Assembly: GCA_028289425.1 (NCBI GenBank)
Contig: JANQPL010000007.1
Location: forward strand, 1 to 64,000
Source of the DNA: Alphaproteobacteria bacterium
GTDB taxonomy: Bacteria > Pseudomonadota > Alphaproteobacteria > JANQMY01
Reading direction: 5' to 3'
Length of the DNA: 64,000 bases
In this document: piece after piece, positions 1 through 64,000 of the stretch
Layout of the letters: each line of letters begins with the position of its first letter
Numbering within the stretch: the first letter of the stretch is position 1
The notes under the pieces: model-generated
Seen by the model: the letters and a program-made list of their open reading frames with translations, nothing else
What the model was told of the DNA's origin: nothing
Database searches by the model: none
Program-made: the position numbers and the translations under genes

Positions 1-23
1 AGACTAGAAACGCTGCACCCCGT

Positions 24-99
24 GGGGCCGTAGCTCAGTTGGGAGAGCGCTACGTTCGCAATGTAGAGGTCAGGGGTTCGATTCCCCTCGGCTCCACCA
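24..99 (+). tRNA. tRNA-Ala (anticodon CGC)
   Basis: A complete 76-nt cloverleaf with encoded CCA. The acceptor stem pairs GGGGCCG (24-30) with CGGCTCC and tolerates one G-T wobble. The D arm contains AGCTCAGTTGGGAGAGC. The anticodon stem CTACG/TGTAG closes the loop TTCGCAA, so the anticodon is CGC and reads GCG alanine codons. The T arm contains GGTTCGATTCC. No integrase gene or matching direct repeat of the tRNA 3' end is seen downstream. Confidence 0.97.
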
Positions 100-486
100 G
101 CCTTCGCAGCTTATCGAGCAAAGCGAGATTGGCGAAAAGGCTGTCGCGCCGTAGCTTCGAAGAAGCGCAGGCGGGCGCAGCGCTGCTTCCGCCTTCGCAC
201 TTATCGCTACGGCGGACAGGTCGGCTCGGCAAGCCATCGACACGCCGAGCCCCCGCGAGGGGCTTGCAGCTTATCAAACCGTTTTGCTTCGACCATTGTC
301 CATTAAACGCCACCTCTTCGGCCGGCATAGACCCTGTTCCGCATCGCAACGGTGTTTCCGCCTTTCCACAAAAGCCCGTAGACAAATTGAACGCCAACTG
401 CACGATCTCCGCTATACTTACCCGCGCAGACAACCAGCTCGCTCTAGGGGCAAGCAACGCTGGACAAGTTGAATGGGGGTTTTCAC
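100..486. other. gene-free stretch downstream of tRNA-Ala
   Basis: About 390 bases between the tRNA and the SDH_sah gene. Frames are open by composition only and match no family I recognise. There are short repeated words such as GCAGCTTATC (twice) and several small GC-rich inverted repeats. I see no clear U-tract terminator. The only signal I trust is the GGGGG ribosome-binding stretch at about 475-479 before the ATG at 487. Confidence 0.5.
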
Positions 487-1566
487 ATGCAAGATGAAGA
501 TCGCCTGCGTTTGATCCGCGACATTGAACAAAAGCGGGGGACTCAGGTTATTGCGTATGTCACGTCTTACCGGCCGGGCGATTGGGATGGCGGCGCCGTA
601 AGGCAACCCGACATTCGGATTATCGAGCGGCATCTGCGGGCGCTGGGGCTCGACAAGAAAGGAGACCTGGATCTCTTTCTTGTAACGCCGGGGGGATTAG
701 CAATCGTTCCCTGGGCGCTCGTGACCTTGGTTCGGGAATACCTTGGGAAACGGCGTTTTGCCACCTTGGTGCCGTCCATGGCCATGAGCGCAGGAACCAA
801 AATCTGTCTGGGGGCGGATGAAGTGCTTATGGGCCCCGGGGGGTATCTCGGCCCGGTCGATACCCAAATGGGATTCATCAGTGTGGAAGATGTTGAAGGT
901 TATCTCAACCTCGCTCACCAATGGTCCTTCTTCAGCCCGCTTGCGCGGCACAAAGCGTTCCAGCGCCTGTCAGCATCGGTTCCGCCGGTCTTATTGGGCC
1001 GCGTGCAGCGGGTCCGACAAGAGGGCAAGCGCGTGGCAATGAAACTTCTGGAGTCACGGCGGCGTCCGTTATCGGTGCGCGCCAACCATCGCATCAGCTC
1101 TTATCTTCTTAAGCAAGTGGGTAATCATAGTCAGCACATCAGACGCACGGAAGCGCGGACCATAGGCATGTCTTTTGTAAAAGACGCCGAGTCCGCCGGC
1201 ATATCCGATCTCATGTCGGAGCTTTTCAGTACTTATGAAAACCTGATGGGGCTTGATCTGCCCTTCGCCATCGACCGGTTCCCCGAAGACGTCGTTGATG
1301 AACACCCCACATTGGAGGATTTCGACGTAAAAGGGGAACACACAATGGATCGGCCTGACGCAATCGTGGAAAGTACGGCGCGTCTTGATATGGGCTATTT
1401 CGCTTACGACTACCGGTATTGGCGAGATCGTCCCGAACGGCCGGAACAGCCGACCCCCGCCTGGAGTCAGGTCCCCGACGACGCGGAGGCGGCACCGAAA
1501 ATTCCCGATCTGTCCGGGCGTCATGTGAGTGTGCATTGGACCCAAGTCAACAAACAAAGTGATTGA
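487..1566 (+). CDS. SDH_sah family ClpP/SppA-fold serine protease-like protein
   Basis: Likely a cytosolic or membrane-associated serine hydrolase of the ClpP/crotonase fold (SDH_sah, 'serine dehydrogenase proteinase' family), related to SppA. Around residues 65-75 the protein has the TPGG oxyanion-type motif. It is followed about 40 residues later by the MAMSAGT block, whose Ser is the expected nucleophile, and then by a GPGGYLGPVDTQ segment typical of the family. At about 359 residues the length fits. An in-frame TTG lies at 469, but the ATG at 487 has a GGGGG Shine-Dalgarno at a sensible distance and is preferred. The gene stands alone between the tRNA and a convergent lysR gene. Its substrate is unknown, and the dehydrogenase name of the family is historical. 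Confidence 0.85.
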   Translation: MQDEDRLRLIRDIEQKRGTQVIAYVTSYRPGDWDGGAVRQPDIRIIERHLRALGLDKKGDLDLFLVTPGGLAIVPWALVTLVREYLGKRRFATLVPSMAMSAGTKICLGADEVLMGPGGYLGPVDTQMGFISVEDVEGYLNLAHQWSFFSPLARHKAFQRLSASVPPVLLGRVQRVRQEGKRVAMKLLESRRRPLSVRANHRISSYLLKQVGNHSQHIRRTEARTIGMSFVKDAESAGISDLMSELFSTYENLMGLDLPFAIDRFPEDVVDEHPTLEDFDVKGEHTMDRPDAIVESTARLDMGYFAYDYRYWRDRPERPEQPTPAWSQVPDDAEAAPKIPDLSGRHVSVHWTQVNKQSD

Positions 1567-1602
1567 TCAAACCTCGCGTAACCGGCTGTTTTTACGCGTC
1601 CG

Positions 1603-2493
1603 CTAAGCGCGATTGTCAAACACCTCTACCAGATGGTCGATCAGACCGCGTACCCGTGCCGTCAAATGCCGGTTGGGGGGATAGATCGCATACAGACCAA
1701 ATTGAAGAGCCTCATAGTCTTCAAACAAAATTTCAAGCTTGCCTGCGTCCACAAACGGTTCGATGGAATAATAGGGGCAATGGGCGATGCCGATTCCGGC
1801 AGCCGCCAATTCGGCCGCTGCGCGGGGTGCATCCGCCTGAAAATGACCGCTTATGGGCACGCGCACTTCTTCGCCGTCGATCTTGAATCGCCAGTGAAAC
1901 GGATCCTGATGGGCATGGTTGATCAGACAATTGTGCGTGGACAGAGCACTGGGGTGATCCGGTGTGCCGTGCTTCTCCAGATAGGCGGGCGAGGCACACA
2001 CGCACACGCGCATCCAAGAAAGCCGGCGCGCGATTAAACTTGAATCGCGCAAGGCGCCGATGCGAATGGCCATGTCAAAACCCTCTTCAACAATCGAAGA
2101 ATGGCGGTCGTTGAGGCGCAGGTCGACCGACACTTTGGGGTTCGCCTCGAGAAATGGTGCGATGGCCCGAACAAGGTTCGCGCTGCCAAATCCCGTGGGC
2201 GCGGTGATGCGGATGGGTCCCGACAACTCGGTCTGGCGTTCCTGCACGACCGCTTCGAGCTCATCGAATTGATCGAGCAACGGTTTGCACCGCTCAAGGT
2301 AAGCCCGGCCTACATCCGTTAGGACAACGCTGCGGGTGGTTCGGTTGAAGAGCTGCGCCCCCAGCCGTTCCTCCAACTGCCCTACATATTTGCTCGCCAG
2401 TTTCGTTGTCATGTTGAGGCGGCGGGCCGCCCCGGTAAAAGAGCCTTCCGTGGCGACAGCCGCAAAGGTCTTCATGCCCTGGATGGTATCCAT
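1603..2493 (-). CDS. LysR family transcriptional regulator
   Basis: A typical 296-residue LysR regulator. The N-terminal winged helix-turn-helix (residues about 4-62) contains GSFTGAARRLNMTTKLASKYVGQLE. It is followed by a periplasmic-binding-protein-like effector domain beginning near SGPIRITAPTGFG. The sequence resembles the CrgA/DhlR-like branch often found beside glutathione S-transferases. It reads leftwards; a 31-base motif about 25 bases before its start is repeated before the GST at 3371 (separate entries). This suggests that it regulates itself and the downstream GST-oxidoreductase cluster. The effector is unknown. Confidence 0.93.
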   Translation of the reverse strand: MDTIQGMKTFAAVATEGSFTGAARRLNMTTKLASKYVGQLEERLGAQLFNRTTRSVVLTDVGRAYLERCKPLLDQFDELEAVVQERQTELSGPIRITAPTGFGSANLVRAIAPFLEANPKVSVDLRLNDRHSSIVEEGFDMAIRIGALRDSSLIARRLSWMRVCVCASPAYLEKHGTPDHPSALSTHNCLINHAHQDPFHWRFKIDGEEVRVPISGHFQADAPRAAAELAAAGIGIAHCPYYSIEPFVDAGKLEILFEDYEALQFGLYAIYPPNRHLTARVRGLIDHLVEVFDNRA

Positions 2494-2516
2494 GTGTCCT
2501 CCATCTCTAGAGCGCC

Positions 2517-2547
2517 ATTATCCTCTATACGTGCACAATGTGTCCAC
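2517..2547. promoter_or_regulatory. candidate LysR operator, copy 1 (lysR promoter)
   Basis: Contains ATTATCCTCT, then CGT, CACAAT and GTCCAC in fixed spacing, and closely matches the block at 3219-3249. It lies about 25 bases before the minus-strand lysR start and about 175 bases before the plus-strand gene at 2722. The sharing of an otherwise unexplained 31-base block between two promoters of one gene cluster is the evidence for a regulator site. Binding by the local LysR is inferred. Confidence 0.55.
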
Positions 2548-2721
2548 GATCCGGGCCATTAGGTCTTCTTGAAGGGTTAGACTGTTCCTGCACCGTCGCA
2601 GGCCGCGCCACCCCTGCCGGTCATCCTGCCGCCTATGGGAAGCGCGGGGATGGTCTGCGGGCCTCATTTCCTTTTATGATCTCGCCTTTACGAGGAAATG
2701 TTTCAGCGAAAGGGAAGAACA

Positions 2722-3081
2722 ATGCAGCTGAAGTATGGATTGATTGCGTCTGCAATGGTGTTGGCGTCGACCGGGGTGTTTGCCGAAGAAGACCCCATGA
2801 CCGTGACCTATGGAAACACAATTAAGGTCGTGGCTCCTGATGGCGCAGAGACATCCGTCCACTACAATCAAGATGGCACCTACTCGGTTACCAATGCGGA
2901 AGGCACGGTGAACGGAACCTGGTCTTTGAATGACCAGAAACAGCTTTGCTCCACGCCGGAAGGCGGTGAAGAGACATGTGTTGATGTGGACTGGGGGCGC
3001 TCGGTCGGCGACACGTGGGAAGCGAAAGACGCGGAAGGTAACGTCACAGCCACCATTAGCATTGTTGAAGGCCGCGGCTGA
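2722..3081 (+). CDS. small secreted protein of unknown function
   Basis: A 119-residue protein with a clear Sec signal peptide: MQLKYGLIASAMVLASTGVFA, with cleavage expected before EEDP. The mature part is acidic, rich in Gly/Thr, and carries two Cys (LCSTPEGGEETCVDVDWG) that could form a disulfide in the periplasm. It contains short beta-like repeats such as DGTYSVTNAEGTVNGTWSL. The ATG at 2722 is preferred over that at 2698 because AGGGAAG lies just upstream and because the signal peptide then starts correctly. It sits between the two copies of the putative LysR operator. I do not recognise a characterised family. Confidence 0.8.
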   Translation: MQLKYGLIASAMVLASTGVFAEEDPMTVTYGNTIKVVAPDGAETSVHYNQDGTYSVTNAEGTVNGTWSLNDQKQLCSTPEGGEETCVDVDWGRSVGDTWEAKDAEGNVTATISIVEGRG

Positions 3082-3100
3082 CAGAGACGCCAACAAACCG

Positions 3101-3129
3101 GAGCCGCGCCGCCGACCATGGCGCGGCTC
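3101..3129 (+). terminator. hairpin downstream of small secreted protein gene
   Basis: A perfect 10-bp stem, GAGCCGCGCC (3101-3110) with GGCGCGGCTC (3120-3129), lies 20 bases after the stop codon of the gene at 2722. The following bases are TTCCCCC rather than a run of T. It may be a weak or factor-assisted terminator, or a transcript-stabilising hairpin. Confidence 0.5.
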
Positions 3130-3218
3130 TTCCCCCGCTAAAACAAGATCATCCGCAAACAAATTAGGCGCGCCAGATTTGCCAGCACACGGACGTCTGC
3201 TGACCTTCCCATCCGCCA

Positions 3219-3249
3219 ATTATCCTCTTTTCGTACACAATAAGTCCAC
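3219..3249. promoter_or_regulatory. candidate LysR operator, copy 2 (GST promoter)
   Basis: Second copy of the block at 2517-2547: ATTATCCTCT, CGT, CACAAT and GTCCAC at the same spacing in the same orientation. It lies about 120 bases upstream of the GST start at 3371. TTAT and ATAA at its edges give a loosely palindromic core, in keeping with LysR T-N11-A boxes. It probably controls the GST, oxidoreductase and DUF1348 genes together. Confidence 0.55.
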
Positions 3250-3370
3250 AGAATAGGCGATTATCGTTGTTTTGGCGGTTTGCTAAGTGTGGGGCGTCCT
3301 TCAGGGCGTCCGTCGCTCGGGGACATCGCAAATCAAACCGGACCCAATCGACCTTGAGAGGATGAAACCC

Positions 3371-3991
3371 ATGTCTAATGCGATCCGCATTCACCGTCAC
3401 GCCCTTTCGGGCCATTCCCATCGTGTAGAATTGTTCGCAAGCCTTGCTGGCATTGCCCATGAACTCGTGGACGTCGACCTTGCCGCCGGCGAGCACAAAC
3501 AAGAGCCGTTCCTGTCGCTTAATCCCTTCGGCAAAGTGCCGGTGGTTGAAGACGGTGACGCGGTTGTTACCGATTCCAATGCCATCCTGGTTTACCTGGC
3601 GCGGAAATACGCCCCGAGCTGGGTACCGCAAGACCCCAAAGGCGAAGCCGAGGTGCAAAGGTTTCTTTCCCTCGCTGCGGGCGAAATCGCTTATGGCCCG
3701 GCCGCCGCGCGCTTAGTCACCGTTTTCGGTGCCGGTCTTGACGCGGACAATGCCAAGTCGATTGCCGCGACCGTCTTCGACAAACTCGAAGCGCATTTGG
3801 AAGGCCGAACATATTTGGTGGGTAACAACCCGACCATCGCCGATGTGGCCATCTACAGCTACACGGCGCACGCCCCGGAAGGGAATGTCTCACTCGACGC
3901 TTATCCCAACATCCGCCGTTTCCTGTCCAATGTGGAGCAACTGGATGGTTTCGTTCCGATGCAAGCAACACCGGTCGGCCTTGCGGCATAG
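3371..3991 (+). CDS. glutathione S-transferase family protein
   Basis: A cytosolic GST of 206 residues. The N-terminal thioredoxin fold (about 1-80) includes the cis-Pro region FGKVPVVEDGD and the glutathione gamma-glutamyl-binding DSNAILVYLA. The all-helical C-terminal domain includes the N-capping segment NPTIADVAIYSY. The start at 3371 is chosen because GAGAGG lies nine bases upstream; the ATG at 3362 is too close to it. The next gene is a multidomain oxidoreductase on the same strand, and a LysR regulator lies upstream. Such GST/PNPOx-reductase/DUF1348 groups recur in proteobacteria. The electrophilic substrate is not known. Confidence 0.92.
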   Translation: MSNAIRIHRHALSGHSHRVELFASLAGIAHELVDVDLAAGEHKQEPFLSLNPFGKVPVVEDGDAVVTDSNAILVYLARKYAPSWVPQDPKGEAEVQRFLSLAAGEIAYGPAAARLVTVFGAGLDADNAKSIAATVFDKLEAHLEGRTYLVGNNPTIADVAIYSYTAHAPEGNVSLDAYPNIRRFLSNVEQLDGFVPMQATPVGLAA

Positions 3992-4059
3992 ACCGATCAA
4001 GACCAGCGCGGGCGGGAGAATGCCGTCCGCGCAACTTTCTTATCCAAAGGGAGGCCGAC

Positions 4060-6141
4060 ATGAACAAGCATCAAGCATGGGGCAAGGAGCATTCTCCATT
4101 TCACCCGGGCGAGCAAGAACTGCAACGCCGGACCGGTATGCGCGACCAAATGGAAAAGTTTGCGCGCCGCGTCGTTCGGCCGACCATGCCCGATCAGCAT
4201 CGGGCGTTTTATGGGCAGCTTCCGTATATCGTTGTCGGCAGTGTGGATGATGAAGGATGGCCTTGGGCGACTTTGCTGGCGGGCAAGCCCGGCTTCATTT
4301 CGTCGCCGGAAGCAGGCACGCTGCACATCAACGCCTCCCCCCTGTCCGCTGATCCCCTGCGTGCCGGACTGACCCTGGGCGCACCGCTGGGACTGTTGGG
4401 GATTGATCTGGCCACCCGTCGCCGCAACCGCGTGAATGTCCGCGTTGTGGAAGCCGGTACGAGCACCATCGCCCTGTCGGTCGATCAAGCATTCGGCAAT
4501 TGTCCTCAATATATTCAAACGCGCGATGTCCGCTTCATTCGCGAGCCGGGCACTCCGCCGACGGATGAAAACACGGAACACCTAACTACACTGGATGACG
4601 GTGCCCGCCATATGATCGAAAACGCGGATACGTTGTTTGTGTCAAGCTACATCCCAACGGAATCGAATGCGGATGTGGAGGGTGTGGACGTTTCTCACCG
4701 CGGTGGCCGACCCGGGTTTGTGAAAGTCGACGGCGACACCCTGACCGTTCCGGATTACTCGGGCAACTTTCACTTCAACACCCTTGGAAATTTCCTTGTA
4801 AATCCGAAAGCAGGTCTTGTGTTTGTCGATTTCTCGACCGGCGACCTTTTGATGCTGACGGGTACGGTCGAACTTCTCTTCGAAGATAATGCGGAGGTGC
4901 AAGCTTTTAAGGGCGCCGAGCGGGCCTGGCGGTTTACCCTGCATCGCGGGCTGCGCCTAAAAGATGCCTTGCCGTTGCGCTGGTCGTTTGAAGAGTTCTC
5001 GCCCAATTCCCTCATCACTGGCGATTGGAAAGAAACTGCCGCTACGCTCGCGGCCGAAGCCAAACGCGAGGAATGGCGGCCCTACCGCGTCGCTCGGATC
5101 GAAGACGAAAGTTCCGTCATCCGCTCGTTCTATTTGGAGCCCGCGGATGGGGACGGTCTGTTGCCTTATGAGGCGGGTCAGTACCTGACCCTTCGTGTCA
5201 CGCCGGCGGTCTGCGACAAACCGGTCATCCGCACCTATACACTCTCTTCCGCACCAGGGGATTCCCTGTACCGTATCTCCGTAAAACGGGAAGCGGACGG
5301 CGTGGTATCAAGCCATCTGCACGATACCCTAAAGCCAGGCGCGATCATCGAAGCGAAAGCACCACGCGGCAATTTCTACATCGATGCCCAGGAAAAACGC
5401 CCCGCGGTTTTGTTGGCGGGCGGTGTCGGGATCACGCCGATGATTTCCATGGCCCGGCATGTGGCGCGGGAAGGGTTCCGCACGCGTCATATCCGTCCCC
5501 TGACGATTTTTCATTCAGCGCAAACCACCGGCCAACGCGCTTTCTTCGATGAGTTCCGGGGCATGGCGTTCCGCACGGAAGAGGCCATTCGGTATTTCTC
5601 GTTTGTCGACCGGCCGGCGGAGAACGAAAAGCCCGGTGGAGACTTTAGCGGCGTCGGGTACATCACCGCAGACGTATTACGCCAGACGCTTGTCCTCGAT
5701 GACTATGATTTTTATCTGTGTGGCCCAAAACCCTTCATGCAGGCCCTTTACGATACGCTGCGCGGGCTGGGTGTGCGCGATGGGCGCATCTTCGCGGAAG
5801 CGTTCGGGCCGGCCTCTTTGGAACGGCAACCGGACACAGGGTCGGAACCCGCAGAGGTGCCGGCCGAAGAAGCAGAAGGCGCCGTCATCAAATTCGCCAA
5901 GTCGGGTTTTGAACAACGCTGGAGCAAAGGTGACGCCACCATTCTTGAGACAGCCGAGGCTCATGGCCTTGCCCCAGAATTTGGCTGCCGTAATGGGGCG
6001 TGCGGGAGCTGCGCGGTGAAACTCAAAGCAGGCGTGGTGGCTTACCGTTCACAGCCGACGGGCGCGCACAAAGACGACGAGGTACTGATCTGTTGCGCCG
6101 TGCCGGGTGAAGGCACCGACACGGTGGAAATCGATCTCTAG
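4060..6141 (+). CDS. PNPOx-like / ferredoxin-NADP reductase / 2Fe-2S ferredoxin fusion oxidoreductase
   Basis: A 693-residue three-part redox protein. Residues about 45-310 form a pyridoxamine-phosphate-oxidase-like split barrel (IVVGSVDDEGWPWATLLAGKPGF). Residues about 340-590 are a flavin/NAD reductase, with the FAD motif RTYTLSS and nucleotide-binding GGVGITPMISMARH. The C-terminal 90 residues are a plant-type 2Fe-2S domain with the GCRNGACGSCAV cysteine cluster and a final Cys in EVLICCAVP. It should pass electrons from NAD(P)H via flavin to the iron-sulfur centre and perhaps to the split-barrel site. GGGAGG six bases before the ATG supports the start. It follows the GST and precedes the DUF1348 gene in one probable operon. 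The physiological acceptor is unknown. Confidence 0.93.
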   Translation: MNKHQAWGKEHSPFHPGEQELQRRTGMRDQMEKFARRVVRPTMPDQHRAFYGQLPYIVVGSVDDEGWPWATLLAGKPGFISSPEAGTLHINASPLSADPLRAGLTLGAPLGLLGIDLATRRRNRVNVRVVEAGTSTIALSVDQAFGNCPQYIQTRDVRFIREPGTPPTDENTEHLTTLDDGARHMIENADTLFVSSYIPTESNADVEGVDVSHRGGRPGFVKVDGDTLTVPDYSGNFHFNTLGNFLVNPKAGLVFVDFSTGDLLMLTGTVELLFEDNAEVQAFKGAERAWRFTLHRGLRLKDALPLRWSFEEFSPNSLITGDWKETAATLAAEAKREEWRPYRVARIEDESSVIRSFYLEPADGDGLLPYEAGQYLTLRVTPAVCDKPVIRTYTLSSAPGDSLYRISVKREADGVVSSHLHDTLKPGAIIEAKAPRGNFYIDAQEKRPAVLLAGGVGITPMISMARHVAREGFRTRHIRPLTIFHSAQTTGQRAFFDEFRGMAFRTEEAIRYFSFVDRPAENEKPGGDFSGVGYITADVLRQTLVLDDYDFYLCGPKPFMQALYDTLRGLGVRDGRIFAEAFGPASLERQPDTGSEPAEVPAEEAEGAVIKFAKSGFEQRWSKGDATILETAEAHGLAPEFGCRNGACGSCAVKLKAGVVAYRSQPTGAHKDDEVLICCAVPGEGTDTVEIDL

Positions 6142-6187
6142 GTCAGATTTGCTCTAGGTCGCGCCCCTCAAGCGAAGGAATAATCCA

Positions 6188-6655
6188 ATGGAAACACGTC
6201 CCCCATTGCCGCCATTCGATGAAGCGTCGGCGATCGAAAAAGTCCGATTGGCCGAAGACGGCTGGAACTCGAGAGATCCGGCACGCGTCGCGCTCGCTTA
6301 CACGGAAGACAGTCAGTGGCGCAACCGAAACCAATTTATCACCGGGCGCGACGAGATCATTCGCTTCCTGACGGACAAGTGGCGGAAAGAAAAACAATAC
6401 CGGCTGATCAAAGAACTATGGGCCTATCAGGGCAATCGCATTGCCGTGCGTTTCGCCTACGAATTTCATGACGATCAGGGGCGATGGTTCCGCGCTTACG
6501 GCAATGAAAATTGGGAGTTTGACGCGAACGGTCTTATGCGCCGCCGGATTGCGAGCATCAACGATCTTGCGATCCGGGAAGATGAGCGCAAGATCCTCTT
6601 TGATCAAGGGCGACGGCCTGACGACTATCCGGGACTTTCCGAATTGGGACTGTAG
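6188..6655 (+). CDS. DUF1348 / NTF2-like (SnoaL-type) protein
   Basis: A 155-residue protein of the DUF1348 family, which has the nuclear-transport-factor-2 cone fold. Characteristic segments are [21 protein letters not shown], the Trp/Arg-rich [29 protein letters not shown] and the conserved end [26 protein letters not shown] precedes the ATG. It lies 46 bases after the multidomain oxidoreductase on the same strand and is probably co-transcribed. DUF1348 proteins are common near GSTs and LysR regulators, but no reaction is assigned. Confidence 0.9.
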
Positions 6656-6709
6656 TCGAGCCTCTGGCACCCACTCACCTGAGTGGGCTTCTGACGTGGC
6701 GAGTATGCG

Positions 6710-7489
6710 CTAATCGTCAACCGGCACTACATAGTTGAGCGATAAACGGCCGCCATCGGGGTAGATGGTCTGGCCCGTAAGATAAGACGCGTACTCGCTG
6801 GCCAGGAACACCGCCACTTGCCCAATCTCCCGCGGGTCGCCGATGCGCCGCAAGGGTGTGCGCGACAGGATCATCTTGCGCGCCGCGTCATCGTTCATCA
6901 CCGACTTCAGCACGTCCGTCATGATCGATCCCGGGCCGATACCGTTCACCCGAATGCCGTGTTCGGCCAGCGCCAAGGCCATGGCTTTTGTAAGCTGCAC
7001 GACGCCGCCCTTGGAGGTGACATAAGCCAACTGGTTGGGAATGGCGACCACCGCATTGGTGGACGCCATGTTGACGATCGCACCTTTGACGCCCTTGTCG
7101 ACCATGATCTTCGCCGCCGTTTGGCCCGTTAGGAACACGCCGCGCAGATTGACCCCCAATACTTGGTCGAAGTCTTCCGGCGATAGATCAAGAATGCTGC
7201 CCGCCTTGATCACCCCCGCATTGGCGACGGCAATGTCCAAGGTGCCGAAATGGTCGACGGTTTTCTGAAACAGGCCATCCACGTCGGCTTCCTTGGAGAC
7301 ATCGCAGGGGATCGAGATTGCCTCCACGCCGAATTCGCCGGCAATGCGCGCCGCTTCCTCGTCGCACTTCTCCGCCAAGACGTCCGATAGCACCACCTTT
7401 GCCCCGTGGGCCGCAAATTCCTCCGCACAGCCAAGGCCGATACCTTGGGCCGCGCCGGTGATCACCGTGACTTTGCCGTCCAATCTCAT
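6710..7489 (-). CDS. SDR family oxidoreductase (glucose/3-oxoacyl reductase-like)
   Basis: A classical 259-residue short-chain dehydrogenase with a Rossmann fold. The cofactor motif is TGAAQGIG (about 12-19) and NAG lies near 90. The catalytic triad comes from the Ser of NMASTNA and Tyr/Lys of YVTSK. SDVLAEK after beta-2 carries Asp, suggesting NAD(H) preference. GGAGG five bases before the ATG at 7489 decides the start over a longer frame. It is divergent from the threonine ammonia-lyase gene and convergent with the DUF1348 gene. Substrate unknown. Confidence 0.92.
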   Translation of the reverse strand: MRLDGKVTVITGAAQGIGLGCAEEFAAHGAKVVLSDVLAEKCDEEAARIAGEFGVEAISIPCDVSKEADVDGLFQKTVDHFGTLDIAVANAGVIKAGSILDLSPEDFDQVLGVNLRGVFLTGQTAAKIMVDKGVKGAIVNMASTNAVVAIPNQLAYVTSKGGVVQLTKAMALALAEHGIRVNGIGPGSIMTDVLKSVMNDDAARKMILSRTPLRRIGDPREIGQVAVFLASEYASYLTGQTIYPDGGRLSLNYVVPVDD

Positions 7490-7608
7490 GGGAACCTCCC
7501 GTCGCTTCACATCAAGGCAGTGTATTGCGCCTTTGGGTTATGGCATAAGCATTGTTTCGAAACCCTGAAGGGTCGGGCCGGCCCGGCGCAACGATTGGCG
7601 GTCACTTT

Positions 7609-8820
7609 ATGAGCCTAACGGAAAAGGATGTCTTGGCCGCCGCGGAGGCGATTGAGGGTGAAATCGTCCGTACCCCCACCATAGAGTCGAAAACTCTCTC
7701 ACAAATCTGTGACGCCAAGATCTATCTGAAATTCGAGAACCAGCAATTCACGGCCTCCTTCAAAGAACGGGGGGCTCTGTGGAAGTTGCGCAACCTGTCG
7801 GAAGAAGAAAAGAAGCGTGGTGTGATTGCCATGTCGCGGGGCAACCATGCGCAGGGCGTTGCCTATCACGCCCAGCGCCAAGGTATTCCCGCCACTATCG
7901 TCATGCCGGTCAATACGCCTACAATCAAGGTTTCCCATACGGCAAAATTTGGGGCCCAGGTCATGCTCGAAGGCGAGACGTTGGTCGAGGCGGGCGCTAA
8001 AGCTGACGCTGTTGCGGCGGATGAAAACCTGACAAAGATCCACCCCTATGATGACCCCTACATCATCGCAGGCCAAGGGACGATCGGCCTCGAGATGCTT
8101 AAGGATGTGCCGGAGCTTGACGTGCTGGTGGTTCCGATCGGCGGCGGCGGATTGATTTCCGGTATCGCCCTTGGCGCGCAGCACTTAAAGCCGGACATTG
8201 ATGTCTATGGGGTGCAGGCGGACATGTTCCCCTCCATGTACAATGTTTTTCACGGCGAGCAGCGAGCGTGCGGGGGACCTACCATCGCCGAAGGGATTGC
8301 CGTGTCATCGCCCGGCAAGCTCACACAAGAAATCGTGAACCAGCGTATCAAGGATGTGCTTTTGGTCGATGAGAAACACATCGAACATGCCATTGCGCTG
8401 CTGCTGAATGTGGAAAAGACCGTTGCCGAAGGGGCTGGCGCAGCGGGCCTTGCGGCAATTCTTCAGTATCCAGATATATTTAAGGGCCGCAATGTGGGCA
8501 TCGTCTTATGTGGCGGCAACATCGACAGCCGGCTGCTGGCGTATGTGTTGTTGCGGGAGCTTTCGCGCGAAGGACGAATCCTCACGGTGCGTATCGAATC
8601 TCAGGACCGCCCAGGTTTCTTGGGGCAGATTACAACGGCAATCGGCAAAGCCGGCGGCAATATTATCGACGTGTCCCACAATCGGCTGGTGACGGATCTG
8701 CCCGCGAAGACGGCGGATATCGGCCTCACTATCGAAACCCGGGATGCGGCACATGCGGACGGTATCTTCGACCTCCTTCAGCAAAATGGACTGAAAGTGA
8801 AGCGCGTGGTTCAGGGGTAG
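7609..8820 (+). CDS. ilvA: threonine ammonia-lyase with C-terminal ACT domain
   Basis: A pyridoxal-phosphate enzyme converting L-threonine to 2-oxobutanoate and ammonia, the first step to isoleucine. The PLP lysine lies in TASFKERGA (about residue 51), the Asn/Gly-rich motif in SRGNHAQGVAYHA, and the phosphate loop in IGGGGLISG. Residues about 330-403 form a single ACT regulatory domain (RIESQDRPGFLGQITTAIGKAGGNII). The 403-residue length fits the short biosynthetic/catabolic form rather than the E. coli IlvA with its longer regulatory region. The start at 7609 fits the family N-terminus; no strong Shine-Dalgarno is seen. A tdcB-like name would also be acceptable. Another isoleucine-pathway gene, ilvD, lies far away at 31 kb. 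Confidence 0.92.
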   Translation: MSLTEKDVLAAAEAIEGEIVRTPTIESKTLSQICDAKIYLKFENQQFTASFKERGALWKLRNLSEEEKKRGVIAMSRGNHAQGVAYHAQRQGIPATIVMPVNTPTIKVSHTAKFGAQVMLEGETLVEAGAKADAVAADENLTKIHPYDDPYIIAGQGTIGLEMLKDVPELDVLVVPIGGGGLISGIALGAQHLKPDIDVYGVQADMFPSMYNVFHGEQRACGGPTIAEGIAVSSPGKLTQEIVNQRIKDVLLVDEKHIEHAIALLLNVEKTVAEGAGAAGLAAILQYPDIFKGRNVGIVLCGGNIDSRLLAYVLLRELSREGRILTVRIESQDRPGFLGQITTAIGKAGGNIIDVSHNRLVTDLPAKTADIGLTIETRDAAHADGIFDLLQQNGLKVKRVVQG

Positions 8821-8825
8821 AAGGA

Positions 8826-9647
8826 TCAGGCCGCCTGCTTCATGGCGGAAGCAACCAGTCCGCCAATCAACCTGTCGATAACCGATTGGGGGGCCAGCCT
8901 TTTTATCCGCCCGAGCATCACGGCGCGGTCCATGGGATACCGCAATTTCTTTTTCTTGGTATGGATCACTTGATAGATGCGTTCGGACACCATTTCCGGC
9001 GTCAATTTGCTTTCGGCCGTGTCCTTCGCCATTTGTTTGATCATTTTGTGGGTGGGCGATTGGGGACCAGCGCCGGTCACTGCGCCGATGTGATGACCGG
9101 TCTCCGGGCGGTCCATGCGCATGGCGACAGGCTGCATGATCACCACATCGATCGGTTCCCGCCGTAGTTCGTGATAGAGGGCTTCGGTGAACGTTTCGAT
9201 CGCGAATTTTGCGGAGGTGTATGCGCTTAAGAACGGCACCGCCAATATTCCGCCTGCGGAACTCATATTGATGATGGTACCACTGCCTTGCGCGCGCATG
9301 AATGGAACCGCCGCCTTGCAAACGCGCACCATACCGAAAAGATTGACGTTGTAGAGGTTTTGGAATTCCTCCATCGAGGTTTCTTCCACTGTGCCCAAGA
9401 TCATGTTGTTGAAACAGTTGACGATCACGTCAATCCGACCTGCTTGCTCTTTGACGTCCTGCAGGCAGCGTGCAACGGACGCTTCATCGGTGGCGTCCAT
9501 GGCTACCATGGGAAAGGCATATTGCGCGTTTGATTGCTCTGGAGCGCGCATGGTGCCGTACACGGTGAGGCCGCGCTCAACGAACATCTCCCCCATCACT
9601 TGGCCAAGGCCGCCGGAGGCACCGCAAATCAACACGGTTTTGGACAT
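8826..9647 (-). CDS. SDR family oxidoreductase
   Basis: A 273-residue short-chain dehydrogenase. The cofactor-binding motif is GASGGLG (about 8-14) and NMSSAGG supplies the catalytic Ser. AYTSAKFA supplies Tyr and Lys. The C-terminal tail (KKKKLRYPMDRAVMLGRIKRLAPQ) is longer and more basic than in classical members. Some family relatives act on fatty-acyl, sterol or retinol-like substrates, but nothing here fixes the substrate. The ATG at 9647 follows GGGAG by eight bases. A near-perfect 12-bp inverted repeat at 9689-9720 sits in its promoter. It is convergent with the threonine ammonia-lyase gene, with only five bases between stops. Confidence 0.9.
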   Translation of the reverse strand: MSKTVLICGASGGLGQVMGEMFVERGLTVYGTMRAPEQSNAQYAFPMVAMDATDEASVARCLQDVKEQAGRIDVIVNCFNNMILGTVEETSMEEFQNLYNVNLFGMVRVCKAAVPFMRAQGSGTIINMSSAGGILAVPFLSAYTSAKFAIETFTEALYHELRREPIDVVIMQPVAMRMDRPETGHHIGAVTGAGPQSPTHKMIKQMAKDTAESKLTPEMVSERIYQVIHTKKKKLRYPMDRAVMLGRIKRLAPQSVIDRLIGGLVASAMKQAA

Positions 9648-9688
9648 GGTTTTGGCTCCCAATAAATTGTTATGTGACTAATATAGGG

Positions 9689-9720
9689 TTACTAAATTTG
9701 TCAGTCAACAAGTTTAGTAA
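9689..9720. promoter_or_regulatory. palindromic operator-like site upstream of SDR gene
   Basis: Arms TTACTAAATTTG (9689-9700) and CAAGTTTAGTAA (9709-9720) are inverted copies with one mismatch and an 8-base spacer. The position, about 42-73 bases before the SDR start, suits a TetR-type repressor site. No regulator gene adjoins, so the binding factor would be encoded elsewhere. Confidence 0.55.
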
Positions 9721-9821
9721 GTCGTTTCGATAGGATCAGCCACTATTGGGGCCGTAACAGTGCTGATGACGGCCCAAAGGCCGGCAATTCCGGGTGAAGA
9801 AGGTGAGTAAGGGGGCCGGAT

Positions 9822-11391
9822 CTACTGGATCCCGTGCATGCGCCTTTTCAGGAATGGGGACAGGGCAAACAACAGGGCTGCCACCCCCATGGCAATCCAC
9901 CCCACATCGCTATAGACCGCGAGCACTTGCGCGGTTTGTTCGGCGGAGCCGGCGGGCATACCGTCGGCCGGGCTGGTCAGGCTTGCAATCAGGCCGGCAA
10001 TGTAATTGGCGCCGGCGGACGCCAGAAACCAAACCCCCATCATCATGCCGACGATTTTGGGGAGGGAGAGTTTTGTGACCGCGGACAATCCGATGGGCGA
10101 CAGGCACAGCTCCCCGCAGGTATGCAGCAGATAAAGCAGTACGATCCAAATCAGCGCCGTTTTCATGCCCGGCCCCGCGCCCAAACCGGCACCGAAGGCA
10201 AGCACCAAAAACCCTAGCCCAACCAGCGCAAGCGCGATCGCGAATTTGAGGGGGACGTTGGGTTCACGTCCGCGCTTCGCCAAGGAAAGCCACATCATGC
10301 TGAAGAAAGGGGCGAGCGTGAAAATGAAAAGCGCATTGAGCGATTGGAATGTGGCGGGCGGCACCTCGTAACCGAACATCATGCGATCGACGGAACGATC
10401 CGTAAACAGATTAAGGGAAGACCCGGCTTGCTCAAACAACGCCCAGAAGAGAACCGAAAACAAGGTGAGCAGCGTCAAAACTAGAAGGCGGTCCCGCTCT
10501 TCGGGCGTGCATCGCGCAAACGCGACGAACAAGATCACGCCCAACATCAGCGTTCCGAACAGTCCCAGTAGGGAGCCGACCAACGCTTGGTTTTGTACAA
10601 GGAACCATACCAGCAGCAGACCGCCCGGCCGTTCCGGCATAGATGGTGTTCTCAAGGCTCAGTCCGATGGCGGTGGGGCGTTCTAGAGCTCTTTGGTCGG
10701 GCGGGTCGGCCACATTGCCCAGCAAATGCTGACCGCGCAGGAAGATGACAAGCCCAGCCAGCATGCCAAGACCCGCCAGTCCAAATCCGTAAGCCCAGCC
10801 GTAAGTCTCCCCCAGCCAGCCGCAGACAATTGCCGCGGTGAACGCGCCAATATTAATGCCCATGTAGAAAATCGTGAACCCGCCGTCGCGCCGGGGATCA
10901 CCCTGTTCATAAAGGGCACCGACAATGGTCGAAATGTTCGCCTTCAGATAGCCGACGCCGCAGATGATCAGCGCAAGCGAGAAATAGAAAATCTGTGTAA
11001 AGACCGGATGGCGGGCGACAGTTTCGCTGCCGTCTTCCCCGACGCTTGCAACCGCTGGCGGCCCCTCAAATGCCATGCCGAAATGTCCGCACACCAACAA
11101 AATGGCGCCCAAGGTGACGGCTTTACGCGACCCTAAATATCGGTCGGCCAGGATGCCGCCTAGCACGGGTGTCAGGTAAACCAGCGCTGTGTAGGCCCCG
11201 TAGATGGCGTAAGACTGGGTGTCGGAAAACAGGAAATGCTTGGTGAGGTAGAAGATCAACAGGGCGCGCATGCCGTAGAAGGAAAAGCGCTCCCACATCT
11301 CTGTCAGGAACAGGACTGCCAGGCCGCGCGGATGGCCAAACCATGTTTTTTCAGCGGTCTGCTTCCCAGCGCCCGCAGCCGTCTCCGCCAT
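9822..11391 (-). pseudogene. POT family peptide:H+ symporter, frameshifted
   Basis: A proton-dependent oligopeptide transporter split by one frameshift. The 5' part (from ATG at 11391, with GGAGACATT just before it) carries the POT signatures GLAVLFLTEMWERFSFYGMR and the helix GVGYLKANISTIVGALYEQ with its conserved Lys. The frame then leaves the family near 10625. The remaining helices (VWFLVQNQALVG, LFEQAGSSLNLFTD, and SPIGLSAVTKL) continue in another frame to 9822. Removing one G from the GGG run (CCC at 10624-10626 on the plus strand) joins IYAGTAG to GLLLVWFLVQ and gives about 520 residues, the normal family length with 12-14 membrane segments. It could be a real recent mutation or a sequencing error. 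Confidence 0.85.
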
Positions 11392-11486
11392 AATGTCTCC
11401 AGCCCCTCAAAACGTCCGTTTTGTCCCTTAGCAAGACCTGACGAGGAAGGCAAAAAACACGGGACGATCTCATTCAGGGGGAAAGA

Positions 11487-11619
11487 TCCCACGATTTGAC
11501 AGGTTTGGGCGCCTTATTTTCGTTCAACCGATCAAAAGATCGTGGGAAACTCATTGAAATTGGAAGGGTCCCACGCTATTTTCCAACAAATTGCCGTCAA
11601 CAAAGTGGGAAGTTTCCCA
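11487..11619. promoter_or_regulatory. cysD promoter region with repeated TCCCACG-type sites
   Basis: Within 135 bases before cysD one motif occurs four times: TCCCACGAT at 11487-11495, its exact reverse complement ATCGTGGGA at 11539-11547, TCCCACG at 11569-11575, and GTGGGA at 11605-11610. The last forms part of a perfect inverted repeat, TGGGAA (11606-11611) with TTCCCA (11614-11619), directly before the ATG at 11621. A further TCCCACGA lies inside the gene at 11675-11682. Several copies on both strands over a promoter indicate a dedicated regulator; the N-terminal HTH-like domain of CysD itself is a candidate. Confidence 0.65.
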
Positions 11620-11620
11620 A

Positions 11621-12781
11621 ATGACCTCCACACAGATCAACGATCTCGTCACCCGCGCCGAGCAATATGCGCAGTCCCACGACCTTTCGCTTTCGACCGT
11701 ATCCCGCAAATTGCTCAATGACGGCAAGGGGTTATCGCGCCTCAAAAGCGGCGGTCAGCTCACCTTGAAGACATTGGATTCGGCCTTCGACAAATTGGCC
11801 GCGTTGGAGGCAGAAACCGCCATTCCTGTCACTGCCGGCGACGCCGATGCCGACAGGGGTATCGGCCAAGTCATTTCCCCGGAAGTGTTGACCCATTTGG
11901 ATCGCCTTGAGGCCGAAAGCATCCACATTATGCGCGAGGTGGCCGCCGAAGCGGAGAACCCGGTCATGCTCTATTCGGTGGGCAAGGACTCGGCCGTGAT
12001 GCTCCATTTGGCTATGAAGGCGTTTTATCCCTCCAAGCCGCCTTTCCCGCTGATGCATGTGGACACCACGTGGAAGTTCCGGGACATGATCAAGTTCCGG
12101 GACACAATCGCCAAGGATCTGGGGCTCGATCTTATCGTGCACATCAATGAAGAAGGCGTGCGCCAGGGGGTTGGCCCGTTCACCCATGGCTCGCAGCTCC
12201 ATACGGATGTGATGAAAACCCAATCGCTCAAAATGGCGCTCGACAAATACAAGTTCGACGCCGCGTTTGGCGGGGCCCGACGCGATGAAGAAAAATCGCG
12301 CGCCAAAGAACGCATCTTCTCTTTCCGCTCGGCGCAACACAGCTGGGATCCAAAAAATCAGCGTCCGGAGCTTTGGAACATCTACAACACGCGTATCAAC
12401 AACAATGAATCGATCCGTGTGTTTCCGCTGTCCAACTGGACTGAATTAGATATTTGGCAATACATCTACAAAGAAAAAATTCCCATTGTGCCCCTTTACT
12501 TTGCAGCGGAACGTCCGGTGGTTGAACGCGACGGTGTCCTGATCATGGTCGACGACGACCGCATGGAGCTGGCACCGGGCGAAACTCCGCAAATGAAAAG
12601 CGTCCGGTTCCGCACATTGGGGTGTTATCCGCTAACCGGTGCGATCGAATCCGATGCGGATACGCTGCCGCAGATTATTCAGGAAATGCTGCTTACCAGC
12701 ACGTCGGAACGGCAGGGCCGTGTCATCGATCATGATGCCGCCGCGTCTATGGAGAAGAAGAAGCAGGAAGGCTATTTCTGA
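11621..12781 (+). CDS. cysD: sulfate adenylyltransferase subunit 2 (CysD) with N-terminal HTH-like extension
   Basis: Catalytic subunit of ATP sulfurylase, which makes adenylyl sulfate from sulfate and ATP in assimilation. The CysD domain occupies about residues 87-386. It has the PP-loop [16 protein letters not shown], the [15 protein letters not shown] block, and the usual C-terminus ending EKKKQEGYF. The protein is about 85 residues longer at its N-terminus than ordinary CysD (about 300). The extra part ([13 protein letters not shown], then [17 protein letters not shown]) resembles small helix-turn-helix proteins of alphaproteobacteria and ends with [16 protein letters not shown]. Repeated operator-like sites fill its promoter. 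ATG at 11621 is preferred over TTG at 11591. It overlaps cysNC by one base (TGATG). Confidence 0.93.
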
Positions 12782-14685
12782 TGGCACATCAATCCGCTCT
12801 CATCGAAAAGGACGTTCTTGTGTATCTGCAGGACCATGAGAACAAGAGTTTTTTGCGGTTTATCACCTGCGGCAGTGTTGACGACGGCAAATCCACACTA
12901 ATCGGCCGGCTGCTTTACGATTCCAAAATGATCTTCGAGGATCAGTTGTCTGCCCTTGAAGCAGACAGCAAGAAGCAGGGTACCCAAGGCAACAAAATCG
13001 ATTTTGCGCTTCTGCTGGATGGACTCGCCGCCGAGCGTGAACAAGGCATCACGATCGACGTGGCCTATCGCTTCTTTTCCACCGACAAACGCAAATTCAT
13101 CGTCGCGGACACGCCGGGCCACGAGCAGTACACACGCAATATGGCGACGGGCGCTTCGACAGCGGAGCTTGCGGTCATTCTAATAGACGCCCGTAGGGGA
13201 GTGCTCACCCAAACGCGGCGCCATTCCTACATTGCGTCCTTGCTCGGGATCAAACATGTCGTTGTTGCGGTCAACAAGATGGACCTTGTGGGTTTCGACA
13301 AGGAAGTCTTCGACGCCATTGAGACTGAATACGACACATTTGCCAAAGATCTCGGATTCAAGAGCATTGTTTGCATGCCCATGTCAGCATTGGAAGGCGA
13401 TAACATCATTACCAAGAGTAATCGGACGCCCTGGTACAAGGGTGCGCCGTTGCTGCCTTACTTGGAAACAATCGATGTGTCGTCGGACCTGTCCGATGCG
13501 CCATTCCGCATGCCGGTACAGTGGGTGAACCGCCCGAATCTGGATTTCCGCGGTTTCTCGGGAACGATCGCAAGCGGCATGGTGCGGCCCGGCGACGAAG
13601 TCGTGGTGTTGCCGTCCGCCAAACGGTCTACCGTCGAACGCGTGGTCACCCATGACGGGGATCTGGATCGCGGCGTTGCGGATCAGGCCGTCACCCTTAC
13701 GCTAACCGATGAGATCGATATCAGTCGCGGCGATGTGATTTGTGCGGGCCAATCGCCGGCCGAACAGACGGACCAGTTCGCCGCCCATCTGTTGTGGATG
13801 CACGATGAAGCCTTGCTGCCGGGGCGCCAGTACATTCTCAAAACCGCCAACCGCATGATCCCGGCGACGGTGACCGAGCTCAAACACAAGATCAACGTCA
13901 ACACCCTCGATCATCAATCGGGCAAGACCTTGGAGCTGAATGAGGTGGGGGTCTGTAACCTGTCCACCAGCCGACCCATCGCATTCGATCCGTATCAAGA
14001 TAATCGCGCGACCGGCAGCTTCATTCTGATCGACCGGCAAAGCAATGCGACCATCGGGGTCGGCATGATCGATTTCTCGCTGCGCCGGGCCCAAAATGTG
14101 CATTGGCAGGCCCTTGAGGTCGACAAAACCGCACGGGCGGCGTTGAAACACCAGAAGCCTTGTGTTCTTTGGTTTACGGGCTTGTCCGGGTCCGGCAAGT
14201 CAACGGTCGCCAATTTGGTTGAAAAGCGGCTTCACGACATGGGTCGGCACACCTACACGCTCGACGGCGACAATGTGCGCCACGGCCTCAACAAAGATCT
14301 GGGCTTCACCGACGCAGACCGGGTAGAAAACATTCGCCGCGTGGGGGAAACCTCAAAGCTACTGGTCGATGCCGGCATGATCGTTCTTGTGTCGTTTATC
14401 TCTCCATTCGTCAGTGAACGGCGTATGGCGCGCGAATTGGTTGACGACGGCGAGTTCATCGAGGTCTACATCTCGACGCCGCTTGAAGTGTGCGAACAAA
14501 GGGATGTGAAGGGGCTCTACGCGAAAGCTCGTCGCGGCGAAATCAAAAACTTCACAGGTATCGATTCCGCATACGAACCGCCCGAGAACGCAGAGATCGA
14601 TATCGACACTTCCGAGATCGCGGCGGAGCGGGCGGCTGCAGACATCATCCGATATCTAGAGGACAATGGCTATCTTGAAGGGTAA
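12781..14685 (+). CDS. cysNC: bifunctional sulfate adenylyltransferase subunit 1 / adenylylsulfate kinase (CysNC)
   Basis: Fusion of the GTPase subunit CysN with APS kinase CysC, making PAPS from sulfate together with CysD. CysN (about 1-440) carries the EF-Tu-like motifs [14 protein letters not shown] and NKMD, and the elongation-factor-like beta-barrel domains. CysC (about 455-634) starts at [17 protein letters not shown], with a P-loop and [15 protein letters not shown] downstream. Length 634 fits the fusion. The ATG shares one base with the cysD stop codon, so the two are translationally coupled. Gene order cysD-cysNC is standard. PAPS reductase and transport genes are not in the window. 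Confidence 0.96.
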
Positions 14686-14691
14686 CTGCGC

Positions 14692-15420
14692 TTAAGGATT
14701 GCCGCCCAGTTCCTGCTCGATTTCGTCGCTGGTTATGACCATGATCTTTTGCCAGATCTTGGTGCCAAGGCCGGTGGTGAGTGTTTCGATATCGTTGACC
14801 GTATTGATCACTTCCGTGTCCTGACTGCGCTCTCCATACAAGGCGGCAAGCTTGCTCGTCAGCGCCAACATCTCAGTACAGTAGTCTAGGTACCGGCCAA
14901 GCTCGAACTCTGTCATGTTGCGCACCGGCGACGAGGCGGTTCGCTTGTTCTCGTTCAGAATGGCAGTGGGGTCTTTGGTTAGTTGGTGCATGTCCACCAC
15001 ATGAGCGAACGATCTCAGTTCATGCAGATGGTCCAACGCTTTTTTGCGTTTGCGCAGGCCCTCCACGCGAGACAAGAAATAAAGCACGCCCACCAGAATG
15101 ATCATGAGATTGACGAAGGCTTCGATGGCCTGGGTCAGATCCAGTGCATCGCCGTCTATTTGCATTTGCGACCATGGCAAACTGTCTTGCACCACTTGAC
15201 CGAACAGGTAGGCAGCAAATGCGGCCAACAATACGAACGAGACCCACGTGACATAATTGGGCCGGGTCACACTTTTTGCGCGGCGGTCGGTTTTCTTCGC
15301 CGTTGCCAGTAATTCGGTGCATACGCTGGCCAGGCCCGACTCCGGAAAACGTTCCGAAATGCGCGCATTAAGCGTTGCGACCGTGTCAACGATCTTCAGC
15401 GCCCTTAAACTTTGAGCCAT
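14692..15420 (-). CDS. hypothetical membrane protein with two transmembrane helices
   Basis: A 242-residue protein with two hydrophobic helices, one near residues 58-78 (YVTWVSFVLLAAFAAYLFG) and one near 101-121 (AFVNLMIILVGVLYFL). They are flanked by a basic segment (RVEGLRKRKKALDHLH) and a long helical C-terminal cytoplasmic part. AGGGGGG before the ATG supports the start. It is convergent with cysNC, six bases beyond its stop. No enzymatic motif is visible. It could be a scaffold or sensor, but I do not recognise a family. Confidence 0.75.
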   Translation of the reverse strand: MAQSLRALKIVDTVATLNARISERFPESGLASVCTELLATAKKTDRRAKSVTRPNYVTWVSFVLLAAFAAYLFGQVVQDSLPWSQMQIDGDALDLTQAIEAFVNLMIILVGVLYFLSRVEGLRKRKKALDHLHELRSFAHVVDMHQLTKDPTAILNENKRTASSPVRNMTEFELGRYLDYCTEMLALTSKLAALYGERSQDTEVINTVNDIETLTTGLGTKIWQKIMVITSDEIEQELGGNP

Positions 15421-15685
15421 GCAACCCCCCTCAATCTTGCAAGCCCGCCTACGAACGAATGGTTGGATTATCCTTTTTTGCTGCGCCTGCGCGGGAAATC
15501 GACAAAGTCGCCATCGCGCTTGTGTGGATGGTTCAGAACGACGTAATCCGCATCGTCTGCGACCTGAACGTCAACGCACGGGTAAGTCATCGCCTTGACC
15601 CCTCAACAAACGAATGGCGTGCTTTGGACAAAATAGCGGGCCCGCGCCCATTGAACCAGCCCATACTTCATCTGTAGATTCCGGC
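15421..15685. other. intergenic region between two membrane-protein genes
   Basis: About 265 bases between divergent genes. I see no family-matching reading frame, no strong palindrome and no U-tract hairpin. It presumably holds both promoters. Confidence 0.4.
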
Positions 15686-15895
15686 ATGGGTTGGGCGACG
15701 ACGATTTCGGTTTTGCTGGTGGCAAGCGCTGTTTTTGGCTGGGCCAATTGGCGGGCGCGCAAGCCGGTTGAGTTCGGGCGCGTTCGAATGGTGCCTTATA
15801 CGGCCATCATGTTTGCAGCCTTGTTGGTGGTGCTGCTGATGGTGGCTCATATCATGACCTTGCTGGGTGTTGAGCCACCGATCCGCCGATTCTAA
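15686..15895 (+). CDS. small two-helix membrane protein
   Basis: A 69-residue protein made almost entirely of two hydrophobic helices (TTISVLLVASAVFGWANW and YTAIMFAALLVVLLMVAHI) joined by a short charged loop, RARKPVEFGRVRMV. The ATG at 15686 is preferred, since the upstream extension lacks coding character. The composition and short ending PPIRRF resemble conserved small membrane proteins of alphaproteobacteria, but no function is known. Confidence 0.65.
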   Translation: MGWATTISVLLVASAVFGWANWRARKPVEFGRVRMVPYTAIMFAALLVVLLMVAHIMTLLGVEPPIRRF

Positions 15896-15989
15896 GGAAT
15901 TTGGGCCTACACTGGCGGTCATACCCATTTCACACAATTGCGCTTATGATGCGCCCAGTCTGATGCAACAATAACAGCGGGGTGGGACG

Positions 15990-16757
15990 ATGCGCAGGTT
16001 CCTTTTTATTCTTCTTCTCTTGGTGGCCGTAGTCGGTGGTGTGGCGTATTACCTTCTGACCAATGCAAGCGGTCTCATCAAAGCGGGCATCGAGCAATAC
16101 GGCTCGGAAGCAACCCAAACGGAAGTATCGGTGAACAGTGTCAGTCTGTCGCTGGCGGACGGTTCGGCAACGTTGAATGGCCTTACGGTGGGCAATCCGG
16201 CGGGATACTCCGACAACAATGCCGTTAGCCTTGGGCGCATCAACGTCGTCGTCGATACCGCATCCTTGCAAAGCTGCGGCACCGGTGGCTGTGACGTGAT
16301 CACGCTGAAGGAAGTCAATGTGGATTCTCCCGCGATCCTGTATGAGTTGGGGCAGGGCGGCAACAATCTCGAAACGATCCAGAAGAATGTGGAAGCCTAT
16401 ACCGGGGGCACATCCGGAGGCGCAAGCAGCGAAGCGTCCGGCCCAAAACTTATCATCGACCGGCTGACCATCAGCAATGGTCAGATTGCGGTCAGGCAGG
16501 GTGACTCCAAAATTGCCGATGTGCCTCTGCCGACAATCGACATGAATGATATCGGACGGTCCCGCGGTGGTGCCGAGCCCGGCGAAATTGCTTCAATTGT
16601 CGTGGGCCGGTTGATGCAAGAATCTCTGGGGGCGGTCGCAACGGCGGGGATACAGGAACTACTTGGCGGTGCCGGTGGCATCCTTGAAGACGCGGGCGGC
16701 ACGTTAGAGGACGGTGCGCGCGGTGCCGGAGACCGCATTAGAGGAATATTCGACTGA
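15990..16757 (+). CDS. AsmA-like membrane-anchored periplasmic protein
   Basis: A 255-residue protein with an N-terminal membrane anchor (RFLFILLLLVAVVGGVAYYL). The following region has the character of AsmA/DUF748-type beta-rich proteins: SVNSVSLSLADGSATLNGLTVGNPAGYS and ITLKEVNVDSPAILYE. A low-complexity Gly/Ser linker (about 137-150) and a Gly-rich C-terminal tail (GGAGGILEDAGGTLEDGARG) follow. A GGGGTGGGACG stretch precedes the ATG. AsmA-like proteins act at the inner-membrane/periplasm interface, often in envelope lipid homeostasis. The assignment here rests on pattern only. Confidence 0.7.
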   Translation: MRRFLFILLLLVAVVGGVAYYLLTNASGLIKAGIEQYGSEATQTEVSVNSVSLSLADGSATLNGLTVGNPAGYSDNNAVSLGRINVVVDTASLQSCGTGGCDVITLKEVNVDSPAILYELGQGGNNLETIQKNVEAYTGGTSGGASSEASGPKLIIDRLTISNGQIAVRQGDSKIADVPLPTIDMNDIGRSRGGAEPGEIASIVVGRLMQESLGAVATAGIQELLGGAGGILEDAGGTLEDGARGAGDRIRGIFD

Positions 16758-16787
16758 TCAAATCAGCAGTTGGGGGAAACGCAATCG

Positions 16788-17123
16788 TCACGTCAAGATG
16801 TCGAGCGTTTCCTCCGTAATCTCATCGGCCGCGCGCAACACGCGTGCTGCTGCCTTGTAGGCCACTTCGCTGATCTTCGCGGCCACCAGTTCGTCTTCCA
16901 ATCGCACATTGTTGGCCGGGCCGCCGGGGAAGGCCGGGTCAGGCGCTGGTTCGCGGCGCACGGTGACCTTCGGTCCGCCCAACGTTGAAGTCTGTTCCGG
17001 AATCGCCCGCCGATAGTTGGGCGTTTGAAGATTGGCAATATTGTCCGCCCGCGCACTGAATTGCGTGCTGGCCGCTTTCAAGCCTGCTAAGGCATATGAC
17101 GCTCCGGCAATCATGCGCGCCAT
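16788..17123 (-). CDS. orphan flagellar basal-body rod-like protein
   Basis: A 111-residue protein carrying both ends of a flagellar rod/hook-type protein with little between. The N-terminus ALAGLKAASTQFSARADNIANLQTPNYR holds the rod signature (NIANxxTPxYR). The C-terminus DELVAAKISEVAYKAAARVLRAADEITEETLDIL matches the coiled-coil C-terminal helix. Normal FlgB/FlgC are about 130-140 residues. No other rod, ring or hook genes are present. The gene is divergent from a FliL-like gene at 17305. It may be an unassembled relic or a specialised paralog. Confidence 0.75.
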   Translation of the reverse strand: MARMIAGASYALAGLKAASTQFSARADNIANLQTPNYRRAIPEQTSTLGGPKVTVRREPAPDPAFPGGPANNVRLEDELVAAKISEVAYKAAARVLRAADEITEETLDILT

Positions 17124-17304
17124 ATAGCAGAGCCATCACCCAAAGTCAAGAAAATGTAATAAAATCAATGACTTAATAAAAATTCTCGCTAAGTTTTACG
17201 AGACTTTTTGCAATAGGGATGTGTTGGGTCCGGAGGTGACGCAAAGGTTGTCCGTTGGCGCTGCGCTGCCACACTAAACAATTCCTTTACGCGGCCATGG
17301 TTCG

Positions 17305-17796
17305 ATGGCGTACCCCAACGATGACATTTGGCAAGTTATGAACCGGACCCACACGTCCCTCCTGCGGTTTCACTTTGGCGGCGCTGCGCTGCACGCCATT
17401 GCGGTTGCCGTCGCGGTGTCCTTGTTTGCTTTTGCCGGCGATGCCCACGCTGCAGCACCAAAACGCAAGGGCGTCGATCCGTCCGCCTATGTGAATATGG
17501 AACCGATGACGATTTCGATCATCGAGGATTTTCGCGTGCGGGGGCTGATGACGTTGAAGATCGGGCTTCATATCCCGGATGCTAAAACCCGCCAGCGGGT
17601 TCAGCAACGTATGATCCTGTTGCAAGACGCAATGGTGCGTACACTGACGGCGTATGGCGTGACCGCCATGCGCGTCGATGCAGCACCCAATCTGGATGTT
17701 ATCGACCACCGGCTTTCCAAGGCCATTGACGAAGTTGTGGGGGCGGACGGGACGCAGATCCTTTTCGACCACATTCTGGTGCGCCAAACCGATTGA
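17305..17796 (+). CDS. FliL-like exported or membrane-anchored protein
   Basis: A protein of 152-163 residues with an N-terminal hydrophobic segment (AIAVAVAVSLFAFAGDAHAAA) acting as signal peptide or anchor. The rest resembles FliL: YVNMEPMTISIIEDFRVRG, LKIGLHIPDAKTRQRVQQRM, LQDAMVRTL, and the closing LFDHILVRQTD. FliL normally stabilises flagellar stators in the periplasm. ATG codons at 17305 and 17338 are both possible. It is divergent from a rod-like flagellar gene, which strengthens the flagellar reading, yet no other motility gene is nearby. Remote similarity only. Confidence 0.62.
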   Translation: MAYPNDDIWQVMNRTHTSLLRFHFGGAALHAIAVAVAVSLFAFAGDAHAAAPKRKGVDPSAYVNMEPMTISIIEDFRVRGLMTLKIGLHIPDAKTRQRVQQRMILLQDAMVRTLTAYGVTAMRVDAAPNLDVIDHRLSKAIDEVVGADGTQILFDHILVRQTD

Positions 17797-17800
17797 CCCT

Positions 17801-18610
17801 CTATTTGCCATGAAACTTCGGTTTCCGCTTCTCGAGAAAAGCGGAGACAGCCTCTCTTTGGTCTTCGCTCCGGGCGGTTAGCAAAAACTGATCCCGGTCC
17901 ATAAAAGTGGTGGAATAGTTGAGCGCCCCCGCGGCAGCATTGATCGCTTGTTTGGACATGCGCACCGGTATGGGGGGCAGGGCGGCGATCTTAGCCGCCA
18001 TCTCATGGGCCGCGGTGGCGGCGGTGCCGTCGTCGACGACTTTTTCGATCATGCCCCAGGTAAGCGCGTCCTCGGCGAAGAGCTTCTCGCCCAGAATGGT
18101 GAACTCCTTCGCGCGGGCAGGACCCACCAAAGACGCCAGGCGCGGCAGGCTGTGCCAGCTCATATTCATCCCCAAAGGCACTTCTGGAAGACGCAAATGG
18201 GTCGACTTTCCGGCGATGCGGTAATCGCACGCAAGTGCCAAAGCCACGCCGCCGCCGATGCAGAAATTCTCCAGCGCCACGATGGTCATCTGCTCCAGCT
18301 GTTCCCAAGCCTGACACATATCCGGTCCAAGGCGTACCTGTTGTCGCTGCTCCAGCAGAGTCGATTGGCGACGCTGCGCAAGTTTGGGGTCGGCCAAATC
18401 GGCGCCGGCGGAAAATGTATGGGCATTGCCCGTAAGAACCACCGCATGGACCGAAACGTCGTCCTCAAGCACCCGCGCCGCGCGGGTAAGTTCCGTCATC
18501 AGATCCGCCGAGAGGGCGTTCAGCCGGTCACCGCGATCAAAGGAAACGGTGGCAACGCCGTCTTTCCTGACGATGGTGACAAATTCGAACTTGTTTTCGG
18601 TATCTGACAT
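17801..18610 (-). CDS. enoyl-CoA hydratase/isomerase family protein
   Basis: A 269-residue crotonase-superfamily enzyme acting on acyl-CoA thioesters in the cytosol. The oxyanion-hole segments are FSAGADLADP (about residues 66-75) and NFCIGGGVALALACD. The Glu in RLPEVPLGM matches one catalytic acid of hydratases. The C-terminus ends in the usual helical trimerisation region (EDQREAVSAFLEKRKPKF). It converges on the FliL-like gene with a four-base gap. Substrate chain length is unknown; isomerase or hydrolase activities of the superfamily are alternatives. Confidence 0.92.
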   Translation of the reverse strand: MSDTENKFEFVTIVRKDGVATVSFDRGDRLNALSADLMTELTRAARVLEDDVSVHAVVLTGNAHTFSAGADLADPKLAQRRQSTLLEQRQQVRLGPDMCQAWEQLEQMTIVALENFCIGGGVALALACDYRIAGKSTHLRLPEVPLGMNMSWHSLPRLASLVGPARAKEFTILGEKLFAEDALTWGMIEKVVDDGTAATAAHEMAAKIAALPPIPVRMSKQAINAAAGALNYSTTFMDRDQFLLTARSEDQREAVSAFLEKRKPKFHGK

Positions 18611-18690
18611 GCGCGGCCTCTTCTTCTGTTTTGTCGTCTCCGCCCGACTCTAGCTCAACAGGTGAAGCGCTGGAAATGGGACAGCCGGAC

Positions 18691-18718
18691 AAAAAAGGGG
18701 TTTCGCATGAAACCCCTT
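18691..18718 (-). terminator. intrinsic terminator of the ferritin-like gene
   Basis: On the minus strand a perfect 9-bp stem, AAGGGGTTT with AAACCCCTT, and a 6-base loop (CATGCG) are followed by a run of T. It starts 26 bases after the stop codon of the gene at 18744-19859, in the right orientation to end that transcript before the enoyl-CoA hydratase gene. Confidence 0.85.
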
Positions 18719-18743
18719 CGCAACGCTGTGATAAACGTGTCCG

Positions 18744-19859
18744 CTATTCGGCAGCGATCGTCCGCGGACTCACAAAAGCCTTACCGCCATTGATGTTCAT
18801 CAAATATTTGATGCCTTGTTCGGCGATGTCATCGCCCACCATCTCATCGCCTTCCGCATGCAGCTCTTTCATATCGATATAGGCGGCATATTGCGGCGCC
18901 GTCCGGTCGGTGATGATGCCTGCGTTGAGTAGCGTTTTGATCAGAACGCGGAAGATATTGTTGGCTTCCTGCATGTCTTCCCGGATCTTGGCGTCGGTCA
19001 TGGCCTCCATGAAGGCGCCCTGCACCCATTCCCAATCAAGACCCAGATCCTGATACATCCATTTCTTTTGTTCCGGGCTGCCCAAATTGAACAGCAGCAC
19101 TTGGAACACCTCCAGCGCCCAGTCCTCGATCTTCTCATGCTCTTCCTTGGACAAATGAGGAATGGTGCGGTCGGCCCATATCTTCCCGAATTTGTGGTGG
19201 AACGCCTCGTCGGTCATCACCAATTGGCACAGTTTCACCATGAGCGGGTCGCGTCCTTCCTTGTAGAAGGACGCAAAGGCCCCCATGGCGAGCCCCTCCA
19301 CCAGCATTTGCATGCCTACCAGCTTTTTCCAAACAAGCGGCGACGCGACCAGCTCGGTCAACAGATCGCCAAGGGCGGGACCGACGGACACCGGCTTGCC
19401 CCAGCGCGCCTGGATATATCTTGAAAAACCCGTGACGTGGCGGGCTTCTTCGCGAGTCTGGTTCGCCGCATATTCCTGGGCCCCCGGGTCGCGCAGGATG
19501 TGGCACAGGCTTGCGGACAGGGACAGCGCCCCCTGTTCACCGTGCAGAATGCTGGAGAAAGACCACAGGGCGTCATTGTTCACCAGGCGAATCTTCTGCG
19601 CCTCGTCCAGTCTGTCGCCAACGGCCGTGCGCAAATCCAGATTTGTTTCCGGATTGACCACATACTCCTTCTCCAAATCGAAGGGCTCCGTGAAGTCGAT
19701 ATATTTTGGGTCCAGCGGATCCCAAAAGTGGTCGTGGGTGGCCGAGATGATTTTATCGAACGCCGTGGTGCGCTCGCCATACCGCTCCACCTCCATCATT
19801 GCCGGAAAATCGGTCGGATCGACGGCGTTGTACGCCGGATCGCGTGTGATATTTGCCAT
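18744..19859 (-). CDS. ferritin-like diiron-type protein
   Basis: A 371-residue, largely helical protein with ferritin-like/R2-type metal-binding patterns. HGEQGALSLSASLCHIL and QTREEARHVTGFSRYIQ carry Glu and ExxRH-type ligands, and a second pair occurs around VEGLAMGAF and TDEAFHHKFGKIW. Such proteins bind two irons and activate oxygen for hydroxylation, desaturation or N-oxidation; the organic substrate is not evident. CGGAGGAAG precedes the ATG. It ends in a strong terminator, so it is a single-gene unit. A TGACGCTGGCGTCA palindrome lies about 75 bases upstream. Short-chain reductase and CoA-enzyme neighbours fit lipid metabolism. Confidence 0.85.
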   Translation of the reverse strand: MANITRDPAYNAVDPTDFPAMMEVERYGERTTAFDKIISATHDHFWDPLDPKYIDFTEPFDLEKEYVVNPETNLDLRTAVGDRLDEAQKIRLVNNDALWSFSSILHGEQGALSLSASLCHILRDPGAQEYAANQTREEARHVTGFSRYIQARWGKPVSVGPALGDLLTELVASPLVWKKLVGMQMLVEGLAMGAFASFYKEGRDPLMVKLCQLVMTDEAFHHKFGKIWADRTIPHLSKEEHEKIEDWALEVFQVLLFNLGSPEQKKWMYQDLGLDWEWVQGAFMEAMTDAKIREDMQEANNIFRVLIKTLLNAGIITDRTAPQYAAYIDMKELHAEGDEMVGDDIAEQGIKYLMNINGGKAFVSPRTIAAE

Positions 19860-19934
19860 CCTGACTTCCTCCGTTCGGGTCTTCGCCTGAGTCGGGTCGG
19901 AATGTTACGGCAGTTTCAGTCCAATTGCCATAAA

Positions 19935-19952
19935 AATGACGCTGGCGTCATT
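19935..19952. promoter_or_regulatory. palindromic operator-like site upstream of ferritin-like gene
   Basis: Inverted repeat AATGACGC (19935-19942) and GCGTCATT (19945-19952) with a 2-base spacer. It lies 76-93 bases before the minus-strand ferritin-like start and overlaps the stop codon of the YCF48-like gene. The symmetry suits a TetR or GntR dimer. No regulator is encoded beside it. Confidence 0.45.
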
Positions 19953-21021
19953 AATTCACGGCATTGAAACGCGTTTCCACCACCTGGATTTGACAGGACG
20001 CGGTCGCGCCGCCTTCTGCGGGGCAGTCGTCGGCGGCCGGCAATTGGGCCAAGGTCACCCCCGCTGACCCCAACAGCAGGATGGATCCGTCGGCCGCGGG
20101 CAACACATCCACATAGTCGGACAATTCGGGCGAGGTGATCGTGGTGAAGTTTTTGCCTCTGTCGAAACTCAGCACCACCACACCGTTGTCGCCGGCGAAC
20201 ACAAGGGTCTGGCTACCGACGGCTGCGCCTGCATTGAGAGGCTCGCCCGCATTGGTTTTGATCGAGCGCCAGTCGGTTCGGTTGCGATTGGAGCGCCACA
20301 AACGGTCTTTCGCCCCGGCAAGCCAAATCGTGCCGTCCTGCAACATGAAGCCACGCCGGAAGGTGGACTGGGCCGGTGTCTGCATCAGGCGGAAGGTGGG
20401 GCCTGTATCCCGAAAGCGAAACACCGCGCCGAAATCCGCGGCCACATAGATGGTATCCGCTTTCGGACTGCGAAACGCATCGCTTAGCTGAAAGTCACCA
20501 TAGGTGTTGCGCCACTCCGTGTGGCGCTGCCAAGTGCCGCCGCCATCCTTCGTTTCAAGCAACAGGCTGCCGTCCCCCATGGCGAATCCATGGGACTCGT
20601 CGAAAAAATGGATCGTCAGCAACAACCCATCGCTTCCCGGTTCTGCGAACTGCCGCGCCCAGTTCCTGCCCGCATCATCCGTATGAAGAATAACGGAATT
20701 GTGGCCCACGGCCCATCCGTGGCGATTGTCGATGAAATGCACGTCGGTCAACGTGGCTTGGGTGGGCACGCGAGTGGCTTGGTGCCAGGAGCGGCCATCG
20801 TCGGTGGAACGAATAATGTGCCCGCGCTCGCCAACGGCAATGATCGTCCGTCCGGCCTTGGCGGCTTTCAGCAAAATGCTTTTGCTGGCAAGTGGGGACG
20901 GTACGGCATCCAAATGGGTAAGCGGCGGCAAGGCGGGTTCCGCCTCGGCATGGGCCGGATTGGCAAAAATGCAGAAGAGCAGTGTACAGATGGTTGCGGT
21001 CAGCGGTCCGACCGCCTTCAT
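19951..21021 (-). CDS. YCF48/BNR-repeat beta-propeller protein, exported
   Basis: A 356-residue secreted protein with a signal peptide (LTATICTLLFCIFANPAHAEAE). It has repeated BNR/YCF48-type blades, for example GERGHIIRSTDDGRSW, NRHGWAVGHNSVILHTDDAGRNW and SHGFAMGDGSLLLETKDGGGTW. The family includes photosystem II assembly factor YCF48; in heterotrophs homologs often accompany RND-type or envelope transport genes. The start at 21021 overlaps the stop of the upstream small membrane protein (ATGA), showing coupling. No catalytic motif is visible, and a binding or assembly role in the periplasm is inferred. Confidence 0.85.
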   Translation of the reverse strand: MKAVGPLTATICTLLFCIFANPAHAEAEPALPPLTHLDAVPSPLASKSILLKAAKAGRTIIAVGERGHIIRSTDDGRSWHQATRVPTQATLTDVHFIDNRHGWAVGHNSVILHTDDAGRNWARQFAEPGSDGLLLTIHFFDESHGFAMGDGSLLLETKDGGGTWQRHTEWRNTYGDFQLSDAFRSPKADTIYVAADFGAVFRFRDTGPTFRLMQTPAQSTFRRGFMLQDGTIWLAGAKDRLWRSNRNRTDWRSIKTNAGEPLNAGAAVGSQTLVFAGDNGVVVLSFDRGKNFTTITSPELSDYVDVLPAADGSILLLGSAGVTLAQLPAADDCPAEGGATASCQIQVVETRFNAVN

Positions 21022-21377
21022 CCTTGGGTCGGATAACTCTGGCGCAAATGATCGCCCAGCCAATCGCCCGCCCGCAGCAACACATCCGGATCGACCAAGA
21101 TGGTGGCAACGATCGCCCACACAAACGGAATAAGGGCCGCCTTCCACAACACCGGCCGCGCGGCGGCATAGAGCAGACCAAATGGAATGAGCACGATCGC
21201 CACGCTGCGGCTGATCGCAATGGCGACCGTTTCCGGCGTATTGAGCCCTTGTTCGTCGGGCACCACAGCCAGCACCCCGGGCTGCTCGACCAACACGAAC
21301 CAGAGCAGTAAACCAAGGCTTAACAAGCCCACGGCGGCCGTGAGCACGCGAAAAAACCGGCCGAGCCACAGGGGCAT
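21018..21377 (-). CDS. small integral membrane protein upstream of YCF48-like gene
   Basis: A 119-residue protein with about three hydrophobic helices (VLTAAVGLLSLGLLLWFVLVE, VAIVLIPFGLLYAAARPVL, and ALIPFVWAIVATILV). AAGGGGGACC before the ATG supports the start. Its stop overlaps the start codon of the YCF48-like gene by the ATGA arrangement, so the two products are made together and may act at the inner membrane. Family not recognised. Confidence 0.75.
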   Translation of the reverse strand: MPLWLGRFFRVLTAAVGLLSLGLLLWFVLVEQPGVLAVVPDEQGLNTPETVAIAISRSVAIVLIPFGLLYAAARPVLWKAALIPFVWAIVATILVDPDVLLRAGDWLGDHLRQSYPTQG

Positions 21378-21592
21378 GACGGGTCCCCCTTATACGCAAC
21401 CGAAACCGTCCGGCTCCGGCATTTTTCCCCCATTTCAGGTCAAGCATATCGCAATCTCTGAGGTCATGGAATGGGGCGCCAGGGTCCCGCCGCCGAAGGC
21501 CCAAAATGTGTAGTTACGGCCGTCACGTCGCCCGACCCTTGGATTTATGGTACGAAGTGGCAAGACTTACTGGAAACATCTTACGAATCCCT

Positions 21593-22105
21593 ATGGCTCA
21601 CGGTCATATCACCAATTCATTTGCCCCAAAACACAACCATGCCATGTGTGTGGCGGACGCGCTCGAGGATGCCGAAAAGTTCTGTCGGACCCACGGTCTG
21701 CGCTGGACGCCGTTGCGTGCCCAAGTGCTGGAGCTGGTTTGGGCCCACCACCGTCCGGTCCGGGCGTACGACATTCTGGATAACCTGTCCCAGTTGCGCT
21801 CTCAATCGGCCGACAAGAAAGACGGCGGAAGGGTGGCGCCGCCCACCGTCTACCGTGCCCTGGATTTCCTGTTGGAACATGGCTTCATCCATCGCATCGA
21901 TTCGCTCAATGCCTTTGTGGGCTGCGGCCAAATCGGCCATGCGGACAAGACTTACTTTTTGATTTGCCGCGAATGTGGCGAGGCTGCTGAAATCCACGAT
22001 GCACGGCTTGCCGGGGCCTTGGAAGCCTGTGCCGCCAATGCCGATTTTCAAGTGGAACGCGAAACCGTCGAAATCGCAGGTCTCTGCCCCAAATGCCGCC
22101 ATTAG
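21593..22105 (+). CDS. zur: Fur family regulator, Zur-type
   Basis: A 170-residue metalloregulator. The winged-helix part reads CRTHGLRWTPLRAQVLELVWAHHRPVRAYDIL, with the recognition region APPTVYRALDFLLEHGFIHRI. The dimer/metal part has two CxxC structural zinc motifs, CREC and CPKC at the C-terminus, plus GHADKTYFLIC. The His-rich start (HNHAMCVADALEDAEKFC) and the early Cys favour Zur over Fur. It would repress zinc-uptake genes when zinc is plentiful, but none is adjacent. The start at 21593 fits the family; the Shine-Dalgarno is weak. Confidence 0.88.
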   Translation: MAHGHITNSFAPKHNHAMCVADALEDAEKFCRTHGLRWTPLRAQVLELVWAHHRPVRAYDILDNLSQLRSQSADKKDGGRVAPPTVYRALDFLLEHGFIHRIDSLNAFVGCGQIGHADKTYFLICRECGEAAEIHDARLAGALEACAANADFQVERETVEIAGLCPKCRH

Positions 22106-22282
22106 AATGGTGTTCGGGCAGCGCTGACCACCACGATTAATGAGCCGTTTACGCCGCTTTGTTAGGCTTTTCCACAACGAAGGGTTGGGCTCTTGCCCAT
22201 CCAATGGCAACTGGCACGCGGCGCTTACAGGATTTTGGCGATCCCTCTCAGCGCCGGCCGCCAAGGGGGCGTGTGGCACGGC

Positions 22283-23284
22283 ATGGAAACGAAGATCGAA
22301 GTCAAAAAAGGCGGCGAATGGCAGGTGGTCTATCGCACCTCCATGGATGTGGCGCCCGAAAAACTTCGCGCCATCAAAGCCGCCCTGGCGGATCAATCCG
22401 ACATCGAGGATATCCGGACCGTCAGCACACCGACGGAGCATTTGAACGCCGATCCGAAGAAACGCCCCAACTTTATCGTCGAGGGCATGCAAGAGGGGGC
22501 GTGGCGCACCATCGATACGGCCGACGACCCGACCGAAGCCGCCTCGGTTGCTGCCGCCCAAGAGGATATGGGCGGATACGAAGCCGTTCGTGTTTTGAAG
22601 ACGATTGCGATGACCAAGACCAGTCTTGCGGTCACGGAAGTGAACCCAGGACTGACGCAGATGTGGGAAGGGCGCTACCCCAAGGCATTGAGCCGCGAGC
22701 GCCTGATCGTCGCGGCGGTGGCTTTGATTTTGGTGGCGACCGGATTGACCACGGCCAAGTTTTTCTTGAGTGGCCAGACGGGCGTTCCCTGGGCCGCGGC
22801 ATCGCGTGGGGATCCGAAAGCGGAGGTGCATGAGACATTGGGGGTTGAGGATATCGATCCCATCATGGTCACCCATGGCCCTGCACTGACTTTGGCCGCG
22901 GGTCGGCCCACATTGCTGGAAGGCGAATGGGCGCCCGACGGCGCGTGCGGCGAGGGGCACACGATCTTTGACGATGAAGCGTTGATTGAAACGCGCGAGG
23001 ACGAATACCGGGTGCGCCGCCTGATCAAGGGCTATTCTGAGAAAGATGAAAATGTTGTGGTGCTGTATGAAGGCGGCGACACGGAACTTATTCAGATGAT
23101 CGATGGCGGCTTTATTGTCATCGCCCGCGGTGAGGACGGCAGCAAAGTTGCCTACATTCCCGACGAGGACCAGGTGGTAATGCGCAATTGCGGAACCGAT
23201 GACGCGGCCCCCAAGGACAAGCCTGGGGATCAAGACCAGGACATGCAGGCCGCCTTGCCCAATCGGATCACGCCGTCGCCCTGA
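22283..23284 (+). CDS. hypothetical single-pass membrane protein
   Basis: A 333-residue protein with a soluble N-terminal part (METKIEVKKGGEWQVVYRTS), one transmembrane helix near residues 155-175 (LIVAAVALILVATGLTTAKFF) and a C-terminal beta-rich acidic domain outside. That domain holds two Cys (DGACGEGH and MRNCGTDD) and ends in a charged, disordered tail. The ATG at 22283 is preferred because the frame before it has no coding character. It is a separate unit between zur and the emrB gene. I do not recognise a family. Confidence 0.7.
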   Translation: METKIEVKKGGEWQVVYRTSMDVAPEKLRAIKAALADQSDIEDIRTVSTPTEHLNADPKKRPNFIVEGMQEGAWRTIDTADDPTEAASVAAAQEDMGGYEAVRVLKTIAMTKTSLAVTEVNPGLTQMWEGRYPKALSRERLIVAAVALILVATGLTTAKFFLSGQTGVPWAAASRGDPKAEVHETLGVEDIDPIMVTHGPALTLAAGRPTLLEGEWAPDGACGEGHTIFDDEALIETREDEYRVRRLIKGYSEKDENVVVLYEGGDTELIQMIDGGFIVIARGEDGSKVAYIPDEDQVVMRNCGTDDAAPKDKPGDQDQDMQAALPNRITPSP

Positions 23285-23319
23285 TGTGTCTCCCCCCGCC
23301 CCGTACCGGATGGGGTGGA

Positions 23320-24861
23320 TCATGCAGGCGCTCCTTTTGGTGATGCGTCAGCGTCTTGCCCGTCCGTTGCGCCGTGGCGCATGATCCATACCAGCGGGAT
23401 GACCGAAAGAGTGACCAAGCCCATAAACAGAAATGCCGACTGATAGGCTGTCACGGCCGCTTCCCGGTTGATCATCATGTCGAAAATGAGAAGGTCGGGT
23501 ACGCGGGACAGATCGAAGCGGTCCGGCATGTGCGGACCGTAAAGCGCCGTATTAAACGGGGTGATGTCTTCCGCCAGGCGCGCATGGTTGCTCTGAATGC
23601 CTCGCGCCAGAATCGTGAACACCAACGCAATGCCAAAACTGTTGCCCACATTGCGGCTCAGATTGTAAAGGCCCGATGCCGCCGTTCGAAAATGCGGGGC
23701 TAAGGTGGAATAGGCGAGCGTGCTGGTGGGCACGAAAGTGAGCCCCATGCCGAAATTCTGGACGAAGCCGGTCCACACCACGGTCCACACATCCACGTCC
23801 GGTGTGAAGAACATCATGCGGCCCAGCATTGCCGCCGAAATCAGCATGCCCACGGAAATGAGCGTGCGTTCGTCGATCCGGCCGATCAACCGGCCGACCA
23901 CGAACATGCCCAGCATCATGCCCATTCCCCGCGGCGCCAAGATAAGGCCCGCAAGTTTGGCGGGATAGTCCGACAGGTTTTGTAGGAACAGCGGAATAAG
24001 GGCGATCGCCGGCACGAAAGTGCTGCCCACGACGAAGCTCAAGATCAATCCGATGCTGAGGTTTCGGTCGGCGAACAGTTGTGGATTGAGAAATGGCCGG
24101 TCGCCGGTGAGTATGTGGACCACGAACATGTACGCACACAGAACAAAAAGCGTCGCTTCGATGACAATCTCGGTCGATTGAAACCAATCGAGCGACTGGC
24201 CCCGGTCGAGCATGAGCTGTGCAGATCCGATCGCCAAGGCCAATAGCCCAAAACCCATCAGATCGAAGGGGTGGTCTTCCAGTTCCTTGTCCGGGATGTA
24301 TCGTGCTACCCCCACCGCGGCGACAAGGCCGATGGGCACGTTGATATAGAAGATCCACGGCCACCCCCACAGATCGGTGATGTAGCCGCCGATGATCGGT
24401 CCGATGATGGGTCCCACCATCATGCCGACACCCCACATGGCCATGGCGGGGCCGTATTCTTCCTTGGTGTGGATGTCGAGCATCACGGTCTGCGACAACG
24501 GAAAAACCGCCGCGCCCGTGGCACCTTGGATGGCACGGTAGAGCACCATCGTTTCGACGCTGGTGGCGTTGGCGCACAGCACCGAGGCTGCGGCAAATCC
24601 GCTGAAGGAAAAGACCAGCATGGTGCGCACGCCGATGCGCTCGGCAAGATAGGCCGTCAGCGGCGTGAAGATGGCGGTGGCGACGATATAGGATGTGAGA
24701 ATCCACGACACCTGCTCTTGGGTTGCCGAGAAACTGGCTTGCATGTGGGGCAGGGCCACATTGGCGATGGTCGAATCCATCGTCACCATGATGGCCCCGG
24801 TAATCATGAAGAACGTGATCATCCGCCGCTGTTGAGGGCTGACGGATATCTCCGCGCTCAT
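23320..24861 (-). CDS. emrB: DHA2 family MFS drug transporter (EmrB/QacA type)
   Basis: A 513-residue transporter with about 14 transmembrane helices. It shows the DHA2 signatures MDSTIANVALPHM (helix 1), LTAYLAERIGVRTM after helix 2, and the antiporter motif-C region VGPIIGPIIGGYI. It pairs with the adaptor EmrA to export toxic hydrophobic compounds across both membranes through TolC, using proton exchange. The ATG overlaps the emrA stop (ATGA). Order marR-emrA-emrB, all coupled, is classic. Which drug is exported is unknown. Confidence 0.93.
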   Translation of the reverse strand: MSAEISVSPQQRRMITFFMITGAIMVTMDSTIANVALPHMQASFSATQEQVSWILTSYIVATAIFTPLTAYLAERIGVRTMLVFSFSGFAAASVLCANATSVETMVLYRAIQGATGAAVFPLSQTVMLDIHTKEEYGPAMAMWGVGMMVGPIIGPIIGGYITDLWGWPWIFYINVPIGLVAAVGVARYIPDKELEDHPFDLMGFGLLALAIGSAQLMLDRGQSLDWFQSTEIVIEATLFVLCAYMFVVHILTGDRPFLNPQLFADRNLSIGLILSFVVGSTFVPAIALIPLFLQNLSDYPAKLAGLILAPRGMGMMLGMFVVGRLIGRIDERTLISVGMLISAAMLGRMMFFTPDVDVWTVVWTGFVQNFGMGLTFVPTSTLAYSTLAPHFRTAASGLYNLSRNVGNSFGIALVFTILARGIQSNHARLAEDITPFNTALYGPHMPDRFDLSRVPDLLIFDMMINREAAVTAYQSAFLFMGLVTLSVIPLVWIMRHGATDGQDADASPKGAPA

Positions 24862-25976
24862 CCATTTTCTCCGTAGGCGCCACTTTCATCGGGGGCGTCC
24901 GCAATGGCGGTCCCCGGCCGGAACAGGCGCGTATAGCCCGTGTCGATTTCGATGGCGGCGCTCATGCCAAGCCGCAGGGGGCGGTCGTCCGGGGCCTTGT
25001 CGATGCTTACCTGCACCGGCACGCGCTGCACGATTTTCACCCAATTGCCCACGGCGTTTTGCGGCGGCAGGATGGCAAACTCCGCGCCCGTGCCCGCATT
25101 CAGGCTGGTGACCGTGCCGTGCCAAGTGCGGCCGGGATAAGCGTCGACCGTGATTTCCACTGCTTGTCCCTCACGCACATGTGTGAGGTCGGTTTCCTTC
25201 ATATTCGCTTCGATCCACACGGCTTCGGTTTCGATCAGCGTAAAGACGACCCGTCCAGGGGTGACGTAATCGCCCGGGCGAAAATTGGTGATCTGACTGA
25301 CAATGCCGTGGGCCGGCGCTCGGACGATGGCGTGGTCCAGATCGAGCCGCGCCTGATCAAAGGCGGCTTCCGCCGCCCGGTAACGCGGGTGTTTTTGCAC
25401 CGGCTGATCGATGGTGCCGCCGATGGCCGCCAGCAACGCCGACAATTCCTGGCGCAGCTCCTCCACCCGGCGATTAGCGGCATCGAGCTCATTGCGCGCG
25501 GCATCGAGCGACGCCGCCGAAGCCACCTTGCGCCGGGCCAGCGCTTCCTGGCGGTTGCGTTCGCGCTCCTGAAAGCCCGCATCGGACATGGCGCGCAGCA
25601 GTTCCTCTTGCTTTTGCCGGGCACGTGCCTGTTGCACTTCGATTTGGGCGCGGGCATCCGCCAGATCTGCCTCGGCCCGGCGCACGGCAATTTCAAGGGG
25701 TTCGGGATCGATGCGGAATAAGGGCTCGCCTTGGTCCACCTCTTGGTTTTCGCTCACATCGACAGCAACCACGCGGCCTTCAATGTCTGCGCTGATCTGT
25801 ACGCGGCTTGCTTTCACATAGGCATTGTCCGTGCCCACATAGCGGCCACCGGTCGCCCACAGGGTGACGCCCACGGCGACCACCAATGCCGGCACACCCA
25901 CCAGCAAAACATTGCGCTTGCGGTGGGTGGGCAGGTCCGCAAACCAGGCCGTCCAGCCTTTTGCCGTTTCGCTCAT
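24858..25976 (-). CDS. emrA: HlyD/EmrA family membrane-fusion protein
   Basis: A 372-residue periplasmic adaptor. There is one N-terminal transmembrane helix (NVLLVGVPALVVAVGVTLWATG). Then come a lipoyl-like half-motif (GRVVAVDVSENQEVDQGEPLFRIDPE), a long coiled-coil hairpin (about residues 85-190), and the second half with APAHGIVSQITNFRPGDYV. It couples the inner-membrane EmrB to an outer-membrane channel. It overlaps marR upstream and emrB downstream by ATGA junctions. No TolC-like gene is in the window. Confidence 0.93.
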   Translation of the reverse strand: MSETAKGWTAWFADLPTHRKRNVLLVGVPALVVAVGVTLWATGGRYVGTDNAYVKASRVQISADIEGRVVAVDVSENQEVDQGEPLFRIDPEPLEIAVRRAEADLADARAQIEVQQARARQKQEELLRAMSDAGFQERERNRQEALARRKVASAASLDAARNELDAANRRVEELRQELSALLAAIGGTIDQPVQKHPRYRAAEAAFDQARLDLDHAIVRAPAHGIVSQITNFRPGDYVTPGRVVFTLIETEAVWIEANMKETDLTHVREGQAVEITVDAYPGRTWHGTVTSLNAGTGAEFAILPPQNAVGNWVKIVQRVPVQVSIDKAPDDRPLRLGMSAAIEIDTGYTRLFRPGTAIADAPDESGAYGENG

Positions 25977-26473
25977 GAGCGCGCCTCATCACGGGCTAAG
26001 CTTGCGCTCAACGGTTTGTCGGACAAATTATTCCGTATATGGAGCAATAGATCGATAAGCTGTTCTTGGGCGTCATTGTCCAGGTTTTTCATGGCCCGGT
26101 CGCGGGTCTGTTCAGCCAGGATGCGGATTTGGTCGAGCACGGGCCACGCCCCGTCTGTAAGGTACAGGGTACGCACGCGCCGGTCATTGGGGTCGGGCCG
26201 CCGTTCCACCATGCCCGCTTCCTCCAGCCGGTCGAGCTGGCGTGCCAGCGTGATGGGCTCGATCTCCAGAATGTCGGCAAGGGCGTTTTGGTTGATGCCT
26301 TCATTGTAGCTGAGATGGGCCAGCACCGCGTATTGGGCACGGGTGGTCAGCCCCACCTGTTTGGCGCGCCGGTCGAAATCCTTCCGGATCAGGCGCGCGG
26401 CATCGTACAGCAACAGCATGATGTTGCGGTCGAGTGCGCGCGGGTCCAAGGCCGCCTTGGTCGGGTCCTCCAT
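25973..26473 (-). CDS. MarR family transcriptional regulator
   Basis: A 166-residue winged-helix repressor: TRAQYAVLAHLSYNEGINQNALADILEIEPITLARQLDRLEEAGMVERRPDPNDRRVRTLYLT contains recognition helix and wing (DRR). It heads the emrA-emrB operon and is coupled to emrA. The start at 26473 (ATGGAGGACCC) is placed by AGAAGG five bases upstream. Two tandem palindromes cover that ribosome-binding site and the leader, which indicates autorepression relieved by a ligand. Confidence 0.93.
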   Translation of the reverse strand: MEDPTKAALDPRALDRNIMLLLYDAARLIRKDFDRRAKQVGLTTRAQYAVLAHLSYNEGINQNALADILEIEPITLARQLDRLEEAGMVERRPDPNDRRVRTLYLTDGAWPVLDQIRILAEQTRDRAMKNLDNDAQEQLIDLLLHIRNNLSDKPLSASLARDEARS

Positions 26474-26502
26474 ATAAGCCTTCTTATGATAAGCCTGCTT
26501 AT
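26474..26502. promoter_or_regulatory. tandem MarR operators over the marR-emrAB leader
   Basis: Two 14-base palindromes, ATAAGCCTTCTTAT (26474-26487) and ATAAGCCTGCTTAT (26489-26502), share 13 of 14 bases and start exactly 15 bases apart. They sit directly before the marR start codon and include its ribosome-binding site. The spacing would place two dimers at about one and a half helical turns. Confidence 0.75.
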
Positions 26503-26601
26503 GAATAACATAAATAAAGACCCACTTGACGCGCCCGTCAATGTTGTTGGGCACCAGACATGTGATGGTTGTCCTTACGGGGCGGTCAGTTGACCCCAGG
26601 G

Positions 26602-26748
26602 AGATGGGTGCATGGGGTTCATGCGGTGTTCGAGCACCTGGCCGCCCACTCCCCCTCCCAACCACCCGCAGGGTACCGTGTATCGGGTGGCTGGGAGGGG
26701 GAGTGGGCCGGCCGAGCCCAATCAATAAGATGGGTGCATGGGGTTCAT
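26602..26748. repeat. direct repeat pair bracketing a long hairpin
   Basis: A perfect 21-base direct repeat (beginning AGATGGGTG, ending GGGGTTCAT) occurs at 26602-26622 and 26728-26748. Between them lies an inverted repeat with 24-base arms (26645-26668 and 26684-26707; CCCACTCCCCC pairs with GGGGGAGTGGG) and one mismatch. A further GGCC pairing lies outside it, and the loop is 15 bases. This looks like a dispersed intergenic palindromic element (REP or MITE class). No transposase is encoded. Confidence 0.8.
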
Positions 26749-26782
26749 CCAAAATTTGGGGGCGGGGGCCCTTACCGGGCCC

Positions 26783-26809
26783 AAAAACAAAAAGGCCCCG
26801 TCGGGGCCC
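26783..26809 (-). terminator. intrinsic terminator with no annotated gene before it
   Basis: On the minus strand GGCCCCG and CGGGGCC form a tight hairpin with a one-base loop plus wobble closing, followed by TTTTTGTTTTT. It is one of the best terminators in the window. The nearest conventional gene upstream on this strand is far away across a plus-strand gene, so it must end a short transcript that begins in this intergenic region. Confidence 0.8.
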
Positions 26810-26900
26810 TATGGTTAATGCGGCGATGCCATCTGCTCGCAACATGTCGAGGCACTCCTTTGGGCACCTCCCTTCGCGCACGAAGTATAACATGATTTTG
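26810..26900 (-). ncRNA. putative short leader/small RNA ending in the 26.8-kb terminator
   Basis: Reading leftwards, an extended -10 box TGTTATACT (26883-26891) is followed by a purine-rich AAAGGAG and a short frame starting MLRADGIAALTIGP (ATG near 26846) that runs into the terminator hairpin at 26783-26809. The arrangement of promoter, ribosome site, tiny peptide and terminator within about 100 bases looks like an attenuator leader or a small RNA. A recognisable -35 box is weak. The next gene on this strand is marR, 310 bases further. Confidence 0.4.
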
Positions 26901-27015
26901 CAGAAACCGGACTCCGCCGAGGCAGTAGACATCAAAACGGTTTGGTCCAGATAAAGCTGATTGGGCATTCCTTAAGGTCACCATTGCATCATTCTCCCGC
27001 GACGCCTTTGGGGAG

Positions 27016-27573
27016 ATGTGTGTGCATTCGGTTGTTAAATTGGTTCTCGTGAGCTTGATTGCGTGTTTTATCGCCGCCTGTGCGTCTGTAACACCCATAG
27101 GTTACCAGCCGGCGTCCCTCTTGAATGGAGGGAACGGATTTGCAGTTCGACAATTAGATGATGGCAGTTTCCAGATAAGAGGTTTCGGACCGCCGTCTGC
27201 CAGCGGAGCAAGGATGAAAGCCTTGGTCATGGCGCGTGCTGCCCGACTCGCTCTCGACCAGGGATACAACGGTTTTCACGCCAGTCTCTTCGACGTGAGC
27301 TTGGTCTGCAATAAATCCGGCGTCGGCGCAGATGTCAGGCGGACAGCGTCCGTCAGGATCAGGCTCGAGCAACTTCCCGCCAGTTTTGTGCCAATCCACA
27401 AAACGATGTTTGGCAAGCACGATGCAAACGACGTTTGGCAGAAATATCGGCCCACCTTGTCTCAACCGGTGCCACACGAAGAGCAACGCACAATCAGCAA
27501 CCAAGCAACAAGAATCTGCGAAAAGGGCCCTTTTTCCGACAATCTGGAGAAACTCTTGCTAGATCGAAGGTAG
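27016..27573 (+). CDS. CC0125/CC1285-type lipoprotein
   Basis: A 185-residue outer-envelope lipoprotein. The signal peptide LVLVSLIACFIAACAS has a lipobox with Cys near residue 22. The mature part matches the CC0125/CC1285 family of alphaproteobacteria: TPIGYQPASLLNGGNGFAVRQLDDGSFQIRGFG, then MKALVMARAARLALDQGYNGFH. Function unknown. ATG at 27016 lies almost on its GGGGAG; the GTG at 27022 is better spaced and may be the true start. It is divergent from the leader/terminator unit. Confidence 0.85.
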   Translation: MCVHSVVKLVLVSLIACFIAACASVTPIGYQPASLLNGGNGFAVRQLDDGSFQIRGFGPPSASGARMKALVMARAARLALDQGYNGFHASLFDVSLVCNKSGVGADVRRTASVRIRLEQLPASFVPIHKTMFGKHDANDVWQKYRPTLSQPVPHEEQRTISNQATRICEKGPFSDNLEKLLLDRR

Positions 27574-27864
27574 GGTATCGTAGGGCGTTCGGATCGGACT
27601 ATGTCGATCGCGGGCCATGTCAATCGCGGTCATGGATGAACTAATTCGCCCCTTCCCCCGTGTGCGCCATGCCTGAACGCTGGTCTGATCATTTTGATCC
27701 GTTTCTCAATGTGAGATCTAACAGCCACCCAACACGCATATTTCCGGTTTGTACTAATCGTGATTATCGTGGTTCGTGTTGGGCTGCCGAGCGATCGAGC
27801 CTCGGTCCGGTGTCGGATTGCCGCGTGAACTGGATCACCGCGATCGAGACATTATCGGCATAGC
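27574..27864. other. intergenic stretch after the CC0125-type lipoprotein
   Basis: About 290 bases with several copies of short CGATCG-containing words (27600-27850). Frames are interrupted and match nothing I know. No clear promoter, tRNA or terminator is recognised. Confidence 0.4.
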
Positions 27865-28044
27865 ATGTTGTTACTAAGCTGCGGATTTCACTTTTGGCGG
27901 TGCGGAGATCCGCGGAACACATTTTCTGTGGCGATTGCGGCCATTGTCTTTGTGAGCTGTACAGCGATGGAGCCCAGTCAGTTGGGCGCTGCAATTCTTG
28001 AAATCACCTTAGCAGACTGGCTGCAGCCGAAAGTTAAAGCGTGA
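27865..28044 (+). CDS. possible small lipoprotein (59 codons)
   Basis: A short frame that encodes RNTFSVAIAAIVFVSCTA, a plausible lipoprotein signal peptide with lipobox Val-Ser-Cys. A 26-residue mature part ends ADWLQPKVKA. It lies between two other lipoprotein genes on the same strand. The upstream part of the frame (LLLSCGFHFWRCG) does not look like a natural n-region, so the true start may be internal. No strong ribosome-binding site is seen. Could equally be a decayed duplicate. Confidence 0.3.
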   Translation: MLLLSCGFHFWRCGDPRNTFSVAIAAIVFVSCTAMEPSQLGAAILEITLADWLQPKVKA

Positions 28045-28093
28045 TGAGTTCAGCAAAAAGAAAAACTGTGCAATGAACTTTGGAGGCAGACAA

Positions 28094-28513
28094 ATGGTAC
28101 TCGTGACGACATCGGCGTTGAGGATCTACGTAGCCGTTCTCTCAGCCCTTGTGCTTTCCGCATGCTGCCATGGAAGTGGTTGTCCGGAAAAGCCGGTCTG
28201 GCCGCGAGAGTACTCCCAGGGAGATGTGAAGGCGCTTTGTAGCCAGCGGGGGACGGTTGTCGCTCTCAACCAATGCAAAGACATAAACCCCCGTGAAAGC
28301 GCCGGCGGAACTAGTGAACTATGCGTCGCCTATCAACTCTCTTCAGGCCAAACGGTGCATAGAAGGTTCATCAATACCCGATCTTTCGCAGAAGGTACCC
28401 GGGTACGCTATGATATGTCTCAGAAACCGCCGCTGCCGCTCGCAGAAGACGATCAATACCATTTCTGCAGCAAATTTGATGAATGGGCCCACTGTTCCGA
28501 TGTCAAGGAATAA
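28094..28513 (+). CDS. hypothetical lipoprotein
   Basis: A 139-residue protein with signal peptide IYVAVLSALVLSAC and lipobox Cys. The mature domain has six further Cys (CHGSGCPEKP, KALCSQRG, NQCKD, ELCVAY, HFCSK and HCSDV), probably paired as disulfides in the periplasm. TTTGGAGG eight bases before the ATG at 28094 decides this start over the one at 28073. Family not recognised; small beta-rich domain likely. Confidence 0.75.
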   Translation: MVLVTTSALRIYVAVLSALVLSACCHGSGCPEKPVWPREYSQGDVKALCSQRGTVVALNQCKDINPRESAGGTSELCVAYQLSSGQTVHRRFINTRSFAEGTRVRYDMSQKPPLPLAEDDQYHFCSKFDEWAHCSDVKE

Positions 28514-28631
28514 CCACTCCACCATCTCAAGGTTGCGACGTTGGCCTTCTCACGGGTAGGAGAGACTTCTGTAAAGTTCGGGAAGTCTTTAGCCCTACGG
28601 AATATTAGACGGATGATGAGCAAGGGAAAAC

Positions 28632-29174
28632 ATGGCCGACTTTTTTGATCAGTTATCGGATGAATTGATCGCGTTTATCAAGGCGCAACCCATGTTTTTC
28701 GTAGCAACGGCAGCGCCCACCGGACGCATCAATCTATCGCCCAAGGGCATGGACACGTTTCGCGTGCTGAGCCCCACCCAATGCGCCTATTTGGATCTCA
28801 CCGGCAGCGGCAATGAAACAGCCGCCCATATCAAGGCCGATGGCCGCGTCACCTTCATGTTCAACAGTTTCTCGCAGAAACCACTCATTCTGAGGCTATA
28901 TGGCCGGGGCGCGGTCGCGCGGTTTGGGTCGGAGAAATTTAAGGCACACGCAGATCGCTTTCCCCAGATTCCAGGCGCCCGACAAATTATCTTCATCGAT
29001 GTCGAGTCTGTACAGACCAGTTGCGGCTTTGCGGTGCCTCAAATGACCTTTGCGGAGGAGCGTCAAATCTTGAAGCAATGGGCGCAAGGCAAAGGGCCCG
29101 ACGGCATTGCCGAATATCAACAGGCGCGCAACCGCACAAGCATCGATGGCTTCGATACGGGGCTAAACCCTTAG
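28632..29174 (+). CDS. pyridoxamine 5'-phosphate oxidase family (split-barrel) protein
   Basis: A 180-residue FMN-binding split-barrel protein. The segments FFVATAAPTGRINLSPKGMDTFRVL and DLTGSGNETAAHIKADGRVTFMF are typical of the PPOX-like family that binds FMN or F420 and reduces or senses small molecules. AAGGG before the ATG fits. It stands alone. A second family member lies at 38715 and a third is fused in the 4060 gene. The reaction is unknown. Confidence 0.9.
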   Translation: MADFFDQLSDELIAFIKAQPMFFVATAAPTGRINLSPKGMDTFRVLSPTQCAYLDLTGSGNETAAHIKADGRVTFMFNSFSQKPLILRLYGRGAVARFGSEKFKAHADRFPQIPGARQIIFIDVESVQTSCGFAVPQMTFAEERQILKQWAQGKGPDGIAEYQQARNRTSIDGFDTGLNP

Positions 29175-29407
29175 CTGCCAAATCCCCGGAAATGCACTCC
29201 CAGACCGGATGAAGTGTTCCTCCCGCGGCCAGCAAGGACTGCGGAGCGGGCGTCATTGATCTATACTCGTGCCATCCTGGCAAACGAAAGGAGGCGCCTC
29301 GAACTCTTTCCCGACCACATCGATGAGAGGATTGGCGTATGGAATGATCTGTACACAGTAAGAGTATGTTTCGTTTTTCCTAAAGTAACCGCATGAGAGA
29401 TAAGTCA
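29175..29407. other. intergenic region
   Basis: About 230 bases between PPOX-like and membrane-protein genes. I see only weak promoter-like AT-rich stretches near 29360-29390 and no terminator or palindrome worth naming. Confidence 0.35.
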
Positions 29408-29950
29408 ATGTCGACGCTTGACGATCAATTCATCCTTGCTCTGATTGAACTTGGCATCATTACCATTGCCGCAGGCGCGGTGGTTTGGCTGGTATATGCC
29501 ATGACGCGCCATCGAACGGCCGAATACATAGCGGACGCTATGGCCGCCCGGATCGAGCTCAGCCGAAGCCGGCCACCGGAGATTTTGGACCTTGAGACGG
29601 CATTGGGTCCCCTCAAGCTGAGCGATTTGCAGAACAAGCAGGCCGCCGAAAGATATTTTGAGAGCTATTTTGCCGCCATCTTCCGGGAATATCACATGGC
29701 GCGGTCAGGCGCGGCCTCCGGCCCGCTTTGGAGCATTTGGCATAACGACACCCGCAAGAAGATGTCAATTCGTCTGTACCAAGAAAGCTGGGGTCGAGAC
29801 TGGCGCGCGCTATATGCCACCGACCAGGATTTTGTCTATTGGGTTGATGGCCTCATTCTGGGGCGGCGGCCCTATGCGCCCCATTATTCCCACGGCCGCA
29901 GCAAAACGGTGATTGTTGAAAAAACGCGCGCGGGCACCGTTCCTCGGTAA
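29408..29950 (+). CDS. hypothetical single-pass membrane protein
   Basis: A 180-residue protein with one N-terminal transmembrane helix (LALIELGIITIAAGAVVWLVYAM) and a cytoplasmic helical domain rich in Trp, Tyr and Arg (WGRDWRALYATDQDFVYWVDG). The layout resembles the hypothetical proteins at 29990 and 35989, which also have an N-terminal helix followed by a soluble helical part. The ATG at 29408 follows GAGAGATAAG; the one at 29393 is an alternative. Function unknown. Confidence 0.7.
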   Translation: MSTLDDQFILALIELGIITIAAGAVVWLVYAMTRHRTAEYIADAMAARIELSRSRPPEILDLETALGPLKLSDLQNKQAAERYFESYFAAIFREYHMARSGAASGPLWSIWHNDTRKKMSIRLYQESWGRDWRALYATDQDFVYWVDGLILGRRPYAPHYSHGRSKTVIVEKTRAGTVPR

Positions 29951-29969
29951 GTCTAAGCCTCAAATAAGT

Positions 29970-29990
29970 GCGGCGGGCATGGCCCGCCGC
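29970..29990. terminator. hairpin between convergent genes
   Basis: A perfect 9-bp stem, GCGGCGGGC with GCCCGCCGC, and a 3-base loop lie between the stop of the 29408 gene and that of the 29990 gene. No U-tract follows in either direction, so it would be a weak bidirectional stop or a stabilising structure. Confidence 0.5.
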
Positions 29991-30493
29991 TATTCAAAGG
30001 CGTCCAATGACCCTTCAACACCCTCGCACGATCTGCCGACCTCACTCATGATCATTTCCAGCTCGCGGCTGAGCCCGGCAGACAACCACCCTCTGGGGAG
30101 CGTGCAATAGACTCGAATGGTGTTGTCTCCGACCTGAAACGAACCCTTCCATCTTTCTCGATGAGCGGCGAATTCGCGCTCATCAAACATACCCTCTCTG
30201 TACTGATAATGTACATTTTCCCAGTATCGAAACATCGCCTGGAAATAGACGAAAACCCGCAACTCTTCCGATGGTGAGCGCAATTTTGGGTCTTTGAGGA
30301 ACGCTTCGGCGAGGGTCGGGTCGTTGGCAACGGACAGATTGATGTCCATCATGCCAAACGACAATTCATTTCTCGTCTGAGCGCGCATGGATTCGGTGTT
30401 TTGCCGCAACTCAAAAAGCAGAAGGAGGATGCCGATGACAACAGCGATATTCGCAAAAACCGGGACCCATTGATTAAGGTGTTTCAAGCTCAT
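29990..30493 (-). CDS. hypothetical membrane-anchored protein
   Basis: A 167-residue protein with one N-terminal helix (VFANIAVVIGILLLLFELRQ) followed by NTESMRAQTRNELSFGMMDINLSVANDPTLAEAF. The pattern is shared with a large group of uncharacterised proteobacterial proteins and with the gene at 35989. Its ATG overlaps the stop of the YjbR-like gene by one base (TAATG), so it is translated from the same message. Function unknown. Confidence 0.75.
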   Translation of the reverse strand: MSLKHLNQWVPVFANIAVVIGILLLLFELRQNTESMRAQTRNELSFGMMDINLSVANDPTLAEAFLKDPKLRSPSEELRVFVYFQAMFRYWENVHYQYREGMFDEREFAAHRERWKGSFQVGDNTIRVYCTLPRGWLSAGLSRELEMIMSEVGRSCEGVEGSLDAFE

Positions 30494-30876
30494 TATTCCG
30501 CGGACGATCCGTTCGCCTCATCATAGGCTTTGAGCACCCGCTTGGGGGCCTGGTCCCGCCATGAGCGGATCAAATTGTGCCGTGCCCAGTCCATGTCCAG
30601 ATTTTCGGGGCGCACCAAAATCAAATTATGCGCCTGATAGTGGGGCGTACAGAAGAAAGTGTCGGGCTCCGCCTCCATCAGCACTTCGCGCTCTTCTTTG
30701 GGGAGTTTGAAGACGGGCGCGTCTTCATGGGGGCTCCACCACACCCACAGCTTTTTGTGGGCTTTGAGGCAGGGCTCCCCCCAACTGGTGGTTTCCTCCA
30801 CGCCCGGCAGGTCGAGCGCCAACGCTGCCTTCTTCAGTTTCTCCCAGCCCGCGCGGGATTTTTGCTTCTTTGCCAT
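30493..30876 (-). CDS. MmcQ/YjbR family protein
   Basis: A 127-residue protein with the YjbR-like double-wing fold. Typical segments are LPGVEETTSWGEPCLKAHKKLWVWW, PVFKLPKEEREVLMEAEPDTFFCTPHY and WARHNLIRSWRDQAPKRVLKAYDE. The family is often described as DNA-binding-like but lacks a settled function. The start at 30876 fits the family; the longer frame upstream overlaps the divergent ilvD leader. It is coupled to the membrane protein at 29990. Confidence 0.88.
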   Translation of the reverse strand: MAKKQKSRAGWEKLKKAALALDLPGVEETTSWGEPCLKAHKKLWVWWSPHEDAPVFKLPKEEREVLMEAEPDTFFCTPHYQAHNLILVRPENLDMDWARHNLIRSWRDQAPKRVLKAYDEANGSSAE

Positions 30877-31003
30877 GCCGCGATCATAGCGCCAAACGAT
30901 TGGTTTGGGCAGTGGCGCCGTTCGGCGATTGCCGCTATGGTGCGCCCCGGTTTTTGGGCCCGTCGCTTGGATGAAAGGGGCCCGATTTGAGCAGGAAAGA
31001 CCC

Positions 31004-32893
31004 ATGCCACCACTTCGTTCCCGTACGTCTACCCACGGTCGCAACATGGCCGGTGCCCGCGGCCTGTGGCGCGCCACCGGCATGAAGGACGATGATTTCG
31101 GCAAGCCCATCGTGGCGATTGCCAATTCTTTCACCCAATTCGTGCCCGGCCATGTGCATTTGAAGGATCTGGGCCAACTAGTGGCACGGGAAGTGGAAGC
31201 CGCCGGCGGTGTGGCGAAAGAATTCAATTCAATCGCCGTCGATGACGGCATCGCCATGGGTCATGACGGCATGCTCTACAGCCTGCCGTCGCGCGATCTC
31301 ATCGCCGACAGTTTGGAATACATGGTGAATGCTCATTGTGCGGATGCAATGGTGTGCATCTCCAATTGCGACAAGATCACGCCGGGCATGCTGATGGCGG
31401 CCATGCGCCTGAACATTCCCACCATCTTTGTCTCCGGCGGGCCCATGGAAGCGGGCAAGGTGACCTGGGACGACCAAGACAAATCCATCGATCTGATCGA
31501 TGCCATGGTGGCCGCGGCCGATGACAGCGTGTCCGACGAAGAACTTGCGGTGATCGAACGCTCGGCCTGCCCCACCTGCGGGTCGTGTTCCGGCATGTTC
31601 ACGGCGAACTCCATGAACTGCCTGACGGAAGCGTTGGGCCTGTCCTTGCCGGGCAACGGCTCCACCTTGGCAACCCATGCGGATCGGGAGCGGCTGTTCA
31701 AAGAAGCCGGCCGCCGGGTGGTGGGCCTGGCGCGCCGCTATTACGATGACGACGATGCCAGCGTGCTGCCGCGCTCGATCGCCAGCTTCGAAGGCTTTGA
31801 GAACGCCATCACCTTGGACATTGCCATGGGCGGGTCCACCAACACGGTGCTGCATTTGCTGGCGGCCGCCGAAGAAGCCAAAGTCGGCTTCACCATGGCC
31901 GATATCGACCGCCTGTCGCGGCACGTGCCCTGCTTGTGCAAAGTGGCGCCGAACATCGAGAATGTGCACATGGAAGATGTGCACCGCGCCGGCGGCATCA
32001 TGGCGATCCTGGGGGAGTTGGACCGGGCGGGCCTTCTGCACACGGACCTTCCCACGGTGCACAGCGCCACCATGAAGGAAGCGTTGGACACATGGGATAT
32101 CGCGCGCAACCCCTCTGAAGAGGTGAAAACATTCTACCGGGCGGCCCCTGGCGGCGTGCCGACCCAAACCGCCTTCAGCCAGAACCGGCGTTATCCGGAT
32201 CTGGATGATGACCGGGCCCATGGTTGCATACGGAATATCGCCAATGCGTTCAGCGCCGATGGCGGCTTGGCCGTGCTGTTCGGCAATATCGCGGAACATG
32301 GCTGCATCGTGAAAACGGCAGGCGTGGATGAGGAGATTTGGACTTTCTCCGGCCCCGCCCGCGTTTTCGAAAGCCAAGACAGTGCGGTCTCCGGCATTCT
32401 AGGCAACCGGGTGGCCGAAGGCGATGTGGTGGTGATCCGCTATGAAGGGCCCAAGGGCGGGCCGGGCATGCAAGAAATGCTTTATCCCACCAGCTATCTG
32501 AAGTCGAAAGGCTTGGGCAAAGCCTGCGCGCTGGTCACCGATGGCCGGTTTTCGGGCGGCACGTCGGGCTTGTCCATCGGCCATGCGTCGCCGGAAGCGG
32601 CGGAAGGCGGCGCCATCGGGCTCGTGGAAGAAGGGGATACGATTGAAATCGACATCCCCAACCGGTCGATCAAGCTGGCGGTTGATGATGAGGAACTGGC
32701 GCGCCGCCGCGCGAAGATGGACGCCAAGGGGCTCGACGCCTGGCAGCCCGAAGAAGAACGTACACGGAAGGTATCGCCGGCCTTGCGCGCCTATGCGGCC
32801 ATGACCACCAGTGCCGCCCGCGGCGCCGTGCGCGACGTGGATCAGATCTACCGTGTGCAGACCTCGGCCAAAAAAGTTCCGGTAGCGGAATAA
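31004..32893 (+). CDS. ilvD: dihydroxy-acid dehydratase
   Basis: The iron-sulfur dehydratase that converts 2,3-dihydroxy-3-methylbutanoate (or the methylpentanoate) to the 2-oxo acid in valine, leucine and isoleucine synthesis. It shows the IlvD/Edd motifs [12 protein letters not shown] (about residue 120) and [31 protein letters not shown]. The C-terminal [24 protein letters not shown] is also present. The 629-residue length is slightly above the typical 560-620. AGGAAAGACCC precedes the ATG at 31004. It stands as a single gene. Threonine ammonia-lyase of the same pathway is at 7.6 kb. Confidence 0.97.
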
Positions 32894-33044
32894 GTCACTG
32901 CCAAGATAGCGCAATCGATAATCAGCGGCTGCGTCAAACCGGGTGGGGATTTAATGGCGGTACCCATGGCGAGATAAGCCGGACGGGCCTTGACCGGAGC
33001 GGTCCAGTCGCTTTCATTGGGATTTAGTTCAGGAGGATTTCATC

Positions 33045-33995
33045 ATGGCATTCGGACACGACACAACGACGGATGAAGTGCTGGAGGGTATCGATCTTAC
33101 CGGCAAACGGGCGCTGGTGACCGGCGCGTCCGGCGGGTTGGGCGAAGAAACCGCCCGGGCGCTGGCCTCCAAAGGGGCCGCCGTCACCATCGCGGCACGC
33201 AACATACCGAAGGCCCAGGCGGCGGCCGACGGCATCAAAAAATCCACCGGCAACACGGATGTGGACGTGCTGGAGGTGGAGCTTTCGATTCCAGACAGCA
33301 TCCGCAAGGCGGCGGCCGAGTATCAGACGCGCCATGGCGCCCTCAACATTCTGGTGAACAATGCGGGCGTGATGGCCTGTCCGCTGACCCGCACCGCAGA
33401 AGGCTGGGAAATGCAACTTGGGACAAATCATTTCGGGCATTTTCTGTTCACCTGTCTGCTTGCGCCGGTGCTCAAAGCGGGCGCGCCCGCGCGCGTGGTC
33501 AATCTGTCGTCGGCCGGCCACCGCATAAGCGCTGTGGACTTCGACGACCCCCATTTTCAAAAGCGCGACTATGACAAATGGGTTGCGTACGGCCAGGCGA
33601 AGACGGCCAATGTTCTGTTTTCCGTGGAACTCAATAAGCGGCTGCACTCAAGCGGCGTCACCGCCAACGCAGTTCATCCCGGCGCTATTCAAACGGAACT
33701 TGGCCGCCATCTCGCCGAAGAGGACCTCGAGGAATTGTTGCAGCGGCGGGGCGGCGGCGCCGAGTTTAGTTTCAAGACCATACCCGCGGGGGCGGCCACC
33801 AGCACATGGGCGGCCACGTCACCGGAGTTGGAAGGCCGAGGCGGCCTTTACTTGGAAGATTGTCATGTGGCCGATGTTGTGGACGGCGGCTTCGGTGAGC
33901 CAGGCGTTGCCCCTTACGCAGTCGATGCGGGCAGTGCATCAAAGCTCTGGACCCTGACGGAACAAGCGCTGGGGGAACGCTTCGATCTTGCCTGA
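33045..33995 (+). CDS. SDR family oxidoreductase (retinol dehydrogenase/WWOX-like)
   Basis: A 316-residue extended SDR. The cofactor motif is TGASGGLG (about 28-35), followed by AARN, which favours NADP(H), and NNAGVMACP near 105. The active-site Ser lies in NLSSAGHRIS and Tyr/Lys in YGQAKTAN. This subgroup acts on retinoids, steroids or long-chain aldehydes in other organisms. AGGAGG before the ATG is strong. It is convergent with the amidohydrolase gene. Carotenoid-cleaving enzymes occur further on, but no direct link is shown. Confidence 0.92.
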   Translation: MAFGHDTTTDEVLEGIDLTGKRALVTGASGGLGEETARALASKGAAVTIAARNIPKAQAAADGIKKSTGNTDVDVLEVELSIPDSIRKAAAEYQTRHGALNILVNNAGVMACPLTRTAEGWEMQLGTNHFGHFLFTCLLAPVLKAGAPARVVNLSSAGHRISAVDFDDPHFQKRDYDKWVAYGQAKTANVLFSVELNKRLHSSGVTANAVHPGAIQTELGRHLAEEDLEELLQRRGGGAEFSFKTIPAGAATSTWAATSPELEGRGGLYLEDCHVADVVDGGFGEPGVAPYAVDAGSASKLWTLTEQALGERFDLA

Positions 33996-34029
33996 CGGCG
34001 GCTCGCCATGACGGTGAGGGGTTGCAGGC

Positions 34030-35196
34030 TTACAGCTTGAACACCCGCTCGGCGTTGGTCTGATAGATCTTCTTTTTGTCTTCATCGCTAAATGCGATGG
34101 CGTCCATTACCTGGATGGGTTCTTCGTTTTCTTCGAACGGATAGTCGACGGCGAAGAGGATTTTGTCCGGCCCCATTACCTCATGGGCAAGCTTCAGCGG
34201 GGCTTCATAATTCATGCCGCTGGTGGTGATAAAGAAATTGTCGTGGAAATACTGGCTGGGCTTCTTGAGAAGCTTCCGCTCGGGCGCCTTGATCCCTTGA
34301 AACAGCTCGATCTTTTTGTCGATGCGCGGCAGCCAGAAGGGCAGGCCTTCGCCCATATGCCCCAGCACGATTTTGAGGCGGGGGTAATCATCGAAGACAC
34401 CACTGAGGATTAGCCGCAAGGCGTGCAGACTTGCGTCGATCGGAAAGCCGAAGGTAGCCGCTTCCAGCCCGAAATATTTTTGGAAGGGTTTGACCATGTC
34501 CGCCGACGGCACCCGCGGGTGAATGTAAACCGGGACGTCCAGTTCTTGGGCGGCGTCGAAGATCTCCCAGAATTTGGGCTCGTCTAGGAATTCGCCTTTG
34601 GTGTGGGAGTTGATCAACGCACCCTTCATGCCCAATTGGGTGACCGCGCGCCGAAGCTCTTGGGCAGCGCCTGTTGGGTCTTGCGGCGCAATGGTGGCAA
34701 GTCCCGCCAACCGCTCCGGGTTCGCCCGCACGGCCTTGGCCAGCTTTTCATTCGTAGACTGAGCAAGATCGCTGCCTTGTTTGGCGTCGTAAATCTGCAC
34801 GCCGGGCGAGGTAACGGAAAGTACCTGCACATCGATGCCCGCCTCATCCATGGCGGCAATGCGGCCTGAGCCCAGGTCAAGCGCGCGGCTCAGACCCATG
34901 CCCCCAATGCCCATGAACTCCTGAAGCATGCCCCAAATGCCGATGCTGTCCATCATGGTGCCCCAGAACCGGGTGAAGCCGGGTTCGTCTTGCGGGTTTT
35001 GCGCAAGGTAAGCGCGCTGGGCCATCAATAATTCGGTAGTGAGGAAAGCTTCTTCCACCGCGATGCGCTTGTAGGCTCGTCCAGCGGGCGCAGCTTCTTG
35101 TGCGACGGCGGCAGGAATGCCGCCAACCTTGCTTGTCCCCATGGCCGCCGCGGCGCCGAGAGATGCTTGAATGAGCGTTCGTCTGTTCACTCCCAT
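34030..35196 (-). CDS. Tat-exported amidohydrolase (2,3/2,6-dihydroxybenzoate decarboxylase-like)
   Basis: A 388-residue amidohydrolase_2 family protein. It begins with a twin-arginine signal (NRRTLIQASLGAAAAMG) and is therefore probably exported folded. The TIM-barrel metal site shows the family-typical EEAF at the start of the mature part, YIHPRVPS, LGHMGEGLPFW and FAVDYPFEENEEP. Relatives are non-oxidative decarboxylases or hydrolases of aromatic acids. It is divergent from a TetR gene, with a TGCACTTGAGTGCA palindrome between them. The substrate is not known. Confidence 0.9.
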   Translation of the reverse strand: MGVNRRTLIQASLGAAAAMGTSKVGGIPAAVAQEAAPAGRAYKRIAVEEAFLTTELLMAQRAYLAQNPQDEPGFTRFWGTMMDSIGIWGMLQEFMGIGGMGLSRALDLGSGRIAAMDEAGIDVQVLSVTSPGVQIYDAKQGSDLAQSTNEKLAKAVRANPERLAGLATIAPQDPTGAAQELRRAVTQLGMKGALINSHTKGEFLDEPKFWEIFDAAQELDVPVYIHPRVPSADMVKPFQKYFGLEAATFGFPIDASLHALRLILSGVFDDYPRLKIVLGHMGEGLPFWLPRIDKKIELFQGIKAPERKLLKKPSQYFHDNFFITTSGMNYEAPLKLAHEVMGPDKILFAVDYPFEENEEPIQVMDAIAFSDEDKKKIYQTNAERVFKL

Positions 35197-35214
35197 AATG
35201 CTCCCTCCAATTTA

Positions 35215-35228
35215 TGCACTTGAGTGCA
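35215..35228. promoter_or_regulatory. TetR operator-like palindrome between amidohydrolase and tetR
   Basis: A perfect 6-2-6 palindrome, TGCACT TG AGTGCA, inside a longer imperfect one (TTTA..ATAA edges). It lies 19-32 bases before the amidohydrolase start and 36-49 before the longer tetR start; a half-site, GAGTGCATG, follows at about 35258. Suitable for dual control by the adjacent TetR protein. Confidence 0.65.
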
Positions 35229-35263
35229 ATAATAATGTGAGGTATTAATATGATATAGAGTGC

Positions 35264-35992
35264 ATGTCAAATCGCTCGAAGAATACCCAGGAAATTGGGG
35301 TTTTTCAGAAACTCGAATCGGAAACGGCTTCGGCCAAACTGAGCACAATGACGGATCACACGGCCCAAGAGGAACACGAGAAACCCAATCGGATGGCGCG
35401 CCGCCGCCTGGAAACCCGGTCCAAATTGTTGGCTGCGACATTGGATCTGGTGTTGGAAAAAGGCATCGACAAAACGACGATGGATGACATCACCGAGGCT
35501 GCGGATCTGGGGCGGCGCACGCTCTATTATCATTTCGCGAGCAAGGAAGAATGCGTGCTGGCGGCCGTGGCGGGCGTCTATGCCAAACATGCGTCGGGGG
35601 CGGAGGAACATTTTGCGTCCGTGCCCGACCCCGCCCTTCGGGTGGCCGGCCACGCCCATGAAGTCATTGCGGGACTGGTTGGCGAGCCTGTAACGCAAAG
35701 GCTGGTCAAACACCCGGACCTGCTGGCGGCGGCGTTGGAAAAATCGGTGGCCCTGTTCGCGCTGATGGATTTTGAACAAGGAGTTGCCGACAAGCGCTTT
35801 CGTTTGTCGGCAAATGTGGACCTGCTTTATCCAATGCTTGTTTGGGCGCTGGTCGGCTTGTTGATCAAAAGCATCGAGAAAGAGACCAAGCTTACGGAAA
35901 TCCAGTCGGCCTTTGCCATCCTGGTGCTGACGAATTTGGGCATCCCTGCCGACGAAGCACGGGCGCTGAATGGCCAAGCGGCGAGGCTTTAG
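35264..35992 (+). CDS. TetR/AcrR family transcriptional regulator
   Basis: A repressor with helix-turn-helix near ATLDLVLEKGIDKTTMDDITEAADLGRRTLYYHFASKEE and a C-terminal helical ligand domain of about 150 residues. The start is uncertain. ATG at 35264 lies at the end of the promoter palindrome region and has no Shine-Dalgarno; ATG at 35348 gives 214 residues, nearer the family norm. It is divergent from the Tat amidohydrolase and probably controls it and itself through the palindrome at 35215. Ligand unknown, perhaps an aromatic acid. Confidence 0.88.
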   Translation: MSNRSKNTQEIGVFQKLESETASAKLSTMTDHTAQEEHEKPNRMARRRLETRSKLLAATLDLVLEKGIDKTTMDDITEAADLGRRTLYYHFASKEECVLAAVAGVYAKHASGAEEHFASVPDPALRVAGHAHEVIAGLVGEPVTQRLVKHPDLLAAALEKSVALFALMDFEQGVADKRFRLSANVDLLYPMLVWALVGLLIKSIEKETKLTEIQSAFAILVLTNLGIPADEARALNGQAARL

Positions 35993-36483
35993 TCCGCCTG
36001 GGTGCCACCTAAGATGCGATCGATTTCCGATCTGAATTTTTCCGGGTAGGTCTCGGAAAAATTCGACCAAAACCATGTGCCGCCTTTTGTTCCCATGATC
36101 CGTTTGACCAGATTGACCCCTTGCGTGTTCCACGCTTCCGGTGCGAATTCGGTCACCAGGGTTTGTGTGTACAGATCCACCATGGAGTCCGTCACGTTGA
36201 GCAGCATCATGCGATAGCGCAGTCTTTCCATGTCCGTCAGGCTGTCCGGATCGGAATTACCCTTGTAGAAAAGATCCGCAATTTCCGGCGACGAAAAAAT
36301 GCTTGCGCGCACATCATGCATGGTGGTGTTGCTTCGGTTGATGGCTTCCGCTTGTGCTGCGAGCGTGTTTTGTTTGAGCTGGATCGTGTTCTGCCGAATT
36401 TGCACGGCCAGATACGCCAAGGTCGCGATAACGCCAAAGGCGCCAATGGCTTCCGAAATTGCCCCAATCGCCGCCCAATTCAT
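35989..36483 (-). CDS. hypothetical membrane-anchored protein
   Basis: A 164-residue protein with one N-terminal helix (AIGAFGVIATLAYLAVQIRQN) followed by TIQLKQNTLAAQAEAINRSNTTMHDVRASIF. The arrangement matches the 29990 protein (helix, RQNT, then a helical domain), so both belong to one widespread uncharacterised family. It ends a few bases inside the stop region of the convergent tetR gene. Four bases separate it from the GST-like gene upstream. Function unknown. Confidence 0.75.
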   Translation of the reverse strand: MNWAAIGAISEAIGAFGVIATLAYLAVQIRQNTIQLKQNTLAAQAEAINRSNTTMHDVRASIFSSPEIADLFYKGNSDPDSLTDMERLRYRMMLLNVTDSMVDLYTQTLVTEFAPEAWNTQGVNLVKRIMGTKGGTWFWSNFSETYPEKFRSEIDRILGGTQAD

Positions 36484-36486
36484 GCC

Positions 36487-37602
36487 CTAACCTCGAATGG
36501 TTTCGTATACCGCGATGGATCTGCCGAACGGCACGGTGTGGTCCGCATCATAGCCGCTATTGGGATTGTTGACGCGCAATAAGGGTTCCAAGCAGCCTTG
36601 ACCGTCAAGCAATTGCATCACTTGATCTTGCGCTGGCGGTGGCAACTCTTCAAAGCGCTCCTGCAGCTTTTCCAAGCACCACACCCGGTAACGCGAAGTG
36701 GGCACGTTTGTGTATTGGGCCCCTTGCAGGGTGACGCTGAAGGATTTTTGTTGTGCGCCCCAGGCTTGCGCATTGGCGCACAGGTTCTCCAGATGCGTTT
36801 CGCCGATTTCCTTCAGCAAAGGCAGCAAATCGTCCGGCACGCCTGAGACATAGCCTCCTGCCACCTTTGACGCTTTTGCGTTCCACATGCGGTACACCCA
36901 TTCCATCACACCGGGCGCGGTTTCGCGCATGATGACGGCGGGCACGGGATCCATGGAAAAATGCCGGAACAGGGGACCCATCAGGCCGATATCGGCCAAT
37001 GTGGGGGTGGCGCCGAAGACAAAGGGGCGGTCTTCGAAGACCGGTGTCAGGATCTTCAGCAGGCGGAGATAGGCCTGCTCCACATGGTCCCAGGTTTCTT
37101 TTGTGACGCCGTCATTGGCGACGAAGTTTAAATGCTGGCGGCGCTCGGTGCGCATGCGCAGAAGCCAGCGTGGCGCCGGCACATTGACCCCGATTTCGTC
37201 CGTGATTTGCCGCCGCAGAAGTTTGGAACTGGTGGGATAGCTCCAACGATAGTGCATGGCCGGACGCCACATATATTCGTCGGCATAGTCTTCGATCAAA
37301 CGGCACAGATAGGCCTGCACCGGGTCGGGCGGCAGGATCGGGTGATCCGTATACTGTTCCTCATACCAATCGATGATGGGGCTTGAGTCCGTCATCCAAC
37401 GGCCGTCCGGCAGCTCCATGGCCGGCACCTGCAGTGCGCCCGTTTTTTGCGGAATTGTCTTTCCGAAATAGTCTGCGGTGGCAGGGCAATATTCGAAGGG
37501 GATTTCCTTGTACCGCAAATAGGCTTCAAGCTTTCCCGTGAAGTAAGAGACTTTAACCCCATAAACCTTTGGGAGCCCTTGCGTTCCGCTGTCGCTTACC
37601 AT
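36487..37602 (-). CDS. glutathione S-transferase family protein, extended
   Basis: A 371-residue protein with an N-terminal thioredoxin-like GST domain (KVYGVKVSYFTGKLEAYLRYKEIPFEY; GALQVPAMELPDGRWMTDSSPIIDWYE). A GST C-terminal helical domain includes FVFGATPTLADIGLMGPL. It is about 150 residues longer than ordinary GSTs, with a C-terminal part (WCLEKLQERFEELPPPAQDQVMQLLDG) of unknown role. The start at 37602 overlaps the end of the membrane-protein gene, so the pair is co-translated. Substrate unknown. Confidence 0.87.
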   Translation of the reverse strand: MVSDSGTQGLPKVYGVKVSYFTGKLEAYLRYKEIPFEYCPATADYFGKTIPQKTGALQVPAMELPDGRWMTDSSPIIDWYEEQYTDHPILPPDPVQAYLCRLIEDYADEYMWRPAMHYRWSYPTSSKLLRRQITDEIGVNVPAPRWLLRMRTERRQHLNFVANDGVTKETWDHVEQAYLRLLKILTPVFEDRPFVFGATPTLADIGLMGPLFRHFSMDPVPAVIMRETAPGVMEWVYRMWNAKASKVAGGYVSGVPDDLLPLLKEIGETHLENLCANAQAWGAQQKSFSVTLQGAQYTNVPTSRYRVWCLEKLQERFEELPPPAQDQVMQLLDGQGCLEPLLRVNNPNSGYDADHTVPFGRSIAVYETIRG

Positions 37603-37985
37603 CCCGTGTCTCCCATGAAATAGCGCGCCACATCGATGTAATCGAAGATTAGCGAAATGGTGATCACGCCCATGAACCAATAGAGATAGCGGCCCGCCCA
37701 ATTTTCCTTGGCGAAGGGGCGTCTTTGAGCGAGCAAATAAGGCAGCAAGGGCGTCCACGCGATGATGTGGGCCAAGCCCAATATCCGTGTATATCCGTAC
37801 ACGTTGTAAAGCGTGAGGATGATGACGATGTTGACGACCCACGCCAAGAATGCCCAGCGGGCGCGGCGGTCGAAATAGACGAACAGCAGGAGAAGCCAGT
37901 TTGAGGTGTCGATGACCCGGGTCCACCAATAGATCCATTGGGGGCCCTCGGCGATGCGGTCCACCAAATCGAATTGAATGTCCAT
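37596..37985 (-). CDS. small four-helix membrane protein
   Basis: A 129-residue protein with about four hydrophobic helices (WLLLLFVYF, WAFLAWVVNIVIILTLYNVYG, LGLAHIIAWTPLLPYLLA and YLYWFMGVITISLIFDYIDVA). Its gene overlaps the start of the downstream GST-like gene by seven bases, implying a functional or at least translational link. I do not recognise a named family. Confidence 0.78.
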   Translation of the reverse strand: MDIQFDLVDRIAEGPQWIYWWTRVIDTSNWLLLLFVYFDRRARWAFLAWVVNIVIILTLYNVYGYTRILGLAHIIAWTPLLPYLLAQRRPFAKENWAGRYLYWFMGVITISLIFDYIDVARYFMGDTGW

Positions 37986-38207
37986 TGCTGCGCCCCCGTC
38001 TTTATGTTTTTTCTTGGCTCAAATATGCACCTCCTGGCCGGGTACGGGAACTGCACTTGAACAAGAGGCTGCGCTTCTGTGTTGAATAAATAACAATCGC
38101 GACCGGTGTTGTAAAATCACGCCGCAGCGCAATCGTTCATTGTGTGCTTTGCCGTCGGAGCGCTATCATCCACCGACCAAGAAGAACCATCACAGGGCGG
38201 CTGGCGC
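37986..38207. other. divergent promoter region before SnoaL-like gene
   Basis: About 220 bases between divergent genes. TTGTAAAATCACGCC at 38109-38123 matches 14 of 15 bases with 42759-42773 before the CadC-like regulator. It could be a -10 element (TAAAAT) or a shared site. Nothing else stands out. Confidence 0.4.
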
Positions 38208-38663
38208 ATGGACATCACAGAGATTGCGGCCCGATTGGCCATTCAGGAACTCGCTAATCGGTACACGGATGCAATTCTTCGAAACGACCTGGAATGCTAC
38301 GCCGATTGCTGGTCGGAAAACGCAAGCTGGCACATTATGGGCCAGCATTTGCAGGGCCGCGAACAGATTGTCGGCTTCTACAAATCGTTGACGGAAGGCA
38401 CACTTCATGTGCGCCATCTGTCCCATTCGCCCATTCTCAGGGTCGACGGCGACCGGGCGACGGGCCGCTTTCAGGTTACCGAAACCGTCTGTCACAAGGA
38501 CGGCGCCGGATCGATCATCCTGGGTGTTTATGACGATGCCTACGCCAAGGAAGGCGATGTCTGGCGATTTGTGGAACGCAAGCTCGACATGATCTACCAC
38601 GGGCCCTTCCCCTTCGAGGCAGAGCGTTTCGCGCCGCTCGACGTTACCAATCACGGGTTTTGA
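38208..38663 (+). CDS. SnoaL-like / NTF2-fold protein
   Basis: A 151-residue protein of the SnoaL_4-type NTF2 fold. It has ELANRYTDAILRNDLECYADCWSENASWHIMG, which carries the Tyr-Asp and Trp of the cone pocket, then LHVRHLSHSPILRVDGDRATGRFQVTE. Family members include small ring hydroxylases, dehydratases and isomerases acting on aromatic or polyketide rings. It lies 50 bases before a PPOX-like gene on the same strand and is probably co-transcribed. The ATG at 38208 is preferred by family fit; the Shine-Dalgarno is weak. Confidence 0.88.
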   Translation: MDITEIAARLAIQELANRYTDAILRNDLECYADCWSENASWHIMGQHLQGREQIVGFYKSLTEGTLHVRHLSHSPILRVDGDRATGRFQVTETVCHKDGAGSIILGVYDDAYAKEGDVWRFVERKLDMIYHGPFPFEAERFAPLDVTNHGF

Positions 38664-38714
38664 TCATTGCGTGACAACCCAACACCTAACGAACGCCGAT
38701 CAAGAGGAAACATC

Positions 38715-39278
38715 ATGACCGAACAAGCCACCAATTATGACGACGTCAAACAATACCGCCTGGATCCGGAGCGCGAGAAAGAGCTTCTGCACACGGCGGG
38801 CGAATGCACATTCATTTGGGCGAACAAGGCGGGCCACCCCATTGGGGTCATCACCGCTTACGTGCCGGCCAAGGGCAAGATCTGGATGACGGCGACACGT
38901 GAGCGTGTACGGATCAAAGCCATCGCGCGGGATGGGCGTTCTTCCATCGTGATCACCAGCAAAGGCACCCCCATGGGCGGCGGCAAGACCGTGACCTACA
39001 AAGGACATACGGTCATTCACGACGACCCCGAAACCAAGCATTGGATGTACAATCTGCTGGCCCAAGGCATGGCGGCGGAAGGCCGGCAGGACGATGGCAA
39101 CCAGTTTACCTCGGGCCTTGATCCCGACATGTTTGTGCGCTTCTTGGATACGCCGGAGCGGATCGTGCTGGAATTCACGCCGGAAATGTCTATCCCGTTT
39201 GACGGCGACAAGATGGCCCAAGGCACAGCCCAGGCTTATGCGGAATTCGCCAAGCAAGATGCCGCGAAAGGCAGTTGA
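38715..39278 (+). CDS. pyridoxamine 5'-phosphate oxidase family (split-barrel) protein
   Basis: A 187-residue split-barrel protein. LHTAGECTFIWANKAGHPIGVITAYVPAKGKIWMTATRERVRIKAIARDGRSSIVITSKGTP is a typical FMN- or F420-binding barrel core. AAGAGGAAAC before the ATG at 38715 supports the start. It shares a message with the SnoaL-like gene upstream. Such pairs occur in catabolic clusters for cyclic compounds, but no substrate is visible. It converges on the methyltransferase gene with no gap between stops. Confidence 0.88.
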   Translation: MTEQATNYDDVKQYRLDPEREKELLHTAGECTFIWANKAGHPIGVITAYVPAKGKIWMTATRERVRIKAIARDGRSSIVITSKGTPMGGGKTVTYKGHTVIHDDPETKHWMYNLLAQGMAAEGRQDDGNQFTSGLDPDMFVRFLDTPERIVLEFTPEMSIPFDGDKMAQGTAQAYAEFAKQDAAKGS

Positions 39279-40109
39279 TTAAGAGGTCAGCGGCTTTCGC
39301 CCTTCGCACACCAAAAACTCGCCCGGGATTTCATAGCCTGTCGCCTGCTTGAAGGGTTCGATGGACGTCAAATATTCGGCGCGGGCCAATGCCTTGGTCT
39401 TGCAGTCAAAGCGGCTATAGGCAAGCGCCACCGGACCGCCGACGAAAGCGGCATCCGCTGCGGCGTTGGCGTTGGCATAGGGCAAGGTGGTGGCGATGCG
39501 TTCATCGCGCACATCGGAAAATCCGGCCTGCAGCATTTCGTCCGCCAGCATATCGCCCGTGCCCAGCCGGAAAAACAGCGGACACACTTCCGACTTCACG
39601 CGCGAATCCACGATGGGGAAAATCTCCGCCCAGCCGCAATTCTTCCGGGCCCCCCACACCGCAAAGACGGCGCGGCCGTTCGGCTTCAAGACACGGCGCA
39701 CTTCTTCGATCGCTTTTAGCGTGTCGGGGAAATACATGAGGCCCAAGGCGCAGGTAACCAAGTCGAACTGATTGTCTTCGAACATGTGAAGGTCTTCGGC
39801 GTCGGCGCGCACCGCGTCCACGTGATCAAGGCCGCGCTCCGCTGCCCGCTCATTGACGATTTCCACCATCGCTTCGGAGATGTCGGTTGCGGCCACGCGC
39901 CCCATGGGGCCCACCGCGTCGGCCAGAGGAAAGGTGACAAGCCCCGTGCCGCACGCAATGTCCAGGATGTGTTCGCCGGGGCGTGCGTCCGCCCGCTCGA
40001 TCAGGCGTGCTTGCACAAGCGCAAGGCTTTGCTGCCAGCCGTCTTCATAATGATCGGCGGCTTTGTCCCAGCCATAACGCTGTATGCGGCGTTGAAGTTC
40101 CGGTTTCAT
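39279..40109 (-). CDS. class I SAM-dependent methyltransferase
   Basis: A 276-residue methyltransferase with motif I ILDIACGTGLVTFPLA (about residue 45), DISEAMVEI, RADAEDLHMFEDNQFDLVTCALGLMYFPD, and post-motif RVLKPNGRAVFAVWG. The layout is the UbiE/ubiquinone-methylase-like subgroup acting on small molecules. AAGAAGG nine bases before the ATG at 40109 favours that start over GTG at 40118. It follows the OsmC gene by 14 bases and may share its operon. Substrate unknown. Confidence 0.9.
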   Translation of the reverse strand: MKPELQRRIQRYGWDKAADHYEDGWQQSLALVQARLIERADARPGEHILDIACGTGLVTFPLADAVGPMGRVAATDISEAMVEIVNERAAERGLDHVDAVRADAEDLHMFEDNQFDLVTCALGLMYFPDTLKAIEEVRRVLKPNGRAVFAVWGARKNCGWAEIFPIVDSRVKSEVCPLFFRLGTGDMLADEMLQAGFSDVRDERIATTLPYANANAAADAAFVGGPVALAYSRFDCKTKALARAEYLTSIEPFKQATGYEIPGEFLVCEGRKPLTS

Positions 40110-40123
40110 GACATACACCTTCT

Positions 40124-40642
40124 TTAAGCGATTTCTCCGACCACCAGAGTGGTAGTGATCGATTGTGGATTCTCAAGCGCGTCCATCAGTGGGCTGAACT
40201 TCATCGATGTGGCGACGATGTCGTCGATCACGTCTTTTGGTGCCGGCGTGTCCACATGGATCGCCAAGCGAATGTTTTCAAATCCAGGCACCACCGTGTC
40301 GCTTACGCCTAATTGGCCGCGGGCATCCACATCGGTTTCCACCGACACCTCGATGCGGTCGACGGGCACGCGCCGGCGCGCCGCCCACATTTTGATGCCC
40401 ATGGCAATGCAGCTCGTCAGGGCACTGCGAAAAACAGTACTTGGTGAGGGGCCGCCATCTTCACCGCCCATGGATTTGGGCACGTCGGCGATCATGGTGT
40501 GGCCTTTTTCGGTGACGCGGCAGGTGAGGCCGTCCTCGATCGTGGCCGTGTTGCTGTAAACCCGCTGACCGAAGGCGGGGCGCGCCGACACGGTGTCGGC
40601 CGCGCGCTCCAGGCGTTCTTTAATGGTTTCAGATTTTGCCAT
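40124..40642 (-). CDS. OsmC family protein
   Basis: A 172-residue OsmC/Ohr-fold protein, probably a cytosolic thiol-dependent hydroperoxide reductase or binding protein. Features are the Cys in LTSCIAMGIKMWAARRRVPVDRIEVSVETD, the long central helix, and the C-terminal SMKFSPLMDALENPQSITTTL. It is the middle gene of an apparent minus-strand run: OsmC, FMO-like oxidoreductase, OsmC, methyltransferase. A second OsmC gene lies at 41941. Reducing partner and peroxide are unknown. Confidence 0.9.
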   Translation of the reverse strand: MAKSETIKERLERAADTVSARPAFGQRVYSNTATIEDGLTCRVTEKGHTMIADVPKSMGGEDGGPSPSTVFRSALTSCIAMGIKMWAARRRVPVDRIEVSVETDVDARGQLGVSDTVVPGFENIRLAIHVDTPAPKDVIDDIVATSMKFSPLMDALENPQSITTTLVVGEIA

Positions 40643-40660
40643 GGCACTGTTCCTTCTGCG

Positions 40661-41911
40661 TCACGCCGCCCGGCTTCGGGCGTCGGCCAGATAGGATGAA
40701 AGATGTGCGGACAGGTCCCGCGCATCGTCGCCCACACCATCGATGAGGCTTGATTTGCGCCGACGCAGGAAGGGCAGTCCCAGCACGTAGACGCCCGGGC
40801 TGTCGACAACGCCACCTTGGTGGCGCAAGCGGCCTTTGCGGTCGAGCACCGGCAGGTCCAGCCAGGAATAATCGGGCCGAAACCCTGTCGCCCAGAGGAT
40901 CGTTTTGATGCCGGCGGTGTTGAGGTCCAGATCGAGCGCCGGTTCCGCGGGCAATTGCGTCGGACGCAGCCGGTAGGGTGATTCCAGGTCGCCTTCCATG
41001 CCGGCGTTGCAGGCCCAATTGTCGATTTCCTGAAGCAGGCGGTTCATTTTGAGATCCGCAAGGCTGCATACATTGTTCAGGGACCCGGAAAACTGAACCC
41101 GGTTATCCCGCAGCCCCATGACGCGGCCGCGAATATCCACACCGATACTCTGCAGGCTGTTGAGGCTGATGGTTTCGTGGGTGGTGCTGCCAATGAGTTG
41201 CAAGGACGGGACATTGCGGGCCCGGTTGACGTCATCGACCTCGGCAAGGCCCATGTCCAGAACGCCGGTCTTGTCCATCCACCATTTGATGTCGCGGCCG
41301 CGATAAGAGCGGGGCACGCGTACATGTTCGCCAACGGCCAGGGTGACCGGTCGGCCGGACAACTGAATTTCTTTCGCCAATTGCACGCCGGTGGCGGAGG
41401 CGCCGACCACCAGCACACCCCCTTTCGGCAAGGCGTTGGCGTTGCTGTAATCCAACGGGGTGATCGAATGAATGTGTTTGGGCAGCGCCTCGGCAAGACC
41501 GGGAACGTTGGCGATGTTGCAGGCGCCCGTGGCAATCACAATGGCGCGGCATTTCCAGTCGCCCTTATTGGTCGACACGCCATAGCCGTCACCGCGGCGG
41601 TAAACGCGGTGGACTTCCGTTTCAGGCTTCACCGGTGCCGCGATGTGATTGGCATAGGCGTCGAGAAAGCCGATGGTTTCCGGCATGGTGCGGAAACCGT
41701 CCGGATCTTCGCCCTCATACCCAAATCCGGGCAGGCGGCTTTGCCAGTTAGGGGTGAGAAGGCGCAGCGAGTCCCAGCGTTCGGTCCGCCAGCTATTGGC
41801 GACCTGTCCGCGTTCCAACAGAACGTGATCGATCGACATGTCGGTCAGGTAATGGCTCATGGCCAATCCGGCTTGGCCGGCCCCGAGAATGATGACGGTT
41901 GCTTGGCGCAT
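40661..41911 (-). CDS. flavin-containing monooxygenase-like FAD/NAD(P)-dependent oxidoreductase
   Basis: A 416-residue flavoprotein of the YUCCA/FMO-like class. The FAD-binding GAGQAGLAMSHYL lies at the N-terminus. The WRTERWDSLRLLTPNW region and a second Rossmann motif, VVGASATGVQLAKEI (about residue 170), bind NADPH. ILWATGFRPDYSWL is the conserved FMO ATG-type segment. It probably oxygenates a small nucleophilic or ketone substrate. It lies between two OsmC genes on the same strand (18 and 29 bases away), a recurrent arrangement that suggests peroxide by-product handling. Confidence 0.92.
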   Translation of the reverse strand: MRQATVIILGAGQAGLAMSHYLTDMSIDHVLLERGQVANSWRTERWDSLRLLTPNWQSRLPGFGYEGEDPDGFRTMPETIGFLDAYANHIAAPVKPETEVHRVYRRGDGYGVSTNKGDWKCRAIVIATGACNIANVPGLAEALPKHIHSITPLDYSNANALPKGGVLVVGASATGVQLAKEIQLSGRPVTLAVGEHVRVPRSYRGRDIKWWMDKTGVLDMGLAEVDDVNRARNVPSLQLIGSTTHETISLNSLQSIGVDIRGRVMGLRDNRVQFSGSLNNVCSLADLKMNRLLQEIDNWACNAGMEGDLESPYRLRPTQLPAEPALDLDLNTAGIKTILWATGFRPDYSWLDLPVLDRKGRLRHQGGVVDSPGVYVLGLPFLRRRKSSLIDGVGDDARDLSAHLSSYLADARSRAA

Positions 41912-41940
41912 GGGACTCGCTCCTCTTAATCGCCTACGGA

Positions 41941-42510
41941 CTATTTATTGACCGTCACGAAGACGTTGGTCGGGTTGGTCATGATGTCGAAGACCGCCGA
42001 CCGCTTCTGCGATTGGGCAACAAGGGCCGCGATATCGTCTTCGCTGGCGTCCGCATCGATGTCGAACTTCACACGCACAGCGCTGAAGCCATTACGCACA
42101 TCGGAGTCGATGCCCAAAATGCCGTGCAGGTTCATTTCGCCCTCAAGGGTCGCTTTGACCGAACGCAGTTTGATGCCCCGGTTCTCGGCAACCGTTGCAA
42201 CGCCCGCGGTCAGGCAGCCGGCCAAACCGGACAGCACCATTTCCACAGGGGTCGGCGCGGCATCCGGTGCGGCGAACACTTCCGGGTGATCCATTTCCGA
42301 CGTGAACGTCTTGGTGCGGGACTGCTCTTCGCCAAGTCCGAAGAAGCCGTTCATTTCGGTGCGGGTGTGCACGCCATCGATCCATTCGCTGGTCGCGCGG
42401 AACGTAAAGTCGGCGGCTTGGGGTGCCGCTTCCAGCGCTTCCCTTGCGTCAAGCAAAGCGCCTACATTCACGCCGTTCAATTGGGTGGTTTCTGTTTGGG
42501 GTGCAGTCAT
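41941..42510 (-). CDS. OsmC family protein
   Basis: A 189-residue OsmC-fold protein with the signature LSGLAGCLTAGVATVAENRGIKLRSVKATLEGEMNL containing the reactive Cys. A C-terminal domain reads AALVAQSQKRSAVFDIMTNPTNVFVTV. The ATG at 42510 is preferred to 42522 because GGAG lies seven bases upstream of it. It starts the minus-strand run that continues with the FMO-like gene and a second OsmC gene. Confidence 0.9.
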   Translation of the reverse strand: MTAPQTETTQLNGVNVGALLDAREALEAAPQAADFTFRATSEWIDGVHTRTEMNGFFGLGEEQSRTKTFTSEMDHPEVFAAPDAAPTPVEMVLSGLAGCLTAGVATVAENRGIKLRSVKATLEGEMNLHGILGIDSDVRNGFSAVRVKFDIDADASEDDIAALVAQSQKRSAVFDIMTNPTNVFVTVNK

Positions 42511-42773
42511 TTTGGTCTCCATCGTCTGGGGTTTGGGTGGTGTTTGTTGACGATGGATTAGGTAGGCCTTGAGGCCCGCTCTTGCTTGAAGAGTTCATGT
42601 AGAATTTATGGAGAATTCCGGGATTTCCCTTGATCAAGGCGGTCAAGGGTTTTATTACGCCCCGCCGGGCGATGCGATTTCTGGGCGCCGCCCGGTTGTG
42701 GGATTTGAAAGAATACCCATATGGGCGCTGTGGATTTTTTGATAACCCGCTGAAGTCATTGTAAAATCACACC
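42511..42773. other. divergent promoter region between osmC-like and CadC-like genes
   Basis: About 260 bases, AT-rich in parts. TTGTAAAATCACACC at 42759-42773 touches the CadC-like start codon and repeats the site at 38109. TTGATCAAGG at about 42631-42640 is near-palindromic. Both promoters presumably lie here. Confidence 0.4.
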
Positions 42774-44258
42774 ATGATCTATCGCTTTGCCACATTCGAA
42801 TATGATCGAAAGAAGGCGGAGCTCCGCCAGACGGGTGAACCCGTCCCGCTGGAACCCCAGGTCTTTGCCCTGCTGGGGTTTTTGATCGAACACCGGGACC
42901 GGGTGGTCCACCGGGACGAGATCATCGAGACCGTGTGGGGCGGACGCATCATTTCCGATTCCGTCGTGTCGAGCCGCATCAAAGCCGTACGCAAGGCGTT
43001 GGGCGACGACGGTAAGACCCAGGCCTTCATCAAAACCATCCATGGCACCGGCTTCCGATTTGTGCATGAGCTGTGCGATGCGCCGGCCGAACAATCCCTT
43101 GTCCCGCCGCCCGCGCCCCACAAGCCGGGAACTGTGTCGATGGTGGTGATGCCTTTCCGCCTGATTTCGACAGATCCGGCGCATCAGGTCTTGGCCGATG
43201 TGGTCCATGCGGATCTGACGACGCAGCTCGCCCGCGTCAAAGACTATGTGGTGATGTCTCGCAAGATCTCGTTGATGTATGCGGACAAACCCATTTCACC
43301 GACGGAGCTGAGCACACTGCTTGGGGTTTGCTACATTATCGAGGGCTCACTGCGCCCGAGCGGGGATATGCTTCGCTTGTCGGTGCACATCGTCGATGGG
43401 GAAACAGGCGGCACGATCGCGGCTCTTGAATTCGATCGGCCGACGGATGAATTGCTGGATTTGCAAAACACCATCATCGCCGAAATCGTCAATCATCTGG
43501 GGTCGGAAATTAATTTGGCAGAGGTCCGTCGCCTGGAACAGCGGGCAGGTGCGGACCCCACCGCCGTCGATCACACCAAATGGGCGTGGGTGATCACCGA
43601 GCAAGAAGGCTGGAACAAAACGGGCCTGGCCAAAGCCCTGTCGCGGCTGAAGCTTGCCATGGAAATCGATCCCGAATACGCACCCGCCATTGCGTCGTTT
43701 GCGCTGTTTCATGGTTTGGGTGTGCGGTTCCATATTCTCCAAGATGAAACCGGCGAAATTAAGCGCGATGTCATGACGTTGTCGGAACATGCGGTTGATC
43801 TCGACGGTTACTCTTCCGATGTGCTGGGGTATGTGGGTTGCGCCCTGTGCGATGTGGGCGAGGTGGATTCCGGCGTTCAGCATTTGTTACGCGCCATCAA
43901 AATCGACCCGTCCAACGGGCAGGCCCATGCGGCCTTGGGCTGGGGCCGGTTCCTGCAAGGGCGGTTTGACGAAGGCCTTAAACTGATGAGCGAGGCCATT
44001 CGCCTCAGCCCCACCTATCCCGGTCAGGCCTTTTGGCTTTATGGGCTCGCCAACGGCTATCTGTTGCACGGCGAATTGGATAACGCCGAAAGCATCCTGC
44101 AGGATGCGCTGCTGGTGGACCCCCAATTCAACGGCGCCTATCGCATGCTCGCGAAAATCTCCAAGCAGCGCGGCGATGTGGACTTGGCGAATTCCTATTA
44201 TCAAAAAGCAAAGGCCATCGAAGAGCGCCGAAGCCAAGCGCTGTCGGCGGCGTCCTGA
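42774..44258 (+). CDS. CadC-like winged-helix regulator with TPR C-terminus
   Basis: A 494-residue regulator. Residues about 1-100 form an OmpR/PhoB-type DNA-binding domain (EPQVFALLGFLIEHRDRVVHRDEIIETVWGGRIISDSVVSSRIKAVRKALGDDG). Residues about 118-245 resemble the TolB-N/adenylate-cyclase-associated domain (MVVMPFRLISTDPAHQVLADVVHADLTTQLARVKDY). TPR repeats follow (about 280-480; for example AHAALGWGRFLQGRFDEGLKLMSEAIRLSPTYPG). There is no transmembrane helix, unlike true CadC, so it should act in the cytosol, perhaps binding a protein partner through the TPRs. It stands alone. Targets are unknown. Confidence 0.9.
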   Translation: MIYRFATFEYDRKKAELRQTGEPVPLEPQVFALLGFLIEHRDRVVHRDEIIETVWGGRIISDSVVSSRIKAVRKALGDDGKTQAFIKTIHGTGFRFVHELCDAPAEQSLVPPPAPHKPGTVSMVVMPFRLISTDPAHQVLADVVHADLTTQLARVKDYVVMSRKISLMYADKPISPTELSTLLGVCYIIEGSLRPSGDMLRLSVHIVDGETGGTIAALEFDRPTDELLDLQNTIIAEIVNHLGSEINLAEVRRLEQRAGADPTAVDHTKWAWVITEQEGWNKTGLAKALSRLKLAMEIDPEYAPAIASFALFHGLGVRFHILQDETGEIKRDVMTLSEHAVDLDGYSSDVLGYVGCALCDVGEVDSGVQHLLRAIKIDPSNGQAHAALGWGRFLQGRFDEGLKLMSEAIRLSPTYPGQAFWLYGLANGYLLHGELDNAESILQDALLVDPQFNGAYRMLAKISKQRGDVDLANSYYQKAKAIEERRSQALSAAS

Positions 44259-44402
44259 CGGGTTTCTTCAGCATATTGCACAGCCATTCGTTTTTCGGGA
44301 AACCGGCAACACTGAATTTTCGTGATTACACCACAAGAATCGGAGCGCCACGCCGGGCGGTTCGTGATGTTGATCCCTGATCAAACAAGATTGGAGATCA
44401 CA

Positions 44403-45164
44403 ATGAGACTACACGGAAAAACCGCCATCGTTACCGGCGCCAGCAGCGGCATCGGGGAAGCCGCCGCGCGCTTGTTCGCGGCCGAGGGGGCGAATGTCAT
44501 CCTATGTGCGCGCCGGCAAAGGCGGCTAAGCGAGGTTACTGACGCCATCGCCGGGTCCGGCGGAACGGCGGTAGCTGTCTGCGGTGATCTGCGCGACGAA
44601 GGCGTTGCGGTAACACTGGTGGACACCGCGCTTTCGCGATTCGGACGCCTTGATGTTGCGTTTAACAATGCCGGCATCTTGGGCGCCGGCGGCGATTTTA
44701 CCGAAATGGCGGCGGAAGACTGGCACGCGACCATTGAAACGAATCTGACAAGCGCTTTTTTTGCCGCGAAACATCAGATTGGCGCCTTGCGCCGCGCCGG
44801 TAGCGGATCGGTGATCTTTGTGTCGAGCTTTGTGGGCGCCACCATCGGCTTTCCGGGCATGGCGGCCTATGGTGCAAGTAAGGCCGGATTGATCGGCATG
44901 ACACAATGCTTAGCGGCCGAGTTCGGGCATGAAGGGATTCGCGTCAATGCGCTGCTGCCTGGTGGCACTAAGACCGCGATGGCGGGCGATTTTTCGAACG
45001 ATGCCGCGGCTGCGGAAACGATTGCCGGGTTTCACGCCCTAAAGCGAATGGCATCGCCTGAAGAAATCGCGAAGGCCGCGCTGTTTTTAGCGTCCGACGA
45101 CGCGAGTTTCGTCACCGGCTCTGCCATGTTCGCCGACGGGGGAAATTCGATCATGAAGATCTGA
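44403..45164 (+). CDS. SDR family oxidoreductase (glucose-1-dehydrogenase-like)
   Basis: A 253-residue classical SDR with TGASSGIG (about residues 12-19), the NNAGILG motif near 88, SSFVGATIG supplying Ser, and YGASKAG supplying Tyr and Lys. The C-terminal FVTGSAMFADGGNSI is family-typical. The ARRQRR after beta-2 suggests NADP(H). GGAGATCACA before the ATG at 44403 fixes the start. It is convergent with the GST gene (four bases between stops). Substrate unknown. Confidence 0.93.
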   Translation: MRLHGKTAIVTGASSGIGEAAARLFAAEGANVILCARRQRRLSEVTDAIAGSGGTAVAVCGDLRDEGVAVTLVDTALSRFGRLDVAFNNAGILGAGGDFTEMAAEDWHATIETNLTSAFFAAKHQIGALRRAGSGSVIFVSSFVGATIGFPGMAAYGASKAGLIGMTQCLAAEFGHEGIRVNALLPGGTKTAMAGDFSNDAAAAETIAGFHALKRMASPEEIAKAALFLASDDASFVTGSAMFADGGNSIMKI

Positions 45165-45168
45165 TGCG

Positions 45169-45864
45169 CTATGACAGATCGACCGGCTCCGCCAATACCT
45201 TGGAGATGGCCTCGCGGCAGGCCGCCAGGTTATCGGTAAAACAGGACCGGTCCCGCATTGTGTTGACGAACGAGGCAAGGCCCGGCCAGCGTTTCGCATC
45301 CGGCGGACCGGCGAACAGATCGAAATTGAGAAGCTGACTGGCCACGGCAATGTCAGCGATGGTGAACGTGTCGCTCAAAAAGAATGGCCGTCCGCCAAGC
45401 TGTTCTTCCAGATAATCGAAAAAGCGCGGCATCTTGTTCTGCCACGTGTCGCGGGCCGTTTCCACATCCGGCGCTTTTCCTTCCATGGGTGGGAACATCA
45501 GAGCACGGACGATACCGAAACCGCCGGTCGCCGCGAGGCCCGTATCGGCATATTCCTCCAGCCACAGGGCGCGGCCATGGGCGAAAGCCTCAGTGGGATA
45601 GAGCGCAGGCGCGGGCTGCTTGCGTTCCAGAAACCCGCAAATGGCGGAGGAATCCGGGATGGTCCCGGCGACGCCCTCTTTGCCGGCTGTTCTGTCGCGC
45701 AAGGTAGGAATGCGCCGCATGGGGCTAATTTCCAGATACCAGTCCGGCATGGCGCCGATATTGATGGGCTCAAAATCATAATCCAGCCCCTTCTCGTGCA
45801 ACGCTGCTTCCACTTTGCGCACAAAGGGCGACATTTTGGTGCCGTACACCACAAGATCAGCCAT
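45169..45864 (-). CDS. glutathione S-transferase family protein
   Basis: A 231-residue GST. The thioredoxin-fold part is VVYGTKMSPFVRKVEAALHEKGLDYDFEPI, with the Ser-Pro-Phe entrance to the glutathione site and the cis-Pro segment RRIPTLRD. PDSSAICGFLE binds the glutamyl end. The helical C-terminal half includes FFLSDTFTIADIAVASQLLNF. The start at 45864 fits the family N-terminus; the frame beyond runs antisense through an SDR gene and is not used. It is divergent from that SDR gene. Substrate unknown. Confidence 0.92.
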   Translation of the reverse strand: MADLVVYGTKMSPFVRKVEAALHEKGLDYDFEPINIGAMPDWYLEISPMRRIPTLRDRTAGKEGVAGTIPDSSAICGFLERKQPAPALYPTEAFAHGRALWLEEYADTGLAATGGFGIVRALMFPPMEGKAPDVETARDTWQNKMPRFFDYLEEQLGGRPFFLSDTFTIADIAVASQLLNFDLFAGPPDAKRWPGLASFVNTMRDRSCFTDNLAACREAISKVLAEPVDLS

Positions 45865-45952
45865 CACCGCATCCCTTATCTCGTTTGCTGTTCTTATTTG
45901 CAGCGCGCATCGTTTATCGTCAATCAAACTGGACAGCAATTGGGAGCGGCAG

Positions 45953-46717
45953 ATGGATCTGGGACTGACGGGCAAGAAGGCGATGGTGTTGGGCGGCAGC
46001 CGGGGCATTGGCTGGTTTACGGCGGAATTGCTGAAACGGGAAGGCGCCGCAGTCGCCTTGTGCGCCCGGGGCGCAGAGGGTGTGGATGCAGCGGTCCGCA
46101 AATTGAGCAGCATTGGTGACGGCGCCGTCTTTGGCGATGCGGTCGACCTGACCGATGGTGCGGCCACGCGCACCTTTGTGCGTAAAGGCATCGAGGCGTT
46201 GGGCGGCCTCGACATTCTAATCCACAGCGCCAGCGGTTTCGGGCTTGCCAATTCGGAAGAAGACTGGCAGCGCAGTTTCGATGTGGATGTCCTGGCCGGT
46301 GTGCGTGCGGTCGAAGAAGCCTTGCCCGCGCTTAAAGAAAGCGATGCGGCCAGCATTACCTTCATCGGCTCCATGGCCAGCAAGTTTCATTTCGGAAGGC
46401 CGGCGTCGCCCTACGGGCCGGTGAAAGCGGCCATGCGCGCTTACGCCAATGAGCTTGCGCAGACTCACGGGAAGGACGGCATCCGCGCCAATGTCATTTC
46501 GCCGGGCGCGGTGTGGTTCCCCGGCGGTTCTTGGGACAAACAAAAACAAGACAACCCGAAATTCTATGCGGGCGTGGAGAAGTCGATCCCCTTGGGCCGC
46601 TTAGGCACAGGCGAAGAACTCGCGCGCATTATCGTGTTTACGGCGAGCCCCGCCGGCCTTTGGCTCAATGCAAGCCACATCTGTGCCGATGGTGGCCAGG
46701 TGAAAGCGGTGGATTAA
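45953..46717 (+). CDS. SDR family oxidoreductase
   Basis: A 254-residue short-chain dehydrogenase with a modified cofactor motif, GGSRGIGWFTAELL, CARGAEG after beta-2, and HSASGFG in place of the usual NAG. Ser comes from FIGSMASKFHFG and Tyr/Lys from YGPVKAAM. The C-terminal WLNASHICADGGQ is standard. TGGGAG seven bases before the ATG supports this start. It is convergent with the P450 gene with three bases between stops. Substrate unknown. Confidence 0.92.
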   Translation: MDLGLTGKKAMVLGGSRGIGWFTAELLKREGAAVALCARGAEGVDAAVRKLSSIGDGAVFGDAVDLTDGAATRTFVRKGIEALGGLDILIHSASGFGLANSEEDWQRSFDVDVLAGVRAVEEALPALKESDAASITFIGSMASKFHFGRPASPYGPVKAAMRAYANELAQTHGKDGIRANVISPGAVWFPGGSWDKQKQDNPKFYAGVEKSIPLGRLGTGEELARIIVFTASPAGLWLNASHICADGGQVKAVD

Positions 46718-46720
46718 CTC

Positions 46721-47926
46721 TCACCAGCTCACGCGCAGCGTCTGAAGCCCGCGCATGAGCGGCGTTGGCCGAAAGGCGATGCTCTCTTCCTCCACCTCGA
46801 GGGTCGGATATTTCTGGAAGAGGAGAGAGAGGGCCACTTCAAACTCTTGCAATGCCAACATACGGCCCAGGCACAAATGCGCACCGCCGCCCCATGTTGC
46901 CGGACGGGGCGCTTGGTTGAAATCCCGTTCAATGTTGAGGGTGTTCGGGTCCGCATAGGCCTCGGGATCTCGGTTGGCAGCGCCGATACAACCAAGAATG
47001 ATACTGCCTGCGTCGATTTGAGTGTCACCAAACGTCGTGGGTTTGGTGGCCACGCGTGCAGAACCCTGGCCCGGGGTGTCATACCGCAAGAGCTCTTCGA
47101 CGGCGGTCGGCATAAGCTCCGGCCGTTCTTTGAGAAGCGCCCATTGATCCGGATGCTTGTGCAGGGAAAGCAGCGCCAAACCAGTGCCGCCCGCCGTGGT
47201 TTCGTGTCCCGCCACATAGAGCAGGATCGCATTGGCGATCAATTCATCTGTCGACAGAACGTCTCCTTCTTCCGCCGCGTGCACCATGGCGGAAAACAGG
47301 TCGTCGGTGGGGTCGGCGCGCCGCGCGTTGGCCAGGGCTTCAAAATATTCCGACAAAATGCCGACGGCCTCGTTGGCTTTTGCCTTTACCTCTTCGCTCA
47401 TGGGAAGGAATTCCAGGACCGGATTGAGCGCCGTCGCATGGGCGCCGATGACCTCGTGATCTGAGTCCGGAATGCCCAACACCGTTCCGATGACGCGCAA
47501 CGGAAAGGGGTAGGTGAAGTCTTCTATGAAATCCATGTGCCGCTGTTTTGATTTTGCCTCCATGAGCTCGGCGGCGATGCGCTCTGCGTGAACGCGCAAC
47601 TCCCTTACGCGCCGCAATGTGAATGCCTTGTTCATAAGCGTGCGCAAGCGGCGGTGTGCCGGATTGTCGGACACAAAGATCATTCGCCGGAAATAGTCGA
47701 AATAGGGTTCGGCTTCGACCTCGGGTCCCGCACGCAATTTTTGTTGCGTCACATATTGATGCTGGAACGTGTCCGTATCGGCAAAAAGGCGTGACACGTC
47801 CTCGTGCCGGGTCAGGACATAGGCGCCCAGGGCAGACATGTGCACCGGATCTTGCGCGCGCAAGGCGGCGTAAGCCGGATAAGGATAGATGGCGAGTTGT
47901 GGATCTAATGGATTGAACGGGTCCAT
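46721..47926 (-). CDS. cytochrome P450
   Basis: A 401-residue soluble bacterial P450. The I-helix oxygen-binding motif is AGHETTAGG, the K-helix ExxR lies in EELLRYDTPG, and the heme-binding loop is WGGGAHLCLGRMLALQE with the cysteine ligand. Trp replaces the usual Phe at the start of that loop. The ATG at 47926 is chosen because GGAG lies nine bases upstream and because the longer frame runs into a 10-bp inverted repeat. The TetR gene beyond that repeat is divergent, so repression and relief by a substrate are expected. No ferredoxin gene adjoins. Confidence 0.94.
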   Translation of the reverse strand: MDPFNPLDPQLAIYPYPAYAALRAQDPVHMSALGAYVLTRHEDVSRLFADTDTFQHQYVTQQKLRAGPEVEAEPYFDYFRRMIFVSDNPAHRRLRTLMNKAFTLRRVRELRVHAERIAAELMEAKSKQRHMDFIEDFTYPFPLRVIGTVLGIPDSDHEVIGAHATALNPVLEFLPMSEEVKAKANEAVGILSEYFEALANARRADPTDDLFSAMVHAAEEGDVLSTDELIANAILLYVAGHETTAGGTGLALLSLHKHPDQWALLKERPELMPTAVEELLRYDTPGQGSARVATKPTTFGDTQIDAGSIILGCIGAANRDPEAYADPNTLNIERDFNQAPRPATWGGGAHLCLGRMLALQEFEVALSLLFQKYPTLEVEEESIAFRPTPLMRGLQTLRVSW

Positions 47927-47942
47927 ACCAGCATTCTCCAAC

Positions 47943-47968
47943 TGATACATTTATAGTAAAATGTATCA
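47943..47968. promoter_or_regulatory. TetR operator palindrome between P450 and tetR
   Basis: Perfect 10-bp inverted repeat TGATACATTT (47943-47952) and AAATGTATCA (47959-47968) with a 6-base spacer. It lies 17-42 bases before the P450 start and 58-83 bases before the tetR start. This is the classic position for a divergent TetR operator. Confidence 0.8.
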
Positions 47969-48025
47969 CATTTCCGCTCATGTCAATAGGTGGGGCAGAC
48001 CCCGGCAACGTGATAAAGAGGGCCA

Positions 48026-48616
48026 ATGTCAGGGCCACGAAAAAGCAAGAATGATCGGAGAGATGAGATCGTGCAGGCCGCCCGCGTCCTCATACGAAAG
48101 CACGGCTTGGCCGACGTGACGCTGGGCATGGTCGCGACGGAGGTGACGCTTTCCCGGCCAAACTTTTATCGGTTCTTCAAGAACAAGGCAGAGCTTATTG
48201 CCGCCGTCATCGGCCACGAAACACATGAGATCAACGCCCGCCGGCAGAAGGAAGTCATGCGGCTGAAATCATTCGAACGGCAGATCGTCCGGTCGTTGGA
48301 ACTTGCGGTGGAGATCGTCGAAGGCGACCCGCTCTGGGCGCTTCTGATCGAGCCCGGCAATGTACCCTACACGGCCTATGCAGCGTCGAACGATCCTTTG
48401 ATCCTTGAGTCTAACACGCTCTATTGGGCCCCCATTCTGGACAGCGCCTCGCGCAAAGGGGTTTTGCGGGAAGGGCTGGAGCCGCAAAAAGTCATGACCT
48501 GGCTGCTCGGCGTTCAGTTCATGTTTATGGAGCGGCGAGAGATTTTTCCGACCATCAAGGATGTGGGCGATTACACGCGCACTTTCATCGTACCGGCGCT
48601 CGTTCGATCACCATGA
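48026..48616 (+). CDS. TetR/AcrR family transcriptional regulator
   Basis: A 196-residue repressor with helix-turn-helix IVQAARVLIRKHGLADVTLGMVATEVTLSRPNFYRFFKNKAELIAAV and a helical ligand-binding half. It is divergent from the P450 gene across a perfect inverted repeat at 47943-47968, its likely operator. GGGCCAATG precedes the start with only a weak Shine-Dalgarno. It converges on the DUF3237 gene with three bases between stops. Confidence 0.92.
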   Translation: MSGPRKSKNDRRDEIVQAARVLIRKHGLADVTLGMVATEVTLSRPNFYRFFKNKAELIAAVIGHETHEINARRQKEVMRLKSFERQIVRSLELAVEIVEGDPLWALLIEPGNVPYTAYAASNDPLILESNTLYWAPILDSASRKGVLREGLEPQKVMTWLLGVQFMFMERREIFPTIKDVGDYTRTFIVPALVRSP

Positions 48617-48619
48617 TCG

Positions 48620-49093
48620 CTACTTCACTTCGAACACGTCGTAAATAACGCCGCCATCGCCCGTGCGGCCTTTGCCCACCGCCACGACGTGGTTGAGCCA
48701 GGCATAACGCTCATCGCCGGTTTCGAAGAGCGGATTGGTGCGAAAGTAATAGCGGTCGGACCCTTCGGGATCGTCCGGTTTCCAGAAATCGAGCGCGTAC
48801 GCAAAGTCCTCTTCCGTCGCCACCATACGTCCTTCATAGGTCATCAGAATGATTGCCCCGTCATGGGTGCGCAAGCTCAGCCGCACATCCAGCGCGCCGG
48901 ACCCATCGCCGCGCACGCGTGCCCAATCGCCACCGGAATGAGGTAGGATTTCACCCTTGAGCCGCGGTCCTTCAATCGTGCCGGAGGTCCCGATGCACAC
49001 CATGCGGTGGCCGTTGGGCGTGGCGCCGCTGGCAATCGGTTCGGCCAGTTTGCAGCGCATGTGAAACAAAAACTCAGTGTCAAGGGTGGTCAT
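48620..49093 (-). CDS. DUF3237 family protein
   Basis: A 157-residue beta-barrel protein of the DUF3237 family: HMRCKLAEPIASGATPNGHRMVCIGTSGTIEGPRLKGEILPHSGGDWARVRGDGSGALDVRLSL is characteristic, as is ALDFWKPDDPEGSDRYYFRTNPLFETGDERYAWLN. These proteins are small, lipocalin-like or ring-hydroxylating-cluster companions of unknown reaction. It is ten bases downstream of the Ada-like gene on the same strand and may be co-transcribed. Confidence 0.9.
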   Translation of the reverse strand: MTTLDTEFLFHMRCKLAEPIASGATPNGHRMVCIGTSGTIEGPRLKGEILPHSGGDWARVRGDGSGALDVRLSLRTHDGAIILMTYEGRMVATEEDFAYALDFWKPDDPEGSDRYYFRTNPLFETGDERYAWLNHVVAVGKGRTGDGGVIYDVFEVK

Positions 49094-49102
49094 GGGTATC
49101 CA

Positions 49103-49714
49103 TCAGTAGGCAGAGTGTTTGCGTAAGGAAGAGGGCGGGCGTCCATAGAGATCGAGAAACGCTGCGTTGAAACGCCGTGTGCTGCGAAAGCCCGCCTGTT
49201 GGGCTACTTCCGTCATTGGCAATTGGGTATCGCTGATCAGCCGCTTGGCGCGTTGCACGCGCAAGGTCTTGGCAATCTGGATGGGCGATGCCCCGAGATA
49301 TTCATTGAACAGCCGCGACAGATGACGCGACCCGATCCCCAACCGGTCCGCCAGGTCCTCCACAGACCCGGTGTCTAGCGCCCCGTCTTCCACCAGTTTG
49401 AGCGCCCGGGACACAGTGGATTTGGTGCCGTTCCAGGCAGGACAAAAAGGCGCCGTCTCGGGGCGGCAGCGCAAGCAGGGCCGAAAGCCTGCCTGTTCCG
49501 CCGCGGCTGCGGTTGGGTAGAACTGGATGTTCTTGGTCATGGGCTGGCGCACTTTGCAGACCGGCCGGCAATAGATCCCGGTGGTCAAAACGCCAATGAA
49601 AAACACGCCGTCATAGGCGGGGTCGCGGCGCAGTCGCGCTTCATTACACGTGTCAAAGTCCAGCATTTCTAAGGAATACCATCCCGGCGGGGCCTGCGGG
49701 AGGGGCCGTTTCAT
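49103..49714 (-). CDS. Ada-type methyl-phosphotriester sensor / AraC HTH regulator
   Basis: A 203-residue protein with the N-terminal Ada metal-binding domain and an AraC-type HTH but no C-terminal methyltransferase. The first part, FFIGVLTTGIYCRPVCKVRQP and GFRPCLRCRPE, holds the four zinc Cys; the first Cys accepts methyl groups from DNA phosphotriesters in E. coli Ada. The second part, LADRLGIGSRHLSRLFNEYLGASPIQIAK and EVAQQAGFRSTRRFNAAFLDLYG, is the activator domain. This short form resembles Bacillus AdaA. The ATG at 49666 (MLDFDTC) is an alternative start and fits the family better. It would sense DNA alkylation and induce repair genes elsewhere. Confidence 0.88.
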   Translation of the reverse strand: MKRPLPQAPPGWYSLEMLDFDTCNEARLRRDPAYDGVFFIGVLTTGIYCRPVCKVRQPMTKNIQFYPTAAAAEQAGFRPCLRCRPETAPFCPAWNGTKSTVSRALKLVEDGALDTGSVEDLADRLGIGSRHLSRLFNEYLGASPIQIAKTLRVQRAKRLISDTQLPMTEVAQQAGFRSTRRFNAAFLDLYGRPPSSLRKHSAY

Positions 49715-49751
49715 GATGGTGTCCGAAATCGGCTAGGCCTATGTTGATTTA

Positions 49752-49781
49752 TTGAGTCACACTTTATAAAGTGCCACTCAA
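49752..49781. promoter_or_regulatory. 30-base palindrome directly before tetR (49784)
   Basis: Nearly perfect symmetry: TTGAGT and ACTCAA at the ends with CACTTTA-TAAAGTG in the middle, broken only at two base pairs. It ends two bases before the ATG of the TetR gene at 49784, so it is almost certainly an autoregulatory operator that also blocks translation initiation or transcription of the leader. Confidence 0.8.
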
Positions 49782-49783
49782 TT

Positions 49784-50398
49784 ATGGAAACCACACTCAC
49801 CAGACCGAAACCCGAGCCCACCCGGCGCCGGGCCCCCGAAGAAAAGCGCGAGCTTATTCTCGCCGCGGCGCGCGAGCTTTTTGCCGATCAAGGGTTCGAC
49901 GACACCTCCACAGTACAGATCGCGGACCAAGCCGGTGTGTCCGAAGGCATCTTGTTTCATCACTTCGGATCGAAACGGGGGTTGTTCGCTCAACTGGCGG
50001 AACAATATGCACGCGAGGCTGCCCAAGCGACCATGCCCGACAATCCCGACGAGGTGACGGAAGAAACTATCGTTCGCGCAGCGTTCGACTTTTCCGATCG
50101 GGAACCGCGCCTATATCGATTGTTTTGGGAAGAGGGCGCGAAGCTCGACGGGTTTGGGGTGTCGAACACAAGCGACATTATTGTCGATGTCATTCAACAG
50201 AATTTGGAGCGCGGCATGGCCGACGGCTTGGTGCGTAACGGCGATCCACGGGTCATGGCCGAGCTTCAATTTACGGTCGTCGACGGCGCCTATCGTGCTT
50301 GGCGTAAGAATGGCGACCCGAAACGTAAGGAAGCCTACATCGAAGAAGCGATTCGATGCATGCGGGCAATGCTTGCACCAACACCGACCAATAAGTGA
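49784..50398 (+). CDS. TetR/AcrR family transcriptional regulator
   Basis: A 204-residue repressor with helix-turn-helix ILAAARELFADQGFDDTSTVQIADQAGVSEGILFHHFGSKRGLFAQL and a C-terminal ligand domain. A 30-base palindrome abuts its start, indicating autorepression. It is 36 bases upstream of a carotenoid oxygenase gene on the same strand and is likely co-transcribed with it, so it probably regulates this cluster in response to its substrate or product. No ribosome-binding site separate from the operator is visible. Confidence 0.92.
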   Translation: METTLTRPKPEPTRRRAPEEKRELILAAARELFADQGFDDTSTVQIADQAGVSEGILFHHFGSKRGLFAQLAEQYAREAAQATMPDNPDEVTEETIVRAAFDFSDREPRLYRLFWEEGAKLDGFGVSNTSDIIVDVIQQNLERGMADGLVRNGDPRVMAELQFTVVDGAYRAWRKNGDPKRKEAYIEEAIRCMRAMLAPTPTNK

Positions 50399-50434
50399 CA
50401 GAAAAACCGTATACGGAGAGAGTGGAGAAACTCA

Positions 50435-51760
50435 ATGAATCAACATGCAAAGATTGAAAAGGACAAAGCGTTCTGGCTCAACGGCAATTTCGCGCCGGTG
50501 TTCGAAGAACGCACGGAAACGGCACTGACGGTCACCGGGTCAATTCCACCGGAACTCAATGGCCGTTACTTTCGTACGGGCGCCAATCCGCCCAGCGGTG
50601 AAACGCCTCACTGGTTTTTGGGGCAAGGCATGATCCACGGCGTGGAGCTGCAAAACGGCAAGGCTAATTGGTACCGCAACCGTTATGTGCGCACCCCCAT
50701 GCTGGAAGCCGGCAGCGATCCGATGGCGGCCTTTGACGACCTGACCCAATCCCTAGCGAACACACATATTGTCGGTCACGCCGGGAAAATCTTGGCGTTA
50801 GAGGAAGGCCATTGGCCCTTCGAGATGACGCCGGAACTGGAAACCGTTGGCGCTTACAGTTACGGCGGCAAGCTTCAAACCGGCATGACCGCGCATCCGA
50901 AGATCTGCGGCAAGACGGGCGAACTGTTGTTCTTTGCCTATGGCACGAAGCCGCCTTTCCTGACCTATCATCGGGCGTCTGCAGAGGGCGAACTGGTGCA
51001 GAGTGAAGTGATCGAGGTAAAGGGTGCCACCATGGTGCATGACTTCAACATCACCGAAAACTTCGTCATCTTTATGGACCTGCCGCTGGTTTGGAATCTG
51101 GAGGGAGCGGCCAAATTCGGGCTGCCTATTCAGTGGGATGACGATTACGGCGCGCGCCTTGGCGTTATGCCGCGCGACGGCTCCAACAAAGATGTGGTGT
51201 GGTACGACATCGATCCTTGCTACGTGTACCATCCCATGAATGCGTATGAAGATGGCGACGAAATCATCCTGGATGTGTGCCGCATGGCCCATTCCATGAC
51301 TCTGGATCGCCCGGATGTGCCGCCCGTGCTCTACCAATGGCGGATTAATCAGGCCACGGGCAAAGTTAGCGAACGGCAATTGGATGACCGTACGGTGGAA
51401 TTCCCGCGGGTTCCGGATGCAAAAGTCGGCCTACCGTATCGTTATGGATACACCGCCGAGTTTGCGGACGGATTGCCGGCGGCTGCGGCGTTCCGCAAAT
51501 ACGATCAGCAAACCGGCACGTCCACAGCTCACGATCTGAAGGGGCGCATGGGCGGCGAACCGGTCTTCGTACCGGCGGCCGGGGCAAGCGCCGAAGACGA
51601 TGGCTACTTGTTGAGTTTCGCCTATGATCCAACCGAAGACAAAAGCGAGCTTGTCATCGTTGATGCAAGTAATGTGGAGGCCGACGCGGTTGCGCGCGTT
51701 CACCTGCCCACGCGCGTGCCCTTCGGATTTCATGGCAGCTGGATCGCAGATCCCGCGTAA
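50435..51760 (+). CDS. carotenoid oxygenase (RPE65/lignostilbene dioxygenase family), copy 1
   Basis: A 441-residue non-heme iron dioxygenase of the carotenoid/stilbene-cleavage family, a seven-bladed propeller. The four iron-binding His lie in TAHPKIC, MVHDFNIT, VYHPMNAYEDGDE and the C-terminal FGFHGSW. PPELNGRYFRTGANPP near the N-terminus is typical. GTGGAGAAACTC before the ATG supports the start. It cleaves a carbon-carbon double bond in a polyene or stilbene; which one is not evident. It follows a TetR gene and precedes a LuxR-type regulator, a TonB receptor and a second carotenoid oxygenase. Confidence 0.92.
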   Translation: MNQHAKIEKDKAFWLNGNFAPVFEERTETALTVTGSIPPELNGRYFRTGANPPSGETPHWFLGQGMIHGVELQNGKANWYRNRYVRTPMLEAGSDPMAAFDDLTQSLANTHIVGHAGKILALEEGHWPFEMTPELETVGAYSYGGKLQTGMTAHPKICGKTGELLFFAYGTKPPFLTYHRASAEGELVQSEVIEVKGATMVHDFNITENFVIFMDLPLVWNLEGAAKFGLPIQWDDDYGARLGVMPRDGSNKDVVWYDIDPCYVYHPMNAYEDGDEIILDVCRMAHSMTLDRPDVPPVLYQWRINQATGKVSERQLDDRTVEFPRVPDAKVGLPYRYGYTAEFADGLPAAAAFRKYDQQTGTSTAHDLKGRMGGEPVFVPAAGASAEDDGYLLSFAYDPTEDKSELVIVDASNVEADAVARVHLPTRVPFGFHGSWIADPA

Positions 51761-52202
51761 CACAACATAGCCAAGCGCCGGCCGGTTACGGAGTTAACTG
51801 ATCGGCGCTACTCTTTTGTGCGCAATTACTTCAACGATACGGCTCTTGGTGGCAAGAATATGTGGCCGGAAGCACACGTCTCAATTGAATCGATGCAAAT
51901 ATCCACGGTGATTTTGACAATCGTTTCGTCACACCCCTAAACTCATAAGAGGGTCAGTAATTCGGCGGTGGAGGTAAGCGCGCAGTCAGGAAATCCGGGC
52001 GAAAATTTACAATAATTAGAAGCGCCACGGATTCAAAAAAGGAAGTGGCAATGGGGAGATTGCAGTATCAGTTGAGTTGTGCTGCTCGACGCGTTTTCTG
52101 CGGCACACTTGAGTTCGGCCAGGAAACAACCAAGTCAGCCAACGCACCAGGTTTTTGTTCTGCCTACGGAACGAAAGACATGCCGCGCCAAGGAGGCCGG
52201 TC
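51761..52202. other. intergenic region with probable sigma70 promoter for the luxR-type gene
   Basis: About 440 bases. The best promoter is TTGACA (51914-51919) and TAAACT (51938-51943) with an 18-base gap, reading towards the LuxR-type gene at 52203. The sequence after it, about 51950-52190, would be a 250-base leader with no obvious gene. AGGAGG at about 52189-52194 is the ribosome-binding site of the next gene. Confidence 0.5.
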
Positions 52203-52970
52203 ATGTTAGCGGTCTGGGGAGAAGCGGTCGATTTCCTGGCGGACGTCGATCAGATAGCAGACCTGGAAACGCTCAAAAGCAATTTCAGCGACAACATACA
52301 TCATTACGGTCTCAACTCGTATGTTTGTTCGGGGTCGTTGCGCTACGACAAAACCCTCGAATATGAGTTGATGGCGGAAGACCTTCCTGAAGGATTCCTC
52401 GACGCATTCGAATCCCGTTGCATTACGGACAATCCGTCTACCAAATTGCTTGTGTCTTCCAGCAAGCCTTTCGTTTGGTCGGAACTCTACAAAGATCTGG
52501 GCACCGCTGCCAGCTGTCTTGATGAGACAGCCGAAGTCGCGCGCAGTTTCGGTATGGCCAACGGCATTTGCGTGCCGATCCATCATCCGGGTGGTTATGT
52601 AGGGGCCATGGGCATTGCGGGTCCCGCTGCCGACATTAGCAAAGAGGCGGTGATCATTTTGCAGATGATGGCAATTCACTTCCATGAACGGGTGCGCGAA
52701 CTTTCGTCGAAACGGGAAAAACGGTGCGGCAAAGCGCCTAACAACAAGAAAACCAAGGGTGCGAAAGAAGGGTGCGCATTGAGCCCGCGCGAGCGGGAGT
52801 GTGTTGGATGGGTTGCCGAAGGAAAAACCGATTGGGACATCGGCGAAATCCTCGGGATCAGTCAGAGCACGGCTCATTTCCATATCGAGAACGCCAAGAA
52901 GAAACTTCAAGTGCCAACCCGCGTTCAGCTCGTGGTGAAGGCTATTAGCCGCGGCTACATTACGGTCTAA
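52203..52970 (+). CDS. LuxR-family regulator with autoinducer-binding-like domain (LuxR solo)
   Basis: A 255-residue regulator. Residues about 15-165 form a PAS-like autoinducer-binding domain (FSDNIHHYGLNSYVCSGSL, FVWSELYKDLG and MANGICVPIHHPGGYVGAMGIAGP). The C-terminal 65 residues are the LuxR HTH (LSPRERECVGWVAEGKTDWDIGEILGISQSTAHFHIENAKKKLQVPTRVQLVVKA). AGGAGG precedes the ATG at 52203. No luxI-type synthase is nearby, so it is a solo. The usual Asp-Pro of the ligand pocket reads TDNPST, with an Asn inserted, and may recognise a different ligand. It lies between a carotenoid oxygenase and the TonB receptor. Confidence 0.92.
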   Translation: MLAVWGEAVDFLADVDQIADLETLKSNFSDNIHHYGLNSYVCSGSLRYDKTLEYELMAEDLPEGFLDAFESRCITDNPSTKLLVSSSKPFVWSELYKDLGTAASCLDETAEVARSFGMANGICVPIHHPGGYVGAMGIAGPAADISKEAVIILQMMAIHFHERVRELSSKREKRCGKAPNNKKTKGAKEGCALSPRERECVGWVAEGKTDWDIGEILGISQSTAHFHIENAKKKLQVPTRVQLVVKAISRGYITV

Positions 52971-53316
52971 ACGGGTCGACGCCGCCGCAAATGTTGCCGC
53001 GTCCGGGCGTTTGCTCGGACGGCGATAGGGGCGTGCCGTAATGCCTGAAAAAACGGCGGAGAAGTCGGCATCTTACCCCTCCCTCATCAGATAGTTTTCT
53101 TGGGCGCGGGGCCTTCATATCCTTGATGCGAACATGTCGCGGCCTGTCTTTTCGATCGGGCGGCACGGCTTCGTCTGGTTAGGTTTAACCAGTAACACTT
53201 GCGTTATACGCAGGACATGCGAGGGCTCCGAGTGGTCGAGAAAATGAGGGCGCGCCATAACCAATAAAACCAGTTGAGCCGAGCGGTTCACAACAATCCA
53301 ATTGGGGAGGATTCGG
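52971..53316. promoter_or_regulatory. intergenic region upstream of the TonB receptor
   Basis: About 345 bases. TGCGTTATACGCA (53200-53212) is a 5-3-5 palindrome 105 bases before the receptor start and may be the site for the LuxR-type or another regulator. GTTTAACC near 53183 and TTATAC near 53203 resemble promoter boxes. GGGGAGG just before 53317 is the ribosome-binding site. No other gene is seen. Confidence 0.4.
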
Positions 53317-55635
53317 ATGAAATTGCATCGTCTTTTGGGGGGCGCCGCCGCTGCGGCACTCATTCTGTCTACGGACATACTGATGTCGGTCCCTGCGGTC
53401 GCGCAAATCGACGAGATCATCGTCACGGCGCGGAAACGCGAGGAGTCACTTCAATCGGTTCCGCTATCGGTCACAGCTTTTTCGACGGAACAAATCTCGC
53501 AGATTAATCCACGGTCAATTCAGGATCTGGACGGGTTTTCGCCGAACGTGTTTATTGGACAGCAAACCGCCGTGCCTGGCGGTGGCGCCATTTACATTCG
53601 AAGCGAAGGCTATTCGGACGTTGAGAAAACTCAGAACCCGTCCGTCGGTTTGATTTTGGATGATGTCTTCTTGGGCACGAACACCGGACAGCTTGTTGAC
53701 GCCTTCGACCTGCAATCTCTGGAAATCAATCGCGGTCCGCAGGGTGTTCTGTTCGGTAAGAACACCACTGGCGGTGTCTTGCGGGCGGAACGGTCGCGGC
53801 CGACCGGTGAATTGGGTGTGCGCGCCTCGTTCGGTTATGGCAGCGACGAACAGCATCGCTTCCGCATTGTGGGCAATGCGCCGATCATCAAGGATATTTT
53901 GGCGCTGAAACTGGGCGGTACGATCAACAGCCGCGAAGGCTATACGACCAATGTGTTTACGGGCACTGATGAAGGTTTCGTCGATTACAAAGCGGCGACG
54001 GCCGAACTGTTGCTCACGCCGGGTGTCGAAGGCCTTGAGATTCTATTCGGCTTCGATTGGATTGAAGACCGCAGCGGCCTTCTGCCTGTGGAAATCATCA
54101 GCGACGGGGATGACCCCTTCGAAAGCCACGCCGATTTCGGCAATGACTCCCAATATGACCTGAAGCTTTATCGGGCCAAAATTGAGTATGAATCGCCCAA
54201 GTTTGGCACATTCACATCGGTGACGGCCGTTCTTGATACGTCCGACCGCGCGTTCCAAGACTTTGACGCAACGAACTGGGCGGATCCGACCGCACCGCAG
54301 AATGGCGTGTTCGGGGCCGCAGCCCTTGGCGGCTTGATCGGTTTCCAGCTGCACACGGATCGTTTGCAGGAATACGACCAAATCACTCAGGAATTCCGCT
54401 GGAACCGCAAGTTCTTCGACGACCGGGTCGACCTGCTCTTGGGCGGCTATTACTACAAGCACGAAGTAACGCTCACCCAGCTTTCCGACTCCTTTAACGA
54501 CGGCCTGGGATGCGGCCTCGTTGGCTTTGTTCCGACCGCTTGTTTTGCCTTGACGGGCGGCTTGGGCACGGCGGCAGGGTTTGATGTGTTCCAGAACAGT
54601 GGCGAAGAGAACCGGGCGTTTTCCGGCTTTGCAAGTATCTTCGTCGACATTACCGACAAGCTCACCATCAGCGCCGGTCTGCGCCACATTCACGAAGAAA
54701 AGGACCAGTTTACGGGCTTCGATAATCTGTTGACGCCGGGTTTCGATACCCCGGTGCCGGATTCGTCCGATAGCTGGAACTACACGACGCCGAAGGTCGG
54801 ACTGGATTATCAGGTGACGGAAGATCTGCTGTTCTACATGTTCTACGCCCAAGGCTTCCGCTCCGGAGGTATCTCCATTCGTGGCGTGCCGGATCCGATT
54901 GCAGGCATCGGGCCGGATGAACTCACCTACGATCCGGAAATCGTCAAAACCTTCGAATTCGGCATTAAGAGCCAGTGGTTTAACGACCGTCTGCGGGTCA
55001 ACATGTCGGGCTTCTTCTCGAACCGGGAAGACAGCCAGTCCAATATCGTGACGTTCCGTCCTCCGGGCTCCTTCCCGGCGACGAACACTGTGATCCTGAA
55101 TGCGCAAGAGGTTGGGGTTCACGGCTTCGAATTGGAGATGCTCGCCAATCCATTGGAAGGCCTCAATCTGGGCTTGACCTATGGCTACATCCACGGATCG
55201 GCTCAGGAATCTCTGCTGCCGCTGGCTTTAGTAGGACCCGGGTGTCCGAAGCCGGATCCGGTCGCAGGGCTTTGCGATGGTTCTGGTGCCGGCCTGACCA
55301 GGTCGCCTGAAAACCAGATCGGTGCGAATGTAAGCTACACGCGCCCGCTGGGAATTGGCGAGATTAACGTGAATGCCAACTACATCTACCGTTCCGATTT
55401 TGAGTTTATCGGCGGATTCACGACCACCTTCGTGTCCAACCGGGAATCCGAATACCACGTGGTGAACGGTGGCATCGCCTATAACTTCGAACTCAATGGG
55501 ATTGGCCTTGGCGCATCGTTTACCGGCAAGAACATCCTTGACGAACGGTACAGAGCAGCAGCGTTGCCCCAGATCGACTTCCAAAGCTGGGAAGCGCCGC
55601 GTACATGGCTGTTTGAAGTGCAAATGGCCTACTAA
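53317..55635 (+). CDS. TonB-dependent outer-membrane receptor
   Basis: A 772-residue outer-membrane transporter with a signal peptide (LLGGAAAAALILSTDILMSVPAVA). A TonB-box-like start reads DEIIVTARKREESLQSVPLSVTAFS. The plug domain (about 40-160, with RGPQGVLFGKNTTGGVL) and a 22-strand barrel follow, ending in ERYRAAALPQIDFQSWEAPRTWLFEVQMAY with a C-terminal aromatic residue. It would import a large or hydrophobic substrate using TonB energy. GGGGAGG at the correct distance fixes the start at 53317. It lies between two carotenoid oxygenase genes, so apocarotenoid, carotenoid or lignin-derived stilbene uptake is a reasonable guess. A strong terminator follows. Confidence 0.94.
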   Translation: MKLHRLLGGAAAAALILSTDILMSVPAVAQIDEIIVTARKREESLQSVPLSVTAFSTEQISQINPRSIQDLDGFSPNVFIGQQTAVPGGGAIYIRSEGYSDVEKTQNPSVGLILDDVFLGTNTGQLVDAFDLQSLEINRGPQGVLFGKNTTGGVLRAERSRPTGELGVRASFGYGSDEQHRFRIVGNAPIIKDILALKLGGTINSREGYTTNVFTGTDEGFVDYKAATAELLLTPGVEGLEILFGFDWIEDRSGLLPVEIISDGDDPFESHADFGNDSQYDLKLYRAKIEYESPKFGTFTSVTAVLDTSDRAFQDFDATNWADPTAPQNGVFGAAALGGLIGFQLHTDRLQEYDQITQEFRWNRKFFDDRVDLLLGGYYYKHEVTLTQLSDSFNDGLGCGLVGFVPTACFALTGGLGTAAGFDVFQNSGEENRAFSGFASIFVDITDKLTISAGLRHIHEEKDQFTGFDNLLTPGFDTPVPDSSDSWNYTTPKVGLDYQVTEDLLFYMFYAQGFRSGGISIRGVPDPIAGIGPDELTYDPEIVKTFEFGIKSQWFNDRLRVNMSGFFSNREDSQSNIVTFRPPGSFPATNTVILNAQEVGVHGFELEMLANPLEGLNLGLTYGYIHGSAQESLLPLALVGPGCPKPDPVAGLCDGSGAGLTRSPENQIGANVSYTRPLGIGEINVNANYIYRSDFEFIGGFTTTFVSNRESEYHVVNGGIAYNFELNGIGLGASFTGKNILDERYRAAALPQIDFQSWEAPRTWLFEVQMAY

Positions 55636-55677
55636 TTAAGGGGGAGATGTCAGCACAATTTTGATGGTGACATCGCA

Positions 55678-55722
55678 GGGGTGCGGTTTGGTGTCGTTGG
55701 CAAAACCGCACCCCTTATTTTT
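55678..55722 (+). terminator. intrinsic terminator after the TonB receptor
   Basis: Perfect 12-bp stem GGGGTGCGGTTT (55678-55689) with AAACCGCACCCC (55703-55714), a 13-base loop, then TTATTTTT. It ends the receptor transcript 43 bases after its stop codon and separates it from the second carotenoid oxygenase gene. Confidence 0.92.
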
Positions 55723-55822
55723 GACCATCGTGCGGTTGCCAGCGCAGCATCGATCTGGCGCCGTACCCTGAAGAAGCAGCGTGCACCAAAATCACAATTG
55801 ACCGATTAAAGGACCAGCCCTC

Positions 55823-57238
55823 ATGACCAAACCTTTCCCAGACGATCCATTTCTTACCGGCTTCATGGCGCCATCGGGCATCGAAAGCGATGCGCCGGAT
55901 TTAATTGTTGAGGGCGAGTTGCCGTCCGACCTGGTGGGCAGCTATTACCGTAACGGGCCCGACCCGCTACACCCGCCCCGGGAAGGCGACACGTATCACT
56001 GGTTCGACGGCGACGGCATGATCCAATGCTTCCACATCGAAAACGGACGCGTGTCGTGGCGTAACCGGTGGGTTCGATCGGAAAAGCTGGTGGCTGAAAT
56101 GGAAGCCGGCGAACGCCTGTTCGGCGTATTCGGCAATCCCATGTTTAACGATCCGCGGGCGAACGAGCTGAAATACAATACGGCGAATACCAACATCGTG
56201 CAGCACGGCGGCAAAATGCTGGCGCTCATGGAAGGGGCGTTGCCCACCGAGATCAAGCACAGAACCCTCGAGACGGTGGGCGAACTTGACTATGACGGTC
56301 AAATCGACGGCCCGGTGACGGCGCATCCCAAATTCGATGTGCATACGGGCGAGATGGTCTTCTTCGGCTATTCGGCGAAGGGGCCGGGGTCGAACGCCAT
56401 TCGCTACAATGTGGCGGACAAGACCGGTAAGCTGATCAAGAACGAATTCATCGAAGCGCCCTATTCGGCCATGGTGCACGATTTCTTCGTGACCGAAAGC
56501 CATGTGATCTTCCCGATCTTTCCGCTGACCACGGATCTGGAACGGGCGTTCAAAGGCGAGCCCATGCTGGCGTGGGAGCCGGACAAAGGGACCCATTTCG
56601 GTGTGATGCCACGCGACGGCACAGCCGCCGACGTGCGCTGGTTCACTTGCGAACACAAATTCATGTTCCACATGATGAATGCATGGACCGACGGCACCAT
56701 GCTGCATGCGGATGTGACGGGATCGAACGCCACGCAGTTTGCGCCAAAGCTGGATGGCAAGATGGCGGACCCAAGCGAAGGCACGGTCCCCACATTCCGG
56801 CGCTGGTCGGTGGATTTGTCGGACAATACAAATTCCATCAAGGAAGAACTCTTGGACGACATGCCGTGCGAATTCCCGCGCACCAATGATGACTACAGCA
56901 CGCGCGCCTACCGTCATGGCTATGCGGTGGGCACCCACGGCAAGGAGTTCGCGGCATTCGATACGCTGATCCACTACGACACGCAGACCGGCAAGCGGAA
57001 AACCTACAGCCTCGGTGACGGCAAGATGGTGGGCGAGCCGGTGTTTGCCGCACGTCAAGGGGCCACGGCAGAGGACGACGGCTACATCATCATGCTGTCC
57101 TATGATCAGCCGACGGATAAAAGCGGCCTGATGATTTTCGATGCTAAGGAAATCGATCGGGGGCCGCTGGCAACCGCCAAACTGCCTTTGCGAATACCGG
57201 CGGGTTTCCACGGCAACTGGATTCCCAAAGCGGCTTAG
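55823..57238 (+). CDS. carotenoid oxygenase (RPE65/lignostilbene dioxygenase family), copy 2
   Basis: A 471-residue iron dioxygenase related to the 50435 gene. The iron His residues lie in TAHPKFDV, MVHDFFVT, FMFHMMNAWTDGT and the C-terminal AGFHGNW. LPSDLVGSYYRNGPDPLHPPREGDTYHWFDGDGM near the start is the family signature. AAAGGA nine bases before the ATG supports the start. It has its own transcription unit, being separated from the receptor by a strong terminator, and is convergent with the ASCH gene. Substrate unknown; differences from copy 1 in the propeller loops suggest a different polyene or stilbene. Confidence 0.93.
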   Translation: MTKPFPDDPFLTGFMAPSGIESDAPDLIVEGELPSDLVGSYYRNGPDPLHPPREGDTYHWFDGDGMIQCFHIENGRVSWRNRWVRSEKLVAEMEAGERLFGVFGNPMFNDPRANELKYNTANTNIVQHGGKMLALMEGALPTEIKHRTLETVGELDYDGQIDGPVTAHPKFDVHTGEMVFFGYSAKGPGSNAIRYNVADKTGKLIKNEFIEAPYSAMVHDFFVTESHVIFPIFPLTTDLERAFKGEPMLAWEPDKGTHFGVMPRDGTAADVRWFTCEHKFMFHMMNAWTDGTMLHADVTGSNATQFAPKLDGKMADPSEGTVPTFRRWSVDLSDNTNSIKEELLDDMPCEFPRTNDDYSTRAYRHGYAVGTHGKEFAAFDTLIHYDTQTGKRKTYSLGDGKMVGEPVFAARQGATAEDDGYIIMLSYDQPTDKSGLMIFDAKEIDRGPLATAKLPLRIPAGFHGNWIPKAA

Positions 57239-57251
57239 GACTGGGAAAGCG

Positions 57252-57701
57252 TTATTGACGATTGGGCCGGTCGGGAGAGATCTCGTCCGGCCCAAAATCT
57301 TCCACGAGCCTGAACCGCTCGCAAACCAGCATCATCTCCGGATCAAAGCCCCCATTTCGTTCGAAGTAGGCGCGGTGATCATTGCGCCAGCCTTGATGGG
57401 TGTCGTTCTCTCCCTCGGCAAGGGCGAAATCTACCGGTACGTCGCAGAAGCGCATGAGGTGAACCGCGGTGGTTTCGATCACCAGGGCGGGGGTGCCGTC
57501 CCAATTGAGGGCGATGTCTCGGCGGCCGACTTCAGGCAGGGGTTCGCCCTCGGCCTCATAAGCCCGCGCCGCCTCGCACGTGGCCGTCTTTTTTCCGGAC
57601 CGCACCAGTGCCAACAGCTCGGCACACAATGTTTCGCTGTCGCCGAAGACAAATGTGGTCGCGCCAGGATAGCGGTGTTTGAGGTCGTCAACCGTTGCCA
57701 T
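57252..57701 (-). CDS. ASCH domain-containing protein
   Basis: A 149-residue protein with the PUA-like ASCH fold: FVFGDSETLCAELLALVRSGKKTATCEAARAYEAEGEPLPEVGRRDIALNWDGTPALVIETTAV. ASCH proteins are thought to bind RNA or modified nucleosides, and some hydrolyse acetylcytidine. It lies three bases after the stop of the AhpC/TSA-like gene on the same strand, so it is the last gene of a five-gene minus-strand run that begins with the TIR genes. Confidence 0.88.
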   Translation of the reverse strand: MATVDDLKHRYPGATTFVFGDSETLCAELLALVRSGKKTATCEAARAYEAEGEPLPEVGRRDIALNWDGTPALVIETTAVHLMRFCDVPVDFALAEGENDTHQGWRNDHRAYFERNGGFDPEMMLVCERFRLVEDFGPDEISPDRPNRQ

Positions 57702-57704
57702 GTG

Positions 57705-58832
57705 TCACGCGCTGTCGGGTTCCCCTTCGGGCACGTTCTGGAATTCACGGTTTACTTCAGCGATGCCCGGCCAAACGAACGCCGCCCAGGCGGCGAGCGC
57801 TAGCCCCACCCACAGTGTCGGCAGAAACGCAAACGCCGCGATCCACAGGGCAACAAAACCGATCAGACGCGGGAACATGTTTATGGGTTTGGCGCTGGGT
57901 GCGTCGTCGTCACGCCCCAGCGGAAACGTCTTGGGTCGGATGAACCAGCCATGGGCCAAAAGCAATGAAACGAAGAGCGGCCAGGGCGGCGGATTGGTAT
58001 CCATTTCCGCTGTGTGGTCCAGCGGCGCATCCTCCATCGGTCCGTCAAGGCGCGACTTGACCTGCGACCAGACATATTCCGGGGTCGGACGCTCGACGGC
58101 GCCTCCCACATTTTGGCGGGTGGGCCGGCAGCGCCAGCGGTAAAGCACACGGCTGTCTTTGGCCAGCGCCAAGACGCCCGGCTGAAAATACCCTTTGGGG
58201 TGGGCGAGCCAAGTTCGCTGATTGAGCACCCGTGTCGCTGTGTTCACGAACAGGTCAGTCCAGCCGCGTTTGCGGCAGGTGTCGAGAATCTCGTGGTGAG
58301 GATCACCTGTTGAGGTGAAACCGAAGTCCCAGCTTTCCTGCGCTTCCGTCGCCAAGCTTTGGGTTTCGCTGGTGATGGCGAAAATCTCGCCTCCGGCCGC
58401 GCGGATTTCTTCCACGACACCGGCTTTCGTGTAGCCCCGCAACTCGGAGCGGCAGGGCGGTCACCAGAAGCCCCGGTAAAACACAAGCACAATGAACTTG
58501 TGCTTCGCAAGTTGCTCGTCAATCCAAGGGGTGCGAACACCTTCCGGCGGGTCCAGGTGGTGGGGGATGAGCGCTTCTTCGGCCGCAACGCCGGCAATTT
58601 GAAACCCGTCCCCATGCTTCTGGATGCGCACTTGTTCGCGGGAACACATGTCGTTTTCGCACAGAACCAAACCCAGCTCTGTCGCCTCGCCGTCCTCCGG
58701 TTGCCAATTGGGGTCGGGATCCACAAGGCCTGTCAGCTTGTAAGAGGCGTTGCGCTCTTTGTTGACCCAGGCTAAGGCGGCATCCGCCGCGGGCTGCAGC
58801 TCTTTGGGAATGTCTTCAATAACAGTCGGCAT
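57705..58832 (-). CDS. AhpC/TSA-like redoxin with in-frame TGA (candidate selenoprotein, UxxC)
   Basis: Read through, a 375-residue thioredoxin-fold redoxin. Two open parts (58464-58832 and 57705-58460) lie in the same frame, separated only by TGA at 58461-58463. The text around it is FYRGFW, the stop, then PPCRSELRGY. The AhpC/TSA_2 consensus is FYRGxWCPxCxxEL, so the TGA replaces the first catalytic Cys, giving a UxxC motif if read as selenocysteine. Just downstream a hairpin (GCCCUGC with GCGGGGC, 58458-58434) with a G-containing loop fits a bacterial SECIS. The rest is intact: PGVLALAKDSRVLYRWRCRPTR and two C-terminal membrane helices. GGAG precedes the ATG at 58832. A nonsense mutation of a Cys codon is the alternative. 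Confidence 0.8.
58434..58458 (-). promoter_or_regulatory. candidate SECIS stem-loop after the TGA
   Basis: Minus-strand RNA just after the UGA codon: GCCCUGC (58458-58452) pairs with GCGGGGC (58440-58434), giving 7 bp with one U-G wobble and an 11-base loop holding CGAG. The loop lies about 10-20 bases beyond the UGA, close to the distance needed for SelB recruitment. Alternative pairing CCGC/GCGG is also possible. Structure by eye only. Confidence 0.45.
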
Positions 58833-58898
58833 GAGGCGTCTCCACTTTGCGCGAGACTACAACGTCAGGACATGGCAGAGCAAACCATGAGCGCACTT

Positions 58899-59750
58899 TT
58901 ATCCCCGACGCCAGCGCCAAAGTCTGCGGACGATCGCGAAAATCACATGTAAGGCAACCGTTATGAGAAACGCCAAGAGGGTGATGTTTATCGGGATTCG
59001 GTCGACTCTTATACTCGCGGCTTCCTCTGCCGTTAGGCCCAAGTTCAAGAAATAGTATTCAATTCCGAAATACGCGCATGCTGCATACAATGCGGAAACG
59101 ACCAAGTATGCCGGCAGTGCACTGATCAATGACCGATTGCCCTGCACAAAGCGCGTGACCATGCGCCAGATAAACACGGGAAAGCCCGCGGCTAAGGTGG
59201 CCTGCATCAAAGACGAAACGACAAACATCGGTTCCTCAACGGGGATGTCCAGCGCAAGCACGAAAACGAGGCCAGCGATCCCCAGCACCCAGAGCAAATC
59301 CCGCCATCCAAAAAGTAGAAATCCGCGAGAAACGGGGGCCGGCGCGTCGGCTATGGGTTTGGACGTCAATTTGTCGATCTGTTCCTGGATACGGGACGCG
59401 AGCTCGCTCACTTTGCTGAGCGGGTCGGGGTACAGGTTTACCCATTCACGATCCGTCAGCTCGTACAGAAGGTGGCCTTCCGGCTCCGCGTCTTCGATCC
59501 GAACAGGCAAGACCGGCTTGTTTAGGGAGTCGGCTAAGGCCAATTCCTTTCGCAACTCAGGCGAACGGTTGGCGGCGTCCGAGAACAAGACCACCAACAG
59601 AAACGATTCCTCAAGAGCCTTTGCAGTCTGACCGGTTTCGCCTTCTTCCCGAAAGAATACGGCAAAACCTTGCTGGCTCAACGCAGCCGACAATTGCCGG
59701 CCCAGCTCACGATCTTCCAGGGCGCAGGTGAGGTACAGGTCGTACCGCAT
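58899..59750 (-). CDS. TIR domain transmembrane protein (third of three)
   Basis: A 283-residue protein with an N-terminal TIR domain (about 1-130: DLYLTCALEDRELGRQLSAALSQQGFAVFF and LLVVLFSDAANRSPELRKELALA). The Glu after the Ser/Asn motif sits where TIR NADases keep their catalytic Glu. The C-terminal half has four transmembrane helices (WVLGIAGLVFVLALDI, ATLAAGFPVFIWRMV, ALPAYLVVSALYAACAYFG, and LLAFLITVALHVIFAIV). It is the last of three paralogs with identical layout, three bases after the second. TIR-membrane proteins occur in antiphage defence and signalling. Confidence 0.87.
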   Translation of the reverse strand: MRYDLYLTCALEDRELGRQLSAALSQQGFAVFFREEGETGQTAKALEESFLLVVLFSDAANRSPELRKELALADSLNKPVLPVRIEDAEPEGHLLYELTDREWVNLYPDPLSKVSELASRIQEQIDKLTSKPIADAPAPVSRGFLLFGWRDLLWVLGIAGLVFVLALDIPVEEPMFVVSSLMQATLAAGFPVFIWRMVTRFVQGNRSLISALPAYLVVSALYAACAYFGIEYYFLNLGLTAEEAASIRVDRIPINITLLAFLITVALHVIFAIVRRLWRWRRG

Positions 59751-59753
59751 CGT

Positions 59754-60641
59754 CTACGCTCTTGCCCGGCGACGTATGGCTTGGGCTGCCAGTAATCCGC
59801 GAAGAAAGATGTGCAGGAGGAAGGAGAGGCCAAGCGTGGCAGTGAATAATGCGCGCGTTATAATCTGCCGGTGTTCTTCCGCTGTGAGGTTCTCCAGTGA
59901 CGTTGTTGGGTACGAACCATAAGTCACAAAATGAAGTGCAGAAACCGCCACACCCAATAGCAGGTAAGTGGGCAGGGCACTCAAATAACTACGATTCGCT
60001 TTCGCAAACCGATAGATGATGCGCACAAGAATGACCGGATAGGCGCGAAAGATAACGTGTCCGAAGATTGGCGTCAGAGCTGTGACAAGGGGACCTTCCG
60101 GTAGCCTGAATGACAAAATGAAGAAGAAGAGCGTTACGCCGATAAGCCAATCGGCGTCGCCCCGATTAAAGGGAAACAACCCCAACTTAGGTTGGAATCC
60201 CGTGCGCGATACGGCGACCGGAGTGTCATCAGCGGTCTGCGCGGCTTCGTTGAGCGCATTCAAAAGTGTTGCCGCAAACGTGTCCATCTGGCCGATGGGG
60301 TCGGCGGCCAAGTCGATCCAATCTCGATCGGTCAGCGCCAACAGCAATGGCCCGCGGGGTTGGCTGCTATCGATTTTGACGGGAATGATTGGAATATCGA
60401 GGCGTTTCGCAACGGCGATTTCTTTGCGTACCTGACGGGACGCGTTGGCCGCCTTGGAAAACAAAATGACGAGACAACGGGACTGCTCGAGATTCTTAAC
60501 GATCGTATCGCGCCAATCGGCGCCGCCTTCGATTTGGGTGTCGTGCCAAACACTGAGGCCCTGATCGGCAAATGATGCAGCAGCGAAGTTGGCGGTTTGT
60601 CGATCCTTGCGCGCATAGCTGATGAACACGTCGTAGGCCAT
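59754..60641 (-). CDS. TIR domain transmembrane protein (second of three)
   Basis: A 295-residue TIR protein: DVFISYARKDRQTANFAAASFADQGLSVWHDTQIEGGADWRDTIVKNLEQSRCLVILFSKAANASRQVRKEIAVAKRLDIPIIPVKID is a textbook bacterial TIR with BB-loop and the conserved Glu. The motif ALTDRDWIDLAADP is shared with its neighbours. Four transmembrane helices fill residues about 165-285. Three-base gaps separate it from both flanking TIR genes, implying one message. Of the three, this copy is closest to the canonical TIR sequence. Confidence 0.9.
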   Translation of the reverse strand: MAYDVFISYARKDRQTANFAAASFADQGLSVWHDTQIEGGADWRDTIVKNLEQSRCLVILFSKAANASRQVRKEIAVAKRLDIPIIPVKIDSSQPRGPLLLALTDRDWIDLAADPIGQMDTFAATLLNALNEAAQTADDTPVAVSRTGFQPKLGLFPFNRGDADWLIGVTLFFFILSFRLPEGPLVTALTPIFGHVIFRAYPVILVRIIYRFAKANRSYLSALPTYLLLGVAVSALHFVTYGSYPTTSLENLTAEEHRQIITRALFTATLGLSFLLHIFLRGLLAAQAIRRRARA

Positions 60642-60644
60642 GTG

Positions 60645-61544
60645 CTACCTCGCCGGCAAAAGGCGCTGGCGGAAAGCAAATGCAATGAAATAGCCGCGCA
60701 TGAGAATGTGCGAAATCGTGCCGATCGCAAAATTCAAGACGATAGCCCCACGAGCAATGTTGAGTAGGGTTCGAAGGTGGTCGCGCCCCACCTCTGTTGG
60801 ACCTAGGAACGGGTCGTAGGCGATGTAAGCCGAAATGCCGCTCAAGATGGACAGAAGACCATAAACGGGAATTGCCCGGCCGAGCTTCTGGTTGGCTGTC
60901 ACAAACCGGAAAGCAAATCGAATGATCAGGACGGGGATGCCCACAAGAGCTAGACTCAACGAAAGGTTCTCAGCCAAGAAGTCTAAGAAGTTCCATTGTT
61001 CCACCGACAACATCAGCGTGAAGATGCCGGTAAACGCTGCCACCCAAACCAAGTCGGATGCACGAAGTGGAAAGAAAGGCAATTTCACCGGCGGACCGAG
61101 CTCTTCGGCCAACTGTTTGGCTTCGTCGCTGTCTTTGCCGGATTGCTCCGCTGTGCGAACGACGCCCAGCAAGTCCGACAGCGTGTTCACAAGGTCGTCC
61201 ATTTTCGAAGCGGGATTTGGATGCAGCGGTACCCAGTTGCGCGTACCCAGCTCATAGAGCATTTCTCCGCGCGGGCGCACATTTTCAATCAGGATCGGAA
61301 TAACCGGAATACCTTCGCGGTCCGCCAGCGCAACCTCTTGAAGCAACTGATCGGAGTCATTGCTCGATCTGGAAAACAAAATGACCAGCAGCCGGGAGGT
61401 GGAAAGAGCGGTCGCGGCCGTACGGGAGGTTTGCGCCAACCCCTCGTACCAAACCGTCAACCCTTGCGCTCGAAGCGCGTCAGCGCATTGTTCGGCAAGC
61501 GCCTGTTGGCGCCGGCCATAGCTTAGATAGATGTCATACGCCAT
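60645..61544 (-). CDS. TIR domain transmembrane protein (first of three)
   Basis: A 299-residue TIR protein: DIYLSYGRRQQALAEQCADALRAQGLTVWYEGLAQTSRTAATALSTSRLLVILFSRSSNDSDQLLQEVALADREGIPVIPILI. The conserved Glu (QEVALA) and the LGTRNWVPLHPNP motif match the other two copies. Four transmembrane helices follow (about 170-290). AAGG eight bases before the ATG at 61544 decides the start over a longer frame. It opens the run TIR, TIR, TIR, redoxin, ASCH. A partner NAD-binding or sensor gene, such as a SAVED, Thoeris ThsA or SIR2 effector, is not present. Confidence 0.88.
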   Translation of the reverse strand: MAYDIYLSYGRRQQALAEQCADALRAQGLTVWYEGLAQTSRTAATALSTSRLLVILFSRSSNDSDQLLQEVALADREGIPVIPILIENVRPRGEMLYELGTRNWVPLHPNPASKMDDLVNTLSDLLGVVRTAEQSGKDSDEAKQLAEELGPPVKLPFFPLRASDLVWVAAFTGIFTLMLSVEQWNFLDFLAENLSLSLALVGIPVLIIRFAFRFVTANQKLGRAIPVYGLLSILSGISAYIAYDPFLGPTEVGRDHLRTLLNIARGAIVLNFAIGTISHILMRGYFIAFAFRQRLLPAR

Positions 61545-61685
61545 TGCCCCACCTTGCCGCTCTCTCTTGCGAGCCTCCCCGGCGGCCAACACAAAACATT
61601 GTGCAACCTATCCTATTGTGATCGCGGCAAAAGTCGAGGTTTCGGTGTTCAAGCGGTTGCAGTGAGCGGCGGGTCTCGGGCCCGT

Positions 61686-62966
61686 TCACGCCGCCTTAAA
61701 GCGGATCGGCACGGTCTTTGGCCCGCTCACAAAGGCGGCGGCAACACGGCTGGGGTCTCCGGCCAGTTCGACGGATTTCAGACGCGGCAACATCTCTTCG
61801 AACAATAGGCGCATTTCCATGCGGCCAAGATGCTGGCCCAGGCAAATATGGGCGCCATAGCCGAAGGAGATGTGTTTGTTTGGGCTGCGTTCGATATCGA
61901 ATTCGAAGGGTTGGTCGAAATTGTCCTCATCCCGGTTGCCGGAGACATAGGACAACATGAGCCAATCGCCCTTGGCGATTTTCTGTCCGCCGATTTCGGT
62001 ATCGTCTGTTGCCGAGCGCATGAAATGTTTGACCGGCGTTTCCCAGCGGATGGCTTCCTCGATGAGCTTGGGCAGCAGATCCGGGTTGGATTTCAGTTTG
62101 TTGAATTGGTCCGGCCGTTCCGCCAAGGCCCACAAAGCACTTGCCGTGGAGGCCGACGTGGTGTCGTGGCCGGCGGTGGCGGCGATCACATAATAAGACA
62201 TGGCTTCCAAATGGCCGAGCGGTTCGCCATTGATCTTGCCGTTGGCAATGACGCTCGCCAAATCCTCTCGCGGGTTGGCGCGCCGGTCTTCGGTCATCGC
62301 AGAGAAATATTCAAAGAAATCCGCCACGACTTCGTTGATCAGCTTAATAAACTCGTCTTCATTCACCTCGTCGACGTTGGCGCCTCCCCGGTTCATGTCT
62401 TCATCCGTGGAGCCGAACAATTCTTGGGTGAGCTTCAACATGCGGGGTTCGTCCGACTGCGGAACACCGATCACTTCCATCACCACACGCAAAGGGTAAA
62501 GGAACGCCACATCGCGGGCGAAATCGCATTCCTCGCCCATGTCGAACATACGGTCCACGAATTCCTTGGCGATCTCCCGAATGCGTGCCTCAAGCTGGCG
62601 CAGGTTTTGCGGCATGAACCAGTCTTGGGTGAGGTGGCGGTAATTGCCATGATCCGGATTGTCCATCTGCACAAGCGAACGCACCAGATGGGGCGAGCCG
62701 CCCGTCATCTCACGGACTTTTTGTTCCGCGGCTTTGTTGGTGAGGGTGGTCGGGCGATCGCCATTGTGGAACAGCTCGTTCTGCTTCTCGATGGCCTGAA
62801 TGTGATCGTGTTTCGTCACCACCCAAAACGGGTCAAAGCCTTTGGGCTCGGCTATGGCCAGGGGTGCCGTCTTGCGAAGTTCCGTAAACGCCCCATGGAT
62901 GCGGTCCCATTGGGCATAGGCCTTTGGGTCCACAATGGTCTCGGCAATCTCGTTTGAAATCTTCAT
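61686..62966 (-). CDS. cytochrome P450
   Basis: A 426-residue soluble P450. The I-helix motif is TAGHDTTSAS, the K-helix ExxR is EEAIRWETP, and the heme loop is FGYGAHICLGQHLGRME. DMNRGGANVDEVNEDEF and the long B-C loop suggest the CYP153/CYP125-like class of lipid or terpenoid hydroxylases. A 34-base palindrome and a divergent TetR gene lie upstream. A rubredoxin gene follows beyond the TetR gene, a possible electron carrier. It is the only P450 in this half of the window. Confidence 0.94.
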   Translation of the reverse strand: MKISNEIAETIVDPKAYAQWDRIHGAFTELRKTAPLAIAEPKGFDPFWVVTKHDHIQAIEKQNELFHNGDRPTTLTNKAAEQKVREMTGGSPHLVRSLVQMDNPDHGNYRHLTQDWFMPQNLRQLEARIREIAKEFVDRMFDMGEECDFARDVAFLYPLRVVMEVIGVPQSDEPRMLKLTQELFGSTDEDMNRGGANVDEVNEDEFIKLINEVVADFFEYFSAMTEDRRANPREDLASVIANGKINGEPLGHLEAMSYYVIAATAGHDTTSASTASALWALAERPDQFNKLKSNPDLLPKLIEEAIRWETPVKHFMRSATDDTEIGGQKIAKGDWLMLSYVSGNRDEDNFDQPFEFDIERSPNKHISFGYGAHICLGQHLGRMEMRLLFEEMLPRLKSVELAGDPSRVAAAFVSGPKTVPIRFKAA

Positions 62967-63043
62967 GGCGAAACTCCTCTGTTTCGCCCGCGTTTCCTGC
63001 GTTTCCCACCCAAGGTTTTCGTTTTGCGGGCTTGATCACATTG

Positions 63044-63077
63044 TCATTTATTTGCTAAACGTACAACAAATAAATGA
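63044..63077. promoter_or_regulatory. TetR operator palindrome between P450 and tetR
   Basis: Perfect 11-bp inverted repeat TCATTTATTTG (63044-63054) and CAAATAAATGA (63067-63077) with a 12-base spacer. It lies 78 bases before the P450 start and ends 10 bases before the GTG of the tetR gene, overlapping its ATGAGGG ribosome-binding site. It suits repression of both genes. Confidence 0.8.
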
Positions 63078-63087
63078 GGGTTTGCCC

Positions 63088-63729
63088 GTGAGTGAGACGA
63101 AACCGCGCATCGTTCGGCGCAGTCATGAAGAGCGGCGCAACCTGTCGAAGCGAAAACTCATCGAATCCGCCCTGGCCATAGCGGCGGATGAGGGGGTGAC
63201 CGCGGCCACCTTCGATGCCATCGGCGCCCGCGCGGGGTATAGCCGCGGTTTGGCTTCCCAGAAGTTCGGATCGAAAGGCGCGTTTATGAGCGCCGTGATC
63301 GACTATCTGCATGACAATCGCGCGGCGTCGCAAGACTATGCGGAATTGAAGCAGATGCGGGGTCTCGATGCGCTGCTGTCATTCGTGGCGGTTCATCTGC
63401 AGGCGCTTACGGTTCAGAAGGAAGCGAAGGCCTATTTCGTGTTCCTGGCGGGTTCGGTTGCCGACATGACGGAAATGCGGGCGCTGTTCGCGGCATCCCA
63501 TGAACGCTCAAAACACGAAATCATGGAATTGTTTGCGCGCGGCCAAAAAGATGGGTCCATCCGTATGGGGATCGATGCGGAAGCGGCAGCGCTGATGATC
63601 GGCAGCCTTGTGATCGGGGTGTCCGTTCAGTTCCTGGTGGATCCGCAGATGGATCTTGCACGCGTTATTGCCGAAACCGTGTCCGTGCTGCGCGCAAGTT
63701 TTTGCGTTTCTGGCGATATGGGGAGCTGA
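63088..63729 (+). CDS. TetR/AcrR family transcriptional regulator
   Basis: A 213-residue repressor with helix-turn-helix LIESALAIAADEGVTAATFDAIGARAGYSRGLASQKFGSKGAFMSAV. The start is GTG at 63088, chosen because ATGAGGG lies seven bases upstream. It is divergent from the P450 gene across an 11-bp perfect inverted repeat and is followed after 15 bases by a rubredoxin gene on the same strand. Together they form a P450, regulator and electron-carrier unit. The inducer is unknown. Confidence 0.92.
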   Translation: MSETKPRIVRRSHEERRNLSKRKLIESALAIAADEGVTAATFDAIGARAGYSRGLASQKFGSKGAFMSAVIDYLHDNRAASQDYAELKQMRGLDALLSFVAVHLQALTVQKEAKAYFVFLAGSVADMTEMRALFAASHERSKHEIMELFARGQKDGSIRMGIDAEAAALMIGSLVIGVSVQFLVDPQMDLARVIAETVSVLRASFCVSGDMGS

Positions 63730-63744
63730 AATGGCGAGGTGATC

Positions 63745-63924
63745 ATGAATGCTCCGGACTTTAAAACCTGGCAATGCCGCACCTGCGGCTACATTTACAA
63801 CGAAGCGGAAGGCGACCCAGACGAAGGACTAGCGCCGGGAACACGATGGGCCGACATTCCCGGTGATTGGGAATGTCCGCTGTGCGGCACACCCAAATCC
63901 GACTTTGATATGGTGGAACTCTGA
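63745..63924 (+). CDS. rubredoxin
   Basis: A 59-residue rubredoxin with two CxxC iron-binding pairs, [17 protein letters not shown] and [18 protein letters not shown], typical of the type that passes electrons to alkane hydroxylases or P450-type oxygenases. GAGGTGATC before the ATG supports this start. It lies 15 bases after a tetR gene and close to a P450 gene, to whose electron supply it may contribute, although P450s usually take ferredoxins. Confidence 0.95.
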
Positions 63925-63936
63925 TGGCACGCCGCT

Positions 63937-64000
63937 CTAGAACCTGTCCCAGCGGCGCAGGAAGGTCAGATAGAACAATCCCAAATAGAGGCTGATGGCG
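63937..64000 (-). CDS. C-terminal end of a membrane protein (partial, truncated by the window)
   Basis: Only about 20 codons lie inside the window: AISLYLGLFYLTFLRRWDRF and then TAG at 63937-63939. The hydrophobic stretch ending in a basic WDRF tail reads as the last helix of a membrane protein. The rest is outside. It is convergent with the rubredoxin gene. Family cannot be judged. Confidence 0.5.
   Translation of the reverse strand, partial: AISLYLGLFYLTFLRRWDRF

Follow-up and report, generated by a model that had tools for sequence, protein, structure and literature searches.

Does a single in-frame TGA in a redoxin-like gene encode selenocysteine (Sec), or has the gene lost its function? 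This question is raised by a minus-strand locus in the window, which here denotes the whole 64,000-nucleotide stretch that was analysed and which belongs to genome G000 (5.4 Mb, 99.75% complete). The gene is almost certainly not broken but codes for a redox enzyme that contains selenium, and the TGA at codon 124 can be assigned as a Sec codon as well as sequence comparison is able to show. The following features are central to the argument:

57705–58832, minus strand: putative selenoprotein gene, 375 codons plus stop, with one Sec-UGA read through
58461–58463, minus strand: predicted Sec codon TGA, residue 124, opening the UPPC motif; Cys (TGT/TGC) is found there in the relatives L046, L037 and L083
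58452–58454, minus strand: codon of Cys127, the second residue of UxxC, which is invariant and is proposed to be the resolving Cys

Reading frame and Sec codon

Recomputation on the minus strand bore out the earlier description of an otherwise open frame split by one TGA (58461–58463). The frame begins with an ATG at 58832, preceded by a GGAG about 7 nt upstream, and ends with a TGA at 57705–57707. Its sole internal TGA is codon 124, which lies in the context FYRGFW-U-PPCRSEL. The translation reads MPTVIED...FYRGFW-U-PPCRSELRGY...FQNVPEGEPDSA. Under the standard code, the gene falls apart into two ORFs of 123 aa (58461–58832) and 245 aa (57705–58442), which is the division that the earlier note expected of gene finders. 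Two Pfam models match across the TGA, namely AhpC-TSA with 35.2 bits (cut-off 26) and Redoxin with 27.4 bits (cut-off 26.6).

Conservation of the TGA in relatives

Codon 124 was read in 38 full-length or near full-length members of the family. It is TGA in 37 of these, including the window, and TGT in one (L046, genome G574). The TGA-bearing members belong to Acidobacteriota, Gammaproteobacteria and many Myxococcota, and the same TGA recurs in relatives of at least three phyla. Scanning genome contigs revealed homologs in three MAGs (Bryobacterales, Gammaproteobacteria and Myxococcota), and a genome search added one from the same genus, with 69% identity; all of them carry TGA at the same codon. 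Many of the homologs stem from metagenome-assembled genomes. When 331 sampled Myxococcota genomes were searched with a profile, 30 matched the full-length family, in some cases as fragments and in others with two or three copies. Elsewhere the family is rare: it occurs in 1 of 347 Acidobacteriota genomes and in 1 of 369 genomes of the class to which the gammaproteobacterial host belongs. Within the window's own class, only G000 and G001 have full-length members among 385 genomes, and G148 contains a short Cys relative.

The UPPC motif is invariant across the aligned members, except for C in place of U in L046. This TGT member is nested in a well-supported group of eight whose others all have TGA, so its Cys is most simply explained as derived. 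It had been suggested that Cys homologs be examined for TGC or TGT at the position of the TGA, and this is what they carry: TGT in L046, and TGC or TGT in the short relatives L037 and L083 (FRG-x-WCPWC). Genomes of the window's class also contain redoxins of other architecture with FRGxW-TGA-PYC or YRGSW-TGA-PYC (L032, L033, L035), which are likely further Sec redoxins.

A conserved bSECIS hairpin

Directly downstream of the TGA, a short hairpin is formed:

58434–58450, minus strand: candidate bSECIS hairpin, 6-bp stem GCUCCG/CGGGGC, loop AGUUG (58440–58444) starting 16 nt past the UGA

The conserved stem pairs 58450–58445 with 58439–58434. In all TGA members, a GCnnCG-AGUUR-CGnnGC stem-loop starts 10 nt past the TGA, with one GU for GC in L063. 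In an alignment of 29 sequences, 99.4% of cells are paired, the sole unpaired cell being that of the TGT member L046, and sliding the register by 1–3 columns leaves only 29–62% paired. Seven of eight further TGA members are fully paired, with one mismatch in L077; the hairpin of L085 is fully paired.

Hairpin cells changed on both sides number 22, against a mean of 5.5 in shuffled alignments, and none of 500 shuffles was as high. Two pairs covary (58448 with 58436 and 58447 with 58437), and the pair counts and pair-type counts are unexceptional (187 and 237 of 500 shuffles as high, respectively); the strength of the covariation lies in the consistency with which these two pairs change together. 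Since the changes are visible in the protein, where a single residue varies between Ser, Leu, Arg, Pro and Ala, they cannot be put down to codon constraint. RNAalifold, unprompted, returned the identical six pairs. Furthermore, the Leu codon in the loop is TTR without exception, although TTR makes up just 65 of the 705 other Leu codons of the family genes, a bias whose probability ignores relatedness and serves as a guide only. The family thus documents strong covariation in a short bSECIS whose loop is AGUU.

The published bSECIS model specifies a loop of 3–9 nt, a stem of 4–16 bp, a G in the first two loop positions, a distance of 16–37 nt from the UGA and a minimum free energy of at most −7.5 (PMC13188914). 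The window hairpin agrees with this model, having a 5-nt loop with G at position 2, 6 bp and −9.7 kcal/mol, and its 16-nt spacing is at the lower limit. Loop and spacing alone are no evidence, since a pattern search without the stem gave two matches in the window, equal to chance; it is pairing and conservation that count.

The earlier note had assigned the SECIS to the pairing 58458–58434. This structure is indeed stable and is exactly the minimum-energy fold of the lone window RNA strand, but it is not conserved: 80% of its cells pair across the 29 sequences versus 81% in shuffles, and it was rejected in favour of the inner alternative, 58450–58434. Only with the first 13 nt, at the ribosome, constrained to be single-stranded is the conserved hairpin the lowest-energy structure of the window sequence.

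Selenocysteine machinery of the host

All four components of the Sec machinery that the earlier note proposed to look for are present in G000, where tRNA-Sec (selC), selD, selA and selB lie together in a single cluster on contig C19. Cut-offs are exceeded by tRNA-Sec (83.2 bits; gathering score 47), selA (580.7 bits) and selB (299.3 bits; cut-off 242). The fourth gene, selD, scores 368 bits and has its own in-frame TGA at the UxxK motif (SAG-U-AGK). It is located at L018 5597, and an ORF caller choosing the TTG at 5624 would lose the SelD N-terminus. The cluster is adjoined by a gene for the known AhpD-related (seleno)protein NF041238 (L018 3286–4389, minus strand), which matches with 403 bits when the TGA at CFY-U-T is read through. 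Beside the cluster, there is also a second Sec redoxin gene with the motif FYRGHW-TGA-PYC (L018 4417–5211, minus strand; G000:C19:380416–381210). In view of the in-frame TGA codons in selD, the NF041238 gene and the second redoxin gene, Sec is apparently used in at least three further genes of the organism.

The machinery also accompanies the family elsewhere. tRNA-Sec was found in every family host tested (G000, G001, G385, G386, G387, G574 and G579), including the host of the Cys form, G574, with 64.8 bits. At the threshold used, no tRNA-Sec was found in G1123, which contains a short Cys relative only. selA is present in 29 of the 30 Myxococcota genomes with the family compared to 209 of 331 overall (Fisher p 1.3e-5, to be taken as a guide only because the genomes compared are related). 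The sole exception is the G579 assembly, in which tRNA-Sec scores 71.5 bits.

Architecture of the encoded protein

Three regions can be distinguished in the predicted protein:

58557–58832, minus strand: N-terminal domain, residues 1–92, with invariant Cys58 and Cys63 (C-x4-C in the window, wider spacing in some members)
58032–58541, minus strand: peroxiredoxin/redoxin-fold domain, residues 98–267, assigned by Pfam AhpC-TSA and Redoxin and by fold match
57738–57887, minus strand: predicted C-terminal membrane helical hairpin, residues 316–365, based on hydropathy and AlphaFold helices 316–336 and 339–365

The AlphaFold model (pLDDT 85.7, pTM 0.76) shows the N-terminal domain as one helix and four strands. 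Modelled alone, this domain reaches a pLDDT of 80, and its best Foldseek match, which is not a confident one, has an E-value of 0.34, to cystatin/monellin-like folds. The redoxin domain matches Bcp4 and AhpC with a Z of about 15. The two C-terminal helices coincide with the only long hydrophobic stretch of the protein. The invariant residues include Sec/Cys124, Cys127, Cys58 and Cys63.

PF00578 is matched by all 37 aligned members at an E-value of 0.01 or better. Only weak ResA, PDI and thioredoxin matches were obtained when solved structures were searched by sequence, and the weak alignments to PDI and ResA place Sec on the first Cys of CxxC. The earlier proposal that the TGA replaces the catalytic Cys of an AhpC/TSA protein is therefore retained in one part only: the TGA does occupy the Cys position of the Cys homologs, but it aligns with the first Cys of a ResA/PDI-type CxxC and not with the peroxidatic Cys of AhpC. 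When AhpC FTFVCPTEL is aligned with WUPPCRSEL by eye, the peroxidatic Cys presumably falls on Cys127 and the Thr of the peroxiredoxin TxxC on Sec. In NCBIfam, no curated cut-off is reached by the window; the only matches are to SelL_rel and ResA-like families, far below their cut-offs, and these are also the only families matched by the 37 members at an E-value of 0.01.

Proposed mechanism and alternative explanations

The locus is very probably one selenoprotein gene in which UGA is read as Sec by means of the downstream stem-loop, yielding a membrane-anchored Prx-like oxidoreductase. Sequence comparison supports the Sec codon, the SECIS, the machinery, the predicted fold and the invariant cysteines. 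From there on, we infer the catalytic order, membrane topology, electron relay and substrate, as well as all function beyond "redoxin". SelB and Sec-tRNA(Sec) would decode the UGA at codon 124, guided by the stem-loop, the AGUU loop of which starts 16 nt 3' of this codon. The product would be a membrane-anchored thiol/selenol oxidoreductase, the catalytic domain of which probably faces the cytoplasm, as suggested by the basic loop before the C-terminal hairpin and the short hairpin turn. Judging from fold and motif, Sec124 would act as the nucleophile on a disulfide or peroxide substrate, and Cys127 would resolve the intermediate as a selenylsulfide. The Cys58/Cys63 pair may relay electrons to or from the selenylsulfide bond, thereby linking it to a cellular reductant.

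Possible, if doubtful, is a selenoprotein that is a true peroxidase of the peroxiredoxin type, in which peroxide is reduced at Sec124 or Cys127. The AhpC-TSA match in Pfam and the peroxiredoxins among the fold matches, where they rank best, are in line with such an activity. However, the UxxC motif occupies the position of the Trx/ResA CxxC, and the UXXC of Prx-like proteins has been set against the TXXU of Sec-containing Prx (PMC1088965).

It is quite unlikely that the UGA serves as a regulated stop, with readthrough tuned by selenium and a role for the 123-aa fragment as well as for the full protein. The fragment does comprise the whole N-terminal domain and the start of the redoxin domain. 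Yet it would end within the redoxin fold with an incomplete UxxC, and there is no hint that it has a function. A degree of termination is normal at Sec codons.

A Sec codon is far better supported than a decaying gene whose Cys codon has mutated to TGA, for which there is very little room left. TGA is one base away from TGT and TGC, and the Cys forms do have Cys at this position. Against this, the same TGA is shared by the window and 36 further full-length relatives across phyla, down to about 41–45% identity, and nearly all of them lack further stops in the conserved frame; L048 has a TAG close to the 3' end. The covarying hairpin likewise speaks against decay. Moreover, the frame 3' of the TGA is under purifying selection: comparison of the window with its genus relative gives a dN/dS of about 0.21 for this part (dN 0.24, dS 1.15) and of 0.06 for the part 5' of the TGA, in which dS has reached saturation. 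Decay of the downstream frame in close relatives, named beforehand as an observation that would count against Sec, is not seen, and same-genus as well as other-phylum relatives keep the TGA. A sequencing or assembly error, in favour of which nothing was found, is even more improbable, given that the stop is also present in an independent same-genus genome and in many unrelated assemblies.

Relation to known selenoproteins

With PF00578 above its gathering score and a UxxC motif, the selenoprotein gene belongs to a broad kind that is already known. Reports of Prx-like UxxC selenoproteins go back to 2005 (PMC1088965); these proteins were found to be abundant in GOS (PMC2398784) and are listed in a 2026 catalogue (PMC13188914). 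The window protein shares with these Prx-like thiol:disulfide oxidoreductases (PF00578, UxxC/UxxU; Sargasso Sea, GOS) the redoxin fold, Sec as the first residue of UxxC and a bSECIS just 3' (PMC1088965, PMC2398784, PMC13188914). It differs from them by the N-terminal domain with two invariant Cys and the C-terminal membrane hairpin, conserved over about 373 positions, and by the near absence of full-length Cys forms.

Other groups show partial resemblance. SelL and SelL-related proteins (NCBIfam NF040769) have a Prx-like redoxin core, and 33 of the 37 members match the profile weakly. SelL contains two Sec residues in UxxU, in contrast to the one Sec (UxxC) of the window protein, with Cys second in every aligned member. 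Membership in SelL was rejected, as the score is 23.6 bits against the NF040769 cut-off of 120. The W-C-x-x-C of the ResA/TlpA thiol-disulfide oxidoreductases aligns with W-U-P-P-C. ResA is anchored at the N-terminus, whereas the window protein is predicted to be anchored C-terminally, has Sec for Cys and an extra N-terminal domain, and scores 15.7 bits to NF002854. A peroxiredoxin-like cd02970 selenoprotein has what we take to be a similar motif style, FYRGxW-U/C-P. That protein is UxxS (PMC13188914), unlike the UxxC of the window, whose architecture is longer. In typical Sec peroxiredoxins, Sec takes the peroxidatic position of a TxxU motif, as opposed to the W-U-P-P-C of the window protein, in which Sec matches the leading Cys of CxxC in ResA and PDI. 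Finally, the second Sec redoxin of G000 shares the motif and the SECIS layout (stem UCGCUG/CAGCGA, loop AGUUG), but it is a 265-residue open frame with N-terminal hydrophobic segment(s) and only 29% identity over 70 residues.

The apparent novelty lies in the subfamily architecture, which combines an N-terminal C-x4-C domain, a UxxC domain and a predicted membrane hairpin with few Cys forms and no curated model. On account of this architecture and of the lack of any NCBIfam family near its cut-off in the window, the family is called a new subfamily of a known kind, adding a domain architecture to the bacterial selenoproteome. Single members may sit unlabelled in earlier metagenome sets. A gene finder that applies the standard code would split the gene in every carrier genome, and the family is thus likely hidden in annotation. 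Standard homology methods rely on TGA/Cys pairs, and full-length Cys forms are almost absent here; the authors of deep-Sep noted that selenoproteins without Cys homologs may be missed (PMC12013277). More tentatively, this could be an undescribed subfamily with Sec as its ancestral and nearly obligate residue (37 Sec against a single derived Cys), whose membrane hairpin and N-terminal Cys pair act together as an internal electron relay to UxxC. Such a protein would constitute a self-contained membrane-bound selenol reductase of an uncatalogued kind.

Gene neighbourhood

An ASCH-domain gene (57252–57701, minus strand) begins 3 nt past the stop of the selenoprotein gene. An operon of the two was considered and rejected: in the sister genome, the corresponding position lacks the ASCH gene, and an RPE65 gene is directly next. 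On the other side, three successive TIR_2-domain genes (58899–61592, minus strand) are found in an order that is kept in the same-genus genome (L079). The second of the three has an additional match to ThsB_TIR, and the trio possibly has a role in signalling or defence.
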